Position numbers and translations under genes: made by a program
Assembly (NCBI RefSeq): GCF_001422405.1
Contig: NZ_LMMV01000001.1
Location: forward strand, 187,275-251,274
Length of the DNA: 64,000 nt
Direction: 5' to 3'
Source of the DNA: Pseudorhodoferax sp. Leaf267
GTDB taxonomy: Bacteria; Pseudomonadota; Gammaproteobacteria; Burkholderiales; Burkholderiaceae_C
The notes under the pieces: model-generated
What the model was told of the DNA's origin: nothing
Databases searched by the model: none
The model's input: the letters and a program-made list of their open reading frames with translations, nothing else
Shown: positions 1 to 64,000 of the stretch, piece by piece
How positions within the stretch are numbered: position 1 is the first letter of the stretch
Layout: each line of letters opens with the position of its first letter

Positions 1-444
1 CTGCTGGTGTTCGTGACCGATGTGCACAGCCTGGGCCTGAAGAACACCGAAGGCCTGCTGCTCACCACCAGCTGGGACTGGAACCTGGACGACGCCAGCC
101 GCGCCTTCGGCAAGAAGTTCTTCGACAAGGTCAAGCGCATGCCGACGGACATCCAGGCCGCCGACTACTCCGCCACCATGACCTACCTGAAGGCCGTGCA
201 GGCGACCAAGACGCTGGACGCCGACAAGATCATGGAATACATCAAGAAGACGCCGATCGACGACTTCTACGCCAAGGGCGTGGTGCGCCCCGACGGCCGC
301 TTCGTGCACGACATGTACCTCATGCAGGTCAAGTCGCCAGCCGAGTCCAAGCAGCCCTGGGACTACTACAAGGTCGTGACCAAGCTCAAGGGCGACGAGG
401 TCTACACGACCAAGGCCGAGAGCAAGTGCGCGCTGTGGAAGTGA
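1..444 (+). CDS. ABC transporter substrate-binding protein, C-terminal part (partial)
   Basis: Only the last 147 codons lie in the window; the reading frame is open from base 1, so the start lies upstream. The protein is the C-terminal lobe of a periplasmic binding protein of the branched-chain amino acid/amide (HAAT, Peripla_BP_6) type. It matches the C-terminus of the next gene almost position for position: both contain DVHSLGLKNTEGLLLTTSWDW and KKTPIDDFYAKG, and both end in CALWK. I judge the two roughly 80% identical by eye. The stop lies 8 bases before the ATG of the second copy, so the two are a tandem duplication and very probably cotranscribed with livH and livM. Substrate unknown. 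Confidence 0.93.
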   Translation: MLVFVTDVHSLGLKNTEGLLLTTSWDWNLDDASRAFGKKFFDKVKRMPTDIQAADYSATMTYLKAVQATKTLDADKIMEYIKKTPIDDFYAKGVVRPDGRFVHDMYLMQVKSPAESKQPWDYYKVVTKLKGDEVYTTKAESKCALWK

Positions 445-452
445 GCTCGCGC

Positions 453-1643
453 ATGGTCAAGCCCGCCCTGGTGCTGGCGCTGGCCGCCGCGCTGGCCGTC
501 GGCGCCCAGGCCCAGCAGCCCGACAAGGTGCGCATCGGCTTCATCACCGACATGTCGAGCAACTACTCGGACGGCGAGGGCAAGAACGGCGCGCTGGCGA
601 TCCAGATGGCCATCGACGACTTCGGCGGCCAGGTCAATGGCCTGCCCATCGAGCTGCTGACGCTGGACCACCAGCACAAGCCCGACCTCGCAGCCACCAA
701 GGCGCGCGAGTGGATCGACACGCAAAACCTGTCCATGCTGTTCGGCGGCACCAACTCCAGCGTGGCGCTGGCGCTCGCCAAGGTGGCGCAGGACAAGAAG
801 CGCGTGTACTTCGTGAACGGCGCCGGCACTTCGGCGCTGACCAACGAGCAGTGCAGCCCCTACACCGTGCACTACGCTTACGACTCTGTGGCGGTGGCGC
901 GCGGCACCAGCGGCGCCGTGGCCGCGCAGGGCGGCAAGACCTGGGCATTCCTGACGGCCGACTACGCTTTCGGCACGGCCATGGAGGCCGATGCCACCAA
1001 GGTCATCATGAAGTCCGGCGGCCAGGTGATCGCCAGCGTCAAGCACCCGCTCAACGCGTCCGACTTCTCGTCCTTCCTGCTGCAGGCGCAGAACTCCAAG
1101 GCGCAGATCCTAGGCCTGGCCAACGCGGGCGGCGACCTGATCAATTCGGTCAAGGCGATCCGCGAGTTCGGCGTGAACAAGAACATGAAGACGGCCGCCA
1201 TGCTGATCTTCCTGAGCGACGTCCACAGTTTGGGCCTGAAGAACACCGAGGGCCTGCTGCTGACCACGAGCTGGGACTGGAACCTGAACGAGGCCAGCCG
1301 CGCGTTCGGCCACAAGTTCTTCGCCAAGACGCGCCGCATGCCCACCGACCTGCAGGCCGCCGACTACTCGGCCACCATGACCTACCTGAAGGCCGTGCAG
1401 GCTGCCAGGACGGTCGATGCCGACGCGGTGATGGCGCAGATCAAGAAGACGCCGATCGACGACTTCTACGCCAAGGGCAGCGTGCGCGCCGACGGCCGCT
1501 ACGTGCACGACATGTACCTCATGCAGGTCAAGTCGCCGGCCGAATCCAAGGAGCCCTGGGACTACCTGAAGGTCGTCTCCAAGCTCAAGGGCGAGGACCT
1601 GTTCACAACCAAGGCCGAGTCGCGCTGCGCGCTGTGGAAATGA
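453..1643 (+). CDS. ABC transporter substrate-binding protein (branched-chain amino acid/amide type)
   Basis: A 396-aa periplasmic ligand-binding protein. The ATG at 453 gives a clear Sec signal peptide (MVKPALVLALAAALAVGAQAQ, cleavage after AQA). A longer GTG start at 426 would overlap the preceding stop and bury the signal, so I reject it. The mature part begins QPDKVRIGFITDMSS, typical of Peripla_BP_6 proteins that feed LivH/LivM permeases. It is the second of two paralogous copies and lies 19 bases before livH. Two binding proteins on one permease set suggest two related ligands or dosage. In this family, relatives called amide/urea or aromatic-acid binding proteins are common, so the ligand cannot be named from sequence. 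Confidence 0.93.
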   Translation: MVKPALVLALAAALAVGAQAQQPDKVRIGFITDMSSNYSDGEGKNGALAIQMAIDDFGGQVNGLPIELLTLDHQHKPDLAATKAREWIDTQNLSMLFGGTNSSVALALAKVAQDKKRVYFVNGAGTSALTNEQCSPYTVHYAYDSVAVARGTSGAVAAQGGKTWAFLTADYAFGTAMEADATKVIMKSGGQVIASVKHPLNASDFSSFLLQAQNSKAQILGLANAGGDLINSVKAIREFGVNKNMKTAAMLIFLSDVHSLGLKNTEGLLLTTSWDWNLNEASRAFGHKFFAKTRRMPTDLQAADYSATMTYLKAVQAARTVDADAVMAQIKKTPIDDFYAKGSVRADGRYVHDMYLMQVKSPAESKEPWDYLKVVSKLKGEDLFTTKAESRCALWK

Positions 1644-1662
1644 CCTCCTGCCCGGTAACGCC

Positions 1663-2538
1663 ATGACGATTTCCATGCCCGCCTTGCTGAGCCAGCTCCT
1701 CCTGGGGCTGGTCAACGGCTCGTTCTACGCCATCCTGAGCCTGGGGCTGGCCGTGATCTTCGGCCTGCTCAACGTCATCAACTTCGCGCACGGCGCGCTG
1801 TTCATGATGGGGGCCATCGTCACCTGGATGGCGATGAACTACTTCGAGGTCAACTACTGGGTCATGCTGATCGCAGCGCCCCTGCTGGTCGGCCTGTTCG
1901 GCGTGCTGATCGAGCGGCTGCTGCTGCGCTGGATCTACAAGCTCGACCACCTCTATGGCCTGCTGCTCACGCTGGGGCTCACGCTGCTGATCGAGGGCGC
2001 GTTCCGCTCGGTCTACGGCGTCTCCGGCCTGTCCTACGACACGCCCGAGCTGCTGACCGGCGCCAGCGACATGGGCTTCATGATGCTGCCCAACTACCGG
2101 GCCTGGGTGGTCGTGGCCTCGCTGGTGATCTGCTTCGCCACCTGGTTCGTGATCGAGAAGACGCGGCTGGGCGCCTACCTGCGTGCCGGCACCGAGAACC
2201 CGCGCCTGGTCGAGGCCTTCGGCGTCAACGTGCCGCTCATGATCACGCTGACCTATGCCTTCGGCTGCGCGCTGGCCGCGTTCGCCGGCGTGCTGGCCGC
2301 GCCGGTGATCCAGGTCTCGCCGCTGATGGGGCAGAACCTCATCATCGTGGTGTTCGCCGTGGTCGTGATCGGCGGCATGGGTTCCATCATGGGCGCCATC
2401 CTGACCGGCCTGGGCCTGGGCGTGATCGAGGGGCTGACCAAGGTGTTCTATCCCGAGGCCTCGTCCACGGTGGTGTTCGTGATCATGGCCATCGTGCTGC
2501 TCATCCGCCCTGCGGGCCTGTTCGGGAAAGAAAAATGA
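1663..2538 (+). CDS. livH: Branched-chain amino acid-type ABC transporter permease LivH
   Basis: A 291-aa inner-membrane permease with about eight hydrophobic segments. The N-terminal LVNGSFYAILSLGLAVIFGL followed by NVINFAHGALFMMGA is the hallmark of LivH-type permeases, and the length is normal for the family. The ATG follows the binding-protein stop by 19 bases. The 3' end overlaps livM by the 4 bases ATGA, so the two permeases are translationally coupled, as expected for a heterodimeric membrane channel. The livG/livF ATPases are not downstream, where the strand switches, so they presumably lie upstream of the window together with the rest of the operon. The transported compound is unknown. 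Confidence 0.95.
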   Translation: MTISMPALLSQLLLGLVNGSFYAILSLGLAVIFGLLNVINFAHGALFMMGAIVTWMAMNYFEVNYWVMLIAAPLLVGLFGVLIERLLLRWIYKLDHLYGLLLTLGLTLLIEGAFRSVYGVSGLSYDTPELLTGASDMGFMMLPNYRAWVVVASLVICFATWFVIEKTRLGAYLRAGTENPRLVEAFGVNVPLMITLTYAFGCALAAFAGVLAAPVIQVSPLMGQNLIIVVFAVVVIGGMGSIMGAILTGLGLGVIEGLTKVFYPEASSTVVFVIMAIVLLIRPAGLFGKEK

Positions 2539-3512
2539 GCAAGAGTTCCTGGGGCTACGGCCTGCTGCTGCTGGCGCTGATCGCGGCCCCGTTCGTGGGC
2601 GCATACCCGGTGTTCATGATGAAGCTGCTGTGCTTCGCCCTGTTCGCCTCGGCCTTCAACCTGCTGCTGGGCTACACCGGCCTGCTGTCCTTCGGCCACG
2701 CGGCCTTCCTGGGCGGCTCGGCCTACATCGCCGGCTATGCCATCAAGACGCTGGGCCTCACGCCCGAGCTGGGCCTGCTCGCCGGCACGCTGACGGGCGC
2801 CTTCCTGGGCTGGGTGTTCGGCATCTTCGCCATCCGCCGGCAAGGCATCTATTTCGCGATGATCACGCTGGCGCTCGCGCAGATGGTGTTCTTCGTGGCG
2901 CTGCAGGCCAAGTTCACGGGCGGCGAGGACGGCATGCAGGGCATCCCGCGCGGCGCGCTGTTCGGGGTGATCTCGCTGGCCGATGACCTGACCATGTACT
3001 ACGTGACGCTGGCGATCACGGTGGCCGCCTTTGCGCTCATCGTGCGCACCATCCACTCGCCGTTCGGACAGGTGCTCAAGGGCATCAAGGAAAACGAGCC
3101 GCGCGCGATCTCGCTGGGCTACGACACGCATCGCTTCAAGCTGCTGGCCTTCGTGCTGTCGGCCGCTCTGGCCGGCCTGGCCGGTTCGCTCAAGACGCTG
3201 GTGCTGGGCTTCGCCACGCTGACCGACGTGCACTGGACCTCGTCCGGCGGGGTGATCCTGATGACGCTGGTCGGCGGCCTGGGCACCTTGTCCGGCCCGC
3301 TGGTGGGCTCGGCCGTGGTCGTGCTGCTGGAGAACAAGATCGGCGAATTCGGCAACGGCCTGGCCGCACTGACCGGCGTCGAGTGGTTCCGCACGCTGGG
3401 TGAGTCGGTGACCATGGTCACCGGCCTGATCTTCGTGGTCTGCGTGCTCGCTTTCCGGCGCGGCATCATGGGCGAGATCATCGCGCTGCTCCAGCGCGTC
3501 AGGAAGACCTGA
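2535..3512 (+). CDS. livM: Branched-chain amino acid-type ABC transporter permease LivM
   Basis: A 325-aa inner-membrane permease of the LivM type. It shows the conserved N-terminal FNLLLGYTGLLSFGHAAFLGG block and the cytoplasmic loop FGQVLKGIKENEPRAISLGY, which contacts the ATPase in this family. Its ATG overlaps the livH stop (ATGA). It is the last gene of the plus-strand operon and is followed by a GC-rich perfect hairpin before the convergent minus-strand operon. The C-terminal RKT is short and basic, as usual. The length matches LivM proteins lacking a large N-terminal extension. Confidence 0.95.
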   Translation: MSKSSWGYGLLLLALIAAPFVGAYPVFMMKLLCFALFASAFNLLLGYTGLLSFGHAAFLGGSAYIAGYAIKTLGLTPELGLLAGTLTGAFLGWVFGIFAIRRQGIYFAMITLALAQMVFFVALQAKFTGGEDGMQGIPRGALFGVISLADDLTMYYVTLAITVAAFALIVRTIHSPFGQVLKGIKENEPRAISLGYDTHRFKLLAFVLSAALAGLAGSLKTLVLGFATLTDVHWTSSGGVILMTLVGGLGTLSGPLVGSAVVVLLENKIGEFGNGLAALTGVEWFRTLGESVTMVTGLIFVVCVLAFRRGIMGEIIALLQRVRKT

Positions 3513-3517
3513 CCCGC

Positions 3518-3543
3518 GACCGGCCCCTGCCACGGGGCCGGTC
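3518..3543. terminator. Terminator-like hairpin between convergent operons
   Basis: A perfect 10-bp inverted repeat (GACCGGCCCC / GGGGCCGGTC) with a 6-base loop lies between the livM stop (3512) and the stop of the convergent CMD/AhpD gene (3555). There is no T-run on either side, so this is a structural transcription barrier or bidirectional hairpin rather than a textbook intrinsic terminator. Confidence 0.55.
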
Positions 3544-3554
3544 TGCGTTGCGCT

Positions 3555-4709
3555 TCAGGCGGGCACCACCGCCTCACCCAGGTTCAGCATCAGCCGGTTG
3601 GCCCAGGCGAAGATGGCCACGGCATGCACCAGGTCCAGCAACTCCAGGCCCGACAGGCCGGCAGCGCGCAGCGGCTGCAGTTGTGCGGCGCCGAACGCTG
3701 CCGGTGACACCGTCAGGTCGATGGACGCCTGCACGATGGCCCGCTCGCGCGCCGTCGTGCCTGCGCCCCGTGGCTCGGTGAACACCTGGGCGATCACGTC
3801 GTTGCGCTTGGCCAGCTGCTCGAAGCGCTGGGCATGCACCGCACAGCAGTACACGCAGCCGTTCACGCGCGAGACCACGGCGCTGGCCAGTTCGCGCTCG
3901 GCGCGCGACAGGCCGCCCGGTGCGTACATGATGGCGTTGAAGACGATGGAGCGCTGCTCCAGGATCTCGGGCTGCTGCACCAGCGTCAGGTAGTAGTCGC
4001 TGCTCTTGGCCTTGGGGTGGCTGGTCTCCAGGATCTTGAGCTGCAACGGGCTGGCCTGGGCCAGGTCCAGCACCGGCAGCCAGGCCTTCCAGTCCAGGCT
4101 CTCGCTGGTGTAGCCGTTGATGCGCAGCGGCTCGCCGGGCTCGGGCAGATTGGCCGGGTGCACGAACGGGGCGTCGCCGGCCGCAGGGGGCGCCACCGCC
4201 GCCTGCGCATCACCCAGCGCTGCGATGGCCTGCAGGCCGGCCACCACGCGCAGCTGGTAGGCGGTGAAGGCGATCAGCTGCGCCAGGGCGATGACGGCCG
4301 GCGTGTCCAGGCCGGCCGCGGGCAGGCGCAGCAGGGCGTCGCGGTCGCCTTCGACCGGGCGCTCGGCCAGCAGGCGCGCATAGGCCAGGATCGCGTCCAG
4401 CCGTGCATCGCCCGTTGCCGGCGCACCGGCCAGCGCCGCCTGCTCGCCCGGCGTGAGGCCATCGAGCGACAGCAGCCGCGCGCGGTAGTGGGCCTGCAGC
4501 GCCTGGCTGCCGGCCAGCTCCACGATGGCCAGCGCGGCCAGCAAACGCTCGGCCAGCGACAGGCCGGGCAGGGCCGGGTCGAACAAGCCGTCATAGCTGC
4601 CCTGCGTGGCGCTGACCACCTTGTCGCGCTGGTGGCGCAGGGCGTGCGTCGCACTGTCGGGTGCCAGGGGCACGAGCTGGTCGATCAGGTCGCGGGAAGG
4701 GGTGGTCAT
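3555..4709 (-). CDS. Fused CMD-domain / AhpD-like alkylhydroperoxidase protein
   Basis: A 384-aa protein with two carboxymuconolactone decarboxylase/AhpD-type helical domains in tandem. Residues about 1-170 resemble the family I know as CMD domain protein, Avi_7170 type, and lack a Cys pair. Residues about 190-384 resemble the Avi_7169 type and carry the redox motif CVYCCAVHAQ (CxxC followed by His) expected for peroxidase/disulfide chemistry. In the relatives I recall, these are two separate adjacent genes, so this looks like a fusion. The ATG at 4709 overlaps the stop of the upstream hydrolase (ATGA), and the gene is the last of a nine-gene operon. It probably detoxifies peroxide made by the operon's flavoprotein or acts on its product (inference). 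Confidence 0.85.
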   Translation of the reverse strand: MTTPSRDLIDQLVPLAPDSATHALRHQRDKVVSATQGSYDGLFDPALPGLSLAERLLAALAIVELAGSQALQAHYRARLLSLDGLTPGEQAALAGAPATGDARLDAILAYARLLAERPVEGDRDALLRLPAAGLDTPAVIALAQLIAFTAYQLRVVAGLQAIAALGDAQAAVAPPAAGDAPFVHPANLPEPGEPLRINGYTSESLDWKAWLPVLDLAQASPLQLKILETSHPKAKSSDYYLTLVQQPEILEQRSIVFNAIMYAPGGLSRAERELASAVVSRVNGCVYCCAVHAQRFEQLAKRNDVIAQVFTEPRGAGTTARERAIVQASIDLTVSPAAFGAAQLQPLRAAGLSGLELLDLVHAVAIFAWANRLMLNLGEAVVPA

Positions 4710-6013
4710 GGCGAGGTCCTCAGGTGCTGGGTGGCCTGTTGCAGGAAGTCGCGCACGGCCGACCACGAGGCTTCGTCGGCGTGCGCGTTCGGGGCCGGCG
4801 CGCCGCCCGTGGTGCTCAGCCGGCCGGAGACCGGGTGCGCGTACACGAGCTGCGTCGTCGGCACGGTGGGAAAGACGATGGAATGCCCGGCGCCTTCGAA
4901 ATCCAGATGCCGGACGGGCCAGGCATGGCGATGGGCGGCCAGCCGTTCGGCCACCATGCGGCCATACAGGCTGGACGGCCAGGAGCCGTCGTCGCTGGCC
5001 GAGAGCAGCAGCACCGGCCCGCGGATGCGCTCCACCCGGATGCGCGCGCGCTCCACGGCGTCCGCATCCTGCAGCGCCGTCAGCAGCGCGTGGGCATGGC
5101 GGCGCGGCTCGGGGCCGTGGTCCCAGGGCGCCCAGGTCGCCGTGCGGTTGTGCTCCCACAGGTGCGGCAACGGCTCACCGCGCAAGATCCAGGCCGGGCC
5201 GTTGCGGCTGTCCGGGCCGTTGGCCGGGTTGCAGGCGTTCTGCGCGCTGTGCACCACGGCGCCCGGCACATAGCCGATCACGGCCGAGACCAGCTCCGGG
5301 AACAGCGAGGCCAGCAGCAGCACCAGCTCGCCGCCGCGCGACTGGCCCGACAGCGCGACGAAGCCGCCCAGGGGGCGGACCTCGCCGTGCAGCCACTGCA
5401 GCGCGCTCTCGAAGTACTCGAGGTGGGTGTCCGAGATGTGGTCGGGCCGGCCAGGCGACTTGAAATAGCCCAGCGCCAGCGCCGCATAGCCGTGCGAGGC
5501 GTAGAGCGCTGCGCGCGGCTCGTTGATGCCACCGCCCGAGCCGTTCAGCACCATCACGGCCGGGTGCGGGCCCGCGCCCGCCGGCAGGAAGAGCGTGCCC
5601 GAGAGCCCCTGCGCGCGCACCTCGCGCCGCGTCACGCCGGGACCGGCCAGGCGCTGCACCAAGCTGGCCTGCCAGACGCCGCCATCGGCGCGGCGCAGGG
5701 TCAGCGTCGTATGCAGCGGCGCGGCCGGTTCGGCGGCGAACACCTCGCGCGGCGCACCCGGCGTCTGCGGCGCCTGCGCCCACAGCAGGCCCATGGGCGC
5801 CACGCCCGTGTAGCTGCCCGCGAGCGGCGCATCGCGCGTCAGGTCGACCGTGCCATCGGCATCGGCGCGCAGCCGCACCTCGGCCGTCCAGGCGATGCCC
5901 GGGCCACGCACCGTGTGGCTGGCGAGCAGGACTTCCTCGCCGGGCACCAGCCCTTCGGCCGCTATGCGGCGCGGCACGTCGATCAGCGCGTCGGCCGGCG
6001 TGGCATGCAGCAT
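4706..6013 (-). CDS. Acyl-CoA thioesterase/BAAT-type alpha/beta hydrolase
   Basis: A 435-aa protein built like bile-acid-CoA:amino acid N-acyltransferase/acyl-CoA thioesterases. It has an N-terminal Ig-like domain (about residues 1-135) and a C-terminal alpha/beta-hydrolase domain. The nucleophile elbow GQSRGG supplies the catalytic Ser, GSGGG is the oxyanion-hole loop, and a late GAGHSI motif provides the His. No signal peptide is seen, so it should be cytoplasmic. It starts 4 bases after the binding-protein stop and overlaps the CMD gene by 4 bases. In this peptide/opine-type uptake operon it most likely hydrolyses an acyl thioester, ester or amide of the imported compound. The substrate cannot be read from sequence. 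Confidence 0.85.
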   Translation of the reverse strand: MLHATPADALIDVPRRIAAEGLVPGEEVLLASHTVRGPGIAWTAEVRLRADADGTVDLTRDAPLAGSYTGVAPMGLLWAQAPQTPGAPREVFAAEPAAPLHTTLTLRRADGGVWQASLVQRLAGPGVTRREVRAQGLSGTLFLPAGAGPHPAVMVLNGSGGGINEPRAALYASHGYAALALGYFKSPGRPDHISDTHLEYFESALQWLHGEVRPLGGFVALSGQSRGGELVLLLASLFPELVSAVIGYVPGAVVHSAQNACNPANGPDSRNGPAWILRGEPLPHLWEHNRTATWAPWDHGPEPRRHAHALLTALQDADAVERARIRVERIRGPVLLLSASDDGSWPSSLYGRMVAERLAAHRHAWPVRHLDFEGAGHSIVFPTVPTTQLVYAHPVSGRLSTTGGAPAPNAHADEASWSAVRDFLQQATQHLRTSP

Positions 6014-6017
6014 GGGC

Positions 6018-7592
6018 TTACTTGCCCGTCCTGGTGACCTGCATGGCCGTCGTGCGGTCGCTCAGCAGCGGCTCGACCTTCAGGCCCTTCTTGGCAGCCC
6101 AGATGTTCTGGTAGTGGAACAGCGGGATGTGGCCCACGTCGTCGGTGACCAGCTTGGCGGCGTGGCGGAACGTGGCCTCGCGGCGGCGCGCGTCGAACTC
6201 GACCGTGGCCGCGTCCAGCGCCTTGTCCACGTGCTCGTTGCTGTAGCGGCCCCAGTTGTTGATACCGCGACCGCGCTTGGGGTCGTGCGTGGCCAGGGTC
6301 TGCAGCAGGCCGTAGCCCGCCTCGCCCGTTCCGTTGCCCCAGGCGATCACGCTGACGGCGTACTCGTTCTTGCCGGCACGTCCCGAATACACCGACCACG
6401 GCACGACCTCGACCTTGGTCTTCACGCCGATGCGCGACCAGAACTGCGCCACGGCCTGCACCGTCTCGGGCGCCTGCGGGTAGCGGTCGCCCGGCACGTG
6501 GATGCTGATCTGGAATCCCTGCGGGTAGCCGGCATCGGCCAGCAGTTTCTTGGCCTGGTCGGCGCTGTAGGCGATGTCCTTGATGTCGGGGTTGTAGCCG
6601 AAGGTGTTCTTCGGCATCCACTGGTTTGCCTCGGTCACCGTGCCCTGCAGCACGCGGTCGACGATGGCCTTGCGGTTGATGGCCACCGACAGCGCCTGGC
6701 GCACGCGCACGTCCTGCAGCGGGTTCTTCTCCAGCGGCTTGCCGGCGTTGTCTGTGATGAACTCGTTGGCGCCCGCGCGCAGCGTGGGCTGCAGCAGTAG
6801 CACGCGCAGGCCGGGGTAGGTGTAGACGCTGACGGACGGCGTCTTGCGCAGCTTGTCCACGTCGGTCACGGCCACCTTGTCGATCACGTCCACGTCGCCG
6901 GCCAGCAGCGCGGCGGTGCGTGCCGCGCCGTTGTTGATGAAGCGGTAGGTCACGCGGTCCCAGATGGGCTTGGGGCCCCAGTAGTCCGGGTTGCGCTCGA
7001 ACACCGTGCGGTCGCCGGGCGTGTACGAGATGAACTTGTAGGGGCCGGTGCCGACCACGGCGCGCCCGGCGTTGTAGTCGGCCGTCTGCGACTTCTCGCC
7101 CACGTGCTTGCTCACGATGTAGACCGAGGCGATCTCCAGCGGCAGCATGGGGTTGGGGCCGGTGGTCTTGATGATGACGGTCTGCGCGTCCTTGGCCGTC
7201 ACCGACTCCACCGTGCGCAGCGAGCCCGAGTAAGACGCCACCGAGCCCGCCACGCTGCGCGCGCGCTGGAACGAATACAGGATGTCGTCGGCCGTCATGG
7301 GCTTGCCGTCCTGCCACTTGATGTCGGTGCGCAGCTTGAATTCCCAGGTCTTGTCGTCCAGCGCCTTCCAGCTGGCGGCCAGGCCCGGGTCGAGCTTGCC
7401 GCCGTCGCGCGAGGCCACGATGGAATCCCAGAAGTGCAGCGCCAGCGAGCGGTCGCCCGCATGGTTGTTCAGCTGCGGGTCGACCGAGGAGATCGGGTCG
7501 GCGAAGGCGATCGACAGGTTCTGCTGCGCCTGTGCGCCGGTCGCGGCCAGCAGGGCGGCCGTCAGCAGGGGAAGGAGGGAGCGGTTGCGCAT
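6018..7592 (-). CDS. Peptide/nickel-type ABC transporter substrate-binding protein
   Basis: A 524-aa family 5 extracellular solute-binding protein. The ATG at 7592 gives the Sec signal MRNRSLLPLLTAALLAATGAQAQ and is preceded by an AAAGGA ribosome site. The mature protein shows family hallmarks such as DPQLNNHAGD, LAASWKALDDKTWEFKLR and IKWQDGKPMTADDILYSFQR. It resembles the KPN_01854 family of binding proteins that I associate with CMD/AhpD and flavoprotein genes (recalled association, not checked). It lies 38 bases after the second ATPase gene, the largest gap in the operon, consistent with a separate strong ribosome site for an abundant protein. The ligand may be a peptide, opine or other oligomer-like compound. 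Confidence 0.92.
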   Translation of the reverse strand: MRNRSLLPLLTAALLAATGAQAQQNLSIAFADPISSVDPQLNNHAGDRSLALHFWDSIVASRDGGKLDPGLAASWKALDDKTWEFKLRTDIKWQDGKPMTADDILYSFQRARSVAGSVASYSGSLRTVESVTAKDAQTVIIKTTGPNPMLPLEIASVYIVSKHVGEKSQTADYNAGRAVVGTGPYKFISYTPGDRTVFERNPDYWGPKPIWDRVTYRFINNGAARTAALLAGDVDVIDKVAVTDVDKLRKTPSVSVYTYPGLRVLLLQPTLRAGANEFITDNAGKPLEKNPLQDVRVRQALSVAINRKAIVDRVLQGTVTEANQWMPKNTFGYNPDIKDIAYSADQAKKLLADAGYPQGFQISIHVPGDRYPQAPETVQAVAQFWSRIGVKTKVEVVPWSVYSGRAGKNEYAVSVIAWGNGTGEAGYGLLQTLATHDPKRGRGINNWGRYSNEHVDKALDAATVEFDARRREATFRHAAKLVTDDVGHIPLFHYQNIWAAKKGLKVEPLLSDRTTAMQVTRTGK

Positions 7593-7630
7593 GCGGGTCC
7601 TTTCGTGCGGGAGGAGAGTGGTGAAACGGT

Positions 7631-8670
7631 TCAGGCCGGGTCGTCCAGGTGGCAGGCGCTGGCGTGCTGGAAGGCGATGCCGCGCAGCCGCGGCACCTCG
7701 GTCTGGCAGCGCGGCATGGCCTGCGGGCAACGCGGGTGGAAGTGGCAACCTGAGGGCGGCGCGAGCGGGCTCGGGATCTCGCCACGGATCGGCGTGAAGC
7801 GCGTGCGCCGCGCGCCGATGCGCGGGATCTCGTCCAGCAGCGCGCGCGTGTAGGGGTGGTGCGGCCGCGCGAACAGCTCGGCCACCGGCGCGCTCTCGAC
7901 CACGCGGCCCAGGTACATCACCACCACGCGGTCGCTCACATGTTCGATCACGCCCAGGTCGTGGCTGATGAACAGATAGGCCAGGCCCAGCTGCGCGCGC
8001 AGGTCCATGAACAGGTTCAGGATCTGCGCCTGGATCGACACGTCCAGCGCGGCCACGGCCTCGTCGCAGACCAGCATGGCCGGCTGCACGGCCAGCGCGC
8101 GGGCGATGCCGATGCGTTGGCGCTGCCCGCCGCTGAACTGGTGCGGATAGCGGTGGCGCAGGCTGGCGTCCAGGCCCGCGCGTTCGAGCTGGGCGCAGAC
8201 GTAGTCGTCTTCGCCGGCGGCGTCGGTCAGACCGTGCAGCCGCGCCGCCTCGCCCACGATGCGGGCCACGCGCAAGCGCGGGTTCAGGCTGCCGAACGGG
8301 TCCTGGAACACCATCTGCACGCGCAGCCGCGCGGCCAGCCGGGCGCGGGCGTCCAGGGTGGCCAGCGGCTGTCCGTTGACCAGGACTTCGCCGTCGCTGG
8401 GCGCGAGCAGCCCGGCCGCGACGCGGCCCAGCGTGGACTTGCCGCAGCCCGATTCGCCGACCAGGCCGACCACCTCGCCGGGGCGTACGGCCAGGTCCAC
8501 CTGGTCCAGCGCGTGGGTGATGGCCGGTGGATGCGCCAGGCCGAAGCGGCGCAGGCCGCGCTCCAGCAGGCCGTCGGCACGCTCGCCGAAACGCATGGAG
8601 ATCTGGCGCAGGTCGACCAGCGGCGTGCTGCCTTCGGAAGGCGGGGGCATGGGACTGGCGGGCAGGGCGC

Positions 8671-8674
<4 letters not shown>
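7631..8674 (-). CDS. Dpp/Opp-type ABC transporter ATP-binding protein (DppF-like)
   Basis: A 347-aa ATPase. Walker A is GESGCGKST (residues 73-81), followed by the Q-loop QMVFQDPFGSLNPR, signature FSGGQRQRIGIARAL, Walker B MLVCDEAVAALD and H-loop FISHDL. The C-terminal oligopeptide-transporter extension contains GCHFHPRCP. I choose the GTG at 8674 because it overlaps the upstream stop as GTGA, the same junction style used elsewhere in this operon; an ATG at 8650 is the alternative. It pairs with the following gene in this list to form the two nucleotide-binding domains of the importer. Confidence 0.92.
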
Positions 8675-9647
<973 letters not shown>

Positions 9648-9651
<4 letters not shown>

Positions 9652-10550
9652 TTCTGCAACCTCGGGTTCAACACATCGCGCAGGTGGTCGCCCACCAGGT
9701 TGATCGCGACGATGGTGGCCAGCAGCGCCAGGCCGGGGAACACGCTGATCCAGTATTCGTTGGACAGCAGGTACTGGTAGCCGTTGGAGATCAACAGCCC
9801 CAGCGAGGGCTCGGTGATCGGCACGCCCAGCCCCAGGAAAGACAGCGTGGCCTCCAGCGTGATCGCGCGCGCCACCTGCAGCGCGCCGATCACCAGGAGC
9901 GGCGGCAGGCAGTTCGGCAGGATGTGGCCGACCAGGATGCGCCAGGGCGGGATGCCCTGCCCACGTGCCGCGTCCACGTATTCGCGCCGCGTCTCCACCA
10001 GCGCCTGGCCGCGCGCCGTGCGGGCGTAGTAGGCCCATTCCAGCAGCACCAGCGTGAGCACCACGTTGCCGATGCCCTTGCCCAGGTAGGCCAGGATCAT
10101 CAGCGCCATGAGGATGGTGGGGAAGGACAGCAGCAGATCCACCAGGCGCATCAGCAGCGCGTCGACACGGCCACCGGCGTAGGCGGCCAGCAGGCCGACC
10201 AGCGTGCCGACGACGGCGGCGATCAGCGCCGAGCCCACGCCCACCAGCAGGCTGATGCGCAGGCCGTAGACGATGGCCGAGTACAGGTCGCGGCCCTGGC
10301 CGTCCGTGCCCAGCCAGTAGGTGAACGTGCCTTCGCCATTGGCCGCGCCGGGCTTCAGGCGCGCGTCCAGCACGTCCAGCTGCATCAGGTCGTAAGGGTT
10401 CTGCGGCGTGATCCAGGGCGCGGCCAGCGCGGCCAGCACCACGAGCACCAGCACGACGAGGCCGAACACGGCAGTGCGCGAGCGCATGAAGTCGGTGGCG
10501 GTGCGCCACCACAGGGAATGTTCGCGCCCGGGGCGCACGGTGCGCGTCAC
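9648..10550 (-). CDS. Dpp/Opp-type ABC transporter permease (DppC-like)
   Basis: A 300-aa inner-membrane permease. It has the N-terminal DppC-type segment followed by the diagnostic HWLGTD-like motif YWLGTDGQGRDLYSAIVYGLR, and an EAA-type loop around EYVDAARGQGIPPWRILVGHILPN. About six membrane helices are visible. The GTG at 10550 gives a GTGA overlap with the upstream permease stop; an internal ATG (MRSRTAVFGL) is possible but would leave a gap. The C-terminus (LNPRLQK) overlaps the DppD-like gene by 4 bases. Confidence 0.92.
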
Positions 10551-11521
10551 TTGGCACCCTCCAGGCGAACCCGTGGGTCCAGCAGGCGGTACAGCACGTC
10601 GACCACCAGGTTCAATGTCACGAAGATCACCACCACCACCATGAGATAGGCCACGACCACGGGCCGGTCCAGCGCATTGATGCTGTCCAGGATCAGCTTG
10701 CCGGCGCCGGGCCAGGCGAAGATGGTCTCCGTCACCACGGCATAGGCGATGGTCGAGCCCAGCTCCAGGCCCAGCACCGTCACCAGCGGGATCAGCGTGT
10801 TGCGCAGCACGTGCACCAGCATCACGCGCGCGGGCGACAGGCCTTTGGCCCGCGCGAACTTCACGTAGTCCTGCGGCAGCACCTCGCGCACGCCGGCGCG
10901 GGTCAGGCGCAGCACCATGGAAATCTTGAACAGCGCCAGGTTGAAGGCCGGCAGGATGAGGTGCACCAGCCCGTCGGCCGTGAGCCAGGACCATTGCACG
11001 CCGAACAGTGCCCGCGTCTCGCCACGCCCGCCGGCCGGCAGCCAGCCCAGCTGCACGCTGAACACCATGATCAGCATCAGCGCCACCCAGAAGGCCGGCA
11101 GCGAGAAGCCCACGATACTGGTCGTCATGACCGCGCGCGACAGCCAGTGCTCCGGCCGCATGCCGGCGAACAGGCCCAGCGGCACGCCCAGCACCACGGC
11201 CAGGATCAAGGCGGCCACGGCCAGCTCCATGGTGGCCGGCAGGCGGGCCAGGATCAGCCGGATCGCGTCCTCGTGGTAGACGAAGCTGGTGCCCAGGTTG
11301 CCGCGTACGGCGCCCTCCACGAAGGCCAGGTACTGGCGCCACAGCGGCTGGTCCAGCCCGAGGCGGGCGATGGCGGCGGCCCGCTCGGCCTGGTTCATGT
11401 CGTCGCCGATCAGGATGTCCACCGGGTTGCCGATGGCGTGCATGCCGATGAAGACGATCAGCGTCATGGCGATGACGACCAGCAGCGCCTGGCCCAGGCG
11501 GCGCAGCAGCCAGCCGGTCAC
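10547..11521 (-). CDS. Dpp/Opp-type ABC transporter permease (DppB-like)
   Basis: A 324-aa inner-membrane permease of the DppB type. The first helix is LGQALLVVIAMTLIVFIGMHAIGNP, followed by the large periplasmic loop with RLGLDQPLWRQY, and the EAA loop DYVKFARAKGLSPARVMLVHVLRN. The start is taken as GTG 11521, overlapping the flavoprotein stop as GTGA. An upstream ATG at 11566 would overlap the neighbour by 49 bases and adds only a basic leader. It forms the channel with the DppC-like partner. Confidence 0.92.
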   Translation of the reverse strand: MTGWLLRRLGQALLVVIAMTLIVFIGMHAIGNPVDILIGDDMNQAERAAAIARLGLDQPLWRQYLAFVEGAVRGNLGTSFVYHEDAIRLILARLPATMELAVAALILAVVLGVPLGLFAGMRPEHWLSRAVMTTSIVGFSLPAFWVALMLIMVFSVQLGWLPAGGRGETRALFGVQWSWLTADGLVHLILPAFNLALFKISMVLRLTRAGVREVLPQDYVKFARAKGLSPARVMLVHVLRNTLIPLVTVLGLELGSTIAYAVVTETIFAWPGAGKLILDSINALDRPVVVAYLMVVVVIFVTLNLVVDVLYRLLDPRVRLEGAK

Positions 11522-12996
11522 TTGGCGGGCCCTTCGGCGTAATCGGGAAAGCTGGCTTCGGTCCACTCATGGCCCTGCAGCTCGGGCTCGGCATAGTGCT
11601 GCATGGCCTCGAAGTGGGCCGGCATGTCCTCGGCCAGCAGCTGGGCGGCCAGGCCACGTGCCAGGCGCTGCGCGCCGTCGGTGATCTGCGGGATGTCGCC
11701 CGCGCCCGCACCCTGCGAGAGGGCGGCCGCGTAGTTGTAGCAGTGCACGCGCTCCAGGCCCGGGCAGCTGCCGGGCGTCTTCTGCTGGAACTCGAAGAGC
11801 GGCCCCAGGTCGGGCGATTCGGCCAGCTCGGCATCGTCTTCGCCCACGGGCGCGGTGAAGCGGTCCTGCCACAGGCGCACATGCGGCTGCAGCGCGGCGA
11901 ACTCGGGGCGCTGCGCCCAGTCGGTGCGAAAGCCGGTGCAAAAGACCAGGTGGTCGGCCGCCAGCGGGCCCTTGGCCGTCTCCACGCGCAGCGTGCCGTC
12001 GGCCAGCACGCTGGCGCCCAGCGCGCCGGCACCCAGGTGGAAGAAGGCGTTCGCATGGCGCGACACGCGCAGCGTGCTGCCCTGCGGCGGCGGCACCTGC
12101 TGCACGTTCAGGAAATGCCGAAAGCGCCACTTCCACTCATCGGAGAGCGTGGCGAAGCCGTGCGACATGCCCGGGCTGCCGGCGCCCTTGCCCTTGTTGA
12201 TGCGTGGCAGTTCCTGGCGGCGGATCAGCAGGTCCACCCGCGCAGCCCCGGCCTCCAGCGCCGTGGCGGCCGCGTCCATGGCCGAGGCACCGCCGCCGAC
12301 CACGGCCACGCGCCAGCCGCGCAGCTTGGCGCCATCCCACACGTGCGAGGAGTGGTCCCAGCGGTCGCGCGGCAGTTGCTGCGCCCAGTCGGGCACCCAG
12401 GGGCCGCCCAGGCCGTCGCGGCCCGTGGCCAGCACCACGTGGCGCGCCAGCACCTGGTAGGGCGCGCCGCCCGCGGCATCGTCCACCAGGTCGAGTTGCA
12501 CCACGCCGTCGGCGCGCGGGCGCACGGCCTGCACACGCTGGCGGTTGCGCACGTCCAGCCCCAGCACCCGGCGGTACCAGCGCAGATAGTCCATCCACTG
12601 CAGGCGCGGGATCTTGTCCAGCGCATGCCAGGCGACCAGGCCAAACTGCGCCTCGAACCAGGCGCGAAAGGTCAGCGCCGGCAGGCCCAGCGCCGGGCCC
12701 GTGAGTTCTTTCGGCGAGCGCAGCGTCTCCATGCGCGCCGTGGTCGCCCATGGCCCTTCGAAGCCCGCCGGCGACTGGTCGAACACGGGCGCGCGCAAGC
12801 CCATGTGCGCGAGCGAGGCCGCCAGCGCCAGGCCGGCCATGCCGCCACCGACGACGGCCACGTCCAGCACCGGCTGGCCGTCGCGCTTGCTGGGCGGCAC
12901 CCAGGCCTTGGCCGGCAGGCCGAGCCACTGCAGGTCCTGCTGCAGCCGCTGTTCCAGTGCGGGCAGGCCGGCGGGGGTCGAGGGGGATGCGTTCAT
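11518..12996 (-). CDS. FAD/NAD(P)-binding oxidoreductase (flavin monooxygenase-like)
   Basis: A 492-aa flavoprotein with two Rossmann nucleotide-binding motifs: VVGGGMAG near residue 53 for FAD, and VVGGGASA in the middle for NAD(P). This is the arrangement of flavin-containing monooxygenases and related lone NAD(P)-binding oxidoreductases. The region FCTGFRTDW matches the conserved ATG-like FAD-interacting strand near the C-terminus. No signal peptide or transmembrane segment is seen. It is the second gene of the operon, overlapping LysR (ATGA) and the DppB-like permease (GTGA). It probably oxygenates or oxidises the imported compound, upstream of the hydrolase and the CMD/AhpD protein (inference). 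Confidence 0.85.
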   Translation of the reverse strand: MNASPSTPAGLPALEQRLQQDLQWLGLPAKAWVPPSKRDGQPVLDVAVVGGGMAGLALAASLAHMGLRAPVFDQSPAGFEGPWATTARMETLRSPKELTGPALGLPALTFRAWFEAQFGLVAWHALDKIPRLQWMDYLRWYRRVLGLDVRNRQRVQAVRPRADGVVQLDLVDDAAGGAPYQVLARHVVLATGRDGLGGPWVPDWAQQLPRDRWDHSSHVWDGAKLRGWRVAVVGGGASAMDAAATALEAGAARVDLLIRRQELPRINKGKGAGSPGMSHGFATLSDEWKWRFRHFLNVQQVPPPQGSTLRVSRHANAFFHLGAGALGASVLADGTLRVETAKGPLAADHLVFCTGFRTDWAQRPEFAALQPHVRLWQDRFTAPVGEDDAELAESPDLGPLFEFQQKTPGSCPGLERVHCYNYAAALSQGAGAGDIPQITDGAQRLARGLAAQLLAEDMPAHFEAMQHYAEPELQGHEWTEASFPDYAEGPAK

Positions 12997-13991
12997 GGGG
13001 CGCCGGTCGATGGGGGTGGAGGTTGCAGGCCGGCATGGGCCGCCTGCAGCAGGTCGGCGTGCGCCGCGGGGGGGTGCTGCTGAAAGCCCGGCAGCGCGGT
13101 CGCCGCGGACAGCAAAGCGTCGGACAGCGTCTGTGCGCGCCGCGCCAGCGGCCGGCCCTGCGGCACGATCACGCCGAAGAAGAAGGGCACGTCGGTGTCC
13201 AGCGGGCGCACGCAGACGCCGTCCAGCGGCAGGCCGTGTGCGCTCAAGGGGTCGAGCAGCGCGATGCCCAGGCCCGCGCGCACCATGGCCATGGCGTTGA
13301 CGGACGAGTTGGTCTCGATCGCGTCGGTGGGCTTGTTGGCGGCCGGCGCGCGCGCCTGCGCCAGCACGGCGTCGATGCGGTGGCGCAGCCGATAGGGGTT
13401 GGCCAGCGTGACGATGCGGCGCCGCGCCAGTGCGGCCAGCGGCACCTGGGGCGCGGCGGCGAGCGGGTCGCCGTCGGCCAGCACGGCCACGCAGGGCGCC
13501 TGGCCGATCCACAGCAGCTGCAGGCCGCGGTGCTCCAGCGGCAGGCTGGCCGCGCCCAGCTGCACGGCGCCGCTCAGCACGGCCTGCAGCACGCGCTCGG
13601 GCGACGCGCTCTGCAGCCGCACGGGCGAGGCGCCGGTCGCGTCCTCCAGTGCACGCAGGGCCTGGGGCAGCAGGCCCACGGCGACGGCCGAGGTGGCGGC
13701 CAGCAGCAGCGGCTCGCCGCCCTGGGCGATCTCCAGCGTGCGCGCCTGCAACTGGCGCCAGCTGCCGAGCAGGTGCTCGACCTCCTCGTACAGCAGGAAG
13801 CCCTCCTGCGTGGGCGTCACGCGAGGGCCGTGCCGCGTGAACAGCGCATAGCCGGTGGCGGCCTCCAGTTCATGCACCAGGCGCGTGACGGCGGGCTGCG
13901 AGCGCTCCAGCAGGCGCGCGGCACCGGTCACGCTGCCCGTGGACATCACGGCGGCAAAGGCTTCGAGCTGGCGGATTTCCATCGTGTTCAT
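12993..13991 (-). CDS. LysR-type transcriptional regulator, first gene of the uptake/oxidation operon
   Basis: A 332-aa LysR regulator. The N-terminal winged helix (MEIRQLEAFAAVMSTGSVTGAARLLERSQPAVTRLVHELE) is canonical, followed by a LysR substrate-binding domain. Three closely spaced ATGs (13994, 13991, 13982) are possible starts; I take 13991. Unlike the usual divergent arrangement, this regulator is transcribed in the same direction as its presumed targets and overlaps the flavoprotein gene by ATGA. A perfect 9-bp dyad covers its start codons, so it is probably autoregulated together with the whole operon. The C-terminal 20 residues are Pro/Ala-rich. Confidence 0.92.
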   Translation of the reverse strand: MNTMEIRQLEAFAAVMSTGSVTGAARLLERSQPAVTRLVHELEAATGYALFTRHGPRVTPTQEGFLLYEEVEHLLGSWRQLQARTLEIAQGGEPLLLAATSAVAVGLLPQALRALEDATGASPVRLQSASPERVLQAVLSGAVQLGAASLPLEHRGLQLLWIGQAPCVAVLADGDPLAAAPQVPLAALARRRIVTLANPYRLRHRIDAVLAQARAPAANKPTDAIETNSSVNAMAMVRAGLGIALLDPLSAHGLPLDGVCVRPLDTDVPFFFGVIVPQGRPLARRAQTLSDALLSAATALPGFQQHPPAAHADLLQAAHAGLQPPPPSTGAP

Positions 13992-14014
13992 CATCCGATA
14001 TGCGCATGATGAAC
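13986..14014. promoter_or_regulatory. Perfect dyad over the LysR start, candidate LysR operator
   Basis: GTTCATCAT (13986-13994) and ATGATGAAC (14006-14014) form a perfect 9-bp inverted repeat with an 11-bp spacer. It overlaps the candidate start codons of the LysR gene and lies in an AT-rich stretch that contrasts with the GC-rich genome. The dyad geometry suits a LysR-type autoregulatory site. Binding is inferred. Confidence 0.55.
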
Positions 14015-14071
14015 CAATAATGATGCAAATTGCAAATAATAAAAATGCGCAAGCTAATGCCGCGCCCGCCG
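14015..14071 (-). promoter_or_regulatory. AT-rich promoter region of the nine-gene operon
   Basis: This short AT-rich stretch, upstream of the LysR gene on the minus strand, contains the repeated words TGCAAAT and ATTTGCAATTTGCAT and several TATT-like hexamers. It is the only untranslated space before the operon and lies just after the stop of the AttH-like gene, so the operon promoter should be here. No exact -35/-10 pair can be assigned with confidence. Confidence 0.4.
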
Positions 14072-15130
14072 CTACAGCCGCAAACGCTGGGTGTAGCCGG
14101 TCATTTCTAGGTAGCCGCGGCCCACATGGCGGCCTTCCGCGTCGAACAGGTCCGACACGCCTTCCCAGTAGATCGCGCCCGTGGACGAGCGGCTGTCCAG
14201 CTCCTGATCGTCCAGCAGGCTCCTGACCGTGAAGCGGCCGGCCGGCGTCTGCACCGTCCATTCGACGGGGTAGCGCGCCTGGCTCAGCGGGCTGGTCCAC
14301 CAGCGCCGCGCCGTGAACACCACTTCGCCGTCGCGGAAGATGCGCGCCGCGGCCCCGGGCGCACGGAACGAGCCGCCGTTCCACAGCGCTGACCCATCGG
14401 CGCGGCGCAGGTGGAAGGCCGTCAGCGCGCTGCCGTCGGTGAGGTTCATGCCGATCCAGTCCCAGCCCACGGCGTCGGGGTGCATCAGGGCCTGGCTCCA
14501 CTCGTGGTCCAGCCAGGCGCGGGCGGGCGTCTGCTTGTCGATGGCGAAGCGCTGGCCCTTCAGTTGCAGGTGGCCGCTGGTCGCCAGCTGCGGCACGCTG
14601 TAGTAGTAGCTGGCCTGCTCGGGCTCAGGGCCTTTGCGCGACAGGCCGGCATCGCCCTGCAGCAGCAGCGGCTGCGTTTCGCGAAAGCGCAGGTGCAGGC
14701 CGAAGTCGGCACCGGGCAGCTCGGCCACCAGGTCCTGGCCCTCGCGCAGCAGGTGCCAGTCGTGCAGGCGGATTCCGGTGTCGGACTCATCGGCCAGCGC
14801 GATGCCGAAGCCCTCGCGCGCGATGCGCTGGTCGTGCCAGAGCTTGCCGCCCTGCAGGTCGGTCAGCGCTGCATGCGCGAACAGCAGTTGACGCGCGGCG
14901 AAGCGCGACTGCATGCCCTGGGTGGACGCCACGCGCGAGCGGAAGAAGGTGAGCTGGAAGCCGAAGCTGCGCGCGCCGCTCGTCGCATGGCCCGTGACGT
15001 ACCACCACTCGGTGCGGAAGTCCGGGTGGCTGCCCAGGTCGCGCGGGAACTGCAGCTGCAGGGGCACCAGCGCGCGGGCCTGCTGCGACAGCGCCAGGGC
15101 CGCCAGCAGCAGTGCGCGCCGTTGCAGCAT
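14072..15130 (-). CDS. AttH/CrtC-like lipocalin-type protein (carotenoid 1,2-hydratase superfamily)
   Basis: A 352-aa exported protein of the CrtC/AttH lipocalin-like superfamily. Evidence is the block FRTEWWYVTGHATSGARSFGFQLTFFR near the N-terminus, the WLDHEWSQ and GWDWIGMNL motifs in the middle, and YWEGVSDLFDAEGRHVGRGYLEMTGY at the end. The ATG at 15130 gives a short signal peptide (LLLAALALSQQARA). In many proteobacteria such genes follow an ATPase and an FtsX-type permease (attEFG-like order). Here that pair lies about 2 kb upstream on the same strand, with other genes between. It probably binds or modifies a hydrophobic compound at the envelope; carotenoid hydration itself is unlikely without other carotenoid genes. 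Confidence 0.87.
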   Translation of the reverse strand: MLQRRALLLAALALSQQARALVPLQLQFPRDLGSHPDFRTEWWYVTGHATSGARSFGFQLTFFRSRVASTQGMQSRFAARQLLFAHAALTDLQGGKLWHDQRIAREGFGIALADESDTGIRLHDWHLLREGQDLVAELPGADFGLHLRFRETQPLLLQGDAGLSRKGPEPEQASYYYSVPQLATSGHLQLKGQRFAIDKQTPARAWLDHEWSQALMHPDAVGWDWIGMNLTDGSALTAFHLRRADGSALWNGGSFRAPGAAARIFRDGEVVFTARRWWTSPLSQARYPVEWTVQTPAGRFTVRSLLDDQELDSRSSTGAIYWEGVSDLFDAEGRHVGRGYLEMTGYTQRLRL

Positions 15131-15495
15131 CACGTGGCCAGCGCCTGGGCGATGCGCCGCTGCGCCGGCCCGCCATGGCCGCGCTGCGTGGCCACCCAGC
15201 CGGCGTCGTGCAAGCCAGTCAGGCAGCGCGCGCCGGCACCGCACAGCAGCGACAGGATGGAGCCTTGCTGCCCGGCCGCGCGGCTGAGCAGGCGGGCCAG
15301 GCAGGCCGCGCGCACGGCCGTGGAGCCGCTGCAGGCCGCGACGAGGGTCGTGCCCCCGCGCGCCGTGCCATTCACGCGCGCGACGAGGCACGGCGGGCGT
15401 GCGAGCCAGTGCTTCAGGCTGCTGCCCGCGTGCGTGCCGGCGCCGCGCTGCGCATGGGCTGCGATGCGAGCGCGGGTGGTGCAGAGCCAGGTCAT
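15130..15495 (-). CDS. Unknown 121-aa protein coupled to the AttH-like gene
   Basis: A 121-aa reading frame starting MTWLCTTRARIAAHAQRG and ending RRIAQALAT. I do not recognise it. Support for coding: its stop and the next ATG share a base (TGATG), which allows translational coupling. Codon third positions are about 93% G/C, which suits this genome. It fills what would otherwise be a 390-base hole in a tightly packed strand. It is rich in Arg, Ala and Cys (seven Cys), with no signal peptide or membrane helix. The C-terminal part (LTGLHDAGWVATQRGHGGPA) could be a small helix-turn-helix-like fold, but this is weak. Confidence 0.55.
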   Translation of the reverse strand: MTWLCTTRARIAAHAQRGAGTHAGSSLKHWLARPPCLVARVNGTARGGTTLVAACSGSTAVRAACLARLLSRAAGQQGSILSLLCGAGARCLTGLHDAGWVATQRGHGGPAQRRIAQALAT

Positions 15496-15518
15496 CGGCG
15501 CACGATAGCAAAGGGCCG

Positions 15519-15971
15519 TCAGCCGCCCCACAGCAGGCGGCGCGCGACCCAGCCGGCCCGGCCGTCGGCCTGGCGCACACGCACCCAGTCGCCGCGCCGC
15601 TCCAGCGTGCGCACCATGTCGCCATGGGCCAGCCTGCCGACCAGCCGGCCGCTTGTGCGCGGCTGCTGGCGCAGGTTGGCCACGCGGGCCTTGACCGCCA
15701 TGTGCGTGCTTTTGCCGGTCAGGCTGCGGTGCACCCAACCCGTGTCGCGTTCGACGTCGCGCACCTGCAGCCAGTCGCCGCGCCGGGCCACCACCTGCAA
15801 TGGGTAGCCGCGGCTCAACGACCAGGTCACGGCATGGTGTGTGCCAGGGCCGGAGCGCATGTTGGCCTCGCGGGCCGTGATGCCGACGAACTGCTGGGCC
15901 CAGGCGCCAGCGGCATGCAGCGCCAGGGCTGCGATCAGGAAACGAAAGAGGGTGGTGATGCGAATGGACAT
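15519..15971 (-). CDS. Secreted protein with two bacterial SH3 domains
   Basis: A 150-aa exported protein. The ATG at 15971 gives a signal peptide (TTLFRFLIAALALHAAGAWAQ). Two SH3_3/SH3b repeats follow: residues about 32-85 (ANMRSGPGTHHAVTWSLSRG) and about 92-150 (ANLRQQPRTSGRLVGRLAHG), each ending in a WV-type strand. Such domains bind cell-wall peptides or act as generic adaptors in the periplasm. A TTG start 30 bases upstream is possible but gives a poorer signal. Its ribosome site is weak. Confidence 0.88.
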   Translation of the reverse strand: MSIRITTLFRFLIAALALHAAGAWAQQFVGITAREANMRSGPGTHHAVTWSLSRGYPLQVVARRGDWLQVRDVERDTGWVHRSLTGKSTHMAVKARVANLRQQPRTSGRLVGRLAHGDMVRTLERRGDWVRVRQADGRAGWVARRLLWGG

Positions 15972-16022
15972 GGCACCAAGGGAGGCCCATGCCGCCGGCA
16001 AAGTTCCGTCGTCGTGCCAAGT

Positions 16023-16646
16023 TCATCCGCCGCGCGGGCGCAGCAGCATGCGCTGGCGGTCCATCTCCACGTTGAAATGCTGCAGGAAGTTCTGCCCGAG
16101 CAAGGCCTCGTCGTCCGCGCCATTGCCCAGGCCCAACCCCGTGCCCACACGCAGGTTCTCCACCTGCAGGCCGCCCTGCAGCCGGATCACGCCGGCCCGC
16201 ACCATGCGGCCCGTGCGCACGCCGTTGGCCGTGCGGAACTGCGCGCTCTCGCCACCCGTCAGCCCGGCCCGCTGCGCCAGCGATTCGCTGATGCTGACCA
16301 CGCTGGCACCGGTGTCCACCATGAACATCACGGGCTCGCCGTCGATGCTGCCGGCCACGCGGAAATGCCCGTCGGCATGGCGCGGGATCACCAGCTCGCC
16401 CGTGGCCGTCACGCGCGCCGCGCGCGGCTGCTGCCTGCGGTCCATGGCCCAGTACAGCGCGGCCATCACGACGAGCCAGAAGGCGACGATGCCGATGGCG
16501 CCTGGCAGGGCCGAGCCGCGGGGGCTGTGGCCAGGCGTCGCTGGTGTGGTGCGGCGCTTCAGCTCAGCACCTGCAGGCCGTGTTTGCGCACGACGCTCAA
16601 TAGCTTGAGCGCCATGCCGCTGGGCTTCTTGGCGCCGCTTTCCCAC
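16023..16646 (-). CDS. Membrane-anchored retropepsin-like aspartic protease (clan AA)
   Basis: One transmembrane segment (IGIVAFWLVVMAALYWAM) is followed by a periplasmic single-lobe aspartyl protease domain. The active-site motif is VDTGASVVSIS, and the second conserved motif ALLGQNFLQHFNVEMDR matches the TIGR02281-type clan AA family. The start is uncertain. The only ATG/GTG/TTG before the membrane segment is GTG 16646, which overlaps the HTH gene by 88 bases. A CTG at 16562 would overlap the HTH stop as CTGA. Family members are usually about 170-200 aa, so either is acceptable. It may process envelope proteins; no substrate is known. Confidence 0.82.
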   Translation of the reverse strand: MGKRRQEAQRHGAQAIERRAQTRPAGAELKRRTTPATPGHSPRGSALPGAIGIVAFWLVVMAALYWAMDRRQQPRAARVTATGELVIPRHADGHFRVAGSIDGEPVMFMVDTGASVVSISESLAQRAGLTGGESAQFRTANGVRTGRMVRAGVIRLQGGLQVENLRVGTGLGLGNGADDEALLGQNFLQHFNVEMDRQRMLLRPRGG

Positions 16647-16882
16647 TTCTCCACCGTGCTTTCGCTGGTGTTCAGGTAGCGCGCGAAGACAGGCTGGCTG
16701 ACGTGGTTGTGCTCGCGCAGTTGCTTGATCTCGGCGGGCGCAATCGTCGACGGCACCGCCAGGCAGGACTGGTCGAAATGCCGCATCGTGGCCTTGTCGA
16801 TCCCGCCTGCGCGGTACATGCCGGAGGCCGCGCTGTGGATGGCCTCAAAGGCGTCGCTCTTGAACTTGGGTCTGGTGCTCAT
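16559..16882 (-). CDS. HigA/NadS-type antitoxin, helix-turn-helix protein
   Basis: A 107-aa DNA-binding protein. The C-terminal helix-turn-helix (EIKQLREHNHVSQPVFARYLNTSESTVEKWESGAKKPSG) is the XRE/NadS-type fold common in antitoxins paired with RelE-like toxins. The ATG at 16882 lies inside the end of the toxin gene (38-base overlap), the reverse toxin-first order typical of HigBA. The protein should bind the toxin and repress the promoter upstream at about 17241-17303. Confidence 0.87.
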   Translation of the reverse strand: MSTRPKFKSDAFEAIHSAASGMYRAGGIDKATMRHFDQSCLAVPSTIAPAEIKQLREHNHVSQPVFARYLNTSESTVEKWESGAKKPSGMALKLLSVVRKHGLQVLS

Positions 16883-17240
16883 GGCAAATCTCCAGCAATG
16901 CATGGGTGGCCAACTCTTTGTCGACCTGCTTGTCTGTCTTGTGTGCGTAAAGGTCAGCGAGTTCCCGGAACGCGCGCAGTTCGGCTTCGTCGATGTTGGC
17001 GCGGTCGCTTTTGGCGAACAGATACGCATAGACCCAGAAACGCTGCCCCTTGGCCAGGATGATGGTCCGATACTGGTTGTGGTGCAGGCGCTTCTTGAAG
17101 ACGCCGCCACCGAGGTCGTCGGCTTGCCCCTGCATGACTTCATAGATCGCCCTGCAAAGTTCCGCGTCCGTGATGCGTGCCTTGCGCGCGGCCTTGTCAA
17201 ACCATGCCGTCTTGAAGGTCCGCACGGCGGGCGCGATCAT
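16845..17240 (-). CDS. RelE/HigB-type toxin
   Basis: A 131-aa protein of the RelE toxin family I know from Pfam as PF06296. Diagnostic stretches are GGGVFKKRLHHNQYRTIILAKG and FWVYAYLFAKSDRANIDEAEL, followed by an ELADLYAHKT helix. Such toxins cleave mRNA on ribosomes. It is intact and starts at ATG 17240. It precedes and overlaps the antitoxin gene. The pair lies inside an export cluster, separating the FtsX permease from its AttH-like partner, which suggests insertion of a mobile toxin-antitoxin module. Confidence 0.87.
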   Translation of the reverse strand: MIAPAVRTFKTAWFDKAARKARITDAELCRAIYEVMQGQADDLGGGVFKKRLHHNQYRTIILAKGQRFWVYAYLFAKSDRANIDEAELRAFRELADLYAHKTDKQVDKELATHALLEICHEHQTQVQERRL

Positions 17241-17303
17241 GACTCGAATGTAGCACTGGGTGCTATGGAGTTCAAGTCCGCACGCAGTTGATCCAGGGCT
17301 TGG

Positions 17304-19860
17304 TCACCAATCCTCCTTCACCGCCAGCACCGCATCGCGCCCCGCCGCCGCGCGCCCGGCCACCCAGGCCGTGAGCGTGCCGGCCGTCACCACGGCACCG
17401 CACAGCGCCAGCAGCCGGGCCCAGGGCAGCATGAGGTCCATGGTCCAGTGGAAGCTCTGCGGGTTGACCACATGCACCAGCACCACCGACACGGCCAGGC
17501 CCAGCAGCAGGCCGGCGATGGAGCCGATCACCGTCCATGCGGCGCCCTCGCCGGCCACAACGGCCAGGATCTGGCGGCGCGTGAGGCCCAGGTGGGCCAG
17601 CAGCCCGAATTCCTTGCGCCGCGCCAGCACCTGCGCGCTGAAGCTGGCCGCCACGCCGAACAGGCCGATGCCGATGGCCACCGCCTGCAGCCAGTAGGTG
17701 ACGGCGAAGCTGCGGTCGAAGATGCGCAGCGAGATGGCGCGCAGCGCGCCGACCGATGTGAATTCCAGCAGCGCACCGGCGCCCGGTGCCCGCGCCTCGA
17801 CCTGGGCGCGCAGGCCTTGCTGCAGCGCCCCGGGCTCGGTGCCGGGCGTGAGCCAGATCGCGATGTCGTTCACGCGCCGGTCGCCGGACAGGCGTTCGAA
17901 GTCCGCCTGCGGCACCAGCACCGCGCCGAACTGCCGCACGTAGTCGCGCCACACGCCGGCCACGAAGAAGCGCGTGCCTGCCGCCTGCGGGAAGGCCTGC
18001 GCCAGCGCCGGCATCTCGGCGCCGGGCCTGGCGCCATACAGGTCCACCATGGGCTCGCTGACGTAGACGCCGACCATGCCGGCCGGCACGGCCAGGGCAG
18101 CGCCCACCAGCGGCAGGCTGGTCGCCGGGTCGCCGACAGGGCGCGACAGCAGCTGCACGGCCGGCCGGCTCGCATCGAGCTGCAGGCTGCTCTGGCGCGT
18201 GGTGGCCACGCGCGCCACGCCCGGGCTGCCGGCCACGGCGGCCACCGTCTCGGGCGTGAAGAACACCGTGTCGCTGCTGCCGCTGCCGCCGCTGGCCGCG
18301 CGCATGTAGAGCTCGGCCGGCAACACCACGTCCAGCCAGGCGATCATGGACTCGCGAAAGCTCGCCACCATCACCGTCAGCGCCACGGCCAGGCTTAAGG
18401 ATGCGACCACGCCGCTCACGGCCACGGCCGCGCTCTCGCGCACGCGGCGCGCGCGTTCCACGGCCAGGAGCGGTAGCAGCCGATGGGCGACGCGTGGCGC
18501 CAGCCGGTCGTACAGGCCCGTGATCAGCCAGGGCAGGGCCGTGATGCCGCCCACCAGCAGCAGCGCCACGGACAGATAGGCCCCCAGCGGAATGCCGAAC
18601 ACCGGCGGCAGCAGGGCGAGCCCGGCGCCCACGGCCAGCAGCGCCACACTGGCCAGGCGCACCCGGCCAGTGGCCACGCTCGCGCCCAGGCCCTTCAAGG
18701 TCTGGGCCGGCGGCAGGGCCTGCGCCGCGCGGGCCGGCCACCAGCCGCCGGCCAGCGCAGCGGCCACGCCCAGCGCGCCGTAGACCAGCGCGGCCGTGCC
18801 GCTCCATTGCAGCGTGGGCGCCACGCCCGCGAAGTAGCCGCCACCCAGGTCGCCGCCCATCACGCGCAGCGCGGCCGTGGCCAGTGCCGTGCCCAGGGCC
18901 AGGCCGGCGGCACTGCCCACGGCGCCGAGTGCGAGCGATTCCCACAGCACGAGCTGGCGGCGCTCGCGGCCCGTCAGGCCCAGCACGCCCAGCAGCGCGA
19001 ACTGCTGCGCGCGCCGCGCCACCGACAGCGACAGCACCGAGAACACCAGGAAGGCGCCCGTGAACAGCGCCACCAGCGCCAGCACCGTGAGGTTCACGCG
19101 GTAGGCGCGCGACAGGTTGCTGACGCGCTGCGCGTCCTCGCCCGGGGCCTGCGCGCGCACGGCGGCGGGCAGGTCCAGCGCGGCCAGCAACGCGGCCTGG
19201 TCGGTACCCGGCGCGAGCTTGAGGTCGATGCGCGTGAGCTGCCCGCCGCGGCCGAACAGGTCCTGCGCCGCGCCGAGGTCCATTACGGCCAGCGGCCCGC
19301 CGCCTGCCGCCACGGTGCCGGCGATGCGCACGGTGCGCTGCTCCAGGGCCTGCTGCACCCGCAATTGGCCGGCCAGGCCCAGCACCTGCTGCGCAGCCGG
19401 GTTCAGGAACACCAGGCCGGGCGCGAACAGCTGGTCGCGCGCATCGCTCTGGCCCGGCAGGGGCACGGGCATCAGGGCCGGTGCCAGGCGCGCGACCAGC
19501 AGCGCGTCCACGCCCACCACGCGCAGCGTGGTGCGCGCGGCATCGCCGGGCCGCTGGGCGAGGGTCTGCAGTTCCAGCACGGGGCTGGCCAGCGTGACCT
19601 GCGGCTGCGTGGCCACGCGGCCGTACAGAGCCTCGTCGAAGTCGCCCTGCACGGCGCGCAGCTCCAGGTCGGGCTGGCCGTTGACAGAGCGCACGGCGCT
19701 CGCGAATTCGTCCAGCGCCGAGGCGTTGATGAGCTGCACCGAGAACGCCAGCGCCACGCCCAGCATCACGGCGACCACGGCCGCCGCATTGCGCCAGGGA
19801 TGGTGCAGCAGCTCGCGCCACGAGAACGTGGCCAGCAGCGCACGCAGCGGCGCCGCGGCC

Positions 19861-19883
<23 letters not shown>
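17304..19883 (-). CDS. FtsX-family ABC transporter permease (large, two-domain)
   Basis: An 859-aa inner-membrane protein of the MacB/LolCE/FtsX superfamily. The first helix is NAAAVVAVMLGVALAFSVQLI, followed by a long periplasmic domain (about residues 55-250). A first FtsX membrane block lies around 260-400, helices and a second periplasmic domain around 430-720, and a final FtsX block around 740-850 contains RKEFGLLAHLGLTRRQILAVV. This doubled architecture is typical of exporters acting on lipoproteins, lipids or hydrophobic molecules. The ATG at 19883 overlaps the ATPase stop by 23 bases, so the two are coupled. It probably functions with the AttH-like lipocalin at 14072-15130. Confidence 0.93.
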
Positions 19884-20531
<648 letters not shown>

Positions 20532-20541
<10 letters not shown>

Positions 20542-21470
20542 CCCGCCCGTTGTAGCACCTCGGCCAAAGCACCGGGTGCGTCGCAGGCGATGGCCTGGCG
20601 CGCGGGCATGGAACGCAGCCAGGTCAGCTGCCGCTTGGCGAGCTGGCGCGTGGCGGCGATGCCGTGTTCGCGCAGCGCGGCCAGCGTGGGCGCCGGCAGT
20701 GGTGCGTCGGCTGAGGGCAGCGCGTCCAGCGCCTCCCAGGCCTGCCGGTAGCCCACGCAGCGCATGCTGGGCAGGTCGGCGTGCAGGTCGCCGCGCGCGC
20801 GCAGCGCCCGGACCTCGTCGACGAAGCCTTCGGCCAGCATCGCGTCGAAGCGCTGCGCGATGCGTGCGTGGAGCCAGGCGCGGTCCTGCGGCTCCAGCGT
20901 GATCAGCAGGCCCCGGCTGGCGCCGCCCGTGCGCTGCGAATGGAAGGACGACAGCGGCCGGCCGCTCACGCGAAACACCTCCAGCGCACGCTGGATGCGC
21001 TGCGTGTCGCCCGGCGCCAGCCGCGCCGCGGTGGCTGGGTCGACGGCGGCCAGGTCGGCATGCAGCGCAGGCCAACCGCGCGCAGTGGCCTCTTGCTCGA
21101 TGGCCGCGCGCACCGCCGCGTCGGCCGGCGGCATCGCGTCCAGCCCGTCGATCAATGCCTTGAAATACAGCATGGTGCCGCCCACCAGCAGCGGCAGCGC
21201 GCCGCGCGCGCGGATCTCGCCGACCAGCCGCTGCGCATTGGCCGCGAACTCGGCCGCGCTGTAGGCCTGCAGCGGGTCGCGGATGTCGATCAGGTGGTGC
21301 GGCACGGCGGCGCGCTCGGCGGCCGTGGGCTTGGCCGTGCCGATGTCCATGCCGCGGTAGACCAGGGCCGAGTCGACGCTGACGATCTCGACCGGCCGCC
21401 GCGCCGCGATCGCCAGCGCAGCGGCCGTCTTGCCCGAAGCTGTCGGGCCGGCCAACCCCACCCAGTCCAT
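20532..21470 (-). CDS. miaA: tRNA dimethylallyltransferase MiaA
   Basis: A 312-aa enzyme that adds a dimethylallyl group to A37 of tRNAs reading UNN codons. The P-loop GPTASGKT is at residues 8-15, followed by [18 protein letters not shown] (the DxxQxYxxxxIGTAKP-type motif) and HHLIDI. Further motifs are [11 protein letters not shown] and the late [12 protein letters not shown], all diagnostic of MiaA. The ATG at 21470 has GGGTGA just upstream; a GTG 9 bases further is less likely. It is transcribed with the downstream ATPase/permease pair. Confidence 0.97.
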
Positions 21471-21521
21471 GTCAGTCACCCATTGCGTTGCAAGCCCATG
21501 GCCGGGGGGGTGTCGCCATGC

Positions 21522-22427
21522 TTATGGTTCGATCGCCAGACCGAGCAACGGGCGGCCCTGGTCGACCGTGCCCAGCAGCTTGGCGCCACCGGTCTTCAGG
21601 TCGATCAGGTACAGCCGCGCGCGCAGGTCGTCGGCCGTGCGGATCACCGCGAAGCCGGCATTGGAGACGTCGGCGATGTCGAACGAGGCGTCCCGCAGCT
21701 TGCCCAGGCCCAGCGGGCCCACGGTGCGCAGGTCGCCGGTGTTCGGCGACACCACGGGCGTCGTGCCTTCCAGCGAGCCCTGCATGGCCAGCACGCCCAG
21801 GTCGCGGTCGATGGCGTAGTTGGTCGTGATCTTCTCGTCGGTCTTGTTGTAGGTGTAGCCAGCGGCCACCACGGTCGGCTTCTTGCCGGCATTGGCGTCG
21901 CCCGCCACGTAGTGCAGGTCGCCATCGGCCTGCAGGCCCGGCATGTTCGGGTTGCCGTCCACGGCCGCGCCGGTCTCGGGGTGCAGGCGCAGGTTGAGCG
22001 TGGTGTCGCTGACCACGCGGATGCGGTCGGCTGCCGGGTTGAAGTCGAAACCAAAGGTGTTGCCCACCAGCGTGTAGCCCGCGCCCGTGCCGACCTTCTT
22101 GAGCTCGGCCGTGGCCGTGTCCAGCGTGTAGAGCTGGCCGCTTTGCGACAGCGTGTACAGCACGCCGCGCGACACGCGGAAGTCGATGCCCAGCAACTGT
22201 TCGCCGGCAGCCAGGCCCTTGACGGGCATGCGCGACAGCACGCGCTGCGGCTCGCCGGTGTTGAACTTGATGAGCTCGTTGGTCTCCGTCAGCCCGAATG
22301 CGATCTCCTTGCGCGGCGCGGCCGGCGGCTCGGACGTGGTGGCGCAGGCGGCCAGCAAGGCGGCGACGCCCAGCGCGAGGGTGGAGTGCAAGAGGCGGAT
22401 CGAAGGCTTGGGCATGTTCATGTGCAT
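21522..22427 (-). CDS. DUF4394 lipoprotein
   Basis: A 301-aa lipoprotein: a signal peptide with lipobox LLAACATT is followed by a DUF4394 beta-propeller-like domain. Typical features are GLTETNELIKFNTGEPQRV, LLGIDFRVSRGVLYTLSQSGQLYTLD and NTFGFDFNPAADRIRVVSDTTLNLRLHP. Several in-frame ATGs at the front (22427, 22421, 22415) leave the exact start open. The function of DUF4394 proteins is unknown. It lies between the chemoreceptor and miaA with short gaps, so readthrough is likely. Confidence 0.9.
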   Translation of the reverse strand: MHMNMPKPSIRLLHSTLALGVAALLAACATTSEPPAAPRKEIAFGLTETNELIKFNTGEPQRVLSRMPVKGLAAGEQLLGIDFRVSRGVLYTLSQSGQLYTLDTATAELKKVGTGAGYTLVGNTFGFDFNPAADRIRVVSDTTLNLRLHPETGAAVDGNPNMPGLQADGDLHYVAGDANAGKKPTVVAAGYTYNKTDEKITTNYAIDRDLGVLAMQGSLEGTTPVVSPNTGDLRTVGPLGLGKLRDASFDIADVSNAGFAVIRTADDLRARLYLIDLKTGGAKLLGTVDQGRPLLGLAIEP

Positions 22428-22502
22428 TTCAGGTTGAGGGCCTGCAGGCCCGGGATTGTGGCAAGTGCGCCGGGCAGCCCGCCATGGCAGCCGGCGGCGG
22501 GG

Positions 22503-24293
22503 TCAAAAACTTTCCCAGTCTCCCTCGTCCGCGGTCGTGGCCTTGGCCTTGGGGGCGGGTGCGGCGCTCGGCCGTGGCGCAGGCCGGCTGGCAGGCAGGG
22601 CACTGCTGGCCGCGGGCGCCAGGGCAGGGGGCTTGCCCGGGCGTGCCGCCACACGGGGTGCGGGGCGCGCGGCCAGGGCCGCGGGCCGTGCGGGCGCCGG
22701 TGCCGGGCGTGGGGTCGGCCGTGGCGCCACGCGCGGCAGAGCGGCCAGGCCGGTGCCGAGCTTGAACACGGCCATGGCTTGCACCAGCTGGTCGGCCTGG
22801 GCACGCAGGCTGTCGGCTGCGGCAGCAGATTCCTCGACCAGCGCGGCGTTCTGCTGCGTGGTCTGGTCCATCTGGTTGATGGCCTGGCCGATCTGGGCCA
22901 CGCCCGCGCTCTGCTCGCTGCTGGCCGCGCTGATCTCGCCCATGATGTCCGTCACGCGGCGGATGGCGGTGACCACCTCTTCCATCGTGCTGCCGGCCTC
23001 GTCGACCAGCGCCGTGCCCTGCTGCACGCGTTCCACGCTGGCGCCGATCAGGCTCTTGATCTCGCGCGCGGCCTCGGCCGAGCGGCCGGCCAGGCTGCGC
23101 ACCTCGGTCGCCACGACGGCAAAGCCGCGCCCCTGCTCGCCGGCCCGTGCCGCCTCCACGGCAGCGTTCAGCGCCAGGATGTTGGTCTGGAAGGCGATGG
23201 AGTCGATCACGCCGATGATGTCGGCGATCTTGTCCGAGCTCTGGTGGATGCCCTTCATGGTGTCCACCACGCGCGCCACGACCTCACCGCCCTGCACGGC
23301 CACGGTGGAGGCGCTCACGGCCAGCGCATTGGCCTGGCGCGCGTTGTCGGCGTTCTGCTTCACGGTGGCGCTCAGTTGCTCCATGGACGCGGCCGTCTGC
23401 TGCAGCGCCGAAGCCTGTTCCTCGGTGCGGCCGGACAGGTCGTTGTTGCCCTGCGCGATCTCGGCGCTGGCCGTGGCCACGCCGTCGGCGTTGTGGCGCA
23501 CGCCGGAGACCACGGTGCTCAGCTGCTGCTGCATGTCCTTGAGCGAGGTGAGCATGGTGGCGGCCTCGTCGCGGCCCTCGACGCGCGTGTCGTCGGTGAG
23601 GTCGCCATCGGCGATGCGCCGCGCCACCTGGCCGGCCTGGGCCAGCGGCTGCGTGATCGAGCGCGAGAGCAGGTAGGCGAACAGGGCGCCCAGCAGCACG
23701 GCCGCCACCCCGCAGGCGATCAACAGCGTCTTGCCCATGTCCGCGCCGGCCTCGGCGTTGCGCAGCGCGGCGTCGTACAGCTGCTGCTGGCGTTCCTCGA
23801 AGCGCACGATGGCCTGGTCGTAGCGTTCGGCCAGCGGCCGCAGCGTGGCGTTGAGCGCGGCCGAGACGTCGTCGCCGGCCAGGCGCTGCTTGAGCAGTGC
23901 GGCGCGCGGGCCGCGGTAGGCCTCGCGCTGCGCGTCGATGTCGGCGAGCAGGGCCTTCTCGTCCGCGGACGGGCTCAATTCCACCAGCCGGTTGCGCATG
24001 GTGGTCAGGTTGGCCGAGGTCTTGTCCATGGCCGCCTGCCAGGTGGCGATGCGCGCCGTGTCGGCCTCCAGCAGCGCGGCCTGCGTGCGCACCCAGTTGA
24101 TGTCCACCGACAGGCGCCAGCGCGCGGCCAGCAGGAGCTTTTCGTGGTCCACCGTGGCCATGCTGCGCGTGGTCGCCGACAGCTCCTGCAGCCGCCAGAC
24201 GCCGGCCGTGACGCAGGCCGCCAGGATCAACAGCACCAGGCCGAAGCCCAGGGCCAGCCGAGCGCCGATCCGCAGGTTGCGCAGGCCGCTCAT
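22503..24293 (-). CDS. Methyl-accepting chemotaxis protein
   Basis: A 596-aa chemoreceptor. It has a first helix around residues 11-31, a periplasmic four-helix-bundle sensor (about 32-187), a second helix around 188-210 and a HAMP domain with [17 protein letters not shown]. The signalling domain has the highly conserved hairpin [20 protein letters not shown] followed by [22 protein letters not shown] long Pro/Ala-rich linker ends in DWESF, a CheR-docking pentapeptide of the NWETF type, so it is probably a high-abundance receptor that recruits the methyltransferase. Its ATG overlaps the stop of a 21-codon leader ORF (ATGA). Confidence 0.96.
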
Positions 24294-24355
24294 GGCCGGG
24301 CTCCCGCGTGCGTGGCCGGGCAGGGGCGCACCAAAGACCGATGGGGTGACGACAT
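24290..24355 (-). CDS. 21-aa leader peptide coupled to the chemoreceptor gene
   Basis: A short ORF ([21 protein letters not shown]) preceded by a near-ideal ribosome site AAAGGAGG four to five bases before its ATG. Its TGA overlaps the chemoreceptor ATG as ATGA. The strong site in front of a tiny ORF, with only a modest GGGAG before the receptor, suggests the leader sets receptor translation by coupling. No function for the peptide itself is apparent. Confidence 0.55.
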
Positions 24356-24394
24356 GGCTCCTCCTTTGCGGCTCACAAGTGCCGCAAATAGTAG

Positions 24395-24422
24395 CATTCG
24401 GTCGTGAGGCGAACCAAAGTTA
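24395..24422 (-). promoter_or_regulatory. Possible sigma-28 (FliA) promoter of the chemoreceptor
   Basis: On the minus strand, TAACTTTG is followed at a near-correct distance by ACCGAATG, compared with the flagellar consensus TAAAGTTT and GCCGATAA. The conserved CCGA core is present, but the rest is imperfect. Position and gene type fit; sequence match is only moderate. Confidence 0.35.
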
Positions 24423-24429
24423 CCTGTAA

Positions 24430-24452
24430 TTTCGCTCATTCTTTGAGCGAAA
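24430..24452. terminator. Hairpin between the lipoprotein hydrolase and the chemoreceptor
   Basis: A perfect 9-bp inverted repeat TTTCGCTCA / TGAGCGAAA with a 5-base loop lies just after the stop of the upstream hydrolase gene (minus strand). It is AT-richer than its surroundings and is followed by only a short T-rich stretch. It may be a weak terminator or a regulatory palindrome close to the receptor promoter. Confidence 0.45.
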
Positions 24453-24474
24453 AGAGAACTTTGTCCGCTGCGCG

Positions 24475-25368
24475 CTACTCGCTGGCCTGCGCGACTGTGC
24501 GGCTGGGCCAGCCGAACAGGCTGCGCAGCGCGCTGCGGTACTGCTCGTGGCCGCGGTCGATGGTGTTGTAGTGCGTGCCGCCGTCCACGGCCACGAAGGC
24601 CTTGGGCTCCTGCGCGGCCTCGTACAGCTTGCGGCCAATGTCGATCTTGATGAGCTGGTCGTCGGCGCCATGCACCACCAGCAGCGGCGAGCCGATGGCG
24701 CCCACCTTCTTCACCGATTCGAGCCGCTGCGTGATCAGCCAGCCGATCGGCAGCCAGCCCCATTTCATGCTGGCGGCCACCTCGGGGATGGACGTGAAGG
24801 TGCCCTCGACCAGCACGCCGCGCTCGTCGGGCACCTTGGCCGCCAGGTCGATCGCGATCGCGCCGCCCAGCGAATGGCCGAAGATGTAGCGCGGCCGGTC
24901 GGGGTGGCGCGCGGCCAGCCAGTCCCACGCGGCGCGCGCGTCCTCGAATGCGCGTTCTTCCGAGGGCAGCTCGCGCGTGCTCTTGCCGAAGCCCCGGTAG
25001 TCGATCGCCAGCACCGAGAAGCCCAGCGCCTGCATGCGCCGCATGCGCGGCGCCGAGCCGTTCACGTTCCAGCGTGCGCCGTGCAGGTACAGCAGCACCG
25101 GTGCGGGGCCGGGCTCGATGGCATCGGCCAGCGGGTCGGCCGGCAGCCAAAGGCCGTGCAGCTTGACGTGTTCGCCCGAGACCTTGGAGTCGAAGCCGAT
25201 CCAGACCTCGTCCATGCCCTCTGCCATCTGGGCGCTGGCGCCCCAGCTGCGGTCGCCGGGCTGGAAGATCCAGTCGCGCTGGCGTTCGTCGAGGGCGCCA
25301 CAGCCGGCCATGACACCGGCCAATGCCAAGGCCGAAAGGGCAGAGGTGAGCAGGGGGAGACGTCGCAT
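24475..25368 (-). CDS. Lipoprotein alpha/beta hydrolase (BEM46-like)
   Basis: A 297-aa protein: signal peptide with a lipobox (AGVMAGCG), then an alpha/beta-hydrolase fold. Visible motifs are LLYLHGARWN (oxyanion region), AIDYRGFGKS, the nucleophile elbow GHSLGG, VVHGADDQLI (acid) and GGTHYN (His). The ATG at 25368 is chosen because it gives the signal sequence; a GTG five codons upstream is the alternative. It is a membrane-anchored serine esterase or peptidase of the BEM46/YqiA-like type with unknown substrate. It stands alone between mutL and the chemoreceptor. Confidence 0.9.
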   Translation of the reverse strand: MRRLPLLTSALSALALAGVMAGCGALDERQRDWIFQPGDRSWGASAQMAEGMDEVWIGFDSKVSGEHVKLHGLWLPADPLADAIEPGPAPVLLYLHGARWNVNGSAPRMRRMQALGFSVLAIDYRGFGKSTRELPSEERAFEDARAAWDWLAARHPDRPRYIFGHSLGGAIAIDLAAKVPDERGVLVEGTFTSIPEVAASMKWGWLPIGWLITQRLESVKKVGAIGSPLLVVHGADDQLIKIDIGRKLYEAAQEPKAFVAVDGGTHYNTIDRGHEQYRSALRSLFGWPSRTVAQASE

Positions 25369-25535
25369 GGCTTGCACAGACACCGGCAGGGGGCGATTAG
25401 TTCATTCGTGCGGGAAGTTAGCAGGAATGGGGCCAGCGAGTGTGGCGGGAATGTGCAGATTGGCAAGCGCGTGTAGCCGGCCGCCGGGGCGACGCGGCAG
25501 CGCGCCGGGCTGGCGCTGGCCCGTCCCGGGCGGCG

Positions 25536-27467
25536 TCAGCGGCCCCGCAGGAACAGCTGGTCCAGCTCCCGCACGCTGATCTGCCGCCAGGTGGGGCGGC
25601 CGTGGTTGCACTGGTCCGAGCGCTCGGTCGCCTCCATCTGGCGCAGCAGGCCGTTCATCTCTTCCGTCGTCAGGCGCCGGTTCGCGCGCACGGCGCCGTG
25701 GCAGGCCATGGTGGCGAGCAACTCGTTGCGCGCGCGCTCGATCACGCCGCTGGCGTCGTGCTGGGCCAGCTCGGCGAGCACGCTGCGCGCCAGCGCCACG
25801 GCGTCGCCATGGGCCAGGCTGCTCGGCACCGCGCGCACCGCCAGGGTGCGTGCCGAGAACGGCGCCACGTCCAGGCCCAGCACGGCCAGCGTGTCGGCGT
25901 GGGCTTCGGCCGTGGCCAGCTCGGTCGGGGTGGCGGCGAAGGTGGCGGGGATCAGCAGCGGCTGGCTGGCCAGGCTCTGCAGGTCGGCCTGCGCCTTCAG
26001 GCGCTCGTAGACGATGCGCTCGTGCGCGGCGTGCATGTCCACGATGACCAGGCCCTGGGTGTTCTCGGCCAGGATGTAGATGCCTTGCAGCTGCGCGAGC
26101 GCGCGGCCCAGCGGCCAGGTGGTGGGCTCGGGCTCGGACGCGGGCGCGACCGGGGCGGGTGCGGAGATGGCCCAGGGGGATGCAGGTGAGGACGCCGATG
26201 CGGCTGCGCGCTTTTCCAGCACCGGCACGGCGGCGCTCCACTGGGCCTGGCGCTCCGCCACGCGCCGGGCCTCGGCCGGGTCGAGGGCGGCGCCGGGCGC
26301 CCAGGGCGTGAACGCCGTGGCGGGCTCCTCGCGCTCGGCGAAGGCCATGGCGGGCTGCTGCCAGGCGGGCATGGGCGGCGCCACGGGCAGGGGCGCGGCC
26401 GGGGACGCAGCGGCCTGCAGCGCCGCGGCCGTGGCGCGCGGCACGGCCAGCGCGTGGTCCACGGCGCGGCGCACGGCCTGGTGCACTTCGCGGCTGTCGC
26501 GAAAGCGCACCTCGATCTTGGTCGGGTGCACGTTCACGTCCACGCGCGCCGGGTCCATCTCCACATACAGCGCATAGACGGGCTGGCGCTGGCCGTGCAG
26601 CACGTCCTCATAGGCGCTGCGGGCCGCGTGGCCCAGCACCTTGTCGCGCACGAAGCGGCCGTTGACGTAGGCGAACTGGTGGTCGCCGCGCGCGCGGGCG
26701 GCGTCGGGAATGCCGGCGCGGCCACGCACGCGGATGGCGGGGCCTCCGCCTTCGCGCTGGCTGGCCGAGGTGTAGTCCACGGCCACCGAGCGCTCGCAGA
26801 AGTCGTCGCCCAGCACGTCGCCCAGGCGCTGCAGCAGGCCGCTGTCGTCGCCATCGGCACAGGCGCGCCATTGCTCGACGAGCTTGCCCTCGTGCCAGAT
26901 GGCAAAGCCCACGTCGGGCCGGGCCAGGGCATGGCGGCGCACGGCCTCGATGCAGTGGGCCAGCTCGGTGGCGTCGGTCTTGAGGAACTTTCGGCGGGCC
27001 GGGGTGCTGAAGAACAGCTCCTTGACCTCGACGGTGGTGCCGACGGCGCGGGCCACGGGCTTGATCTCGCCCGTGCGGCCGTCCAGCAGCATGGCGTGGG
27101 GCTGGTCGGCCGGGCGCGAGGAGACGGCCATGTCCGACACCGAGTTGATGGCCGCCAGCGCCTCGCCGCGAAAGCCCATGGTGCCCACGGTTTCCAGGTC
27201 GTGCAGGTTGGCGATCTTGCTCGTGGCATGGCGCTTGAGCGCCAGCGGCAGGTCGGCCGCGGCCATGCCCATCCCGTCGTCCTCCACCGCGATCAGGCGC
27301 ACGCCGCCGGCCAGCAGGCGCAGCGTGATCTGGCGCGCGCCGGCGTCCAGCGCGTTGTCCACCAGTTCGCGCACGACGGAGGCCGGGCGCTCGACGACCT
27401 CGCCGGCCGCGATCTGGCTGATGAGTTCGTCGGGCAGTTCGCGGATTTGGCGTTTCGATTCAGTCAT
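25536..27467 (-). CDS. mutL: DNA mismatch repair protein MutL
   Basis: A 643-aa mismatch repair ATPase. The GHKL ATPase domain has RELVDNALDAGA with Glu34 and Asn38, VEDDGMGM, and TSKI followed by GFRGEAL. A Pro/Ala-rich linker (about 340-440) leads to the C-terminal dimerisation domain. That domain carries DMHAAHER (477-484, the DQHAxxER-type endonuclease motif with Met in place of Gln), ACHGA near 587 and CNHGRP near 620. So this is an endonuclease-type MutL, unlike that of E. coli. The ATG at 27467 follows TGAC; upstream is a repeat-bearing intergenic region. Confidence 0.97.
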   Translation of the reverse strand: MTESKRQIRELPDELISQIAAGEVVERPASVVRELVDNALDAGARQITLRLLAGGVRLIAVEDDGMGMAAADLPLALKRHATSKIANLHDLETVGTMGFRGEALAAINSVSDMAVSSRPADQPHAMLLDGRTGEIKPVARAVGTTVEVKELFFSTPARRKFLKTDATELAHCIEAVRRHALARPDVGFAIWHEGKLVEQWRACADGDDSGLLQRLGDVLGDDFCERSVAVDYTSASQREGGGPAIRVRGRAGIPDAARARGDHQFAYVNGRFVRDKVLGHAARSAYEDVLHGQRQPVYALYVEMDPARVDVNVHPTKIEVRFRDSREVHQAVRRAVDHALAVPRATAAALQAAASPAAPLPVAPPMPAWQQPAMAFAEREEPATAFTPWAPGAALDPAEARRVAERQAQWSAAVPVLEKRAAASASSPASPWAISAPAPVAPASEPEPTTWPLGRALAQLQGIYILAENTQGLVIVDMHAAHERIVYERLKAQADLQSLASQPLLIPATFAATPTELATAEAHADTLAVLGLDVAPFSARTLAVRAVPSSLAHGDAVALARSVLAELAQHDASGVIERARNELLATMACHGAVRANRRLTTEEMNGLLRQMEATERSDQCNHGRPTWRQISVRELDQLFLRGR

Positions 27468-27554
27468 GTCAGGGGTCCATGACGCCGCGCACCACCCGCA
27501 GCCGATGGAACGGGAGCCAACGCAGAACCAGAGGCCGCGGAGCAGGCCATGCCA

Positions 27555-27618
27555 GGGCACCCGCGAAACTGGCTCTGTCAGGCCGCTGGGTGCGCCCCCC
27601 TCGCGCAGCAGAGGGGGG
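27555..27618. repeat. Dispersed intergenic repeat, copy A
   Basis: A 64-base element that matches copy B at 32867-32933 almost throughout. The core AACTGGCTCTG(T/C)CAGGCCGCTGGGTG is followed by a hairpin CCCCCCT (27595-27601) / AGGGGGG (27612-27618) with loop CGCGCAGCAG. It lies 3' of the zinc-ribbon membrane protein gene on the minus strand, where its hairpin may stop transcription. Such C-rich/G-rich elements are repeated in related genomes (recalled, not checked). Confidence 0.75.
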
Positions 27619-27653
27619 TTGGCGTAGCGCGTAGCGCGGAGACTGGGGGGTGT

Positions 27654-28805
27654 TCATCTCAAGTACGTGCCGCAGGCGGCGCAGAAGGTGTCGGTCGGCG
27701 CCACGGCGTTGGCGCATTGCGGGCATTGCAGGGGCGCCGGGCCGGCGTCGGCCTGGGGGGCTTGGACCACGTCGGCAGGCGCCGCGGCAGGGGCCGCAGC
27801 CGTTGCCGCCGCACCAGCCGCTGCCGCGCGCGCGCGATCGGCCACCTGCTGCGCCTTGGCCTGGGCCTGCTCCTGCATGGCGCGTGCCTTGTGGCGCGCG
27901 TAGTCCAGGTGGGCGTCCACGTCGGCCTGTTCGGACGCCAGGTCCAGCCCGTCCAATGCGCGCAGGTAGACGGTGCTGGCACCGCGCAGGTAGACCAGGC
28001 CGGGCAGCGTGAACGCGGCCGCGAACAGCACGCCGCCACCGAAGCCTGCCGCCGTGGCATGCGCACCGGCGCTGCCCATGCCGAAGCTGCCCATGCCACC
28101 CAGCGCCATGCTGTCCAGATTGCCCAGGATCGGTGCCGAGACGCCAGCCGTGACGGCGACGCCCGCGAACAGGATGGCGCCGATCAGCAGGCCGACCATG
28201 GTCGCGATCAATGCCACGGCCAGCATGAGCACCAGCACCATCATGAGGCGCCGCCGCGCGATGGCGATGAGCTGGCTCACGCATTCACGTGCCGTGGCGC
28301 CGGCCCAGACCGACGGCGCCGACAGCGGGAACACCACCGTGGGCAACGCGAACAGTGCCACGCCGGACAGCACGACCGCGATCGGGAACACGGCCGTGTA
28401 CAGCAGCGGGCCGAGCAGCGGGATCTTGCACAGCAGCAGCACCACCACCAGCACGATGAGACCGGCCAGATACAGCGCGCCGAGCCACGCGTAGACCAGC
28501 AGCAGCCGGTGCGAGCTGGCCAGCGAATGCGCCACGGCGTCCACGATGGGGCGCGAGGGCAAGCCCTGGGCCTCATCCATCAGCATCATGCCGACGGCGT
28601 TGGCGCCGTAGAACACGACCGCATAGGCGGCCAGGGCGAACAGTGCGACGAAGGCATAGCTGATGCCGGACAGCAGGGTGCCCAGGCCCATCACCAGGCC
28701 CGCGGCCACGAGCGTGATGAGCAGCAGCACCACGGCGCGCCAGTTGCGCATGGCGTCGATGCTGTCCAGCAGCGTGCTGCTGTCCTTGATCTGTTGCGAA
28801 AGCAT
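27654..28805 (-). CDS. Polytopic membrane protein with C-terminal zinc ribbon
   Basis: A 383-aa protein with about six hydrophobic segments in residues 20-290 (for example AVVLLLITLVAAGLVMGLGT and LIVLVVVLLLCKIPLLGPLL). A Lys/Ala-rich helical stretch (ARHKARAMQEQAQAKAQQVA) and an Ala/Pro linker follow. The C-terminal zinc ribbon has CPQC and CAAC pairs. No named family is recognised. The neighbouring gene also encodes a zinc-ribbon membrane protein 50 bases upstream on the same strand, so they are likely one transcript and may act together at the membrane. Confidence 0.87.
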   Translation of the reverse strand: MLSQQIKDSSTLLDSIDAMRNWRAVVLLLITLVAAGLVMGLGTLLSGISYAFVALFALAAYAVVFYGANAVGMMLMDEAQGLPSRPIVDAVAHSLASSHRLLLVYAWLGALYLAGLIVLVVVLLLCKIPLLGPLLYTAVFPIAVVLSGVALFALPTVVFPLSAPSVWAGATARECVSQLIAIARRRLMMVLVLMLAVALIATMVGLLIGAILFAGVAVTAGVSAPILGNLDSMALGGMGSFGMGSAGAHATAAGFGGGVLFAAAFTLPGLVYLRGASTVYLRALDGLDLASEQADVDAHLDYARHKARAMQEQAQAKAQQVADRARAAAAGAAATAAAPAAAPADVVQAPQADAGPAPLQCPQCANAVAPTDTFCAACGTYLR

Positions 28806-28855
28806 GGATCTCCCTGTTCAACCTGGATGGGGCCGCTGGATGCGCACCGTGGTGC

Positions 28856-29758
28856 TCAGCCGCCGTTGATGTTGTTGCGTTCGTAGTCGCGGCGCTGGCG
28901 CTCTTCCTCGCGCAGGCGCTGGCAGGTCGGATGGCCCTGGAATTCTCCCTTGAAGCACTGGATGCTGAGGCAAAAGGGCTTTGTGAAGGCGCTGTTGCCC
29001 GCGCAGGCCGCGTCCGGGCTCTGCGCGGCGACGGGGGCCGGCGCGGCGGCCGGCACCCTGGAGCGGGCCGGGGCCGGGCGCGGTGCCGGCGGGGGCGCGG
29101 CCTCCGGTGCCGATGCCGGTGCGGCCACGGAAGGCGCCGGCTCTTCGTCCTGCGGTGTGGCCTGCGGCTCAGCGGCGCTGGCTGCGCTCGCGGGGCGTGC
29201 GGGCGTGCGGGCCTGCGCCTGGGACGCCTGCGCCGAGACGCCTTGGGCAACCGGCGCACTGGCGGGCTCGGCGGCCGGCGCCTGCGAGGCGGCGGGAGCG
29301 GGCGGAGTAGCCACCGGCCTCTCGTCGGGCAGAAACTCCTCGGCGGGCTCGCGCGCCGCCGGGGCCGGCGCGGGGCCGGCGCGCTGCAGCCACCAGGCCA
29401 GGGCCGCGGCCAGCAGCGCGATCAGCAGCAAGGCGACCACCAGGGGCGTGCGCCGGGACGGGGCTGCTGCCGCGGTCGCCTCTTGCGCAGGGGCGGGATG
29501 TGGCGGCGCTGCGGGCACGGCCGCGGGCGGCAGCGGGGCAGCCGGTGCCACGGCCGCCATCGCCATGCCGCAGGACCGGCAGAACCTGGCCTGGGCGCTG
29601 TTCGGCTTGCCGCAGGCCGTGCAGAAGACCGGCGCCGTGGCAGCCACAGGTGGTGCGGGCGGGGTGGCAGGCGCGCTGGGCAGCGGCGTCGCGCATTTCT
29701 TGCAAAACCTGGCGACAGGCCTGTTCTCGGTGCCACAGGTCGGGCAGGGTCTGGACAT
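28856..29758 (-). CDS. Zinc-ribbon membrane protein with Pro/Ala-rich region
   Basis: A 300-aa protein. Two N-terminal zinc ribbons (CPTCG..CKKC at residues 5-22 and CTACG..CRSC around 46-66) precede a single transmembrane helix (VVALLLIALLAAALAWWL, about 106-124). A long Ala/Pro/Glu-rich region follows, and then a conserved-looking Cys-rich tail (CAGNSAFTKPFC, QGHPTCQRLREEE). The predicted topology puts the zinc ribbons in the cytoplasm and the Cys-rich tail in the periplasm. The ATG at 29758 gives the full ribbon. Its job is unknown; the gene precedes the second zinc-ribbon protein. Confidence 0.87.
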   Translation of the reverse strand: MSRPCPTCGTENRPVARFCKKCATPLPSAPATPPAPPVAATAPVFCTACGKPNSAQARFCRSCGMAMAAVAPAAPLPPAAVPAAPPHPAPAQEATAAAAPSRRTPLVVALLLIALLAAALAWWLQRAGPAPAPAAREPAEEFLPDERPVATPPAPAASQAPAAEPASAPVAQGVSAQASQAQARTPARPASAASAAEPQATPQDEEPAPSVAAPASAPEAAPPPAPRPAPARSRVPAAAPAPVAAQSPDAACAGNSAFTKPFCLSIQCFKGEFQGHPTCQRLREEERQRRDYERNNINGG

Positions 29759-29922
29759 GGGGGAAAAGCCTCGGGTGGTCTTGGAGGACTCCGGGTCGTG
29801 GGCCGGCACCTGGGCCTGGCCGCGTCGAAGCGAGCGCCATGCTAGCAAATGTCGCCGCCGAATCCGGCCAGCCGCCCAGCTTGTCACAAGCCCTTGCAAG
29901 TGCCCCACCGATAATGCCGCGC

Positions 29923-30585
29923 ATGGAAATTGTCAGCTTCTTGATCGACTTCATCCTCCACGTGGACCAGCACCTGGAGACCTTCGTGCGCAACTACGGA
30001 ACCTGGGTCTATGCCCTGCTGTTCCTGATCGTCTTCGTCGAAACCGGCGTCGTGGTCATGCCCTTCCTGCCCGGCGATTCGCTGCTGTTCGTGGTCGGCG
30101 CGCTGTGCGGCATCGGCCTCATGAGCCTGCCCATCGCCATGACCGTGCTGATCGTGGCCGCCATCCTGGGCGACCAGTGCAACTACAGCATCGGGCGCTA
30201 CTTCGGCCCCAAGGTCTTCCAGTGGGAGGACTCGCGCTTCTTCAACAAGAAAGCCTTCGACCAGGCCCATGCCTTCTACGAGCGCTATGGCGGCATCACC
30301 ATCATCCTGGCGCGCTTCATGCCCTTCATCCGCACCTTCGCGCCCTTCGTGGCCGGCGTGGCCGCCATGGGCCGCGTGAAGTTCACGTCGTACAACGTGA
30401 TCGGTGCGCTGATCTGGGTGCTGGGCATCTGCACCGCTGGCTACTTCCTGGGGGGGCTGCCCTGGGTCAAGGCCAACCTGGACAAGATCATCTGGGCCAT
30501 GATCTTCATCCCCGGCGCACTGGCCATCTTCGGCGCCTGGCGCGCCAAGAAGCAGGCCGAGCGCGAGGGCGCCGCCGCGTCCTGA
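29923..30585 (+). CDS. DedA-family membrane protein
   Basis: A 220-aa integral membrane protein of the DedA/SNARE-associated family. Conserved features are FVETGVVVMPFLPGDSLLFVVGAL, the amphipathic G-D-x-x-N-Y-x-x-G-R motif (GDQCNYSIGRYFG), and RFMPFIRTFAPFVAGVAAM with the essential Arg residues. DedA proteins maintain membrane homeostasis, probably by flipping undecaprenyl phosphate or other phospholipids. An ATG three codons upstream (29914) is an alternative start. It stands alone on the plus strand, divergent from the zinc-ribbon genes. Confidence 0.95.
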   Translation: MEIVSFLIDFILHVDQHLETFVRNYGTWVYALLFLIVFVETGVVVMPFLPGDSLLFVVGALCGIGLMSLPIAMTVLIVAAILGDQCNYSIGRYFGPKVFQWEDSRFFNKKAFDQAHAFYERYGGITIILARFMPFIRTFAPFVAGVAAMGRVKFTSYNVIGALIWVLGICTAGYFLGGLPWVKANLDKIIWAMIFIPGALAIFGAWRAKKQAEREGAAAS

Positions 30586-30643
30586 TCCCCGTCGCCACCC
30601 CTGCCCGAGACGGCGGCACAGACCGCCACAAGGAGACCAGCAG

Positions 30644-31969
30644 ATGAACGCACCGCAGGCGCTGACGCGCTGGAGCAACCCCGGCTCCAGCCGCGTGCCG
30701 TTCTGGGCCTACACCGACCCTGCGCTCTACCAGCGCGAGCTCGACCGCATCTTCTACGGCCGGCATTGGTCCTACGTGGGCCTGGCGGTGGAGATCCCGA
30801 ACGTCGGCGACTTCAAGCTCACCGCCATCGGCGAGCGCCAGGTGATCCTGGTGCGCGACCGCGTAGCGCCGCGCGAGCGGGCCACCGACGACGGCATCCG
30901 CGTCCTGGAAAACCGCTGCGCGCACCGCGGCGTGCGCTTTTGCCAGCAGCCGCACGGCAACGCACGCAGCTTCGTCTGCCCTTACCACCAATGGACCTAC
31001 AAGCTCAATGGCGAGCTGGCCGGCCTGCCGTTCAAAGACGGGGTGAAGGCGCAGGAGTCAGGCGGCGAGTGCGTGCAGGGCGGCATGCCGGCCGATTTCG
31101 ACATGGGTGCGCACGGTCTCACGCGGCTCAAGGTCGCCACCGTGCACGGGCTGGTGTTCGCCAGCTTCGACTACGGCGTGGAGCCGCTGACCGACTACCT
31201 GGGCCCGGCCGTCATGCCCTGGCTGGACCGCATCTTCCAGGGCCGCACGCTCACGCTGCTGGGCACCAACCGCCAGCGCATCCCGGGCAACTGGAAATTG
31301 ATGATGGAGAACATCAAGGACCCGTACCACCCGGGCCTGCTGCACACCTGGTTCGTCACCTTCGGCCTGTGGCGTGCCGACCAGAAGAGCCGCATGGTGA
31401 TGGACGCGCAGGGCCGCCATGCCGTGATGGTCTCGCGCCGCAACGAGGCGGCGCCGGCCGCCGCTGCGGTCACGGCCGGTGTCACCTCGTTCAAGGCCGG
31501 CATGACGCTGCACGACGACCGCCTGCTCGACGTCGTGCCCGAGCCCTGGTGGACCATCCCCGACCCGGCCCAGCCGGGTGCGCAGATCACCCCGACCGTG
31601 ACCATGCTGACCCTGTTCCCCGGCCTGATCGTGCAGCAGCAGGTGAACTCGCTGAGCACGCGCCAGATCGTGCCGCGCGGGCCGGGCAGCTTCGATTTCG
31701 TGTGGACGCATTTCGGCTTTGCAGACGACACGCCCGAGATGACGCGCCGCCGCCTGCGCCAGGCCAACCTGTTCGGCCCGGCCGGCTTCGTGAGCGCCGA
31801 CGACGGCGAGGTGATCGAGCTGAGCCAGGCCGGCTTTCGGCAATGGGGCGAGGGCGGCGAGACGCTGTGCGAGCTGGGCGGCACCGGGACCGAGGCGACG
31901 GAGCACATGGTCACGGAGACGCTGATCCGCAGCATGTATGCGTACTGGAAGAAGATCGTCGAGCCATGA
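30644..31969 (+). CDS. Rieske aromatic-ring-hydroxylating dioxygenase, alpha subunit
   Basis: A 441-aa catalytic subunit. The Rieske [2Fe-2S] ligands are C92-x-H94 and C112-x2-H115 (CAHRG, CPYHQW). The mononuclear iron site DPYHPGLLH supplies Asp226, His229 and His234, and NIKDPYHPGLLHTW is typical of anthranilate, salicylate and terephthalate-type oxygenases. AAGGAGA lies nine bases before the ATG. It overlaps the beta-subunit gene (ATGA), but no reductase or ferredoxin gene is adjacent, so it must borrow electrons from elsewhere. The aromatic substrate (salicylate/anthranilate/terephthalate class) is uncertain. Confidence 0.93.
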   Translation: MNAPQALTRWSNPGSSRVPFWAYTDPALYQRELDRIFYGRHWSYVGLAVEIPNVGDFKLTAIGERQVILVRDRVAPRERATDDGIRVLENRCAHRGVRFCQQPHGNARSFVCPYHQWTYKLNGELAGLPFKDGVKAQESGGECVQGGMPADFDMGAHGLTRLKVATVHGLVFASFDYGVEPLTDYLGPAVMPWLDRIFQGRTLTLLGTNRQRIPGNWKLMMENIKDPYHPGLLHTWFVTFGLWRADQKSRMVMDAQGRHAVMVSRRNEAAPAAAAVTAGVTSFKAGMTLHDDRLLDVVPEPWWTIPDPAQPGAQITPTVTMLTLFPGLIVQQQVNSLSTRQIVPRGPGSFDFVWTHFGFADDTPEMTRRRLRQANLFGPAGFVSADDGEVIELSQAGFRQWGEGGETLCELGGTGTEATEHMVTETLIRSMYAYWKKIVEP

Positions 31970-32451
31970 GCCCTGTCGAAACGCTGCTGCTGCACCACGA
32001 GATCGACCAGCTCAACGCGGCCTATGCCGCAGCGCTGGACGAAGCGCGCTTCGACGCCTGGCCCGACTTCTTCATCCCGGAAGGCCGCTACACCGTGCAG
32101 GCCCGCGAAAACCACGCACGCGGCTTGCCGCTGGCGCTGATCGCGCTGGAGAGCCAGGGCATGCTGCGCGACCGCGTCTACGGCGTCACGCAGACCATCT
32201 ACCACGCGCCGTACTACATGCGCCATGTCGTGAGCCCGGCCCAGGTGCTGGGGCACGGCGACGACGGCACGGTGCGCGCGCAAGCGCACTACGCCGTGTT
32301 CCGCACCAGGCCTGGTGACGTGAGCGAGGTCTACAATGTGGGCCGCTACATCGACGAGATCGTGCGCACGGATGCCGGCTTGCGCTTCAAGAGCCGGCTG
32401 TGCGTCTACGACAGCGAGATGGTGCTGAACTCGCTGATCTACCCGGTGTGA
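31966..32451 (+). CDS. Rieske dioxygenase, beta subunit
   Basis: A 161-aa small subunit of an aromatic dioxygenase, with the cystatin-like SnoaL/NTF2 fold. Recognisable stretches are LNAAYAAALDEARFDAWPDFFIPEGRYTVQARENHARGLPL and RSRLCVYDSEMVLNSLIYPV (with FK before). It starts at the ATG that overlaps the alpha-subunit stop, so the two subunits are made in balance. The beta subunit stabilises the hexamer and can influence substrate range. Confidence 0.92.
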   Translation: MSPVETLLLHHEIDQLNAAYAAALDEARFDAWPDFFIPEGRYTVQARENHARGLPLALIALESQGMLRDRVYGVTQTIYHAPYYMRHVVSPAQVLGHGDDGTVRAQAHYAVFRTRPGDVSEVYNVGRYIDEIVRTDAGLRFKSRLCVYDSEMVLNSLIYPV

Positions 32452-32477
32452 GCACCGCCGGGCCGCCCGAAGGTGCT
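32451..32477 (+). terminator. Weak hairpin after the dioxygenase operon
   Basis: AGCACC (32451-32456) and GGTGCT (32472-32477) form a 6-bp stem with a 15-base GC-rich loop immediately after the beta-subunit stop. No U-run follows, so the terminator call is tentative. Confidence 0.3.
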
Positions 32478-32563
32478 TGCCCCGTAGCCGACGGCGGCGG
32501 CACTCCGTGGTCGGTCTGGTCCATGATGGCGGCCTTGTCGCCACCCATCGAAAGGACCTCGCC

Positions 32564-32833
32564 ATGCCAAGCTCTCACATCCGTTACGCCGCCGCGGCCC
32601 TCGTCGCCGGCGCCGGACTCACGCTGGCGCTGATGCCCGCAGCGCAATCGCAGATCCGCGCGAACCCCAGCTTCCAGGCGGTCGGCGTCTCCGCCAGCGG
32701 CACGACCAGCACCGCCTGGTTCCACGACCCCTCCACGGGCCGCGCCATCGCCTGCCAGACCACGGCCGGGGGCGCAGGGGGCCCCTCGGGCATCAACTGC
32801 GTGGCCACCAAACTCCCTCAAGAAGGCTCGTAG
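32564..32833 (+). CDS. Small secreted protein of unknown function
   Basis: An 89-aa protein with a clear signal peptide (AAAALVAGAGLTLALMPAAQSQ). The mature part of about 60 residues carries two Cys residues (IACQTT, INCVAT) that could form one disulfide. A ribosome site GAAAGGA precedes the ATG at 32564. I do not recognise the family. Its features (Trp-containing AWFHDPSTGRAIACQ, Gly-rich TTAGGAGG) suggest a compact periplasmic or extracellular protein. It lies between the dioxygenase genes and the repeat copy B. Confidence 0.72.
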   Translation: MPSSHIRYAAAALVAGAGLTLALMPAAQSQIRANPSFQAVGVSASGTTSTAWFHDPSTGRAIACQTTAGGAGGPSGINCVATKLPQEGS

Positions 32834-32866
32834 GCCAGCGCGCGAAACAAGGCAGGGCTTATTCGA

Positions 32867-32933
32867 GGACACCCGCGGAACTGGCTCTGCCAGGCCGCTG
32901 GGTGTGCCCCCCCTTCGCGCAGCAGAAGGGGGG
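32867..32933. repeat. Dispersed intergenic repeat, copy B
   Basis: A 67-base element nearly identical to copy A (27555-27618). The shared core is followed by hairpin CCCCCCTT (32908-32915) / AAGGGGGG (32926-32933). It lies between the convergent secreted-protein and asparaginase genes, a location that suits a bidirectional transcription barrier. The element has an asymmetric 5' part followed by the hairpin. Confidence 0.75.
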
Positions 32934-32961
32934 AGCGGCGAAGCCGCCCGGGGGTTGCTCT

Positions 32962-35164
<2,203 letters not shown>

Positions 35165-35167
35165 GCA

Positions 35168-36088
35168 TCAATTGCCCCAGCGCAGCACCAGCGGATCGAG
35201 CCGCCGCGCCGTCTCCAGCAGTCCCTTGCGCACCTCAGGGTGCATGCCCGGCCAGGGGCTGCGCGGCGCATCACACTGGATCACGCCACCTTCCAGCATC
35301 AGCGCCTTCGCCGCCAGGAAGCCGGCCTGCCGGTTTTCGTAGTTGATGAGCGGCAGCCAGCGCTGGTACTGCGCGATCGCCTCTTCGCGCTGGCCGGCCA
35401 TGTACGGGTCCATGATCTGGCGGATGCCGTCGGGGTAGCCACCACCCGTCATCGCGCCCGTGGCACCCGCATCCAGGTCGGGGATCAGCGTGATCGCCTC
35501 CTCGCCGTCCCACGGCCCTTCGATCGCGTCGCCGCCGAGCCGGATCAACTCGCGCAGCTTGCTCGCCGCACCCGCCGTCTCGATCTTGAAGTAGGCGAGG
35601 TGCTCGATCTCCTGCGCCATGCGCGCCAGGAACGCGGCCGACAGCGGCGTACCGGCGGCCGGCGCGTCCTGCACCATGATGGGAATGTCGATGGCGTCCG
35701 ACAGCGCGGCGTAGAACGCGTGGATCTGCGGCTCGCCCACGCGGAAGGTGGCGCCGTGGTAGGGCGGCATCACCATGACCATGGCCGCGCCCATGTCCTG
35801 CGCGCGGCGGCTGCGCTCGGCGCAGACCTTGGTGGCGAAGTGCGTGGTGGTCACGATCACCGGCACGCGGCCGGCCACGTGCTCCAGCACCGTGCGCGTG
35901 AGTAGTTCGCGCTCGTCGTCCGCGATCAGGAACTGCTCGGAGAAGTTCGCCAGGATGCACAGGCCGTGCGAGCCGGCGTCGATCATGAAATCGACGCAGC
36001 GCTTCTGGCTCTGCAGATCGAGCCGGCCGTCCTCGAAGAAGGTCGTGGGCACGACCGGGAACACGCCGCGGTAGCGGGCTTGGGGCAT
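35168..36088 (-). CDS. DapA-family sugar-acid dehydratase/aldolase (2-keto-3-deoxy-arabonate dehydratase-like)
   Basis: A 306-aa TIM-barrel enzyme of the dihydrodipicolinate synthase/N-acetylneuraminate lyase superfamily. The Schiff-base lysine is Lys168 in AYFKIET. The usual YNxP tyrosine motif is replaced by QDAP (141-143), which separates it from true DapA. It is the last gene of the sugar-import operon, so a role on a 2-keto-3-deoxy sugar acid fits. In the Azospirillum L-arabinose route an enzyme of this superfamily dehydrates L-2-keto-3-deoxyarabonate to 2-oxoglutarate semialdehyde. An aldolase activity is the alternative. Confidence 0.87.
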   Translation of the reverse strand: MPQARYRGVFPVVPTTFFEDGRLDLQSQKRCVDFMIDAGSHGLCILANFSEQFLIADDERELLTRTVLEHVAGRVPVIVTTTHFATKVCAERSRRAQDMGAAMVMVMPPYHGATFRVGEPQIHAFYAALSDAIDIPIMVQDAPAAGTPLSAAFLARMAQEIEHLAYFKIETAGAASKLRELIRLGGDAIEGPWDGEEAITLIPDLDAGATGAMTGGGYPDGIRQIMDPYMAGQREEAIAQYQRWLPLINYENRQAGFLAAKALMLEGGVIQCDAPRSPWPGMHPEVRKGLLETARRLDPLVLRWGN

Positions 36089-36098
36089 GGCATTTCTC

Positions 36099-37064
36099 CT
36101 AGTGGGTGGGTGCGCGCGCCGTGATGAAGCGCTGCAGGATGCAGAACACGAACAGCAGCGCGCCGACGACGATGCGCGTCCACCACGAACTGAGCGTGCC
36201 GTCGAAGGCGATCAGCGTCTGGATGATCCCCAGCATCAGCACGCCGAACAGCGTGCCGGCCAGGTAGCCCACGCCACCGGACAGCAGCGTGCCGCCGATC
36301 ACCACGGCCGCGATCGCGTCCAGCTCCAGCCCCAGCGCATGCAGGCCGTAGCCCGACAGCATGTAGAACGTGAACAGCACGCCAGCCAGTGCCGAGCACA
36401 GGCCCGACAGCGCGTACACGCCGACCAGGGTGCGCCGCACCGGCAGCCCCATGAGCCGCGCCGACTGCTCGTTGCCGCCAATCGCATAGACCGTGCGGCC
36501 GAAGGGTGTCCAGTGCGCGACGAAGATCGCCAGCGTCAGCACCGCGAGCGCAATCACCGCAGACAGCGACAGAGAGGTCTCGCCGGGCAGCGGGATGCGG
36601 ATCTGCGCCAGGTCCGAGTAGGCCTCGTTCGTGATGCTGATCGAGTCGATGCTGATCAGGTAGCACAGCCCGCGCGCGAGGAACATGCCGGCCAGTGTGA
36701 CGATGAAGGGCTGCAGCCGGAAGCGCTCGATCAACAGCCCCATGAAGCCACCGAACAGCGTGCCCATCACCAGCACCAGCGGGATGGTGGCGTATGGGCT
36801 CCAGCCGTGCCGCTCCACCAGCGCGGCCGAGACCATGGTGGTGAGCGCGATGACCGAGCCCACCGACAGGTCGATGCCGCCGGTGAGGATCACGAAGCTC
36901 ATGCCGATGGCCACCACCAGCACGAAGGCGTTGTCGATCAGCAGGTTCAGGAACACCTGGGCCGAGAACAGGCCGTCGTAGCGCAGGCCGCCCAGCGTGG
37001 CCACGGCCACGAACAGCGACACGGTGGCGGCCAGCGGCAGGTACTTCGGGTCCAGGCGCTTCAC
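36099..37064 (-). CDS. yjfF: Sugar ABC transporter permease, YjfF-like
   Basis: A 321-aa permease of the BPD_transp_2 (RbsC-like) family. The first helix region is followed by [19 protein letters not shown], the family hallmark, and a late ALGLELDAIAAVVIGGTLLSGGVGYLAGTLFG. The start is GTG 37064, giving a GTGA overlap with the upstream permease. Length and order after a YtfR/YtfT pair match YjfF of the galactofuranose importer. It ends 10 bases before the dehydratase ATG. Confidence 0.92.
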   Translation of the reverse strand: MKRLDPKYLPLAATVSLFVAVATLGGLRYDGLFSAQVFLNLLIDNAFVLVVAIGMSFVILTGGIDLSVGSVIALTTMVSAALVERHGWSPYATIPLVLVMGTLFGGFMGLLIERFRLQPFIVTLAGMFLARGLCYLISIDSISITNEAYSDLAQIRIPLPGETSLSLSAVIALAVLTLAIFVAHWTPFGRTVYAIGGNEQSARLMGLPVRRTLVGVYALSGLCSALAGVLFTFYMLSGYGLHALGLELDAIAAVVIGGTLLSGGVGYLAGTLFGVLMLGIIQTLIAFDGTLSSWWTRIVVGALLFVFCILQRFITARAPTH

Positions 37065-38074
37065 CGGGGCGCCTCCACCGGCCGCACGGCCAGGGTGCGC
37101 AACATGGCGCGGAACTCGGCCGACTGCAGCAGCATGACCGCGAACACCACCACGGCCTTGACCACCAGGTTGATCTCGGGCGGCACGCCCAGCGAGTAGA
37201 TCGCATAGGTCAGCGTCTGGATGATCAGCGCGCCGATCACGCTGCCCACCAGGCTGAAGCGCCCGCCGGTCAGCAGCGTGCCGCCCAGCGTCACGGCCAG
37301 GATCGCATCGAGCTCCAGCAGCTGGCCGGCGTTGTTGGCGTCGGCGCTCTTGATGTTGGAGCTGATCAACAGTCCCGCCAGCCCGGCGCACAGGCCGCAG
37401 ACCACGTAGGCCCCCAGGATCAGACGCCGGGCCTGCACGCCCGCCACGCGCGCGGCCGTGGGGTTGATGCCGACCGACTGGATGAACAAGCCCAGCGCAC
37501 TGCGCGTGGCCGCGAGGTACAGCAGGCCGAACACGGCCGCGACCACGAACACGGAGAACGGCAGCCCGAGCAGGTAGCCGCCACCCAGGAAGAAAAAGGG
37601 CTTGTGGTAGACCGTGAGGATCTGCCCGTCGGTGATCAGCTGCGCGATGCCGCGGCCGGCCACCATCAGGATCAGCGTGGCGATGATGGGCTGCATGCCC
37701 ACGCCGGCGACCAGCACGCCGTTCCACAGGCCGCTAACCAGCGCGATGCCCAGCGCCGCCGCGATCGCCAGCGGCAGGCCGAAGCGCGCCGTGCCGTCCA
37801 CATTGCCGCCAATGGCCCAGGCCGCCACGGCCGCGCTGATGGCGACCACGGCGCCGACCGAGATGTCGATGCCACGCGTGGCGATCACCAGCGTCATGCC
37901 CAGCGAGACCAGGATCAGCGGTGCGGCGCGGTTCAGGATGTCGATCAGACTGCCGTAGAGGTGCCCCTCGCGCCACTCGATGCGCAGGAAGTCGGGGTTG
38001 AAGGCGGCGTTGACGGCCAGCAGGATGGCCAGCGTGACCAGGGGCCAGGCCAGGCGGTGCTGGAACAGCTTCAT
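37061..38074 (-). CDS. ytfT: Sugar ABC transporter permease, YtfT-like
   Basis: A 337-aa permease. It carries LVIATRGIDISVGAVVAISAAVAAWAIGGN, the RbsC-type signature, and LLELDAILAVTLGGTLLTGGRFSLVGSVIGALI. The ATG at 38074 shares its last base with the upstream stop (TGATG), and the 3' end overlaps the next permease (GTGA). Together with the following gene it forms a heterodimeric membrane channel, as in the E. coli ytfT-yjfF pair. Confidence 0.92.
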   Translation of the reverse strand: MKLFQHRLAWPLVTLAILLAVNAAFNPDFLRIEWREGHLYGSLIDILNRAAPLILVSLGMTLVIATRGIDISVGAVVAISAAVAAWAIGGNVDGTARFGLPLAIAAALGIALVSGLWNGVLVAGVGMQPIIATLILMVAGRGIAQLITDGQILTVYHKPFFFLGGGYLLGLPFSVFVVAAVFGLLYLAATRSALGLFIQSVGINPTAARVAGVQARRLILGAYVVCGLCAGLAGLLISSNIKSADANNAGQLLELDAILAVTLGGTLLTGGRFSLVGSVIGALIIQTLTYAIYSLGVPPEINLVVKAVVVFAVMLLQSAEFRAMLRTLAVRPVEAPR

Positions 38075-39573
38075 CAGGCGTGCTCCGCCGCGATCATGGC
38101 GTACACGTCGTCCTCGGTGCTGCCCGCCGGCAGCTCCCCCACCTTGCGCCGGTCCCGCAGCACCACGATGCGGTGCGCCACGCGCACCACCTCGGCGATC
38201 TCCGACGAGATGAACACCACCGCCATGCCGGCCTGGGCCAGCTGCAGGATCTGCTCCATGATTTCCTGCTTGGCCGCCACGTCGATGCCACGCGTGGGCT
38301 CGTCCAGGATCAGCAGGCGCGGGGCCGTCGCCAGCCAGCGGGCGATCACGGCCTTTTGCTGGTTGCCGCCCGAGAGCAGGCCGATGGGCGTTTCCACGCT
38401 GGCGGTCTTGATGCCCAGCTGGGCGACGAAGCGCTCGGCCAGCCGCGTCTGCTCGGCGTGCGACAAAAACTTGCGCACACCCATGCGCGCCTGCAGCGCC
38501 AGCGCGATGTTCTCGCGCACCGAGAGTTCGGCCACGATGCCGTCGGTCTTGCGCTCCTCGGGGCACAGGGCCAGGCCGGCCGCAATCGCGTCGGACGGGC
38601 TGGCGAAACGCACCATCTGGCCGTCGATCTGCAGCGTGCCGCGGTCGGGCGTCTCCAGGCCGAACAACAATCGCGCCAGTTCGGTGCGGCCCGCGCCCAG
38701 CAGGCCGGCCAGGCCCACGACTTCGCCGGCGCGCACCTGCAGGTCGAGCGGCTGCAACTGGGTGGACTGGCCCAGGCCTTCGGCGCGCAGCAGCGGTGCA
38801 GCCACCATGTCTGCCACCGGGGGCGGCGCCGTGCGGGCCTGCGCGGCGGCCAGCTCGCGGCCGAGCATGGCGGCGATGAGCTTTGGCGCCGGCAACTCGG
38901 CCACCGGCCACTCACCCACCCAGCCGCCATTGCGCAGCACCGTGATGCGGTCGGACACGGCGTAGACCTGGTTCATGAAGTGCGTGACGAAGACGATGGC
39001 CAGGCCCTCGTCGCGCAGCTGGCGCAGCACGCCAAACAGCTTGCGCACCTCGTCGTCGTCCAGGCTGGAGGTGGGCTCGTCGAGGATCAGCACCTGCGCC
39101 TTGACACCGAGCGCGCGGCCGATGGCCACCATCTGCTGCACGGCCACCGGGTAGCTGGACAGCAGCCGCGTGACGTCGATCGCGAGGCCAATGCGCGCCA
39201 GCAGCGCGCGCGCCTGGGTGTGCACCGCGGCCCAGTCGATGCGCAGCCCGCGCTTGGGATAACGCCCGGCGAACATGTTCTCGGCCACCGACAGGTTGGG
39301 GCACAGGTTCACCTCCTGGTAGACCGTGCTGATGCCCAGTTGCTGCGCGGCGATCGGCGAGTCGGGCCGAACCACCTGGCCGCCCAAACGAATCTCTCCT
39401 GCGCTGGCCGGGAACACGCCCGTCAGCACCTTGATCAGCGTGGACTTGCCCGCGCCGTTCTGGCCCATCAGCGCATGGATCTCGCCGGGGTGGAGCGTGA
39501 GCTGCACATCGCGCAGCACCTCGATGTCGCCGAAGCGCTTGGTCACTCCGGCAAGCTGCAAAACAGGCGTCAT
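38074..39573 (-). CDS. ytfR: Sugar ABC transporter ATP-binding protein, YtfR-like
   Basis: A 499-aa double ATPase of the RbsA/AraG/YtfR type. The first domain has GQNGAGKST, VAVQQMVAIGRAL and ILDEPTSSLD. The second has the degenerate P-loop GLLGAGRTELARLL, then [15 protein letters not shown] and [11 protein letters not shown]. It starts with ATG 39573 overlapping the GguB-like permease stop (ATGA) and ends at TGATG before the YtfT-like permease. It belongs to the second transporter of this operon. Confidence 0.93.
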   Translation of the reverse strand: MTPVLQLAGVTKRFGDIEVLRDVQLTLHPGEIHALMGQNGAGKSTLIKVLTGVFPASAGEIRLGGQVVRPDSPIAAQQLGISTVYQEVNLCPNLSVAENMFAGRYPKRGLRIDWAAVHTQARALLARIGLAIDVTRLLSSYPVAVQQMVAIGRALGVKAQVLILDEPTSSLDDDEVRKLFGVLRQLRDEGLAIVFVTHFMNQVYAVSDRITVLRNGGWVGEWPVAELPAPKLIAAMLGRELAAAQARTAPPPVADMVAAPLLRAEGLGQSTQLQPLDLQVRAGEVVGLAGLLGAGRTELARLLFGLETPDRGTLQIDGQMVRFASPSDAIAAGLALCPEERKTDGIVAELSVRENIALALQARMGVRKFLSHAEQTRLAERFVAQLGIKTASVETPIGLLSGGNQQKAVIARWLATAPRLLILDEPTRGIDVAAKQEIMEQILQLAQAGMAVVFISSEIAEVVRVAHRIVVLRDRRKVGELPAGSTEDDVYAMIAAEHA

Positions 39574-40792
39574 GCCTTGTTCTTGTGGTACACGTCGATG
39601 AACACCGCCGCCAGCAGCACCAGCCCCTTGATGACCTGCTGGTAGTCGATGCCGATGCCCAGGATGGACATCCCGTTGTTCATCACGCCCATGATGAATG
39701 CGCCGATGACAGCGCCCATGACCTTGCCCACACCGCCCGAGGCCGAGGCCCCACCGATGAAGCAGGCCGCGATCACGTCCAGCTCGAAGCCCAGGCCGGC
39801 CTTGGGCGTGGCGGTGTTGAGCCGCGCCGCGAACACCAGGCCCGCCAGCGCGGCCAGCACGCCCATGTTCACGAAGGTCAAAAAGCTCAACCGCTTCGTG
39901 TCGATGCCCGACAGCCGCGCGGCCTTCTCGTTGCCGCCCAGCGCGTACACGCGCCGGCCGATGGTGGTGCGCCGCGTGACGAAGTCGAACAGCAGGATCA
40001 AGAGCGCCATCACCACCAGTACGTTGGGCAGGCCGCGGTAGGAGGCCAGCAGCCACGAGAAGCCGATCAGCAGCGCGGCGAACACGACCGTCTTCGCCAC
40101 GAAGAAGCCACCCGGCTCGCTGGTGATGCCATGCGCGCGCTGGCGCTGGCGTGCGCGCCAGCCGGTCCAGGCGAACAGCAGCGCGGCGGCGATGCCTAGC
40201 AGCAGCGTGAAGATGCGCAGGTTCTGCTGGCCCGGCGTGGGCGGCGCGGCGAAGGGGTCGGGGATGAAGCCCGAACTCAGGCCCTGAAACACCTCGGGAA
40301 ACGGCCCCACCGATTGCCCGGCCAGCAGCGCCAGCGCCAGGCCCTTGAACACCAGCATGCCGGCCAGCGTCACGATGAACGACGGAATGCGCGCGTAGGC
40401 CACGAACCAGCCCTGCGCCGCGCCGATCACGCCGCCGCACAGCAGGCAGGCCAGCGTGGCCGGCACCACGTGCCAATCGTGCTGCACCATCAGCACCGCT
40501 GCCAGCGCGCCGACGAAGCCGCAGACCGAGCCCACCGACAAATCGATGTGGCCGGCCACGATGACCAGCAGCATGCCCAGCGCCATGATCACGATGTAAC
40601 TGTTCTGCAGCACCAGGTTGGTCAGGTTCAGCGGCTGCATCAGCGTGCCGTCGGTCATGACCTGGAAGAACACCATGATCGCCACGAGGCTCAGCAACAT
40701 GCCGTACTCGCGGAAGTTGTGGCGCAGGTAGCTGCCCAGGGTGGGCGCTGCCGGGGCGTTCTTCGTGGTGGGAGCGGGGAGGGTGTCTTCTG

Positions 40793-40796
<4 letters not shown>
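39570..40796 (-). CDS. gguB: Multiple-monosaccharide ABC transporter permease, GguB/MmsB-like
   Basis: A 408-aa permease with an N-terminal extension and a large insert, longer than RbsC/YtfT types and typical of GguB/MmsB. Visible marks are [48 protein letters not shown] and [26 protein letters not shown]. The ATG at 40796 overlaps the GguA stop (ATGA). In Agrobacterium, ChvE-GguA-GguB imports galactose, arabinose, xylose and other aldoses, so the same range is likely here. Confidence 0.93.
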
Positions 40797-42343
<1,547 letters not shown>

Positions 42344-42353
42344 CGCAGCGGGT

Positions 42354-43418
42354 CTACTTGATCTGCGAGGCCTTGTAGTAGCCGCTGCCGACCAGCGTTG
42401 CTTCCCAGTTTGTTTTGTCCACGGTGACGGGCTTGAGCAGGTAGGACGGCACGACCTTCACGCCGTTGTTGTAGGTCTTGGTGTCGTTGACCTCGGGCTG
42501 CTTGCCCGAGACCACGGCGTCGACCATGTTGGCGGCCACCTTGGCCAGCTCGCGCGTGTCCTTGAAGATGCTGGAGTACTGCTCGCCGCGCAGGATGGAC
42601 TTGACGGACTGCACCTCCGCATCCTGCCCGCTGACGATGGGGCAGGGCGTCTGCTTGGTGCAGTAACCCACGCCCTTGAGCGAGGACAGGATGCCGATGG
42701 ACAGGCCGTCGTAGGGCGACAGCACGGCATCGACCTTGGCATTGCCGTAGAAGGCCGAGAGCAGGTTGTCCATGCGCGCCTGCGCCACCGCGCCGTCCCA
42801 GCGCAGCGTGCCCACCTTGTCCATGCCCATCTGCTTGCTGCGCACCACCAGCTTGCCGCTGTCGATGTAGGGCTTCAAGACCGACATCGCGCCGTCGTAG
42901 AAGAAGAAGGCGTTGTTGTCGTCCGGCGAGCCGCCGAACAGCTCGATGTTGAACGGGCCCTTGCCCTGCTTGAGGCCCAGCGCGTGGACGATGGAGCTGG
43001 CCTGCAGCACGCCGACCTGGAAGTTGTCGAAGGTGGCGTAGTAGTCCACGTTCTTCGAGCCCTTGATCAGCCGGTCGTAGGCGATGACCTTCACGCCCTT
43101 GTCGGCCGCGTTCTGCAGCGCCTTGGAGAGCGTGGTGCCGTCGATGGACGCGATGACCAGCACCTTGGCGCCCTTGGTCACCATGTTCTCGATCTGCGCC
43201 AGCTGGTTGGGGATGTCGTCGTCGGCGTACTGCAGGTCGGTCTTGTAGCCGCGCTCTTTCAGCACCTTGACCATGTTGTTGCCGTCGTCGATCCAGCGCG
43301 CTGACGACTTGGTGGGCATGGAGATGCCGACCATGCCCTTGTCCTGGGCGTGGGCCACGGGGGTGAGGGCCAGCACGACGGCGCTGGCGGCCAAGGTCTT
43401 GAGGAATGTGCGTTTCAT
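42354..43418 (-). CDS. chvE: ChvE-like multiple-sugar-binding periplasmic protein
   Basis: A 354-aa binding protein with signal peptide ([18 protein letters not shown]). The ChvE family is indicated by [51 protein letters not shown] and [11 protein letters not shown], and [24 protein letters not shown] precedes the ATG. ChvE binds a range of aldoses and sugar acids and, in Agrobacterium, also signals to VirA. Here it feeds GguA/GguB. It follows the YtfQ-like protein by 37 bases. Confidence 0.95.
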
Positions 43419-43455
43419 GGAGAGTCTCCTGTTGTTTGTTTTTGAGATGCGTTGA

Positions 43456-44418
43456 TCAGTACTTGCGCTTCGGGAATTCAGCCGCCGCGGTCTCCATCGG
43501 GAAGATGCCCTCCACCGTCTCGATGCGCTTGGGGATGGTCTTGCCGGCCAGGATGTCTTTCACCGCCGTCATCAGCTGCGGGCCCAGCAGCGGGCTGCAT
43601 TCAATGGACACGTTCAGCTTGCCGGCCATCATGGCCTCGAAGGCGCCCTTCACCGCGTCGATGGAGATGATGGTGATGTCCTTGGCGGGCTTGAGGCCGG
43701 CCTCCTCGATGGCCTGGATCGCGCCGATGGCCATGTCGTCGTTGTGCGCGTACAGCACATTGATGGCCTTGCCCTCGGCCTTCAGAAAGGCTTCCATCAC
43801 CTCCTTGCCCTTGGCGCGCGTGAAGTCGCCGGTCTGGCTGCGCACGATCTTGAACTTGGGGTCCGCCTTGATGATTTCCTCGAAGCCCTTCTTGCGGTCG
43901 ATGGCCGGGGCCGAGCCCACCGTGCCCTGCAGCTCGACGATGCGCACCTCGCCGCTCTGGCCTTTCATCTTGTCCACCAGCCAGCGGCCGGCCTTGCGGC
44001 CTTCCTCGACGAAGTCCGAGCCCATGAAGGTCACGTAGAGCGAGGTGTCCTTGGAGTTGACGGCGCGGTCGGTCAGCACCACCGGGATCTTGGCGGCCTT
44101 GGCCTCGCGCAGCACGTTGTCCCAGCCCGATTCGACGACGGGCGAGAACGCAATAACGTCGACCTTCTGCGCAATGAAGGCGCGGATGGCCTTGATCTGG
44201 TTCTCCTGCTTTTGCTGCGCGTCGGAGAACTTGAGTTCGATGCCCGCGTCCTTGGCAGCCGCCTTGATGGACTCGGTGTTGGCGGTGCGCCATTCGCTCT
44301 CGGCACCGACTTGGCTGAAGCCCAGCACGATCTTCTTCTGGGCGAACAGCGGGCCGTGCAGAGCGGCAGCGGAAAGGGCCGCGGTGGCGGCAATGGCGTG
44401 GCGGCGTGTGATGGGCAT
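43456..44418 (-). CDS. ytfQ: YtfQ-like sugar-binding periplasmic protein
   Basis: A 320-aa periplasmic sugar-binding protein. A Tat-like or Sec signal ([27 protein letters not shown], with RRH) is followed by [46 protein letters not shown], nearly canonical for YtfQ, the galactofuranose-binding protein. Its cognate YtfR, YtfT and YjfF lie downstream, but four kilobases away with the ChvE-GguAB cassette inserted between. It is the first gene of the operon. AGGAG precedes the ATG. Confidence 0.94.
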
Positions 44419-44498
44419 CGGTCTTGTCTCCTGTTGGCATGCCTGGCTGCCTGAGGTTGGCTGGTTGCCAGCGCATGCCCCGCAGTGTAAGAATCAAA

Positions 44499-44546
44499 CG
44501 CGTATCCATCCAATACTTTTTTGATGAAAAAACATATCCTTACGCG
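44499..44546. promoter_or_regulatory. Nested inverted repeats between ytfQ-like and LysR genes
   Basis: CGCGTA (44499-44504) and TACGCG (44541-44546) are an outer inverted repeat. Inside it lies TTTTTT-GATG-AAAAAA (44517-44532), an AT-rich dyad. The region sits between two divergent genes, where a GbpR-like regulator is expected to bind. Exact promoter elements were not assigned. Confidence 0.45.
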
Positions 44547-44561
44547 CATCGGGAAAACCCG

Positions 44562-45524
44562 GTGACCGACGTTGCCGACAGCGCCCACTGGTTCCTGCGC
44601 GCGCGCCTGAAGACGCGTCAGCTGCTGTTGCTCGTGGCGTTGGCGGACGAGGGCAACATCCACGCCGCGGCGCGCGTGCTGAACATGACGCAGCCGGCCG
44701 CATCGAAGCTGCTGAAGGACCTGGAAGACATGCTGGAGGTGCCGCTGTTCGAGCGGCTGCCGCGCGGCATGCGGGCCACCTGGTACGGCGAGACCATGAT
44801 CCGCCATGCGCGCGAGGCGCTGGCCAGCCTGAACCAGGCGCACGAGGAGCTCACGGCGCTCAAGGCCGGGCGTTACGGCCAGGTCGGCGTGGGCGCCATC
44901 ACCTCACCGGCGCTGGCCCTGCTGCCCTCGGCCATCGCCATGGTCAAGCGCGAGCAGCCCAGCCTGCGCGTGGTGCTGGAGATCGAGACCAGCCCGGTGC
45001 TGCTGCAGCACTTACGCCAGGGCCGGCTCGACATCCTGCTGGCGCGCTTCTTCGCCGAGGAAGACAAGACCAATCTGCGCTACGAGCCGCTGACCAGCGA
45101 GCCCGTGTGCGCCGTGGCGCGGCCGGGCCATCCGATGGCCGGCGCGCAGGGCCTGACGCTGGCCGACGTGGTGGACGCCAGCTGGATCGTGCCGCCGGCC
45201 GGCAGCGTGCTGCGCCATCGCTTCGAGTTGATGTTTACCGAGGCGGGCCTGAAGCCGCCGATCGACGTGATCGAGACCGCGGCGCTGCTGTTCATCACGC
45301 GCATGCTGCAGCAAAGCGACATGCTGTGCGTGGTGTCCACGGAGGTCGCGCGCTACTACGCCGCGCACGGCATCCTGACCATCGTGCCGCTGGAGATGCC
45401 CTGCCACATGGACGACTTCGGCTTCATCACGCGCAGCGACCGCATGCTGTCGCCGGGGGCGCAGTTGCTGTTGAAGGCCTTGAAGACGGCGTGCCTGCCG
45501 GTGTATGGCAGGAAGGTGGAGTAG
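44562..45524 (+). CDS. gbpR: LysR-type regulator, GbpR-like (sugar importer regulator)
   Basis: A 320-aa LysR regulator. The helix-turn-helix is LLLLVALADEGNIHAAARVLNMTQPAASKLLKDLEDMLEVPLFERL, and the rest is a LysR effector domain. Agrobacterium GbpR is a LysR protein encoded divergently from chvE, and this gene has the same relation to the importer operon. The start is taken as GTG 44562 because similarity begins there; an open frame extends further up but includes the divergent promoter. It probably responds to the imported sugars. Confidence 0.85.
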   Translation: MTDVADSAHWFLRARLKTRQLLLLVALADEGNIHAAARVLNMTQPAASKLLKDLEDMLEVPLFERLPRGMRATWYGETMIRHAREALASLNQAHEELTALKAGRYGQVGVGAITSPALALLPSAIAMVKREQPSLRVVLEIETSPVLLQHLRQGRLDILLARFFAEEDKTNLRYEPLTSEPVCAVARPGHPMAGAQGLTLADVVDASWIVPPAGSVLRHRFELMFTEAGLKPPIDVIETAALLFITRMLQQSDMLCVVSTEVARYYAAHGILTIVPLEMPCHMDDFGFITRSDRMLSPGAQLLLKALKTACLPVYGRKVE

Positions 45525-45531
45525 CCCAGGA

Positions 45532-45846
45532 TCAGGCTGCTGCCGCGTGCAATTTCAACCCGAGGGCGCGGGCGACTTTCAGCACGGTGGCAAAGCTGGG
45601 GTTGCCGTCGCTGCTGAGCGCACGGTAGAGGCTTTCGCGGCTGAGGCCGGCATCCTTGGCCACCTGGCTCATGCCCTTGGCACGCGCGATATCGCCGAGC
45701 GCCTTGGCAATGCCAGCGGCATCGTCCGGCGCCTCATCCAGCCAGGCGTCGAGGTAGGCCGCCATCTCCTCGGGTGTGCGCAGGTGGTCGGCCACGTCGT
45801 ATGGGGTCACCGTGGGTTGGGGCGTCTTGCTGGCGGTGCGGGGCAT
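45532..45846 (-). CDS. HigA-type antitoxin (addiction-module antidote)
   Basis: A 104-aa protein with a C-terminal helix-turn-helix: IAKALGDIARAKGMSQVAKDAGLSRESLYRALSSDGNPSFATVLKVARALGLKL, a textbook member of the family of addiction-module antidotes. The N-terminal segment YDVADHLRTPEEMAAYLDAWLDEAPDD is the usual toxin-binding part. The ATG at 45846 lies 5 bases after the toxin gene stop. The toxin is frameshifted (next entry), so this may be an antitoxin without a partner. It converges on the GbpR-like gene. Confidence 0.9.
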   Translation of the reverse strand: MPRTASKTPQPTVTPYDVADHLRTPEEMAAYLDAWLDEAPDDAAGIAKALGDIARAKGMSQVAKDAGLSRESLYRALSSDGNPSFATVLKVARALGLKLHAAAA

Positions 45847-45851
45847 GGGGT

Positions 45852-46144
45852 CTACTCCTGGAAGCTCTTGGCGAGCTGGATGGCCATCTGGATATCGTTC
45901 TGCTGCGACGACTTGTCGCCGCCGGCCAGCAGCAACAGCAAGCGCTCGCCGCGCTGCGTGTAGTAGACGCGGTAGCCCGCCCGACATCGATCTTCAACTC
46001 GGACACGCCGTCGCTCAGGTTGCGGTGCAGGCCCGGATTGCCGCCGATCAGCCGTTCGACGCGCATCAGGATCCTGGCTCTGCCAGTGCGGTCCTTCAGC
46101 GCGTCGATCCATGCGGCGTAGGCCTTGGTCTTCGCGACTCGCAT
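45852..46144 (-). pseudogene. Frameshifted HigB/RelE-like toxin
   Basis: The reading frame MRVAKTKAYAAWIDALKDRT followed by NLSDGVSELKIDVG is the N-terminal two thirds of a HigB-type killer protein. The natural continuation, GYRVYYTQRGERLLLLLAGGDK followed by LAKSFQE and a stop, is in another frame. The shift lies close to 45978: the codons for GPGYR need one more C than the sequence has (GGGCGGGCTAC instead of GGGCCGGGCTAC). A single-base deletion or a base-calling error explains it. If real, the toxin is dead and the adjacent antitoxin survives. If a sequencing artefact, the pair is intact. Confidence 0.85.
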
Positions 46145-46178
46145 GCCGGGGAGTGTAGCTCAAGGGCTACAAAAGCAC

Positions 46179-46949
46179 CTACACCCAGCCCGCATCCACC
46201 TTGAACTCCTGCGCCGTGCACATCGCCGCATCGTCCGATGCCAGGAACAGCACCATGGCCGCGATGTCGTTCGGCTGCAGCTTGTCGGGCAGGCACTGGT
46301 TGCGCGCGAGTTCCTTCTCGCCCTCGGCGTCCAGCCAGAGCTTGATCTGCCGCTCGGTCATGACCCAGCCCGGCGAGACGGTGTTGATGCGGATGCGGTC
46401 CGCGCCCAGCGTGCGCGCCAGGCCGCGCGTGAGGCCGTTGACCGAGGACTTGGCGATGGAATACACCGGGTAGCCGCTGCCCTTGGCCTGCCAGCCGGTC
46501 GAGCCCAGGTTGATGACCGAGCCCGCGCCCAGGCGGCGCATGCCGGGCACCACGGCCTGGATGGCGAAGAAGGCGGGCCGCTCGTTGATGGCGATGCGGT
46601 CGTCGTAATAGGCGGGCGTGACGGACTCCAGCGTGTGGCGGTCGTCGCTGGCCACGTTGTTCACCAGCACCGAGAAGTCGCCTAGCGCGGCCTGCGCGTC
46701 AGCGATGGAAGACTGCAACGCGGCGATGTCGCGCACGTCGCAGGCCCGCCACCAGACCGCGCCGTGGCCTGCCGCCTCGATGCTGCCCGCCAGCGCCTGG
46801 CTGGGCTCGGCCGCGATGTCCACGAAGGCCACGCGCGCACCCTGCGCGGCCAGCGCGCTGACGATGGCCGCACCGATGCCGCTTCCCCCGCCGGTCACGA
46901 AGACGGCGCGTCCGCGCAGGCTGGGGTAGGTGGATGGGGCGTTGGGCAT
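46179..46949 (-). CDS. SDR-family sugar 1-dehydrogenase-like oxidoreductase
   Basis: A 256-aa short-chain dehydrogenase. The NAD(P) site is VTGGGSGIGAA (residues 18-28), followed by NNVAS. The catalytic triad is Ser150, Tyr163 and Lys167 (YSIAK). Beta-strand NTVSPGWV and the C-terminal DAGWV are typical. The ATG at 46949 is chosen because the upstream extension has no similarity. It is divergent from the SMP-30 lactonase and aldose epimerase genes, as in sugar oxidation loci, so it probably oxidises an aldose (arabinose, galactose or xylose) to its lactone. Related enzymes are called galactose or arabinose 1-dehydrogenases. Confidence 0.88.
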   Translation of the reverse strand: MPNAPSTYPSLRGRAVFVTGGGSGIGAAIVSALAAQGARVAFVDIAAEPSQALAGSIEAAGHGAVWWRACDVRDIAALQSSIADAQAALGDFSVLVNNVASDDRHTLESVTPAYYDDRIAINERPAFFAIQAVVPGMRRLGAGSVINLGSTGWQAKGSGYPVYSIAKSSVNGLTRGLARTLGADRIRINTVSPGWVMTERQIKLWLDAEGEKELARNQCLPDKLQPNDIAAMVLFLASDDAAMCTAQEFKVDAGWV

Positions 46950-46991
46950 GGCGATGTCTCCAAAATCGATGGATTGCAAAAGTTGTATCTG

Positions 46992-47011
46992 AGAAGCTGT
47001 GATCGGCTTCT
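46992..47011. promoter_or_regulatory. Dyad in the divergent SDR / lactonase promoter region
   Basis: AGAAGC (46992-46997) and GCTTCT (47006-47011) form an inverted repeat with an 8-base spacer in the 117-base divergent region. A second, wider pair GTATC / GATAC flanks it (46985-46989 and 47032-47036). They could be regulator sites shared by both transcripts. Confidence 0.35.
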
Positions 47012-47066
47012 TTCCAATATGAATGTGCCTTGATACGATGCGCCGCGTCAAGCACCATCGCGCACC

Positions 47067-47969
47067 ATGTCCTCTCCACCCTCGTTTTCCAGGCCCACGG
47101 CCCTGTCCACGCCGCGCTGTGTCTGGGACGCGCAGGCGCAGCTGGGCGAGGGCGCGTTGTGGTCGTCAAGACTGCAGGCGCTGTGGTGGGTCGACATCCT
47201 GGGCCGCCGGCTGCACCGGCTGCAGGGTGGCGAGCAGCGCAGCTGGGCTTTCGATGAATACATCTCGGCCGTGGCCGAATGCGCGGGCAGCGATGCCCTG
47301 CTGGTCAGCCTGCGCCACGGCTTCGCGCTGTTCCATCCGGAACAGGGCACGCTGCGCCACCTGCACCGCGTCGAAGCCGAGCCGCCCGGCAACCGCTTCA
47401 ATGACGGCAAGTGCGATGCACAGGGCCGCTTCTGGGCCGGCAGCATGGACTTCGATTGCCAGGCCGAGACCGGCGCGCTGTACCGCTTCGATGCCGATGG
47501 CCGCTGCACGCGCCACGACACCGGGTTCGCCGTGACCAACGGCCCCACGTGGTCGCAGGACGGCACCACCATGTTCTTCAACGACACCGTGCGCGGCACC
47601 GTGCTGGCGTATGACTTCGACATGGCCAGCGGCCTGCTGGCCAACCGCCGCCCCTGGCTGCAGTTCGCCGAGGGCGACGGCGTGCCCGACGGCATGACCA
47701 CCGATGCCGCGGGCCGGCTGTGGATCGCCCACTGGGGCGGCGGCTGCGTGAGCTGCCACGACCCCGTGACCGCCGAGGAGCTGGGGCGCATAACGCTGCC
47801 CGCCAGCCAGATCACGAACTGCGCGTTCGGCGGTCCCGCGTTGCGCACGCTGTATGTCACGAGCGCGGCCATCGGCTTGCCCGGTGCGCCCCTGGCCGGC
47901 GCCGTCTTCGCCGTCGAGCTCGACAGCCCTGGCCTGCCGGCCCCTTTGTTTGCAGGACCTGTCGCATGA
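47067..47969 (+). CDS. SMP-30/gluconolactonase-type sugar lactonase
   Basis: A 300-aa beta-propeller lactonase of the SMP-30/regucalcin family. Metal-ligand motifs are LGEGALW (Glu28), NGPTWS (Asn158) and VPDGMTTD (Asp208), with FNDGKCDAQGRFWAGSM as the conserved central block. It should hydrolyse the sugar lactone made by the SDR dehydrogenase to the aldonic acid. The ATG at 47067 is 117 bases from the divergent SDR ATG. It overlaps the epimerase gene by ATGA, so the two are coupled. Confidence 0.93.
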   Translation: MSSPPSFSRPTALSTPRCVWDAQAQLGEGALWSSRLQALWWVDILGRRLHRLQGGEQRSWAFDEYISAVAECAGSDALLVSLRHGFALFHPEQGTLRHLHRVEAEPPGNRFNDGKCDAQGRFWAGSMDFDCQAETGALYRFDADGRCTRHDTGFAVTNGPTWSQDGTTMFFNDTVRGTVLAYDFDMASGLLANRRPWLQFAEGDGVPDGMTTDAAGRLWIAHWGGGCVSCHDPVTAEELGRITLPASQITNCAFGGPALRTLYVTSAAIGLPGAPLAGAVFAVELDSPGLPAPLFAGPVA

Positions 47970-48880
47970 AGCATCCGATCACCTGGCTGCGCCACGCCGG
48001 CCAACACCTGGGCCTGGTGCCCTCATTGGGCGGCGCCGTCGCGGCCTGGCAGTGCGAGCACGCGGGGGAACGCGTGGACCTGTGGCGGCCCTGGGACGGC
48101 GAGACGCCAGACCTCTACCAGCTCGCCTCCTTCCCCATGGTGCCGTGGTCCAACCGCATCGCGCAGGGCGGCTTCGAGTTGGATGGACGCTTCCACCCCA
48201 TGCAGCCGAACCGCGCGGGCGAGCCGTACCCCATCCATGGCGACGGCTGGCTGCAGCCCTGGCAACACGACCAGGACGGCGAGGGCGCCGCCACGATGGC
48301 GCTGACCTCGCACCACTTCGGCGGCGATCCGTACCACTACGAGGCCACGCAACGCTTTCGCCTCGTGCCCGGCGGGCTCGACCAGAGCCTGCACGTGCGC
48401 CACCTGGGCGACGACCCCATGCCCTACGGCCTGGGGCTGCACCCCTGGTTCCCGCGCACGCCCGGCACCACGGTGCAGGCGCCGGTGCAGGGGCTGTGGA
48501 CCTGCGGCGACGACCCGATTCCGACAGGCCACGTGGCCGACATCCCGGCGGACCGTGACCTCTCGGCCGGCATCTCCGCCCACGGCAGCCTGATCGACAA
48601 CGCCTACAGCGGCTGGGGCGGCCGTGCCACCATCGCCTGGCCCGAGCGCGGGCTGCAATTGCACGTGGCCATGCCGCAGTTCGAACGCGACGGTGGCACG
48701 GCGGCGCACCAGTGCCTGGTCTACCGGCCCCCGGCGCACATCGCCGGCTTCTGCTTCGAGCCCATCACGCACCCGATCAACGCCTTCCACATGCCGGGCC
48801 GGCCGGGCCTGCGCGTGCTGGCGCGCGGCGAAACCATGGAGATGGCGGTGCAGTGGCGGTGGAAGGCCGCCGCCGCATAA
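47966..48880 (+). CDS. Aldose 1-epimerase-like protein
   Basis: A 304-aa protein of the galactose mutarotase superfamily. Motifs are FPMVPWSNRIAQG, the active-site His in YPIHGDGW, YGLGLHPWF (second His) and the Gly-rich C-terminal strand with FCFEPITHPINAFH. It interconverts alpha and beta anomers of aldoses, which helps the upstream dehydrogenase act on one anomer. It starts at the ATG overlapping the lactonase stop. Confidence 0.9.
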   Translation: MKHPITWLRHAGQHLGLVPSLGGAVAAWQCEHAGERVDLWRPWDGETPDLYQLASFPMVPWSNRIAQGGFELDGRFHPMQPNRAGEPYPIHGDGWLQPWQHDQDGEGAATMALTSHHFGGDPYHYEATQRFRLVPGGLDQSLHVRHLGDDPMPYGLGLHPWFPRTPGTTVQAPVQGLWTCGDDPIPTGHVADIPADRDLSAGISAHGSLIDNAYSGWGGRATIAWPERGLQLHVAMPQFERDGGTAAHQCLVYRPPAHIAGFCFEPITHPINAFHMPGRPGLRVLARGETMEMAVQWRWKAAAA

Positions 48881-48897
48881 GGGGTACAACCTCGCCC

Positions 48898-49557
48898 ATG
48901 CAATTCGCCGCCCCCATCCCCATCCTGCGCATCTTCTCGGTCGACAAGGCCAAGGAGTTCTACCTCGGCTTCCTGGGCTTCACGCTGGATTGGGAACACC
49001 GCTTCGGCGAGAACTTCCCGCTGTATGCGCAAGTCAGCCGCGCCGGCCTGGTGCTGCACCTGAGCGAGCACCATGGCGACGCCACGCCCGGCGCCGCCGT
49101 GTTCCTGCCCGTCGAGGGCATCGCCTCGCTGCATGCCGAGTTGATCGCCAAGGACTACGCCTACGCCAAGCCCGGCCTGGACACGGTGGACTGGGGCGTG
49201 CAGATGCAGATCGCAGACCCCTTCGGGAACAAGCTGCGTTTTTGCGAACGGCAGTCGACCTTGCCCGAACACGCGACGCCCACGGTGCCTGGCGCGCCAG
49301 CGCCCGGCTACTACCGCCACACCGACGGCGGCCTGTACCAGGTGGTGGGCATGGCGCGCGATTCGCGTGATGCCAGCGACGTGGTGCTGTACGACCATGT
49401 CTGGCCGTTCGAGGGCGGCCGCTGGACGCGGCCTTTGCCCGAGTGGGCCAGCCGCTTCACGCCCGTGACCGCCGAGGACGTGGCGGCCACGCAGCGCGGC
49501 AACCGGGTGGCCGATCAAGAGCGCATCAGCGCCGCCAGAAAAGCGCGCAAGGGCTGA
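48898..49557 (+). CDS. VOC (glyoxalase-type) domain fused to DUF1653 domain
   Basis: A 219-aa fusion. Residues 1-125 are a vicinal-oxygen-chelate domain of the bleomycin resistance/glyoxalase type (PILRIFSVDKAKEFYLGFLGFTLDWEHRFG, then DPFGNKLRFCER). Residues about 140-190 form a DUF1653-type beta domain: GYYRHTDGGLYQVVGMARDS, then VVLYDHVWPFEGGRWTRPLPEW. The tail is basic. I have not met this combination often; each domain occurs separately. It lies 17 bases after the epimerase gene, so it may be transcribed with the sugar genes. No substrate can be inferred. Confidence 0.86.
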   Translation: MQFAAPIPILRIFSVDKAKEFYLGFLGFTLDWEHRFGENFPLYAQVSRAGLVLHLSEHHGDATPGAAVFLPVEGIASLHAELIAKDYAYAKPGLDTVDWGVQMQIADPFGNKLRFCERQSTLPEHATPTVPGAPAPGYYRHTDGGLYQVVGMARDSRDASDVVLYDHVWPFEGGRWTRPLPEWASRFTPVTAEDVAATQRGNRVADQERISAARKARKG

Positions 49558-49569
49558 GCGCAAGGGCTG

Positions 49570-50207
49570 AGCGTCCCGCGCGCGACGCCAAGGAGCTGGT
49601 GGAGATCAACACCACGCATTCGGCGGGCAACAACACCGAGGCCGCGCAGGCCATGCGCAAGCACCTGCTGGACGCCGGCTTCCCGCCCGAGGATCTGCAA
49701 GTCTTCGAGCCCTTCCCGCGCAGGGCAACATGGTCGCGCGCTTCAAGGGCAGTGGCGCCAAGAAGCCCATGCTGCTGCTGGCCCACATCGACGTGGTCGA
49801 GGGCAGGCGCGAGGACTGGAAGAGCGACCCGTTCAAGCTCAAGGAAGACGACGGCGACCACACCGCGCGCGGCTCCTCGGGTGCTGGGCAGCAGCCGGCT
49901 CACGATGGAGGCCAGCAACCCCGCGCTCAAGAGCCCGCCATCGCCGCTGCGCGCCGACGTGCTGGGCGTGATCGCGTCGCTCACGCAGCAGATGTGGCCC
50001 GGCATCCCCGTGGTGCCGACCATGAGCACGGGCGCCACAGACAGCCGCTTTCTGCGCAACGCGGGCATCGCGACCTATGGCGTCTCGGGCATCTTCACCG
50101 AGCCCAGCGACGCGCGCGCCCATGGGCTGGACGAGCGCGTGGCGATCCCGCGCCTGTACGACGGGCGCGAGTTCATGTACCGCATGGTCAAGCAGTTTGC
50201 GCAGTAG
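49570..50207 (+). pseudogene. Decayed M20 peptidase (frameshifts and internal deletion)
   Basis: Fragments of one M20/M25/M40 metallopeptidase lie in two frames. Frame A gives DAKELVEINTTHSAGNNTEAAQAMRKHLLDAGFPPEDLQVFEPFPR. Frame B continues with MVARFKGSGAKKPMLLLAHIDVVEGRREDWKSDPFKL (the LAHIDVV metal ligand block). After ARGSS a large part of the enzyme is missing, and frame A resumes with LTMEASNPALKSPPSPLRADVL through RLYDGREFMYRMVKQFAQ and a stop. A one-base loss near 49728 and an internal deletion near 49885-49905 explain this. Intact family members are about 400-500 aa, so half the protein is gone. Confidence 0.85.
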
Positions 50208-50263
50208 GCGGGGCAGGGCGCACCCGCTGCAGCACTGTGCGCCCTGTGCCAGACTGCGCCCCG

Positions 50264-51475
50264 ATGCCGCCGCCGACCCGCCCCGCCGACCGACCCGCCT
50301 CCACGCTTTTGATCGCCTGCGCGCTGGCGCTGGCTGCCGCCGTGTCGCTGGGCCTGTCGCGCTTCTCCTACGCGCTGCTGCTGCCGCCCATGCGCGCCGA
50401 CCTGGGCTGGAGCTACACCACGGCAGGCGCCATGAACACGGTCAACGCGGCGGGCTATCTGCTCGGTGCGCTGCTGGCGCCGGGCTGGCTCAAGCGCTCT
50501 GGTGCGCGCCGCACCTTGCTGGCCGGCGGCTTCGGCTCGGCCCTGCTGCTGGCTGCGCACGGCGCCGTCGTGAGCGATGCCGCGCTGTACCTGTTGCGCG
50601 CAATGACTGGCATGGCGAGTGCAGCGACCTTCGTCTCCGGCGGCGTGCTGGCCGCGCGGCTGAGCAGCCGCGCACCGGCGGCTGGCGCCACGCGCGCACC
50701 CTCGGCGGGCCTCGTGCTCGGCATCTACTACGGCGGCACGGGCGTGGGCATCGTGCTGTCGGCGCTGCTCGTGCCGCCGCTCAGCGGCTGGCCCGTCGCG
50801 CATGCCTGGCAACTGGCCTGGTTCGCGCTCGGCGCCACGGCGCTGCTGTCCACCGCGCTCACGGGGGCAGCCACGCGCGAACTCGACCCGGCCGGCGCTG
50901 CGCCCGCGGCGGGCGCCGCTGCGTTCGAGAAGCGGCGCTTTGCATGCGGGCTGCTGTCGTACTTCCTCTTCGGGCTCGGCTACATCGGCTACATGACCTT
51001 CGTCGTGACCCTGCTGCGTGAGCAGCAGCTGGGCAGCGGCGCCATCACGGTGTTCTACGCGCTGCTCGGGCTGGCGGTGATCGGCTCGTCGTTCTGGTGG
51101 GCCGGCCTGCTGCAGCGCGAGCGCGGCGGCGGTGCAATGCGCCTGCTGAACGCGCTGCTGGCGCTGGCCACCGTGCTGCCGGTGCTCAGCGCGCACCCGC
51201 TCGCGGTGTTTGCGTCGGGCCTGCTGTTCGGCGGCGTGTTCCTGTCGGTGGTGGCCTCCACCACGGCGCTGGTGCGCCACAACCTGCCGCCGGCCGCTTG
51301 GCCGGCGGGCATCGCCGCCTTCACCATCGTGTTCGCGGCCGGGCAGATCGTGGGGCCGACGCTGGTGGGCTGGGTGGCCGATGGCGCGGCAGGCCTGCGC
51401 GGCGGGCTGGCGGTGTCGGCGGTGGTGCTGCTGCTCGGCGCGTTGGTGGCCTGGGGACAGCGGCCGTTGGATTGA
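50264..51475 (+). CDS. MFS transporter, YbfB/YjiJ family
   Basis: A 403-aa major facilitator with about twelve hydrophobic segments. The first half has SLGLSRFSYALLLPPMRADLGWSYTTAGAMNTVNAAGYLLGALLA, the typical entry of YbfB/YjiJ-type proteins, and the motif YYGGTGVGIVLSALLVPPL. The second half has GLGYIGYMTFVVTLLREQQLG. It is likely a drug or metabolite exporter. It stands alone on the plus strand and converges with a small minus-strand gene (4-base gap). Confidence 0.92.
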   Translation: MPPPTRPADRPASTLLIACALALAAAVSLGLSRFSYALLLPPMRADLGWSYTTAGAMNTVNAAGYLLGALLAPGWLKRSGARRTLLAGGFGSALLLAAHGAVVSDAALYLLRAMTGMASAATFVSGGVLAARLSSRAPAAGATRAPSAGLVLGIYYGGTGVGIVLSALLVPPLSGWPVAHAWQLAWFALGATALLSTALTGAATRELDPAGAAPAAGAAAFEKRRFACGLLSYFLFGLGYIGYMTFVVTLLREQQLGSGAITVFYALLGLAVIGSSFWWAGLLQRERGGGAMRLLNALLALATVLPVLSAHPLAVFASGLLFGGVFLSVVASTTALVRHNLPPAAWPAGIAAFTIVFAAGQIVGPTLVGWVADGAAGLRGGLAVSAVVLLLGALVAWGQRPLD

Positions 51476-51479
51476 GCGC

Positions 51480-51707
51480 TCAGGGCGAGCGGTGCAGGCG
51501 GGGCGCGGCCAGCAGGGCCAGTGCGTCGGTGATGGCCGCGTCCACGCGCGGATAGCGGCCCTTCATCTTGGAGATGGTCATGATGGTCTGCAGCGCCTGC
51601 AGGTCCTTGAGCGTGGGCGCGACCTTGATCTGCGCGATGGCGGCGCTGGGGTTGCCCCCGTTGATCAAGACCATCACTTTGCCTGCCCAGTCATTTCCGC
51701 GCGCCAT
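51480..51707 (-). CDS. Small conserved-looking hypothetical protein (75 aa)
   Basis: A 75-aa soluble protein, MARGNDWAGKVMVLINGGNPSAAIAQI in its first part, then a helical region (LKDLQALQTIMTISKMKGRYP) and a basic tail. No domain is recognised. The ATG at 51707 is chosen; the open frame continues 39 bases further upstream. It is convergent with the MFS gene, and the next gene (51786) reads away from it. Confidence 0.6.
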   Translation of the reverse strand: MARGNDWAGKVMVLINGGNPSAAIAQIKVAPTLKDLQALQTIMTISKMKGRYPRVDAAITDALALLAAPRLHRSP

Positions 51708-51785
51708 GTCGTTCACCTGCTCTGATGGAGAGCGCCCACTGTACACAGGCCCTCACTGCGACGAGGCCGCGGGTTAGGATCACCC

Positions 51786-52112
51786 ATGAGAAAAACGTAC
51801 CAGCTCCAGGTCGAGGGCAAGCACCCCGACCGCCATCTCGAAGCCATCAAGCACGAGATCCGCAAGTACATCAAGCGCGAGCGGCGCCGCGACCTGCCCG
51901 AGGGTGCGGACTTCTGGGATTTCGATTGCAGGTTCGGCGCGGCCGAGGCCTCGGCCGAGGTCGTGCACCTTGCCACCATCACCGGCCTGATCGACGGCGT
52001 GGTGAAGGCGGGCGGGCCGCAGTTCTATGTCGAGCTCGTGGCCAGGCCCGGCAAGCGCCAGCCGCGGCCTGCGGGCGCACCGGCCGAGCCTGCGCAGGAG
52101 GCTCCAGACTGA
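51786..52112 (+). CDS. Conserved small protein, DUF6172-like
   Basis: A 108-aa protein. The stretch MRKTYQLQVEGKHPDRHLEA followed by IKHEIRKYIKRERRRDLPEG and FWDFDCRFG is highly conserved in a family I recall as DUF6172. It is soluble, basic in the middle, with a Pro/Ala-rich tail. Its function is unknown. Its stop lies one base before the stop of the convergent iron-type dehydrogenase. Confidence 0.82.
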   Translation: MRKTYQLQVEGKHPDRHLEAIKHEIRKYIKRERRRDLPEGADFWDFDCRFGAAEASAEVVHLATITGLIDGVVKAGGPQFYVELVARPGKRQPRPAGAPAEPAQEAPD

Positions 52113-52113
52113 A

Positions 52114-53337
52114 CTACATCGCGCTGTCCAGCATCGCGCGGTAGTCCTCGCGCGAGGCCAGCCGCGGGTTCGTCTTGTGGCAGTGGTCAGCCATGGCGCC
52201 GTCGATGATGGCTTCGAACTGCGCCGCCGTCACGCCGACCTCGGCCAGGCCCTTGGGCAGGCCCAGCCGCGCGTTCATGTCGCGGATCGCCTCGCCGATA
52301 TCGCGCGCAAGCTGGTGAGCCTCCCGGCTCGCCACTGCGTGTGCTTCGGCGCCTCCCGAGGAGGGGGCGCGACCGCCTCGGGGCGGCCCGGCGTCGGTCG
52401 CCAGGTGCATCGCGCGCGCCATGCGCTGCAGCCGCTGGTCCTTCTGTACCGACTCGGCCCCGGCGTTGAAGGCCACCACGGCCGGCAGGAACAGCGCGTT
52501 CAGCGTGCCATGGTGCAGGCGCGGGTCCACGCCACCCAGGCTGTGGGACAGGCTGTGCACGCAGCCCAGGCCCTTCTGGAATGCCATCGCGCCCTGCATC
52601 GAGGCGCTCATGAGATTGAGCCGCGCCTCGCGGTCGCTGCCGTCCTTCGTCGCGCGCTCGATGTGGCCCCAGGCGCGCTCCAGGCCATCGAGTGCGATGC
52701 CGTCGGCGGGCGGGTTGAAGGCAGCCGACATGAAGGTCTCCATGCAGTGCGCGATGGCGTCCATGCCGGTGGCGGCCGTGAGCCTGGGCGGCAGGCCCAG
52801 CGTGAGTTCGGGGTCGCAGATCGCGGCCTTGGGCATCAGCGACCAGCTGTGAAACCCCAGCTTGCGGTGGTCGTCCACGATCACGATGGCGCCGCGCGCC
52901 ACTTCGCTGCCGGTGCCGCTCGTGGTGGGCACGGCGATCAGCGGTGCCACCGCCTCGGTGATGCGCGGCGAGCCGCCTTCGATGGTGGCGTAGTGCTTGA
53001 GCGGGCCCTCGTGCGTGGCGGCGATGGCCACGCCCTTGGCGCAGTCGATGGACGAGCCGCCGCCGACCGCGATCAGCCCGTCGCAGCGGCCGCTTCTGTA
53101 CAGCGCCACGGCCGCGCGCACGGCGGCCTCCGTCGGGTTCGAGGGCGTGGCGTCGAACACGGTCACGGGCAGATCGCCCAGCGCGTCCAAGGCCTTGTGC
53201 AGGATGCCGGCGGCGCGCACGCCGGCGTCCGTCACGACCAAGGGCCGCGTGATGCCGATGCGCCGGCACTCGTCGGCCAGCAGGCGGATGGCGCCGAACT
53301 CGAACTGGATCTGGGTCAGGTACTGGATCAAGGCCAT
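52114..53337 (-). CDS. Iron-containing alcohol dehydrogenase / maleylacetate reductase-like
   Basis: A 407-aa group III (iron-type) dehydrogenase. The nucleotide site is AVGGGSSIDCAKG (residues 90-102), followed by PTTSGTGSEVARG. Metal ligands are Asp193, His197 (GMDAIAHCME), His261 (GCVHSLSHSLGG) and a His in DPRLHHG. Between residues about 312 and 344 there is an in-frame Pro/Arg/Gly/Ser-rich insert (GPPRGGRAPSSGGAEAHAVA) where the family normally continues directly into the final helix bundle. The ATG at 53337 gives the conserved start. The substrate may be an alcohol or maleylacetate; no ring-cleavage genes are adjacent. Confidence 0.9.
   Translation of the reverse strand: MALIQYLTQIQFEFGAIRLLADECRRIGITRPLVVTDAGVRAAGILHKALDALGDLPVTVFDATPSNPTEAAVRAAVALYRSGRCDGLIAVGGGSSIDCAKGVAIAATHEGPLKHYATIEGGSPRITEAVAPLIAVPTTSGTGSEVARGAIVIVDDHRKLGFHSWSLMPKAAICDPELTLGLPPRLTAATGMDAIAHCMETFMSAAFNPPADGIALDGLERAWGHIERATKDGSDREARLNLMSASMQGAMAFQKGLGCVHSLSHSLGGVDPRLHHGTLNALFLPAVVAFNAGAESVQKDQRLQRMARAMHLATDAGPPRGGRAPSSGGAEAHAVASREAHQLARDIGEAIRDMNARLGLPKGLAEVGVTAAQFEAIIDGAMADHCHKTNPRLASREDYRAMLDSAM
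52315..52400 (-). repeat. Repeat-like GC-rich insert inside the iron-type dehydrogenase gene
   Basis: This stretch encodes GPPRGGRAPSSGG, a composition foreign to the enzyme family. It contains small hairpins (CCTCC-CGA-GGAGG and CCGCC-TCGG-GGCGG), similar in style to the intergenic repeats at 27555 and 32867 but not the same sequence. It looks like an intergenic repeat captured in frame. The open frame is kept, so the enzyme may still fold with a loop here. Confidence 0.5.
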
Positions 53338-53442
53338 GGGGTGGGGTGCTCGTGCGAAAGAGGGGCGACCAATCTAGCAAAGGCCGCCGGTTCCGCGTAG
53401 AGCGGCATCCCTGCCCGCGGTCGCACCCGCGACGCCGCGTCA

Positions 53443-54483
53443 TCAGGCCACGCGCTGGAACCACCACAGCGAGAGCCCCGCCGCGCACGCCAGCAGCAGC
53501 ATCGCGCCGAGCGCCAGCGGGCCGGCCAGTTCGGTGGCCCGCACCTCCACCTGCATGCGCGAGCCCAGGCGCTCGTAGACCTGCACCAGCGATTGCGCGC
53601 TGGAGGCCTGGTAGTAGTCGCCCCGCGTCGCGGCGGTCACGGCCTTGAGCATGGGCTCGTCCAGCTGCATGGCCGTGCCCCAGCTGTCGTAGTCGGTCGA
53701 CCCGGCGTCCACCGTGCCCAGGCCCACGGCATGGATGCGCACGCCGCGCTGCGCGGCCAGGGCGGCGGCCTGCATCGGGTCCATGCCCACGGTGCTGCGG
53801 CCGTCGGTCAGCAGCACGATGGCAGTGGAGCGGTCCGAGCCCGCGGGCACGGGCACGAACGCCTTCTTCGGCTGCGCGGCTGGCCGAGGGCGTTCCAAAG
53901 CGCCGTACGTCATGTCGCCCAGGTCGATCGCCGCGCCCGGCAACAGTTCGGACAGCGCCACGACGATCCCACTGCCCATGGCCGTGCCGTACTGCATGTG
54001 CAGCCGGTCGATGGCGGCCATCAGGTCTTCGCGGTCGCGCGTGGGTGGTTGCACCACCTGGGCCGTGCCGGCAAAGCTGACGATGCCCACGCGCACGTCG
54101 GTCGGCAGCCGGCGCACGAAGGCCTTGGCGGCTTCGCGTGCGGCCTCCATGCGGCTGGGCTGGATGTCGTCGGCCTGCATGCTGAAGGACACGTCCAGCG
54201 CCAGCACCACGCTGGCCTGCTCGGTCGGCAGCGGCGGCACGGCCTGCGGCCGTGCCGCGGCGAGCAGCAGCAGCGCGATGGCCGCCAGCAGCAGCGCTGG
54301 CGGCATGTGCCGCCGCCACGGCAGGCCCGGCGCCATCGCCTGCTTCACGATGGCCAGACTGGCGTAGCGCAGCACCTGCCGGCGCCGGCGGCGCAGCAGC
54401 CCCAGGTAGGCCAGCACCATCAGCGGAATGGTGCCCAGCAGCCACAGCAGCTGTGGCCACAGGAAGTGCAGCGGCATCGTCAT
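53443..54483 (-). CDS. VWA-domain membrane protein (BatA-like)
   Basis: A 346-aa protein of the aerotolerance/BatA type. It has two N-terminal helices (WLLGTIPLMVLAYLGLL and PPALLLAAIALLLLAAA), then a von Willebrand factor A domain with an intact MIDAS (Asp97-x-Ser99-x-Ser101 in ALDVSFSM, the TAMGSG threonine, and LLTDGRS). A C-terminal helix (GPLALGAMLLLACAAGLSLWWF) ends it. An insert (RPRPAAQPKKAFVPVPAG) sits in the VWA domain. The start ATG 54483 has an excellent AGGAGG site. It may organise an envelope complex; the usual Bat/MoxR partners are not adjacent. Confidence 0.92.
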   Translation of the reverse strand: MTMPLHFLWPQLLWLLGTIPLMVLAYLGLLRRRRRQVLRYASLAIVKQAMAPGLPWRRHMPPALLLAAIALLLLAAARPQAVPPLPTEQASVVLALDVSFSMQADDIQPSRMEAAREAAKAFVRRLPTDVRVGIVSFAGTAQVVQPPTRDREDLMAAIDRLHMQYGTAMGSGIVVALSELLPGAAIDLGDMTYGALERPRPAAQPKKAFVPVPAGSDRSTAIVLLTDGRSTVGMDPMQAAALAAQRGVRIHAVGLGTVDAGSTDYDSWGTAMQLDEPMLKAVTAATRGDYYQASSAQSLVQVYERLGSRMQVEVRATELAGPLALGAMLLLACAAGLSLWWFQRVA

Positions 54484-54606
54484 GTGGACCTCCTAAGGGA
54501 TTACCCTTACCCTATGCAAAAAGCTTGCCTGCCGCGTCCGCCGCCGCGGTGCGGCCCGGGGCAGTGGCCGGCGCTACGATGCGCGCACAACCCGAGGAGA
54601 CAAAAA

Positions 54607-55500
54607 GTGCGCATCCATCTGACCATTCCTGTCACCGTGCTCGCCGGCCTGCTGGCCCTGGGCACGGTCCACGCTGCCTGCCTCAGCGACGCCGAGGTGG
54701 CCGCGCTCGCCGATGCCATCGCGGCGAAGACACCGGCTGTCACGCCCGAAGGCCTGGACGATGCCGACGCTGCCTGCACCCGCGCCAAGCTCAACCAGCG
54801 CCAGGCCGCGCGCTACGGCGCCGTGATCGGCTACAAGGCCGGCCTCACCAATCCGGCGGTGCAAAAGCGCTTCAATACCGACAAGCCGGTCTGGGGCGTG
54901 CTGTACCAGGGCATGCTGCTGGACAGCGGCGCCACGGTCGACCCGGCCTTCGGCGCGCGCCCGCTCTATGAGGCCGACCTGCTGGTGCGCGTGAAGAGCG
55001 AGGCGATCAACCGCGCAAAGACGCCCGGCGAGGTGCTGGCCGCCGTGGACCAGATCGTCCCGTTCATCGAGCTGCCGGACCTGGCCGTGCAGGCGCCGCC
55101 CAAGCTCAACGGTGCCGGCGTGGCCGCCATCAACGTGGGCGCGCGCCTGGGCATCAAGGGCGCGCCGATCGCCGTGCCGGCCGACGCCGCGGCCCAAACT
55201 GCCCTGCTGGACGCCCTGCGCGACATGACGGTGCGGCTGCACGACCAGGCCGGCACCGAACTGGCGCGCGGCAAGGGCAGCGACATCCTGGAACACCCGT
55301 TGAACGCGGTCGTCTGGCTGGCTGGCGCACTGGCGCGGGAAGGGCTGGCCATGAAGCCCGGCGAGCTGATCAGCCTGGGCTCGTTCTCGCCGCTGCTGCC
55401 GCCCAAGGCGGGGTTGGGCGTGACGGCCACGTATGAGGGGCTGCCGGGGGCGCAGCCCGTCGTGTTGCAGTTCGGCGGCGCAACTGCGCCCTCGCGGTAG
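54607..55500 (+). CDS. Exported hydratase-fold protein (MhpD/FAH superfamily)
   Basis: A 297-aa protein starting at GTG 54607 after a GAGGAG ribosome site. It has a Sec signal (VRIHLTIPVTVLAGLLALGTVHAA) and then a 2-oxopent-4-enoate hydratase/fumarylacetoacetase-like domain. Relevant segments are VIGYKAGLTNPAVQKRFNTDKPVWGVL, PLYEADLLVRV, FIELPDL, NVGARLGIKG and ALAREGLAMKPGELISLGSF. Cytoplasmic relatives of aromatic meta-cleavage pathways lack a signal, so this is an unusual exported version. A metal-binding Glu from YEADLLV is present. The gene stands alone, divergent from the VWA gene. Confidence 0.83.
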   Translation: MRIHLTIPVTVLAGLLALGTVHAACLSDAEVAALADAIAAKTPAVTPEGLDDADAACTRAKLNQRQAARYGAVIGYKAGLTNPAVQKRFNTDKPVWGVLYQGMLLDSGATVDPAFGARPLYEADLLVRVKSEAINRAKTPGEVLAAVDQIVPFIELPDLAVQAPPKLNGAGVAAINVGARLGIKGAPIAVPADAAAQTALLDALRDMTVRLHDQAGTELARGKGSDILEHPLNAVVWLAGALAREGLAMKPGELISLGSFSPLLPPKAGLGVTATYEGLPGAQPVVLQFGGATAPSR

Positions 55501-55704
55501 ACGCTGGTTTGCGGCGTCGTGCGGGCGTTGCAGCGCAATCGTGCGTGGCCCAGGGTTCCCGGTCCTGCCGACCGGCCTTCATCAATTGGAGTGACGAAGC
55601 ACGGATGGTGATCCGTCGAAGCGTTGACGCGGCTTTGGCGCGAGATCACATTCACAACGCGTAACTTTTGCATACGCAGCCGTGTCATCACTTCGGAGAA
55701 ATAC
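55501..55704 (+). promoter_or_regulatory. Intergenic region before the large lipoprotein gene
   Basis: A 204-base stretch with no coding signal. It contains a TTGACG hexamer at 55624-55629 and an AT-richer patch (GTAACTTTTGCATACG) near 55661-55676 that could be a promoter, but spacing is not ideal. The upstream gene ends at 55500, so a promoter for the lipoprotein gene is expected here. Confidence 0.3.
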
Positions 55705-57795
55705 ATGAAGAACTTATCGAAGGCCCGTGCGCTGCAATGCGCCGTGTTCGCGTTGTCCGCTGCGCTCACGGCGTGCGGCGGCGGGGGTGGCGACGACTCG
55801 TCAGCCGCGCCCCCGCCACCACCCCCGTCACCGCCTGCGCAGGCGACGCTGTCGGGCACGGTGGCCACGGGCGCGGCACTCGCGGGCGCTGCGGTGGTCG
55901 TGACGGACCGGACCGGTACCAGTGCCTGCACGGCATCGCCGGTGCTGGCCGACCCAGCAGGTGCTTACCGGTGCACGCTGGTCCCCAGCGCTGCAGCGCC
56001 CTTGCTGTTGGTGGCGACAGACCCTGCCGGGCTGGTCGAGCCCATGGTGAGCCTCACCACCGCCGTTCCCGCCGCCGGCCAGGTCGGCACGGCCAACGTC
56101 AGCCCGCTCACCACGGCCATCGTGGCGCAACTGGCGCCCAACCGTGACGCGTTTGCGCTGGCCCGCGACCCAGCCCTCGTGGCCGCTCTGGACCCTGCAT
56201 CGGTCAACGCCGTCAAGGCCAACGTGGTCCGCCAGCTGGCCGCCGTCATCAGCAGCGTGCAGCTGGACCCGGCCACCTTCGACTTCGTCTCCACGCCTTT
56301 CGTGGGCGGATCCAACACTGGTGCCGACAGTTTGCTGGACCAGGTGCGCGTGACGTTCGAGAACGGCGTGCCCGTGGTAGCCAACGTGCTGACGCCTGGC
56401 GCTGCGCCGGTGGCGCTGGCCGATGCCACGACCACCAGCGCGCCTGCAGTGGGAGCGACCACCGTGACGGGCTTCTCCATCACGGAGCTCGACGTCTTCA
56501 AAACAGCATTTGAAGCGTGCTTTGCCGTCCCCTCGGCCACGCGCCCGGACTCCGCCGCCTGCGATGGTCTGTTCGTCGACGATGCACCCAGCGCAAGCAC
56601 CGGCGGGGCGACTTACCGCAACAGCGGTTACGACACAGAGGGTTCGTTCGGCGCATTGGTCGCATCCGCCGACATGGATGGCGCCAAGTTCAACCGGCCC
56701 GAGCTGTTGCGCTACACGGTCATGAACGACGGGCGCGACCAGGCCGTGATCAACCTGCGCTTTGCCGACAAGAACGGCGTCGGCGACAACCGCATCCTGA
56801 CGGTCAAAAAATTCCCCGGCACGCAAAGCGCCACGCGGACCAGCGCATGGTGGCTGTACGGCAACCAGCGCACGGTCAACGCCTATGTGCGCGCCGCCAT
56901 CCGCAAGCAGGAGCAATTGTTGCCCGAGGCCTTTCACGCGCAGTACGACGTAGCGCCCTCACGCTACCAGACCGGGTTGGAGATCTTCATCGCGCGCCCG
57001 GGCCGCGGCCCCAATTCCGAAGGCCTGCGCTACGCGCGCGTGAAAGGGCCAGGGCTGCCGGACGCCGGCTTGGTGTACGCGGACGCGAACGGGCTGCCGC
57101 ACAACTGGATGACGATCTTCAACACCACGGGTGTGATTCCTGCGACCCAGCAGTTCGCCAACGGCGCGCAGAACATCTTCTACCTGCAGCGCACGCTGGG
57201 CATTGTCGGCAGTGACGCGTTCAACCTGCGCACCAACCCCTACCAGGCCTCGCCGACACCGCAGTTCCTGTTCTGGGCGCATCCCACGATGTACGGCGAG
57301 GCGCCCAGCGCGAGCTGGCGCTTCGATTTGAGCAAGGTGCCGTCTTGGTCACGCTATGCCTTCGAGCTGTTCTATGCCGCGCCCGATGGTTCGACCGAGC
57401 CGACGCCTCGCGTGACGTTCAGCAGCAGCATCGTCACGCCAGTCGTGCCCGCTGCCTACGCTGCGACCCAGCAGTGGCACGAGATCCCTGCCGCGACGCG
57501 GGCACTGGCCAGCGACGGCGCGCCCGCCGCATCGACGGTAACGCTCGATTGGGTGATCAACCCCTACGCGCAACGCGTTGATTCGGTCAACGTCTACAGC
57601 TACAGCGACGCCACGGGCACCGTCAATTCGCCGTCGATCACGGTGGGCAAGAGCGCTTCCAGCCAGGCGGCCACGGCGTCGGGGGGCGGGCAGTTCCCGG
57701 CGCTCACGACCTCGTTCTACACGAGCCGCACGCTGCAGTGGCGCTACAAGATCCTGGACGGGTCTTACAAGGACCAGACGGTGCAATTCAACTGA
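55705..57795 (+). CDS. Large lipoprotein of unknown function (696 aa)
   Basis: A lipoprotein: signal peptide with lipobox (LTAC, Cys24) followed by a Gly-rich and Pro-rich stretch (GGGGGDDSSAAPPPPPPSPP). An Ig-like or carboxypeptidase-regulatory-like beta domain comes next (about 45-110, with ATLSGTVATGAALAGAAVVV). A central part is rich in Ala, Thr, and the C-terminal half (from about residue 290) has many aromatic and Asp/Asn residues (SGYDTEGSFGALVASADMDG, NWMTIFNTTGVIP). I recognise no enzyme motif. CGGAG lies before the ATG at 55705. It may be an outer-membrane substrate-binding or degradative protein. Confidence 0.82.
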   Translation: MKNLSKARALQCAVFALSAALTACGGGGGDDSSAAPPPPPPSPPAQATLSGTVATGAALAGAAVVVTDRTGTSACTASPVLADPAGAYRCTLVPSAAAPLLLVATDPAGLVEPMVSLTTAVPAAGQVGTANVSPLTTAIVAQLAPNRDAFALARDPALVAALDPASVNAVKANVVRQLAAVISSVQLDPATFDFVSTPFVGGSNTGADSLLDQVRVTFENGVPVVANVLTPGAAPVALADATTTSAPAVGATTVTGFSITELDVFKTAFEACFAVPSATRPDSAACDGLFVDDAPSASTGGATYRNSGYDTEGSFGALVASADMDGAKFNRPELLRYTVMNDGRDQAVINLRFADKNGVGDNRILTVKKFPGTQSATRTSAWWLYGNQRTVNAYVRAAIRKQEQLLPEAFHAQYDVAPSRYQTGLEIFIARPGRGPNSEGLRYARVKGPGLPDAGLVYADANGLPHNWMTIFNTTGVIPATQQFANGAQNIFYLQRTLGIVGSDAFNLRTNPYQASPTPQFLFWAHPTMYGEAPSASWRFDLSKVPSWSRYAFELFYAAPDGSTEPTPRVTFSSSIVTPVVPAAYAATQQWHEIPAATRALASDGAPAASTVTLDWVINPYAQRVDSVNVYSYSDATGTVNSPSITVGKSASSQAATASGGGQFPALTTSFYTSRTLQWRYKILDGSYKDQTVQFN

Positions 57796-57804
57796 TGCCC
57801 CGCT

Positions 57805-57831
57805 CCGGGCCACGCATGCAGCGCGGCCCGG
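57805..57831. terminator. Terminator-like hairpin after the large lipoprotein gene
   Basis: CCGGGCC (57805-57811) and GGCCCGG (57825-57831) form a perfect 7-bp stem with a 13-base loop just after the lipoprotein stop. It lies between convergent genes and lacks a T-run. The remaining bases to 57968 show no coding signal. Confidence 0.45.
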
Positions 57832-57968
57832 TGTGTGGGCACCAAGCGAGGCCGTGGAGGGGGATGGCGCGGCACAGAGCCGCACCAGGTCGATGGTGGT
57901 GGATTTGCAGCAGTCCCATGCTGCATTTGCGCCGGTCGCATGACGGCGCGTTGCGCCGCGTCACGCCC

Positions 57969-59825
57969 TCAATGGTTGTCCCGCGGCACTCCGAAGGTCG
58001 CGTGGATCTTCTGGTACTTGACGGCCGGCTTGAGCACCATGCCTTCGGACAGCTCGCCGACCACCGCACGCTGGATCTCCTGCCACGGCGTCTGGCTCGG
58101 CGGAAACTGGTAGCCCCCTTGCGCTTCCAGCGCCGCGCGTCGTTCTGCCAGCTCCTCGTTGGACACCAGCATCTCGGCGCGGCGCTTCTTGAGGTCGATG
58201 CGCACGCGGTCGCCGGTCTTGAGCAGCGCCAGGTTGCCGCCGGTGGCGGCCTCGGGCGAGGCGTTCAGGATCGAGGGCGAGCCCGAGGTGCCGCTCTGGC
58301 GCCCGTCGCCGATGCAGGGCAGGGCGGTGACGCCCTTCTTCAGCAGGTAGTCCGGCGCGCGCATGTTCACTACCTCGGCCGCGCCGGGGTAGCCCACCGG
58401 CCCCACGCCGCGCATGAACAGCACGCTTTGCGCCGTGATGCCCACCTTGGGGTCGTCGATGCGGTGGTGGTAGTCCTCCGGCCCGTCGAACACCACGGCC
58501 GGGCCTTCGAAGGCCATGGGGTCGGCCGCGTTCTCCAGGTAGCGCTCGCGGAACTCCGGCGTGATCACGCTGGTCTTCATGATGGCCGAGTCGAAGATGT
58601 TGCCTGTGAAGTGCAGGAAGCCGGCGTCCTTCTTGAGCGGCTTGGCGTAGGGCAGGATCACGTCGCGGTCGCTGCTGAACTTGCCCGTGCAGTTGTCGAT
58701 CAGCGTCTTGCCGTTGGCGGTGATGGCGGGCTGGATCTTGCCTTTGGCGATCAGCTCGGCCACCACGGCCGGCAGGCCCCCGGCGCGGTAGTAGTCCTCG
58801 GCCAGGTACTTGCCGGCGGGCTGCAGGTTCACGATCAGCGGGACCTTGTAGCCGTGCTTTTCCCAGTCGTCGTTGGACAGCGGCACGCCGATGTGTTTGG
58901 CGATCGCGTTCAGGTGGATGGGCGCGTTGGTGGAGCCGCCGATGGCCGAATTGATGACGATGGCGTTTTCGAAGGCCGCGCGCGTCATGATGTCCGAGGG
59001 CTTGAGGTCTTCGCGCACCATCTCGACGATGCGCCTGCCCGTGAGGTAGGCCATCTCCTGCCGGTCGCGGTAGGGCGCGGGGATCGCCGCGCTGCCCGGC
59101 AGCGTCATGCCCAGCGCCTCGGCCAGCGCGTTCATGGTGGACGCCGTGCCCATCGTGTTGCAGTGGCCAGTGGAGGGGGCCGATGACGCCACGAGCTTGA
59201 GGAACTCGGGGTAGCCGATCTCACCGGCGGCCATGAGCTCACGCGCCTTCCAGACGATGGTGCCCGAGCCCGTGCGCTCGCCCTGGAACCAGCCGTTCAG
59301 CATGGGCCCGCTGTTGAGCGCGATGGCCGGGATGTCCACCGTGGCCGCGGCCATGAGCTGGGCCGGCGTGGTCTTGTCGCAGCCCGTGGTCAGCACGCAG
59401 CCGTCGATCGGGTAGCCGTACAGGATCTCGACCAGCGAGAGGTACTGCAAGTTGCGGTCCAGCGAGGCGGTGGGGCGCTTGCAGGTTTCCTGGATCGGGT
59501 GGATGGGGAACTCGAACGCGATGCCGCCCGCGTCGCGAATGCCTTCCTTCACGCGGTCGGCCAACACGATGTGGTGCCGGTTGCACGGTGCGATGTCCGA
59601 GCCGGTCTGCGCGATGCCGATGATGGGCCGGCCGGACTGCAGCTCGTCGAACGAGAGGCCGAAGTTCATCGTGCGTTCGAGGTACAGCGCGGTCATGTCG
59701 GCGTTGGACGGGTTGTCGAACCAGGCCTGCGAGCGCAGACGCCGCGGCTGGCCGCCACCGGCCTTCTTTGCGGCCTTCTTGTCGGCCTTGGCGGCCATCT
59801 TCATCGTGTCGTTCTTCTTGCTCAT
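57969..59825 (-). CDS. IlvD/Edd-family sugar-acid dehydratase (arabonate/xylonate dehydratase-like)
   Basis: A 618-aa [2Fe-2S]/[4Fe-4S]-dependent dehydratase. The three cluster Cys are Cys81 (APCNRHH), Cys149 ([10 protein letters not shown]) and Cys222 ([11 protein letters not shown]). The subfamily resembles sugar-acid (arabonate, xylonate, galactonate) dehydratases: residues [23 protein letters not shown] and the extra N-terminal basic tail ([13 protein letters not shown]) are not seen in IlvD. It overlaps the denD-like gene by ATGA and belongs to the GntR-regulated locus. It would convert the aldonic acid to its 2-keto-3-deoxy form, which the DapA-family enzyme at 35168-36088 could then use. 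Confidence 0.9.
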
Positions 59826-60838
59826 TGCATGCCTTTGAGGGTGTCTTGTGCGTTGGGGCCAGCCTGGCAGTCGGCGATGTACTCGCGGATGATCTCGGCG
59901 AACTGGGTGTAGGGCTTCAGGCCCAGCTTGCCGGCGCGTTCGGCGCTGGAGCCGGTGGGCCAGTTGGCCACGATGCCGGCGATGCCTTCGTTGCGCTCGA
60001 AGCGCACCAGCGCGCGCACCTTGGGGCCGGCCACTTCCTCGAGCGCGGCCAGCATGTCGGCCACGCGCACGTTCAGGCCAGGCAAATTGAGCGCGAGCCG
60101 GCCGCCCAGTTGCTCGCGCGTGGCCTCGTAGACCTTGATCAATCCGTCCACCGTCTGCGAGGGCGACGACATGGGGTGCGACACCTCGGGGTCGACCGGG
60201 CAGACGGACACCACGCCCGCCAGCGGCTCGCGGATGATGCCGCTGAAAAAGCTCGACGCCGCACCGTTCGGCCGGCCGGGCCGCACCGTCACCGTCATCA
60301 GGCGCGCCGAGCGGCCGTCGATGTAGCCCTTGCGCGTGTAGTCGGCGATCAGGTATTCGCACATCAGCTTGTGCGTGCCGTAGGAGGTCTGCGGCGCGGG
60401 CAGCGTGTCGTCGGCCACGCGCGGCGGCATGGGCACGGAGGCATCGGGCCCGAACACAGCCACCGAGCTGGAGAACACGAATTTGGGCACCTTGCCACTT
60501 TCGGCGCCGCGTGCGCGCAGCGCGTCCAGCAGGGCGCGCGTGCTGTCCAGGTTGGAGCGCAGGCCCAGCTCGAAGTCCAGCTCGCACTCGCCCGACACGG
60601 CCGAGGCCAGGTGGAACACGCCGTCGAAGTCTTCGCCGCTGATGGCTGGCGTCTGCGACAGCAGCGTGCCGGTACGCGCCTGTACGCGCGGGTCGGCCAG
60701 CAGGTCGGCCGGCGGCGGGGCGATGTCGGTCAGCACGAGCTGGGTGATGGCCTGGCCATCGAGTTGCGGGCGGGCCAGCAGCGTGCGCGCCAGGCGGGCG
60801 CCCACAAAGCCGCCGCCGCCGGTGATCAGGAGTTTCAT
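59822..60838 (-). CDS. denD: NAD-dependent dehydrogenase, DenD-like (D-erythronate dehydrogenase family)
   Basis: A 338-aa extended SDR of the NAD-dependent epimerase/dehydratase type. The Rossmann motif is [13 protein letters not shown] (residues 5-17), followed by TDIAP and [21 protein letters not shown]. The catalytic pair is Tyr and Lys in [10 protein letters not shown]. This matches the family of D-erythronate dehydrogenases (DenD) used in tetronate catabolism. It lies between the GntR regulator (26-base gap) and the dehydratase (ATGA overlap), so the operon handles a sugar acid. Specificity is inferred. Confidence 0.88.
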
Positions 60839-60864
60839 GGTGGTTCCTTGTTGGGAATGGGTGG

Positions 60865-61647
60865 TCAGGACGCACGGCGCGCCGCACGCTGGCGCCGGCC
60901 GGCGATCACGCCGCCTTCGACCAGGCGCTGCTCGCCCTGCAGGATGTGGCTCACGGCGTGGTGCCGTGCGGCGGCTGGGTCGCGTGCGGCGATAGCATCG
61001 ACGAGGGCACGGTGCTCCAGCTGCACGGCCTGCATGAAGTCGCTGCGCCGCGCCTCGTTGCCGCGCGTGATGCGCATGCCTTCGCGCAGGTACTGCTCGA
61101 GAAAGCCCAGCAGCAATCTGAATTGCGGGTTGCCGGTGGCCTCGCCGATCAGGCGGTGAAAGCCCAGGTCTTCGGCCACGCCGTCGCGGCCCTCGGCCAC
61201 CGCCAGGTCGATGGCCTTGAGCTGGCGGCGCATGCCGGCGATCTGGTTGCGCGTGGCGCGCTCGGCGGCCAGCGCGGCGATCTCGCCTTCGAGCACGCGG
61301 CGCACCTCGACCACGTGCACCACGGCGTCCACCGACTCCAGCACGCGCGGGTCGAAAGCCAGCGCCTGGTGCTGGGGCTCGGCCGCGACGAACACGCCCG
61401 AGCCCTGGCGCGACACCACGAGCGCGCGCGACTTGAGCTGGTGCACGGCCTCGCGCACCACGGTGCGCGAGATGCCGTGCGCCTGGCTCAGCTGCTGCTC
61501 GGTGGGCAGGCGGTCGCCGGGGCGCAGCGCGCCGGACTCGATCTGCTGCGCCAGCCGCAGCGCGAGCCGGTCCGACAGCCGGTCGGCCTCCTGCCGCAGC
61601 GGGGCGGTCACGGTCGGCGGGAGAGAAGAGGAGGGGCGATGCAACAC
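60865..61647 (-). CDS. GntR-family transcriptional regulator (FadR/FCD type)
   Basis: A 260-aa regulator. The winged helix has [63 protein letters not shown], and an FCD ligand-binding domain follows with [29 protein letters not shown] and HAVSHIL (the metal-binding His/Asp pattern). The start is uncertain: no ATG, GTG 61647 and TTG 61644 are possible, and a GTG at 61611 is also reasonable. It heads the denD-dehydratase operon and is divergent from the ABC importer genes. Confidence 0.88.
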
Positions 61648-61691
61648 GGAAAAGCCGGACGGTAGTCAGGTCATCATACAAATTTAGCGAC

Positions 61692-61701
61692 TTGTCTACT
61701 A
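61692..61701. promoter_or_regulatory. Possible GntR operator
   Basis: TTGTCTACTA fits the loose FadR-subfamily operator pattern (TNGT..ACNA) and lies between the divergent GntR and importer genes. TTGTATGAT, nearby on the other strand (about 61673-61681), is a second half-match. A single weak palindrome, so low confidence. Confidence 0.35.
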
Positions 61702-61812
61702 CCGGATTTCCCTGATGGCGATGGCAGTTCGCAGTGCCCATACTGCGCGGGCCGCAAGGTGCCATGGTTTGACCGTGGCCACGCAAATCAACTTCCGAAA
61801 AGAGCCCAGTGC

Positions 61813-62883
<1,071 letters not shown>

Positions 62884-62929
62884 ATCTTCCCTGATCGCAC
62901 CGTTCTGAACTTTCACAGGAGACTTGACG

Positions 62930-64000
62930 ATGAGTGACTTCCAACAGCGTCGGCGCAGCATTCTCAAAGGGTCCGCCGGCGCGGCGGCCGCGGCTTCCAT
63001 CGGCGCGGGCGGCGTCATGTTCTCGCCGTTCGCGCGCGCGCAGAACCTCACCTTCAAGCCCGAGAAGGGCGCCAAGCTGCGCGTGCTGCGCTGGAGCCGT
63101 TTCGTGCAGGGCGACATCGACGCCTACATGGCCAACGTCAAGAAGTTCAGCGAGGCCACGGGTGTGGAAGTGCGCGTGGACAACGAAGGCTGGGAAGACG
63201 TGCGCCCCAAGGCTGCCGTGGCGGCCAACACAGGCGCGGGCCCCGACATCATCCTGTCGACCAACGACGACGCCAACCTGTACCCCGACAAGCTGCTCGA
63301 CGTGACCGACCTGGCCGAGTACCTGGGCAAGAAATACGGCGGCTGGTACCCGGCAGTGCAGCAATACCTGCGGCCCGACGGCAAGCGCTGGCTGGGCCTG
63401 GGCCTGGGGGCGTCCGGCTCCATGATCGTGTACCGCCAGAGCATGGTGAAGGCCGCTGGCTTCGACACCTTCCCCAAGGACACGGCCGGCTTCCTGGCGC
63501 TGCACAAGGCGCTCAAGGAAAAGGGCACGCCGGGCGGTTATGCACTGGGCAATGCCACGGGCGACAGCCTGTGGACCAACTGGCTGATCTGGTCGCACGG
63601 CGGCAAGCTGGTGGACAAGACCAACAAGGTCGTGATCGACAGCCCCGAGACCCTCAAGGCGCTGGAATACGCCAAGGAGCTGTACGGCACCTTCATCCCG
63701 GGCACCCTGTCCTGGCTGGACCCGAACAACAACAAGGCCTTTCTGGACGGCCAGATCAGCGTCACCAACAACGGCATCTCCATCTACTACGCCGCGAAGA
63801 ACTCACCCGACGCCAGGATCAAGGAGATGGCTGCCGACATCAACCACGCGCCGTTCCCCATCGGGCCGGCGGGTGTGCCCACAGAGTCGCATCTGTTCTT
63901 CAACCAGATGATCATGAAGTACACCAAGTTCCCGAATGCGGCCAAGGAGTTCCTGCGCTTCATGATGGAGCGCGAGCAGTTCGACGCCTGGCTGATCGGC
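62930..64000 (+). CDS. Family 1 extracellular sugar-binding protein (partial, runs off window)
   Basis: The first 357 codons of a CUT1-type periplasmic binding protein. The N-terminus QRRRSILKGSAGAAAAASIGAGG is a twin-arginine (Tat) signal, with cleavage likely after FARAQ. Mature regions such as LRVLRWSRFVQGDIDAYMANVKKFSE, AAVAANTGAGPDIIL and WLIWSHGGKLVDKTN are typical of SBP_bac_1 proteins. AGGAG lies upstream of the ATG at 62930. It is partner of the UgpC-type ATPase and presumably supplies the sugar or sugar acid handled by the denD/dehydratase operon. Confidence 0.93.
   Translation, partial: MSDFQQRRRSILKGSAGAAAAASIGAGGVMFSPFARAQNLTFKPEKGAKLRVLRWSRFVQGDIDAYMANVKKFSEATGVEVRVDNEGWEDVRPKAAVAANTGAGPDIILSTNDDANLYPDKLLDVTDLAEYLGKKYGGWYPAVQQYLRPDGKRWLGLGLGASGSMIVYRQSMVKAAGFDTFPKDTAGFLALHKALKEKGTPGGYALGNATGDSLWTNWLIWSHGGKLVDKTNKVVIDSPETLKALEYAKELYGTFIPGTLSWLDPNNNKAFLDGQISVTNNGISIYYAAKNSPDARIKEMAADINHAPFPIGPAGVPTESHLFFNQMIMKYTKFPNAAKEFLRFMMEREQFDAWLIG

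What the first reader, a model, noticed from the sequence alone, without database searches (positions are those of the whole stretch)
3555..13991. Nine-gene operon pairing a Dpp-type importer with a flavoprotein, a BAAT-like hydrolase and a fused CMD/AhpD protein
Seen: nine minus-strand genes with five or six ATGA/GTGA overlaps and a maximal gap of 38 bases. They comprise an importer with two permeases, two ATPases and a family 5 binding protein, plus FAD/NAD(P) oxidoreductase, BAAT/acyl-CoA thioesterase-type hydrolase and a CMD-AhpD protein, all headed by LysR. Known: similar clusters, with KPN_01854-type binding proteins and Avi_7169/Avi_7170-type proteins, occur in scattered Gram-negatives without an assigned substrate (recalled). 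Inference: a self-contained uptake, oxidation and cleavage pathway for an acylated or amide-linked compound, with peroxide or disulfide chemistry at the end. No catalytic partner is missing except a luciferase-like monooxygenase found in some relatives.
Basis: partly seen in the sequence, partly recalled or inferred. Interest (0 to 1): 0.8.

Follow-up and report, generated by a model that had tools for sequence, protein, structure and literature searches.

The report
Uptake operon built around swappable importers
A nine-gene bacterial operon that appears to import an unknown small compound, cut it, and oxidise it with a flavin enzyme paired with a thiol-redox protein; relatives keep the oxidising pair but exchange the importer, which suggests an uncharacterised, modular degradation route.

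Summary
In detail: nine same-strand genes, six 4-base overlaps, gaps of 4 and 38 bases. The operon is conserved in other genera. Its core is not the importer but a pair: a class B-type flavoprotein (predicted fold closest to ornithine/lysine N-hydroxylases) and a CMD/AhpD protein with a CxxC...H site. In 398 genomes drawn evenly from the phylum, 13 of 15 core flavoprotein loci have CMD/AhpD in the neighbourhood and 0 of 13 outgroup loci do. The importer changes around this pair: Opp/Dpp, TctC, polar amino-acid ABC, polyamine-type ABC, a second Opp, none. In the two Opp types the hydrolase differs with the importer. Best reading: import, hydrolysis, NAD(P)H/O2 heteroatom oxygenation, thiol-redox handling. 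Substrate unknown; no activity shown; several loci lack the hydrolase. A Sinorhizobium relative (identity inferred) is reported as a co-regulated, nitrogen-responsive eight-gene group (PMC3596328).

The parts
12993..13991 (-). LysR-family regulator, first gene, same strand as the operon
   Evidence: PF00126/PF03466; a LysR like it within 10 kb of the flavoprotein in 76 of 78 distinct OppA loci
11518..12996 (-). FAD/NAD(P)H class B-type flavoprotein, putative monooxygenase
   Evidence: PF13434, PF13738, PF07992 over cut-off; AlphaFold model pLDDT 81.9; of the 50 Foldseek matches shown, ranks 1-46 are ornithine/lysine/cadaverine N-hydroxylases
10547..11521 (-). DppB-type permease (GTG start)
   Evidence: PF00528, PF19300
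9648..10550 (-). DppC-type permease (GTG start)
   Evidence: PF00528, PF12911
8671..9651 (-). DppD-type ATPase
   Evidence: PF00005, PF08352
7631..8674 (-). DppF-type ATPase (GTG start)
   Evidence: PF00005, PF08352
6018..7592 (-). family 5 periplasmic binding protein; N-terminus looks like a signal peptide (by eye)
   Evidence: PF00496 E 5.1e-90; below the cut-off of all 12 NCBIfam models that it matched
4706..6013 (-). BAAT/acyl-CoA thioesterase-type serine hydrolase
   Evidence: PF04775 + PF08840; Ser225 in GQSRGG, Asp341, Asp342 and His377 identical in 63 of 63 rows (four loci are in that set twice)
3555..4709 (-). CMD-AhpD fusion with CVYCxxxH redox motif in its second half
   Evidence: TIGR01926 230.7 bits, cut-off 81.8; CxxCxxxH in 105 of 105 distinct relatives that cover that stretch; model pLDDT 91.5

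Best explanation
The operon encodes an import-and-oxidise route for a small acyl-, ester- or amide-linked compound. The binding protein and DppBCDF take the conjugate up. The BAAT-type serine hydrolase cuts it inside the cell. The released amino-acid-like core is oxygenated on a heteroatom (most likely an amine nitrogen, less likely sulfur) by the NAD(P)H- and O2-dependent class B-type flavoprotein. The CxxC...H site of the CMD-AhpD protein then reduces or otherwise handles the reactive product or the peroxide that leaks from the flavin. LysR senses the compound. Shown by sequence and comparison: gene order, conservation, the flavoprotein plus CMD/AhpD core, importer exchange, a hydrolase that differs with the Opp type, conserved catalytic residues. 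Inferred: every chemical step and the substrate class.
For: Core pairing: 15 core flavoprotein places in an even phylum sample, 13 with CMD/AhpD in the neighbourhood, against 0 of 13 outgroup places. The 60 core rows stand apart from 9 outgroup rows with support 100/99 in a 69-row tree; importer labels on the core need 15 changes where 7 would be the least. CMD_Avi_7170-type loci of a like sample sit with this flavoprotein (12), beside a luciferase-like monooxygenase (14), as YciW (4), or with neither (4), of 34. Cassette swap: Rhodoferax-named MAG L096 has FAD 72% like the window, but Opp permease and ATPase genes 62-71% like Ketogulonicigenium (40-48% to the window) and that system's alpha/beta-hydrolase instead of BAAT, plus an M24 peptidase otherwise found only in L193 among the loci searched. 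BAAT in 58 of 78 distinct OppA loci and 0 of 37 other core loci; the other hydrolase in 3 of 3 OppK loci and 0 of the rest. Flavoprotein fold. Amine or amino-acid hints: polar amino-acid ABC, an ABC system that PMC3596328 calls polyamine-type, D-amino acid dehydrogenase after CMD at three TctC loci, octopine/nopaline-type dehydrogenase near six loci (Pfam tested for four). Published: eight S. meliloti genes that fit the relative L149 are co-regulated with nitrogen status.
Against: 16 of the 18 Pseudomonas loci with this importer have no BAAT and are not cut there. TctC, amino-acid and polyamine-type versions have neither of the two hydrolases. Core flavoproteins without CMD/AhpD: L188 and L195 of the sample, and plasmid locus L152. 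One CMD/AhpD fusion, L058, has neither flavin enzyme within its 19 kb. The flavoprotein model is unsure at residues 82-101 (pLDDT under 50), where N-hydroxylases hold their substrate (recalled). No NCBIfam model over cut-off names the flavoprotein and none matched the hydrolase. Nothing shows that O2 is used. L096 is one metagenome contig. The 80 named loci are the best 80 of 483 and over-represent close relatives.
Confidence: 0.5

Rival explanations
1. Organosulfur scavenging: the flavoprotein oxygenates a thioether or thiol and the CxxC partner reduces a sulfenic or sulfoxide product.
For: E. coli YciW, a distant relative of the fusion (28% over 337 columns), has a CysB-binding motif and its loss raises cysteine sensitivity (passages of the review PMC10821248, citing Kawano 2015, not seen). 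An IscS-like protein (just under the IscS cut-off) lies beside all ten Herbaspirillum loci held. An S/N-oxide reductase of the bisC family, below its cut-off, lies in one version, L193/L248.
Against: YciW lacks the CxxC. The sulfur-type neighbours are confined to single lineages. The Sinorhizobium version is reported with nitrogen status.
Confidence: 0.2
2. Redox defence: the flavoprotein is the NAD(P)H reductase of the CMD/AhpD protein (an AhpF- or YpdA-like role), not a monooxygenase.
For: Tight pairing; weak YpdA similarity (31.5 bits; rank 50).
Against: KPN clusters pair CMD/AhpD with a luciferase-like enzyme instead; fold nearest to N-hydroxylases; no invariant cysteine in the flavoprotein alignments; peroxide defence does not explain importers and hydrolases.
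Confidence: 0.14
3. Baeyer-Villiger route: a ketone is turned into an ester by the flavoprotein and the BAAT-type enzyme cuts that ester.
For: Class B-like flavoprotein and a serine hydrolase in one operon.
Against: The hydrolase differs with the importer type while the flavoprotein stays; many versions have no such hydrolase; the FxGxxxHxxxW fingerprint (recalled) is not seen by eye, only an invariant His215.
Confidence: 0.1
4. Uptake and recycling of an opine-type metallophore or siderophore.
For: N-hydroxylase fold; the binding protein's best NCBIfam score is a nickel-type SBP, far below cut-off; octopine-type dehydrogenases near six loci.
Against: No siderophore synthesis or receptor gene among the ten neighbour representatives annotated (other neighbour clusters were not annotated); TctC versions do not fit.
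Confidence: 0.04

Closest known systems
KPN_01854/KPN_01858/Avi_7169/Avi_7170-type clusters (TIGR04027-TIGR04030)
   Same: Opp/Dpp-type importer followed by a flavin monooxygenase and CMD + AhpD in the same order
   Different: Flavin enzyme is a class B-type FAD protein, not luciferase-like; binding protein outside TIGR04028; added BAAT hydrolase; CMD half just below and AhpD half well below the family cut-offs
Sinorhizobium meliloti SMb20278-SMb20285
   Same: LysR, importer, flavoprotein, CMD, AhpD; described as one co-regulated group in PMC3596328. That it is our L149 is inferred: the one match in pSymB of strain 1021 lies at 282957-285535 and the gene order fits
   Different: Polyamine-type importer, CMD and AhpD separate, no hydrolase
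E. coli YciW
   Same: CMD-AhpD relative, 28% identity over 337 columns
   Different: No CxxC, no flavoprotein beside it; neighbours are rnb, fabI and the sap operon
Ornithine/lysine N-hydroxylases (KtzI, PvdA, SidA)
   Same: Predicted fold, ranks 1-46 of 50 shown; PF13434 over gathering score
   Different: 15-19% identity; catabolic-looking context; residues 82-101 not modelled with confidence
Human acyl-CoA thioesterases ACOT2/ACOT4
   Same: BAAT-type hydrolase; the only two PDB sequence matches (3k2i, 3hlk)
   Different: Bacterial, in an uptake operon; an imported substrate is unlikely to be a CoA ester (inference)

Membership tests
TIGR04027-04030 cluster | binding protein over the TIGR04028 cut-off | tested here: not met
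   94.4 against 468.5 bits
TIGR04027-04030 cluster | luciferase-like monooxygenase TIGR04027 in the operon | tested here: not met
   no such match among the nine genes
TIGR04027-04030 cluster | CMD half over TIGR04029 cut-off | tested here: inconclusive
   99.2 against 100.75 bits
TIGR04027-04030 cluster | AhpD half over TIGR04030 cut-off | tested here: not met
   185.9 against 233.15 bits
AhpD-like peroxidase-related (TIGR01926) | score over cut-off and CxxCxxxH | tested here: met
   230.7 against 81.8; motif in 105 of 105 distinct relatives
AhpD-like peroxidase-related (TIGR01926) | peroxidase or disulfide activity | not testable with these tools
   needs assay
Class B flavoprotein monooxygenase | two dinucleotide-binding glycine motifs on one chain | tested here: met
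   G50, G52, G55, G234 and S238 invariant in 39 rows, G236 at 90% or more
Class B flavoprotein monooxygenase | O2- and NAD(P)H-dependent oxygenation | not testable with these tools
   needs assay
Baeyer-Villiger monooxygenase | FxGxxxHxxxW(P/D) fingerprint (recalled) | tested here: not met
   only His215 invariant, by eye
N-hydroxylating monooxygenase | PF13434 over gathering score | tested here: met
   56.3 against 21.3 bits, residues 128-265 only
N-hydroxylating monooxygenase | C-terminal D-x3-(L/F)-ATGY motif (recalled) | tested here: inconclusive
   D348, T354, G355 invariant, F356 nearly so; TGF in place of TGY
BAAT/acyl-CoA thioesterase | both Pfam domains and Ser-Asp-His residues | tested here: met
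   PF04775, PF08840; 63 of 63 rows, four loci twice
BAAT acyltransferase proper | Cys nucleophile (recalled) | tested here: not met
   Ser in 63 of 63 rows

The most novel reading that the evidence does not exclude
CMD/AhpD is a portable second half for flavin monooxygenases: two unrelated flavin enzymes (class B FAD type here, luciferase-like FMN type in KPN clusters) feed the same thiol-redox partner, giving an undescribed two-step oxygenate-then-thiol-process chemistry onto which bacteria bolt interchangeable importer-plus-hydrolase cassettes; E. coli YciW, next to fabI and the sap transporter, would be a relic of it.
Probability: 0.3. Interest if true: 0.75.

Novelty: new variant of a known kind. 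Interest (0 to 1): 0.5.

Why it matters
It ties several 'hypothetical equivalog' families and orphan importers into one testable module, offers importer and hydrolase type as a handle on the substrate, and links the cysteine-related but unsolved E. coli YciW to a larger family. The predicted fusion also aligns over its whole length with human Sestrin2 (TM 0.55 by query, 0.58 by target, rmsd 12, 12% identity), a loose likeness of the kind already drawn for YciW in PMC11429811 (passages).

Tried and rejected
Filing the operon under the KPN_01854 system: rejected on the binding protein score. Literature on the family names: no held paper contains TIGR04027-04030, KPN_01854 or Avi_7169/7170; two combined searches gave nothing; two searches listed papers that, by title and abstract start, are not about this module (listings only). 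C. glutamicum rings for TIGR04029 in the control set; a term search inside two C. glutamicum sulfur papers found no such genes, so the lead ended there. PDB sequence searches with the binding protein gave generic dipeptide, agrocinopine, heme and nickel relatives and name no ligand. The structure second look was not available. Opposite-strand ORF clusters (10, 11, 13, 17) were judged artefacts of G+C-rich sequence and dropped. The plasmid search found 330 records; I opened 11 regions: seven show CMD and AhpD near the flavoprotein, four do not (L152 of the core; L151, L154, L155 of the outgroup). Labels (OppA, TctC, OppK, outgroup and so on) were given by me from context and identity before the tree; seven of the 13 outgroup places of the phylum sample were not in the tree and rest on 32-44% identity. 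L058, L061 and L063-L065 have no label and are not in the tables. Four loci had been fetched twice (L041/L084, L042/L066, L043/L088, L044/L083); searches count them twice, once.
Full report
Observation. The nine genes lie on the minus strand between 3555 and 13991. Start and stop positions give six 4-base overlaps and two gaps, 38 and 4 bases. The genome has one place that matches the flavoprotein profile at E <= 1e-10 and one BAAT_C match.

Conservation. In 200 genomes of the family, the own genome included, 26 have a CMD-like match at E <= 1e-20. I fetched surroundings of 26 places outside the window. Of these 26, 21 have the flavoprotein next to CMD/AhpD, 3 are luciferase-type clusters (L063-L065), one (L058) has neither flavin enzyme, and one (L061) keeps importer, BAAT, CMD and AhpD but breaks off inside DppB. 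A scan of named genomes gave 483 relatives of the flavoprotein at a loose threshold, of which the best 80 were kept. They come from comamonads such as Pseudorhodoferax, Pseudacidovorax, Variovorax and Curvibacter, and from Achromobacter, Bordetella, Herbaspirillum, Pandoraea, Cupriavidus and Pseudomonas among others. Of 78 distinct loci labelled OppA, 74 hold all five importer genes and CMD/AhpD; four are cut by contig ends.

The core is a pair. In 398 genomes drawn evenly from the phylum the flavoprotein profile matched 28 places in 23 genomes at E <= 1e-60. I looked at all 28 (own window). Fifteen belong to the clade of the window protein and 13 to the outgroup. In the tree 60 core rows stand apart with support 100/99 from nine outgroup rows, six of them from this sample and three from plasmids; the other seven outgroup places were placed by identity alone. 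CMD/AhpD is present in 13 of the 15 (in L193 through the adjoining stretch L248, about 10 kb away on the same strand; in L190 divergent) and in 0 of the 13. The exceptions are L188 and L195. A like sample searched with the CMD family gave 34 loci in 29 of 398 genomes: 12 with this flavoprotein, 14 beside a luciferase-like monooxygenase, 4 YciW-type loci, 4 with neither. The luciferase-like enzyme is TIGR04027 at 557 bits in L063, the only one scanned.

The importer is exchangeable. On the tree the nine labels need 16 changes with the outgroup (least possible 8) and 15 without it (least possible 7). The labels were mine.

Hydrolase and importer. BAAT is in 58 of 78 distinct OppA loci and in 0 of the 37 other core loci; the Ketogulonicigenium-type alpha/beta-hydrolase is in 3 of 3 OppK loci and in 0 of the rest. 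Of the 20 OppA loci without BAAT, 4 are cut by contig ends and 16 are Pseudomonas that keep the rest; two other Pseudomonas loci have it. L096, a MAG named Rhodoferax, shows a swap: LysR, FAD and CMD are window-like (61, 72, 60%), but Opp genes, binding protein and hydrolase are closer to Ketogulonicigenium, with an M24 peptidase found otherwise only in L193. It is a single metagenome contig, so misassembly is not excluded. I infer that hydrolase and importer act on the same imported compound and that the pair acts on what is released. The 16 Pseudomonas loci speak against the hydrolase being indispensable.

The flavoprotein. Its model has mean pLDDT 81.9 with residues 82-101 under 50. Of the 50 Foldseek matches shown, ranks 1-46 are ornithine, lysine or cadaverine N-hydroxylases, 47-49 DiatB, 50 YpdA. 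By sequence profile the best solved matches are DiatB, other flavin monooxygenases and related FAD/NAD proteins, N-hydroxylases coming lower. Invariant positions across 39 rows include both dinucleotide motifs, His215, Asp348, Thr354 and Gly355, and no cysteine. I read it as a class B monooxygenase; N-hydroxylation is the likeliest, not a shown, reaction.

The CMD-AhpD protein. Model pLDDT 91.5. The best matches are AhpD-like structures over about 165 residues (6k40, TM 0.76 by target); the whole length aligns with Sestrin2 at TM 0.55-0.58 but rmsd 12. CxxCxxxH is present in 105 of 105 distinct relatives that cover it. In the window protein only the second half carries it. Passages of PMC11429811 already compare YciW and a fused CMD protein with Sestrin.

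Hints to the substrate. D-amino acid dehydrogenase (subfamily model over cut-off for the two scanned) follows CMD in three TctC loci. An IscS-like protein lies beside all ten Herbaspirillum loci held, and an S/N-oxide reductase relative in L193/L248. Hydantoinase/oxoprolinase-type genes neighbour CMD/AhpD in L153 and L247. A DSBA-like protein is in three loci. These fit an amine- or thioether-bearing amino-acid-like core but do not name it.

Published expression. PMC3596328, of which I read passages and section 17, reports eight S. meliloti genes, SMb20278-SMb20285, as one group: LysR, potFHIG-like ABC, a pyridine nucleotide-disulphide oxidoreductase, a hypothetical protein and a CMD protein. 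It stands under genes up on high nitrogen, is repressed under nitrogen limitation in a glnBglnK mutant and raised in a glnD mutant. That this is our relative L149 is inferred from gene order and from the single match in pSymB of strain 1021; the record carries no annotation there. PMC3484140 (one passage) lists SMb20284 among possible polyamine transport proteins.

Verdict. What is new here is the oxidising pair as the fixed part, the exchange of importers, in one case with the hydrolase, around it, and the substitution of one flavin enzyme type for another beside CMD/AhpD. In searches I found no paper that describes this module; searches found the Sinorhizobium expression report. Most subscription papers are outside that library.

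Noticed in passing
L157 8981-16001; L249-L252: E. coli K-12 and relatives carry yciW downstream of the sap Opp-type operon and fabI on one strand (ycjD between in K-12); in L252 yciW follows the sap-like genes without a fabI match between. The order resembles importer - oxidoreductase - CMD/AhpD.
   Followed up: partly
window 3555-4709: Predicted whole-length shape aligns loosely with human Sestrin2 (TM 0.55-0.58, rmsd 12).
   Followed up: partly
window 7-1643: Two very similar branched-chain-type binding proteins in tandem, the first cut by the window start, followed by two BPD_transp_2 permeases that converge on the operon end.
   Followed up: no
window 14072-15220: CrtC/lipocalin-domain protein just upstream of LysR on the same strand.
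   Followed up: no
L151 6250-16810: An outgroup flavoprotein on a Rhizobium rhizogenes Ti plasmid sits with two luciferase-like monooxygenases, an ABC importer and an acyl-CoA dehydrogenase, without annotated CMD/AhpD in the stretch.
   Followed up: no
L061 15937-18426: DppB cut short and no flavoprotein beyond it, next to a gene that looks phage-like by eye.
   Followed up: no
L146 7511-13476: In Rhizobium etli CFN 42 CMD and AhpD stand divergent from LysR-flavoprotein and beside an Lrp regulator and a class V aminotransferase.
   Followed up: no
L148 13488-15080: The lone binding protein of the Pseudoroseomonas version is 60% like the OppA-type binding protein of L061.
   Followed up: no
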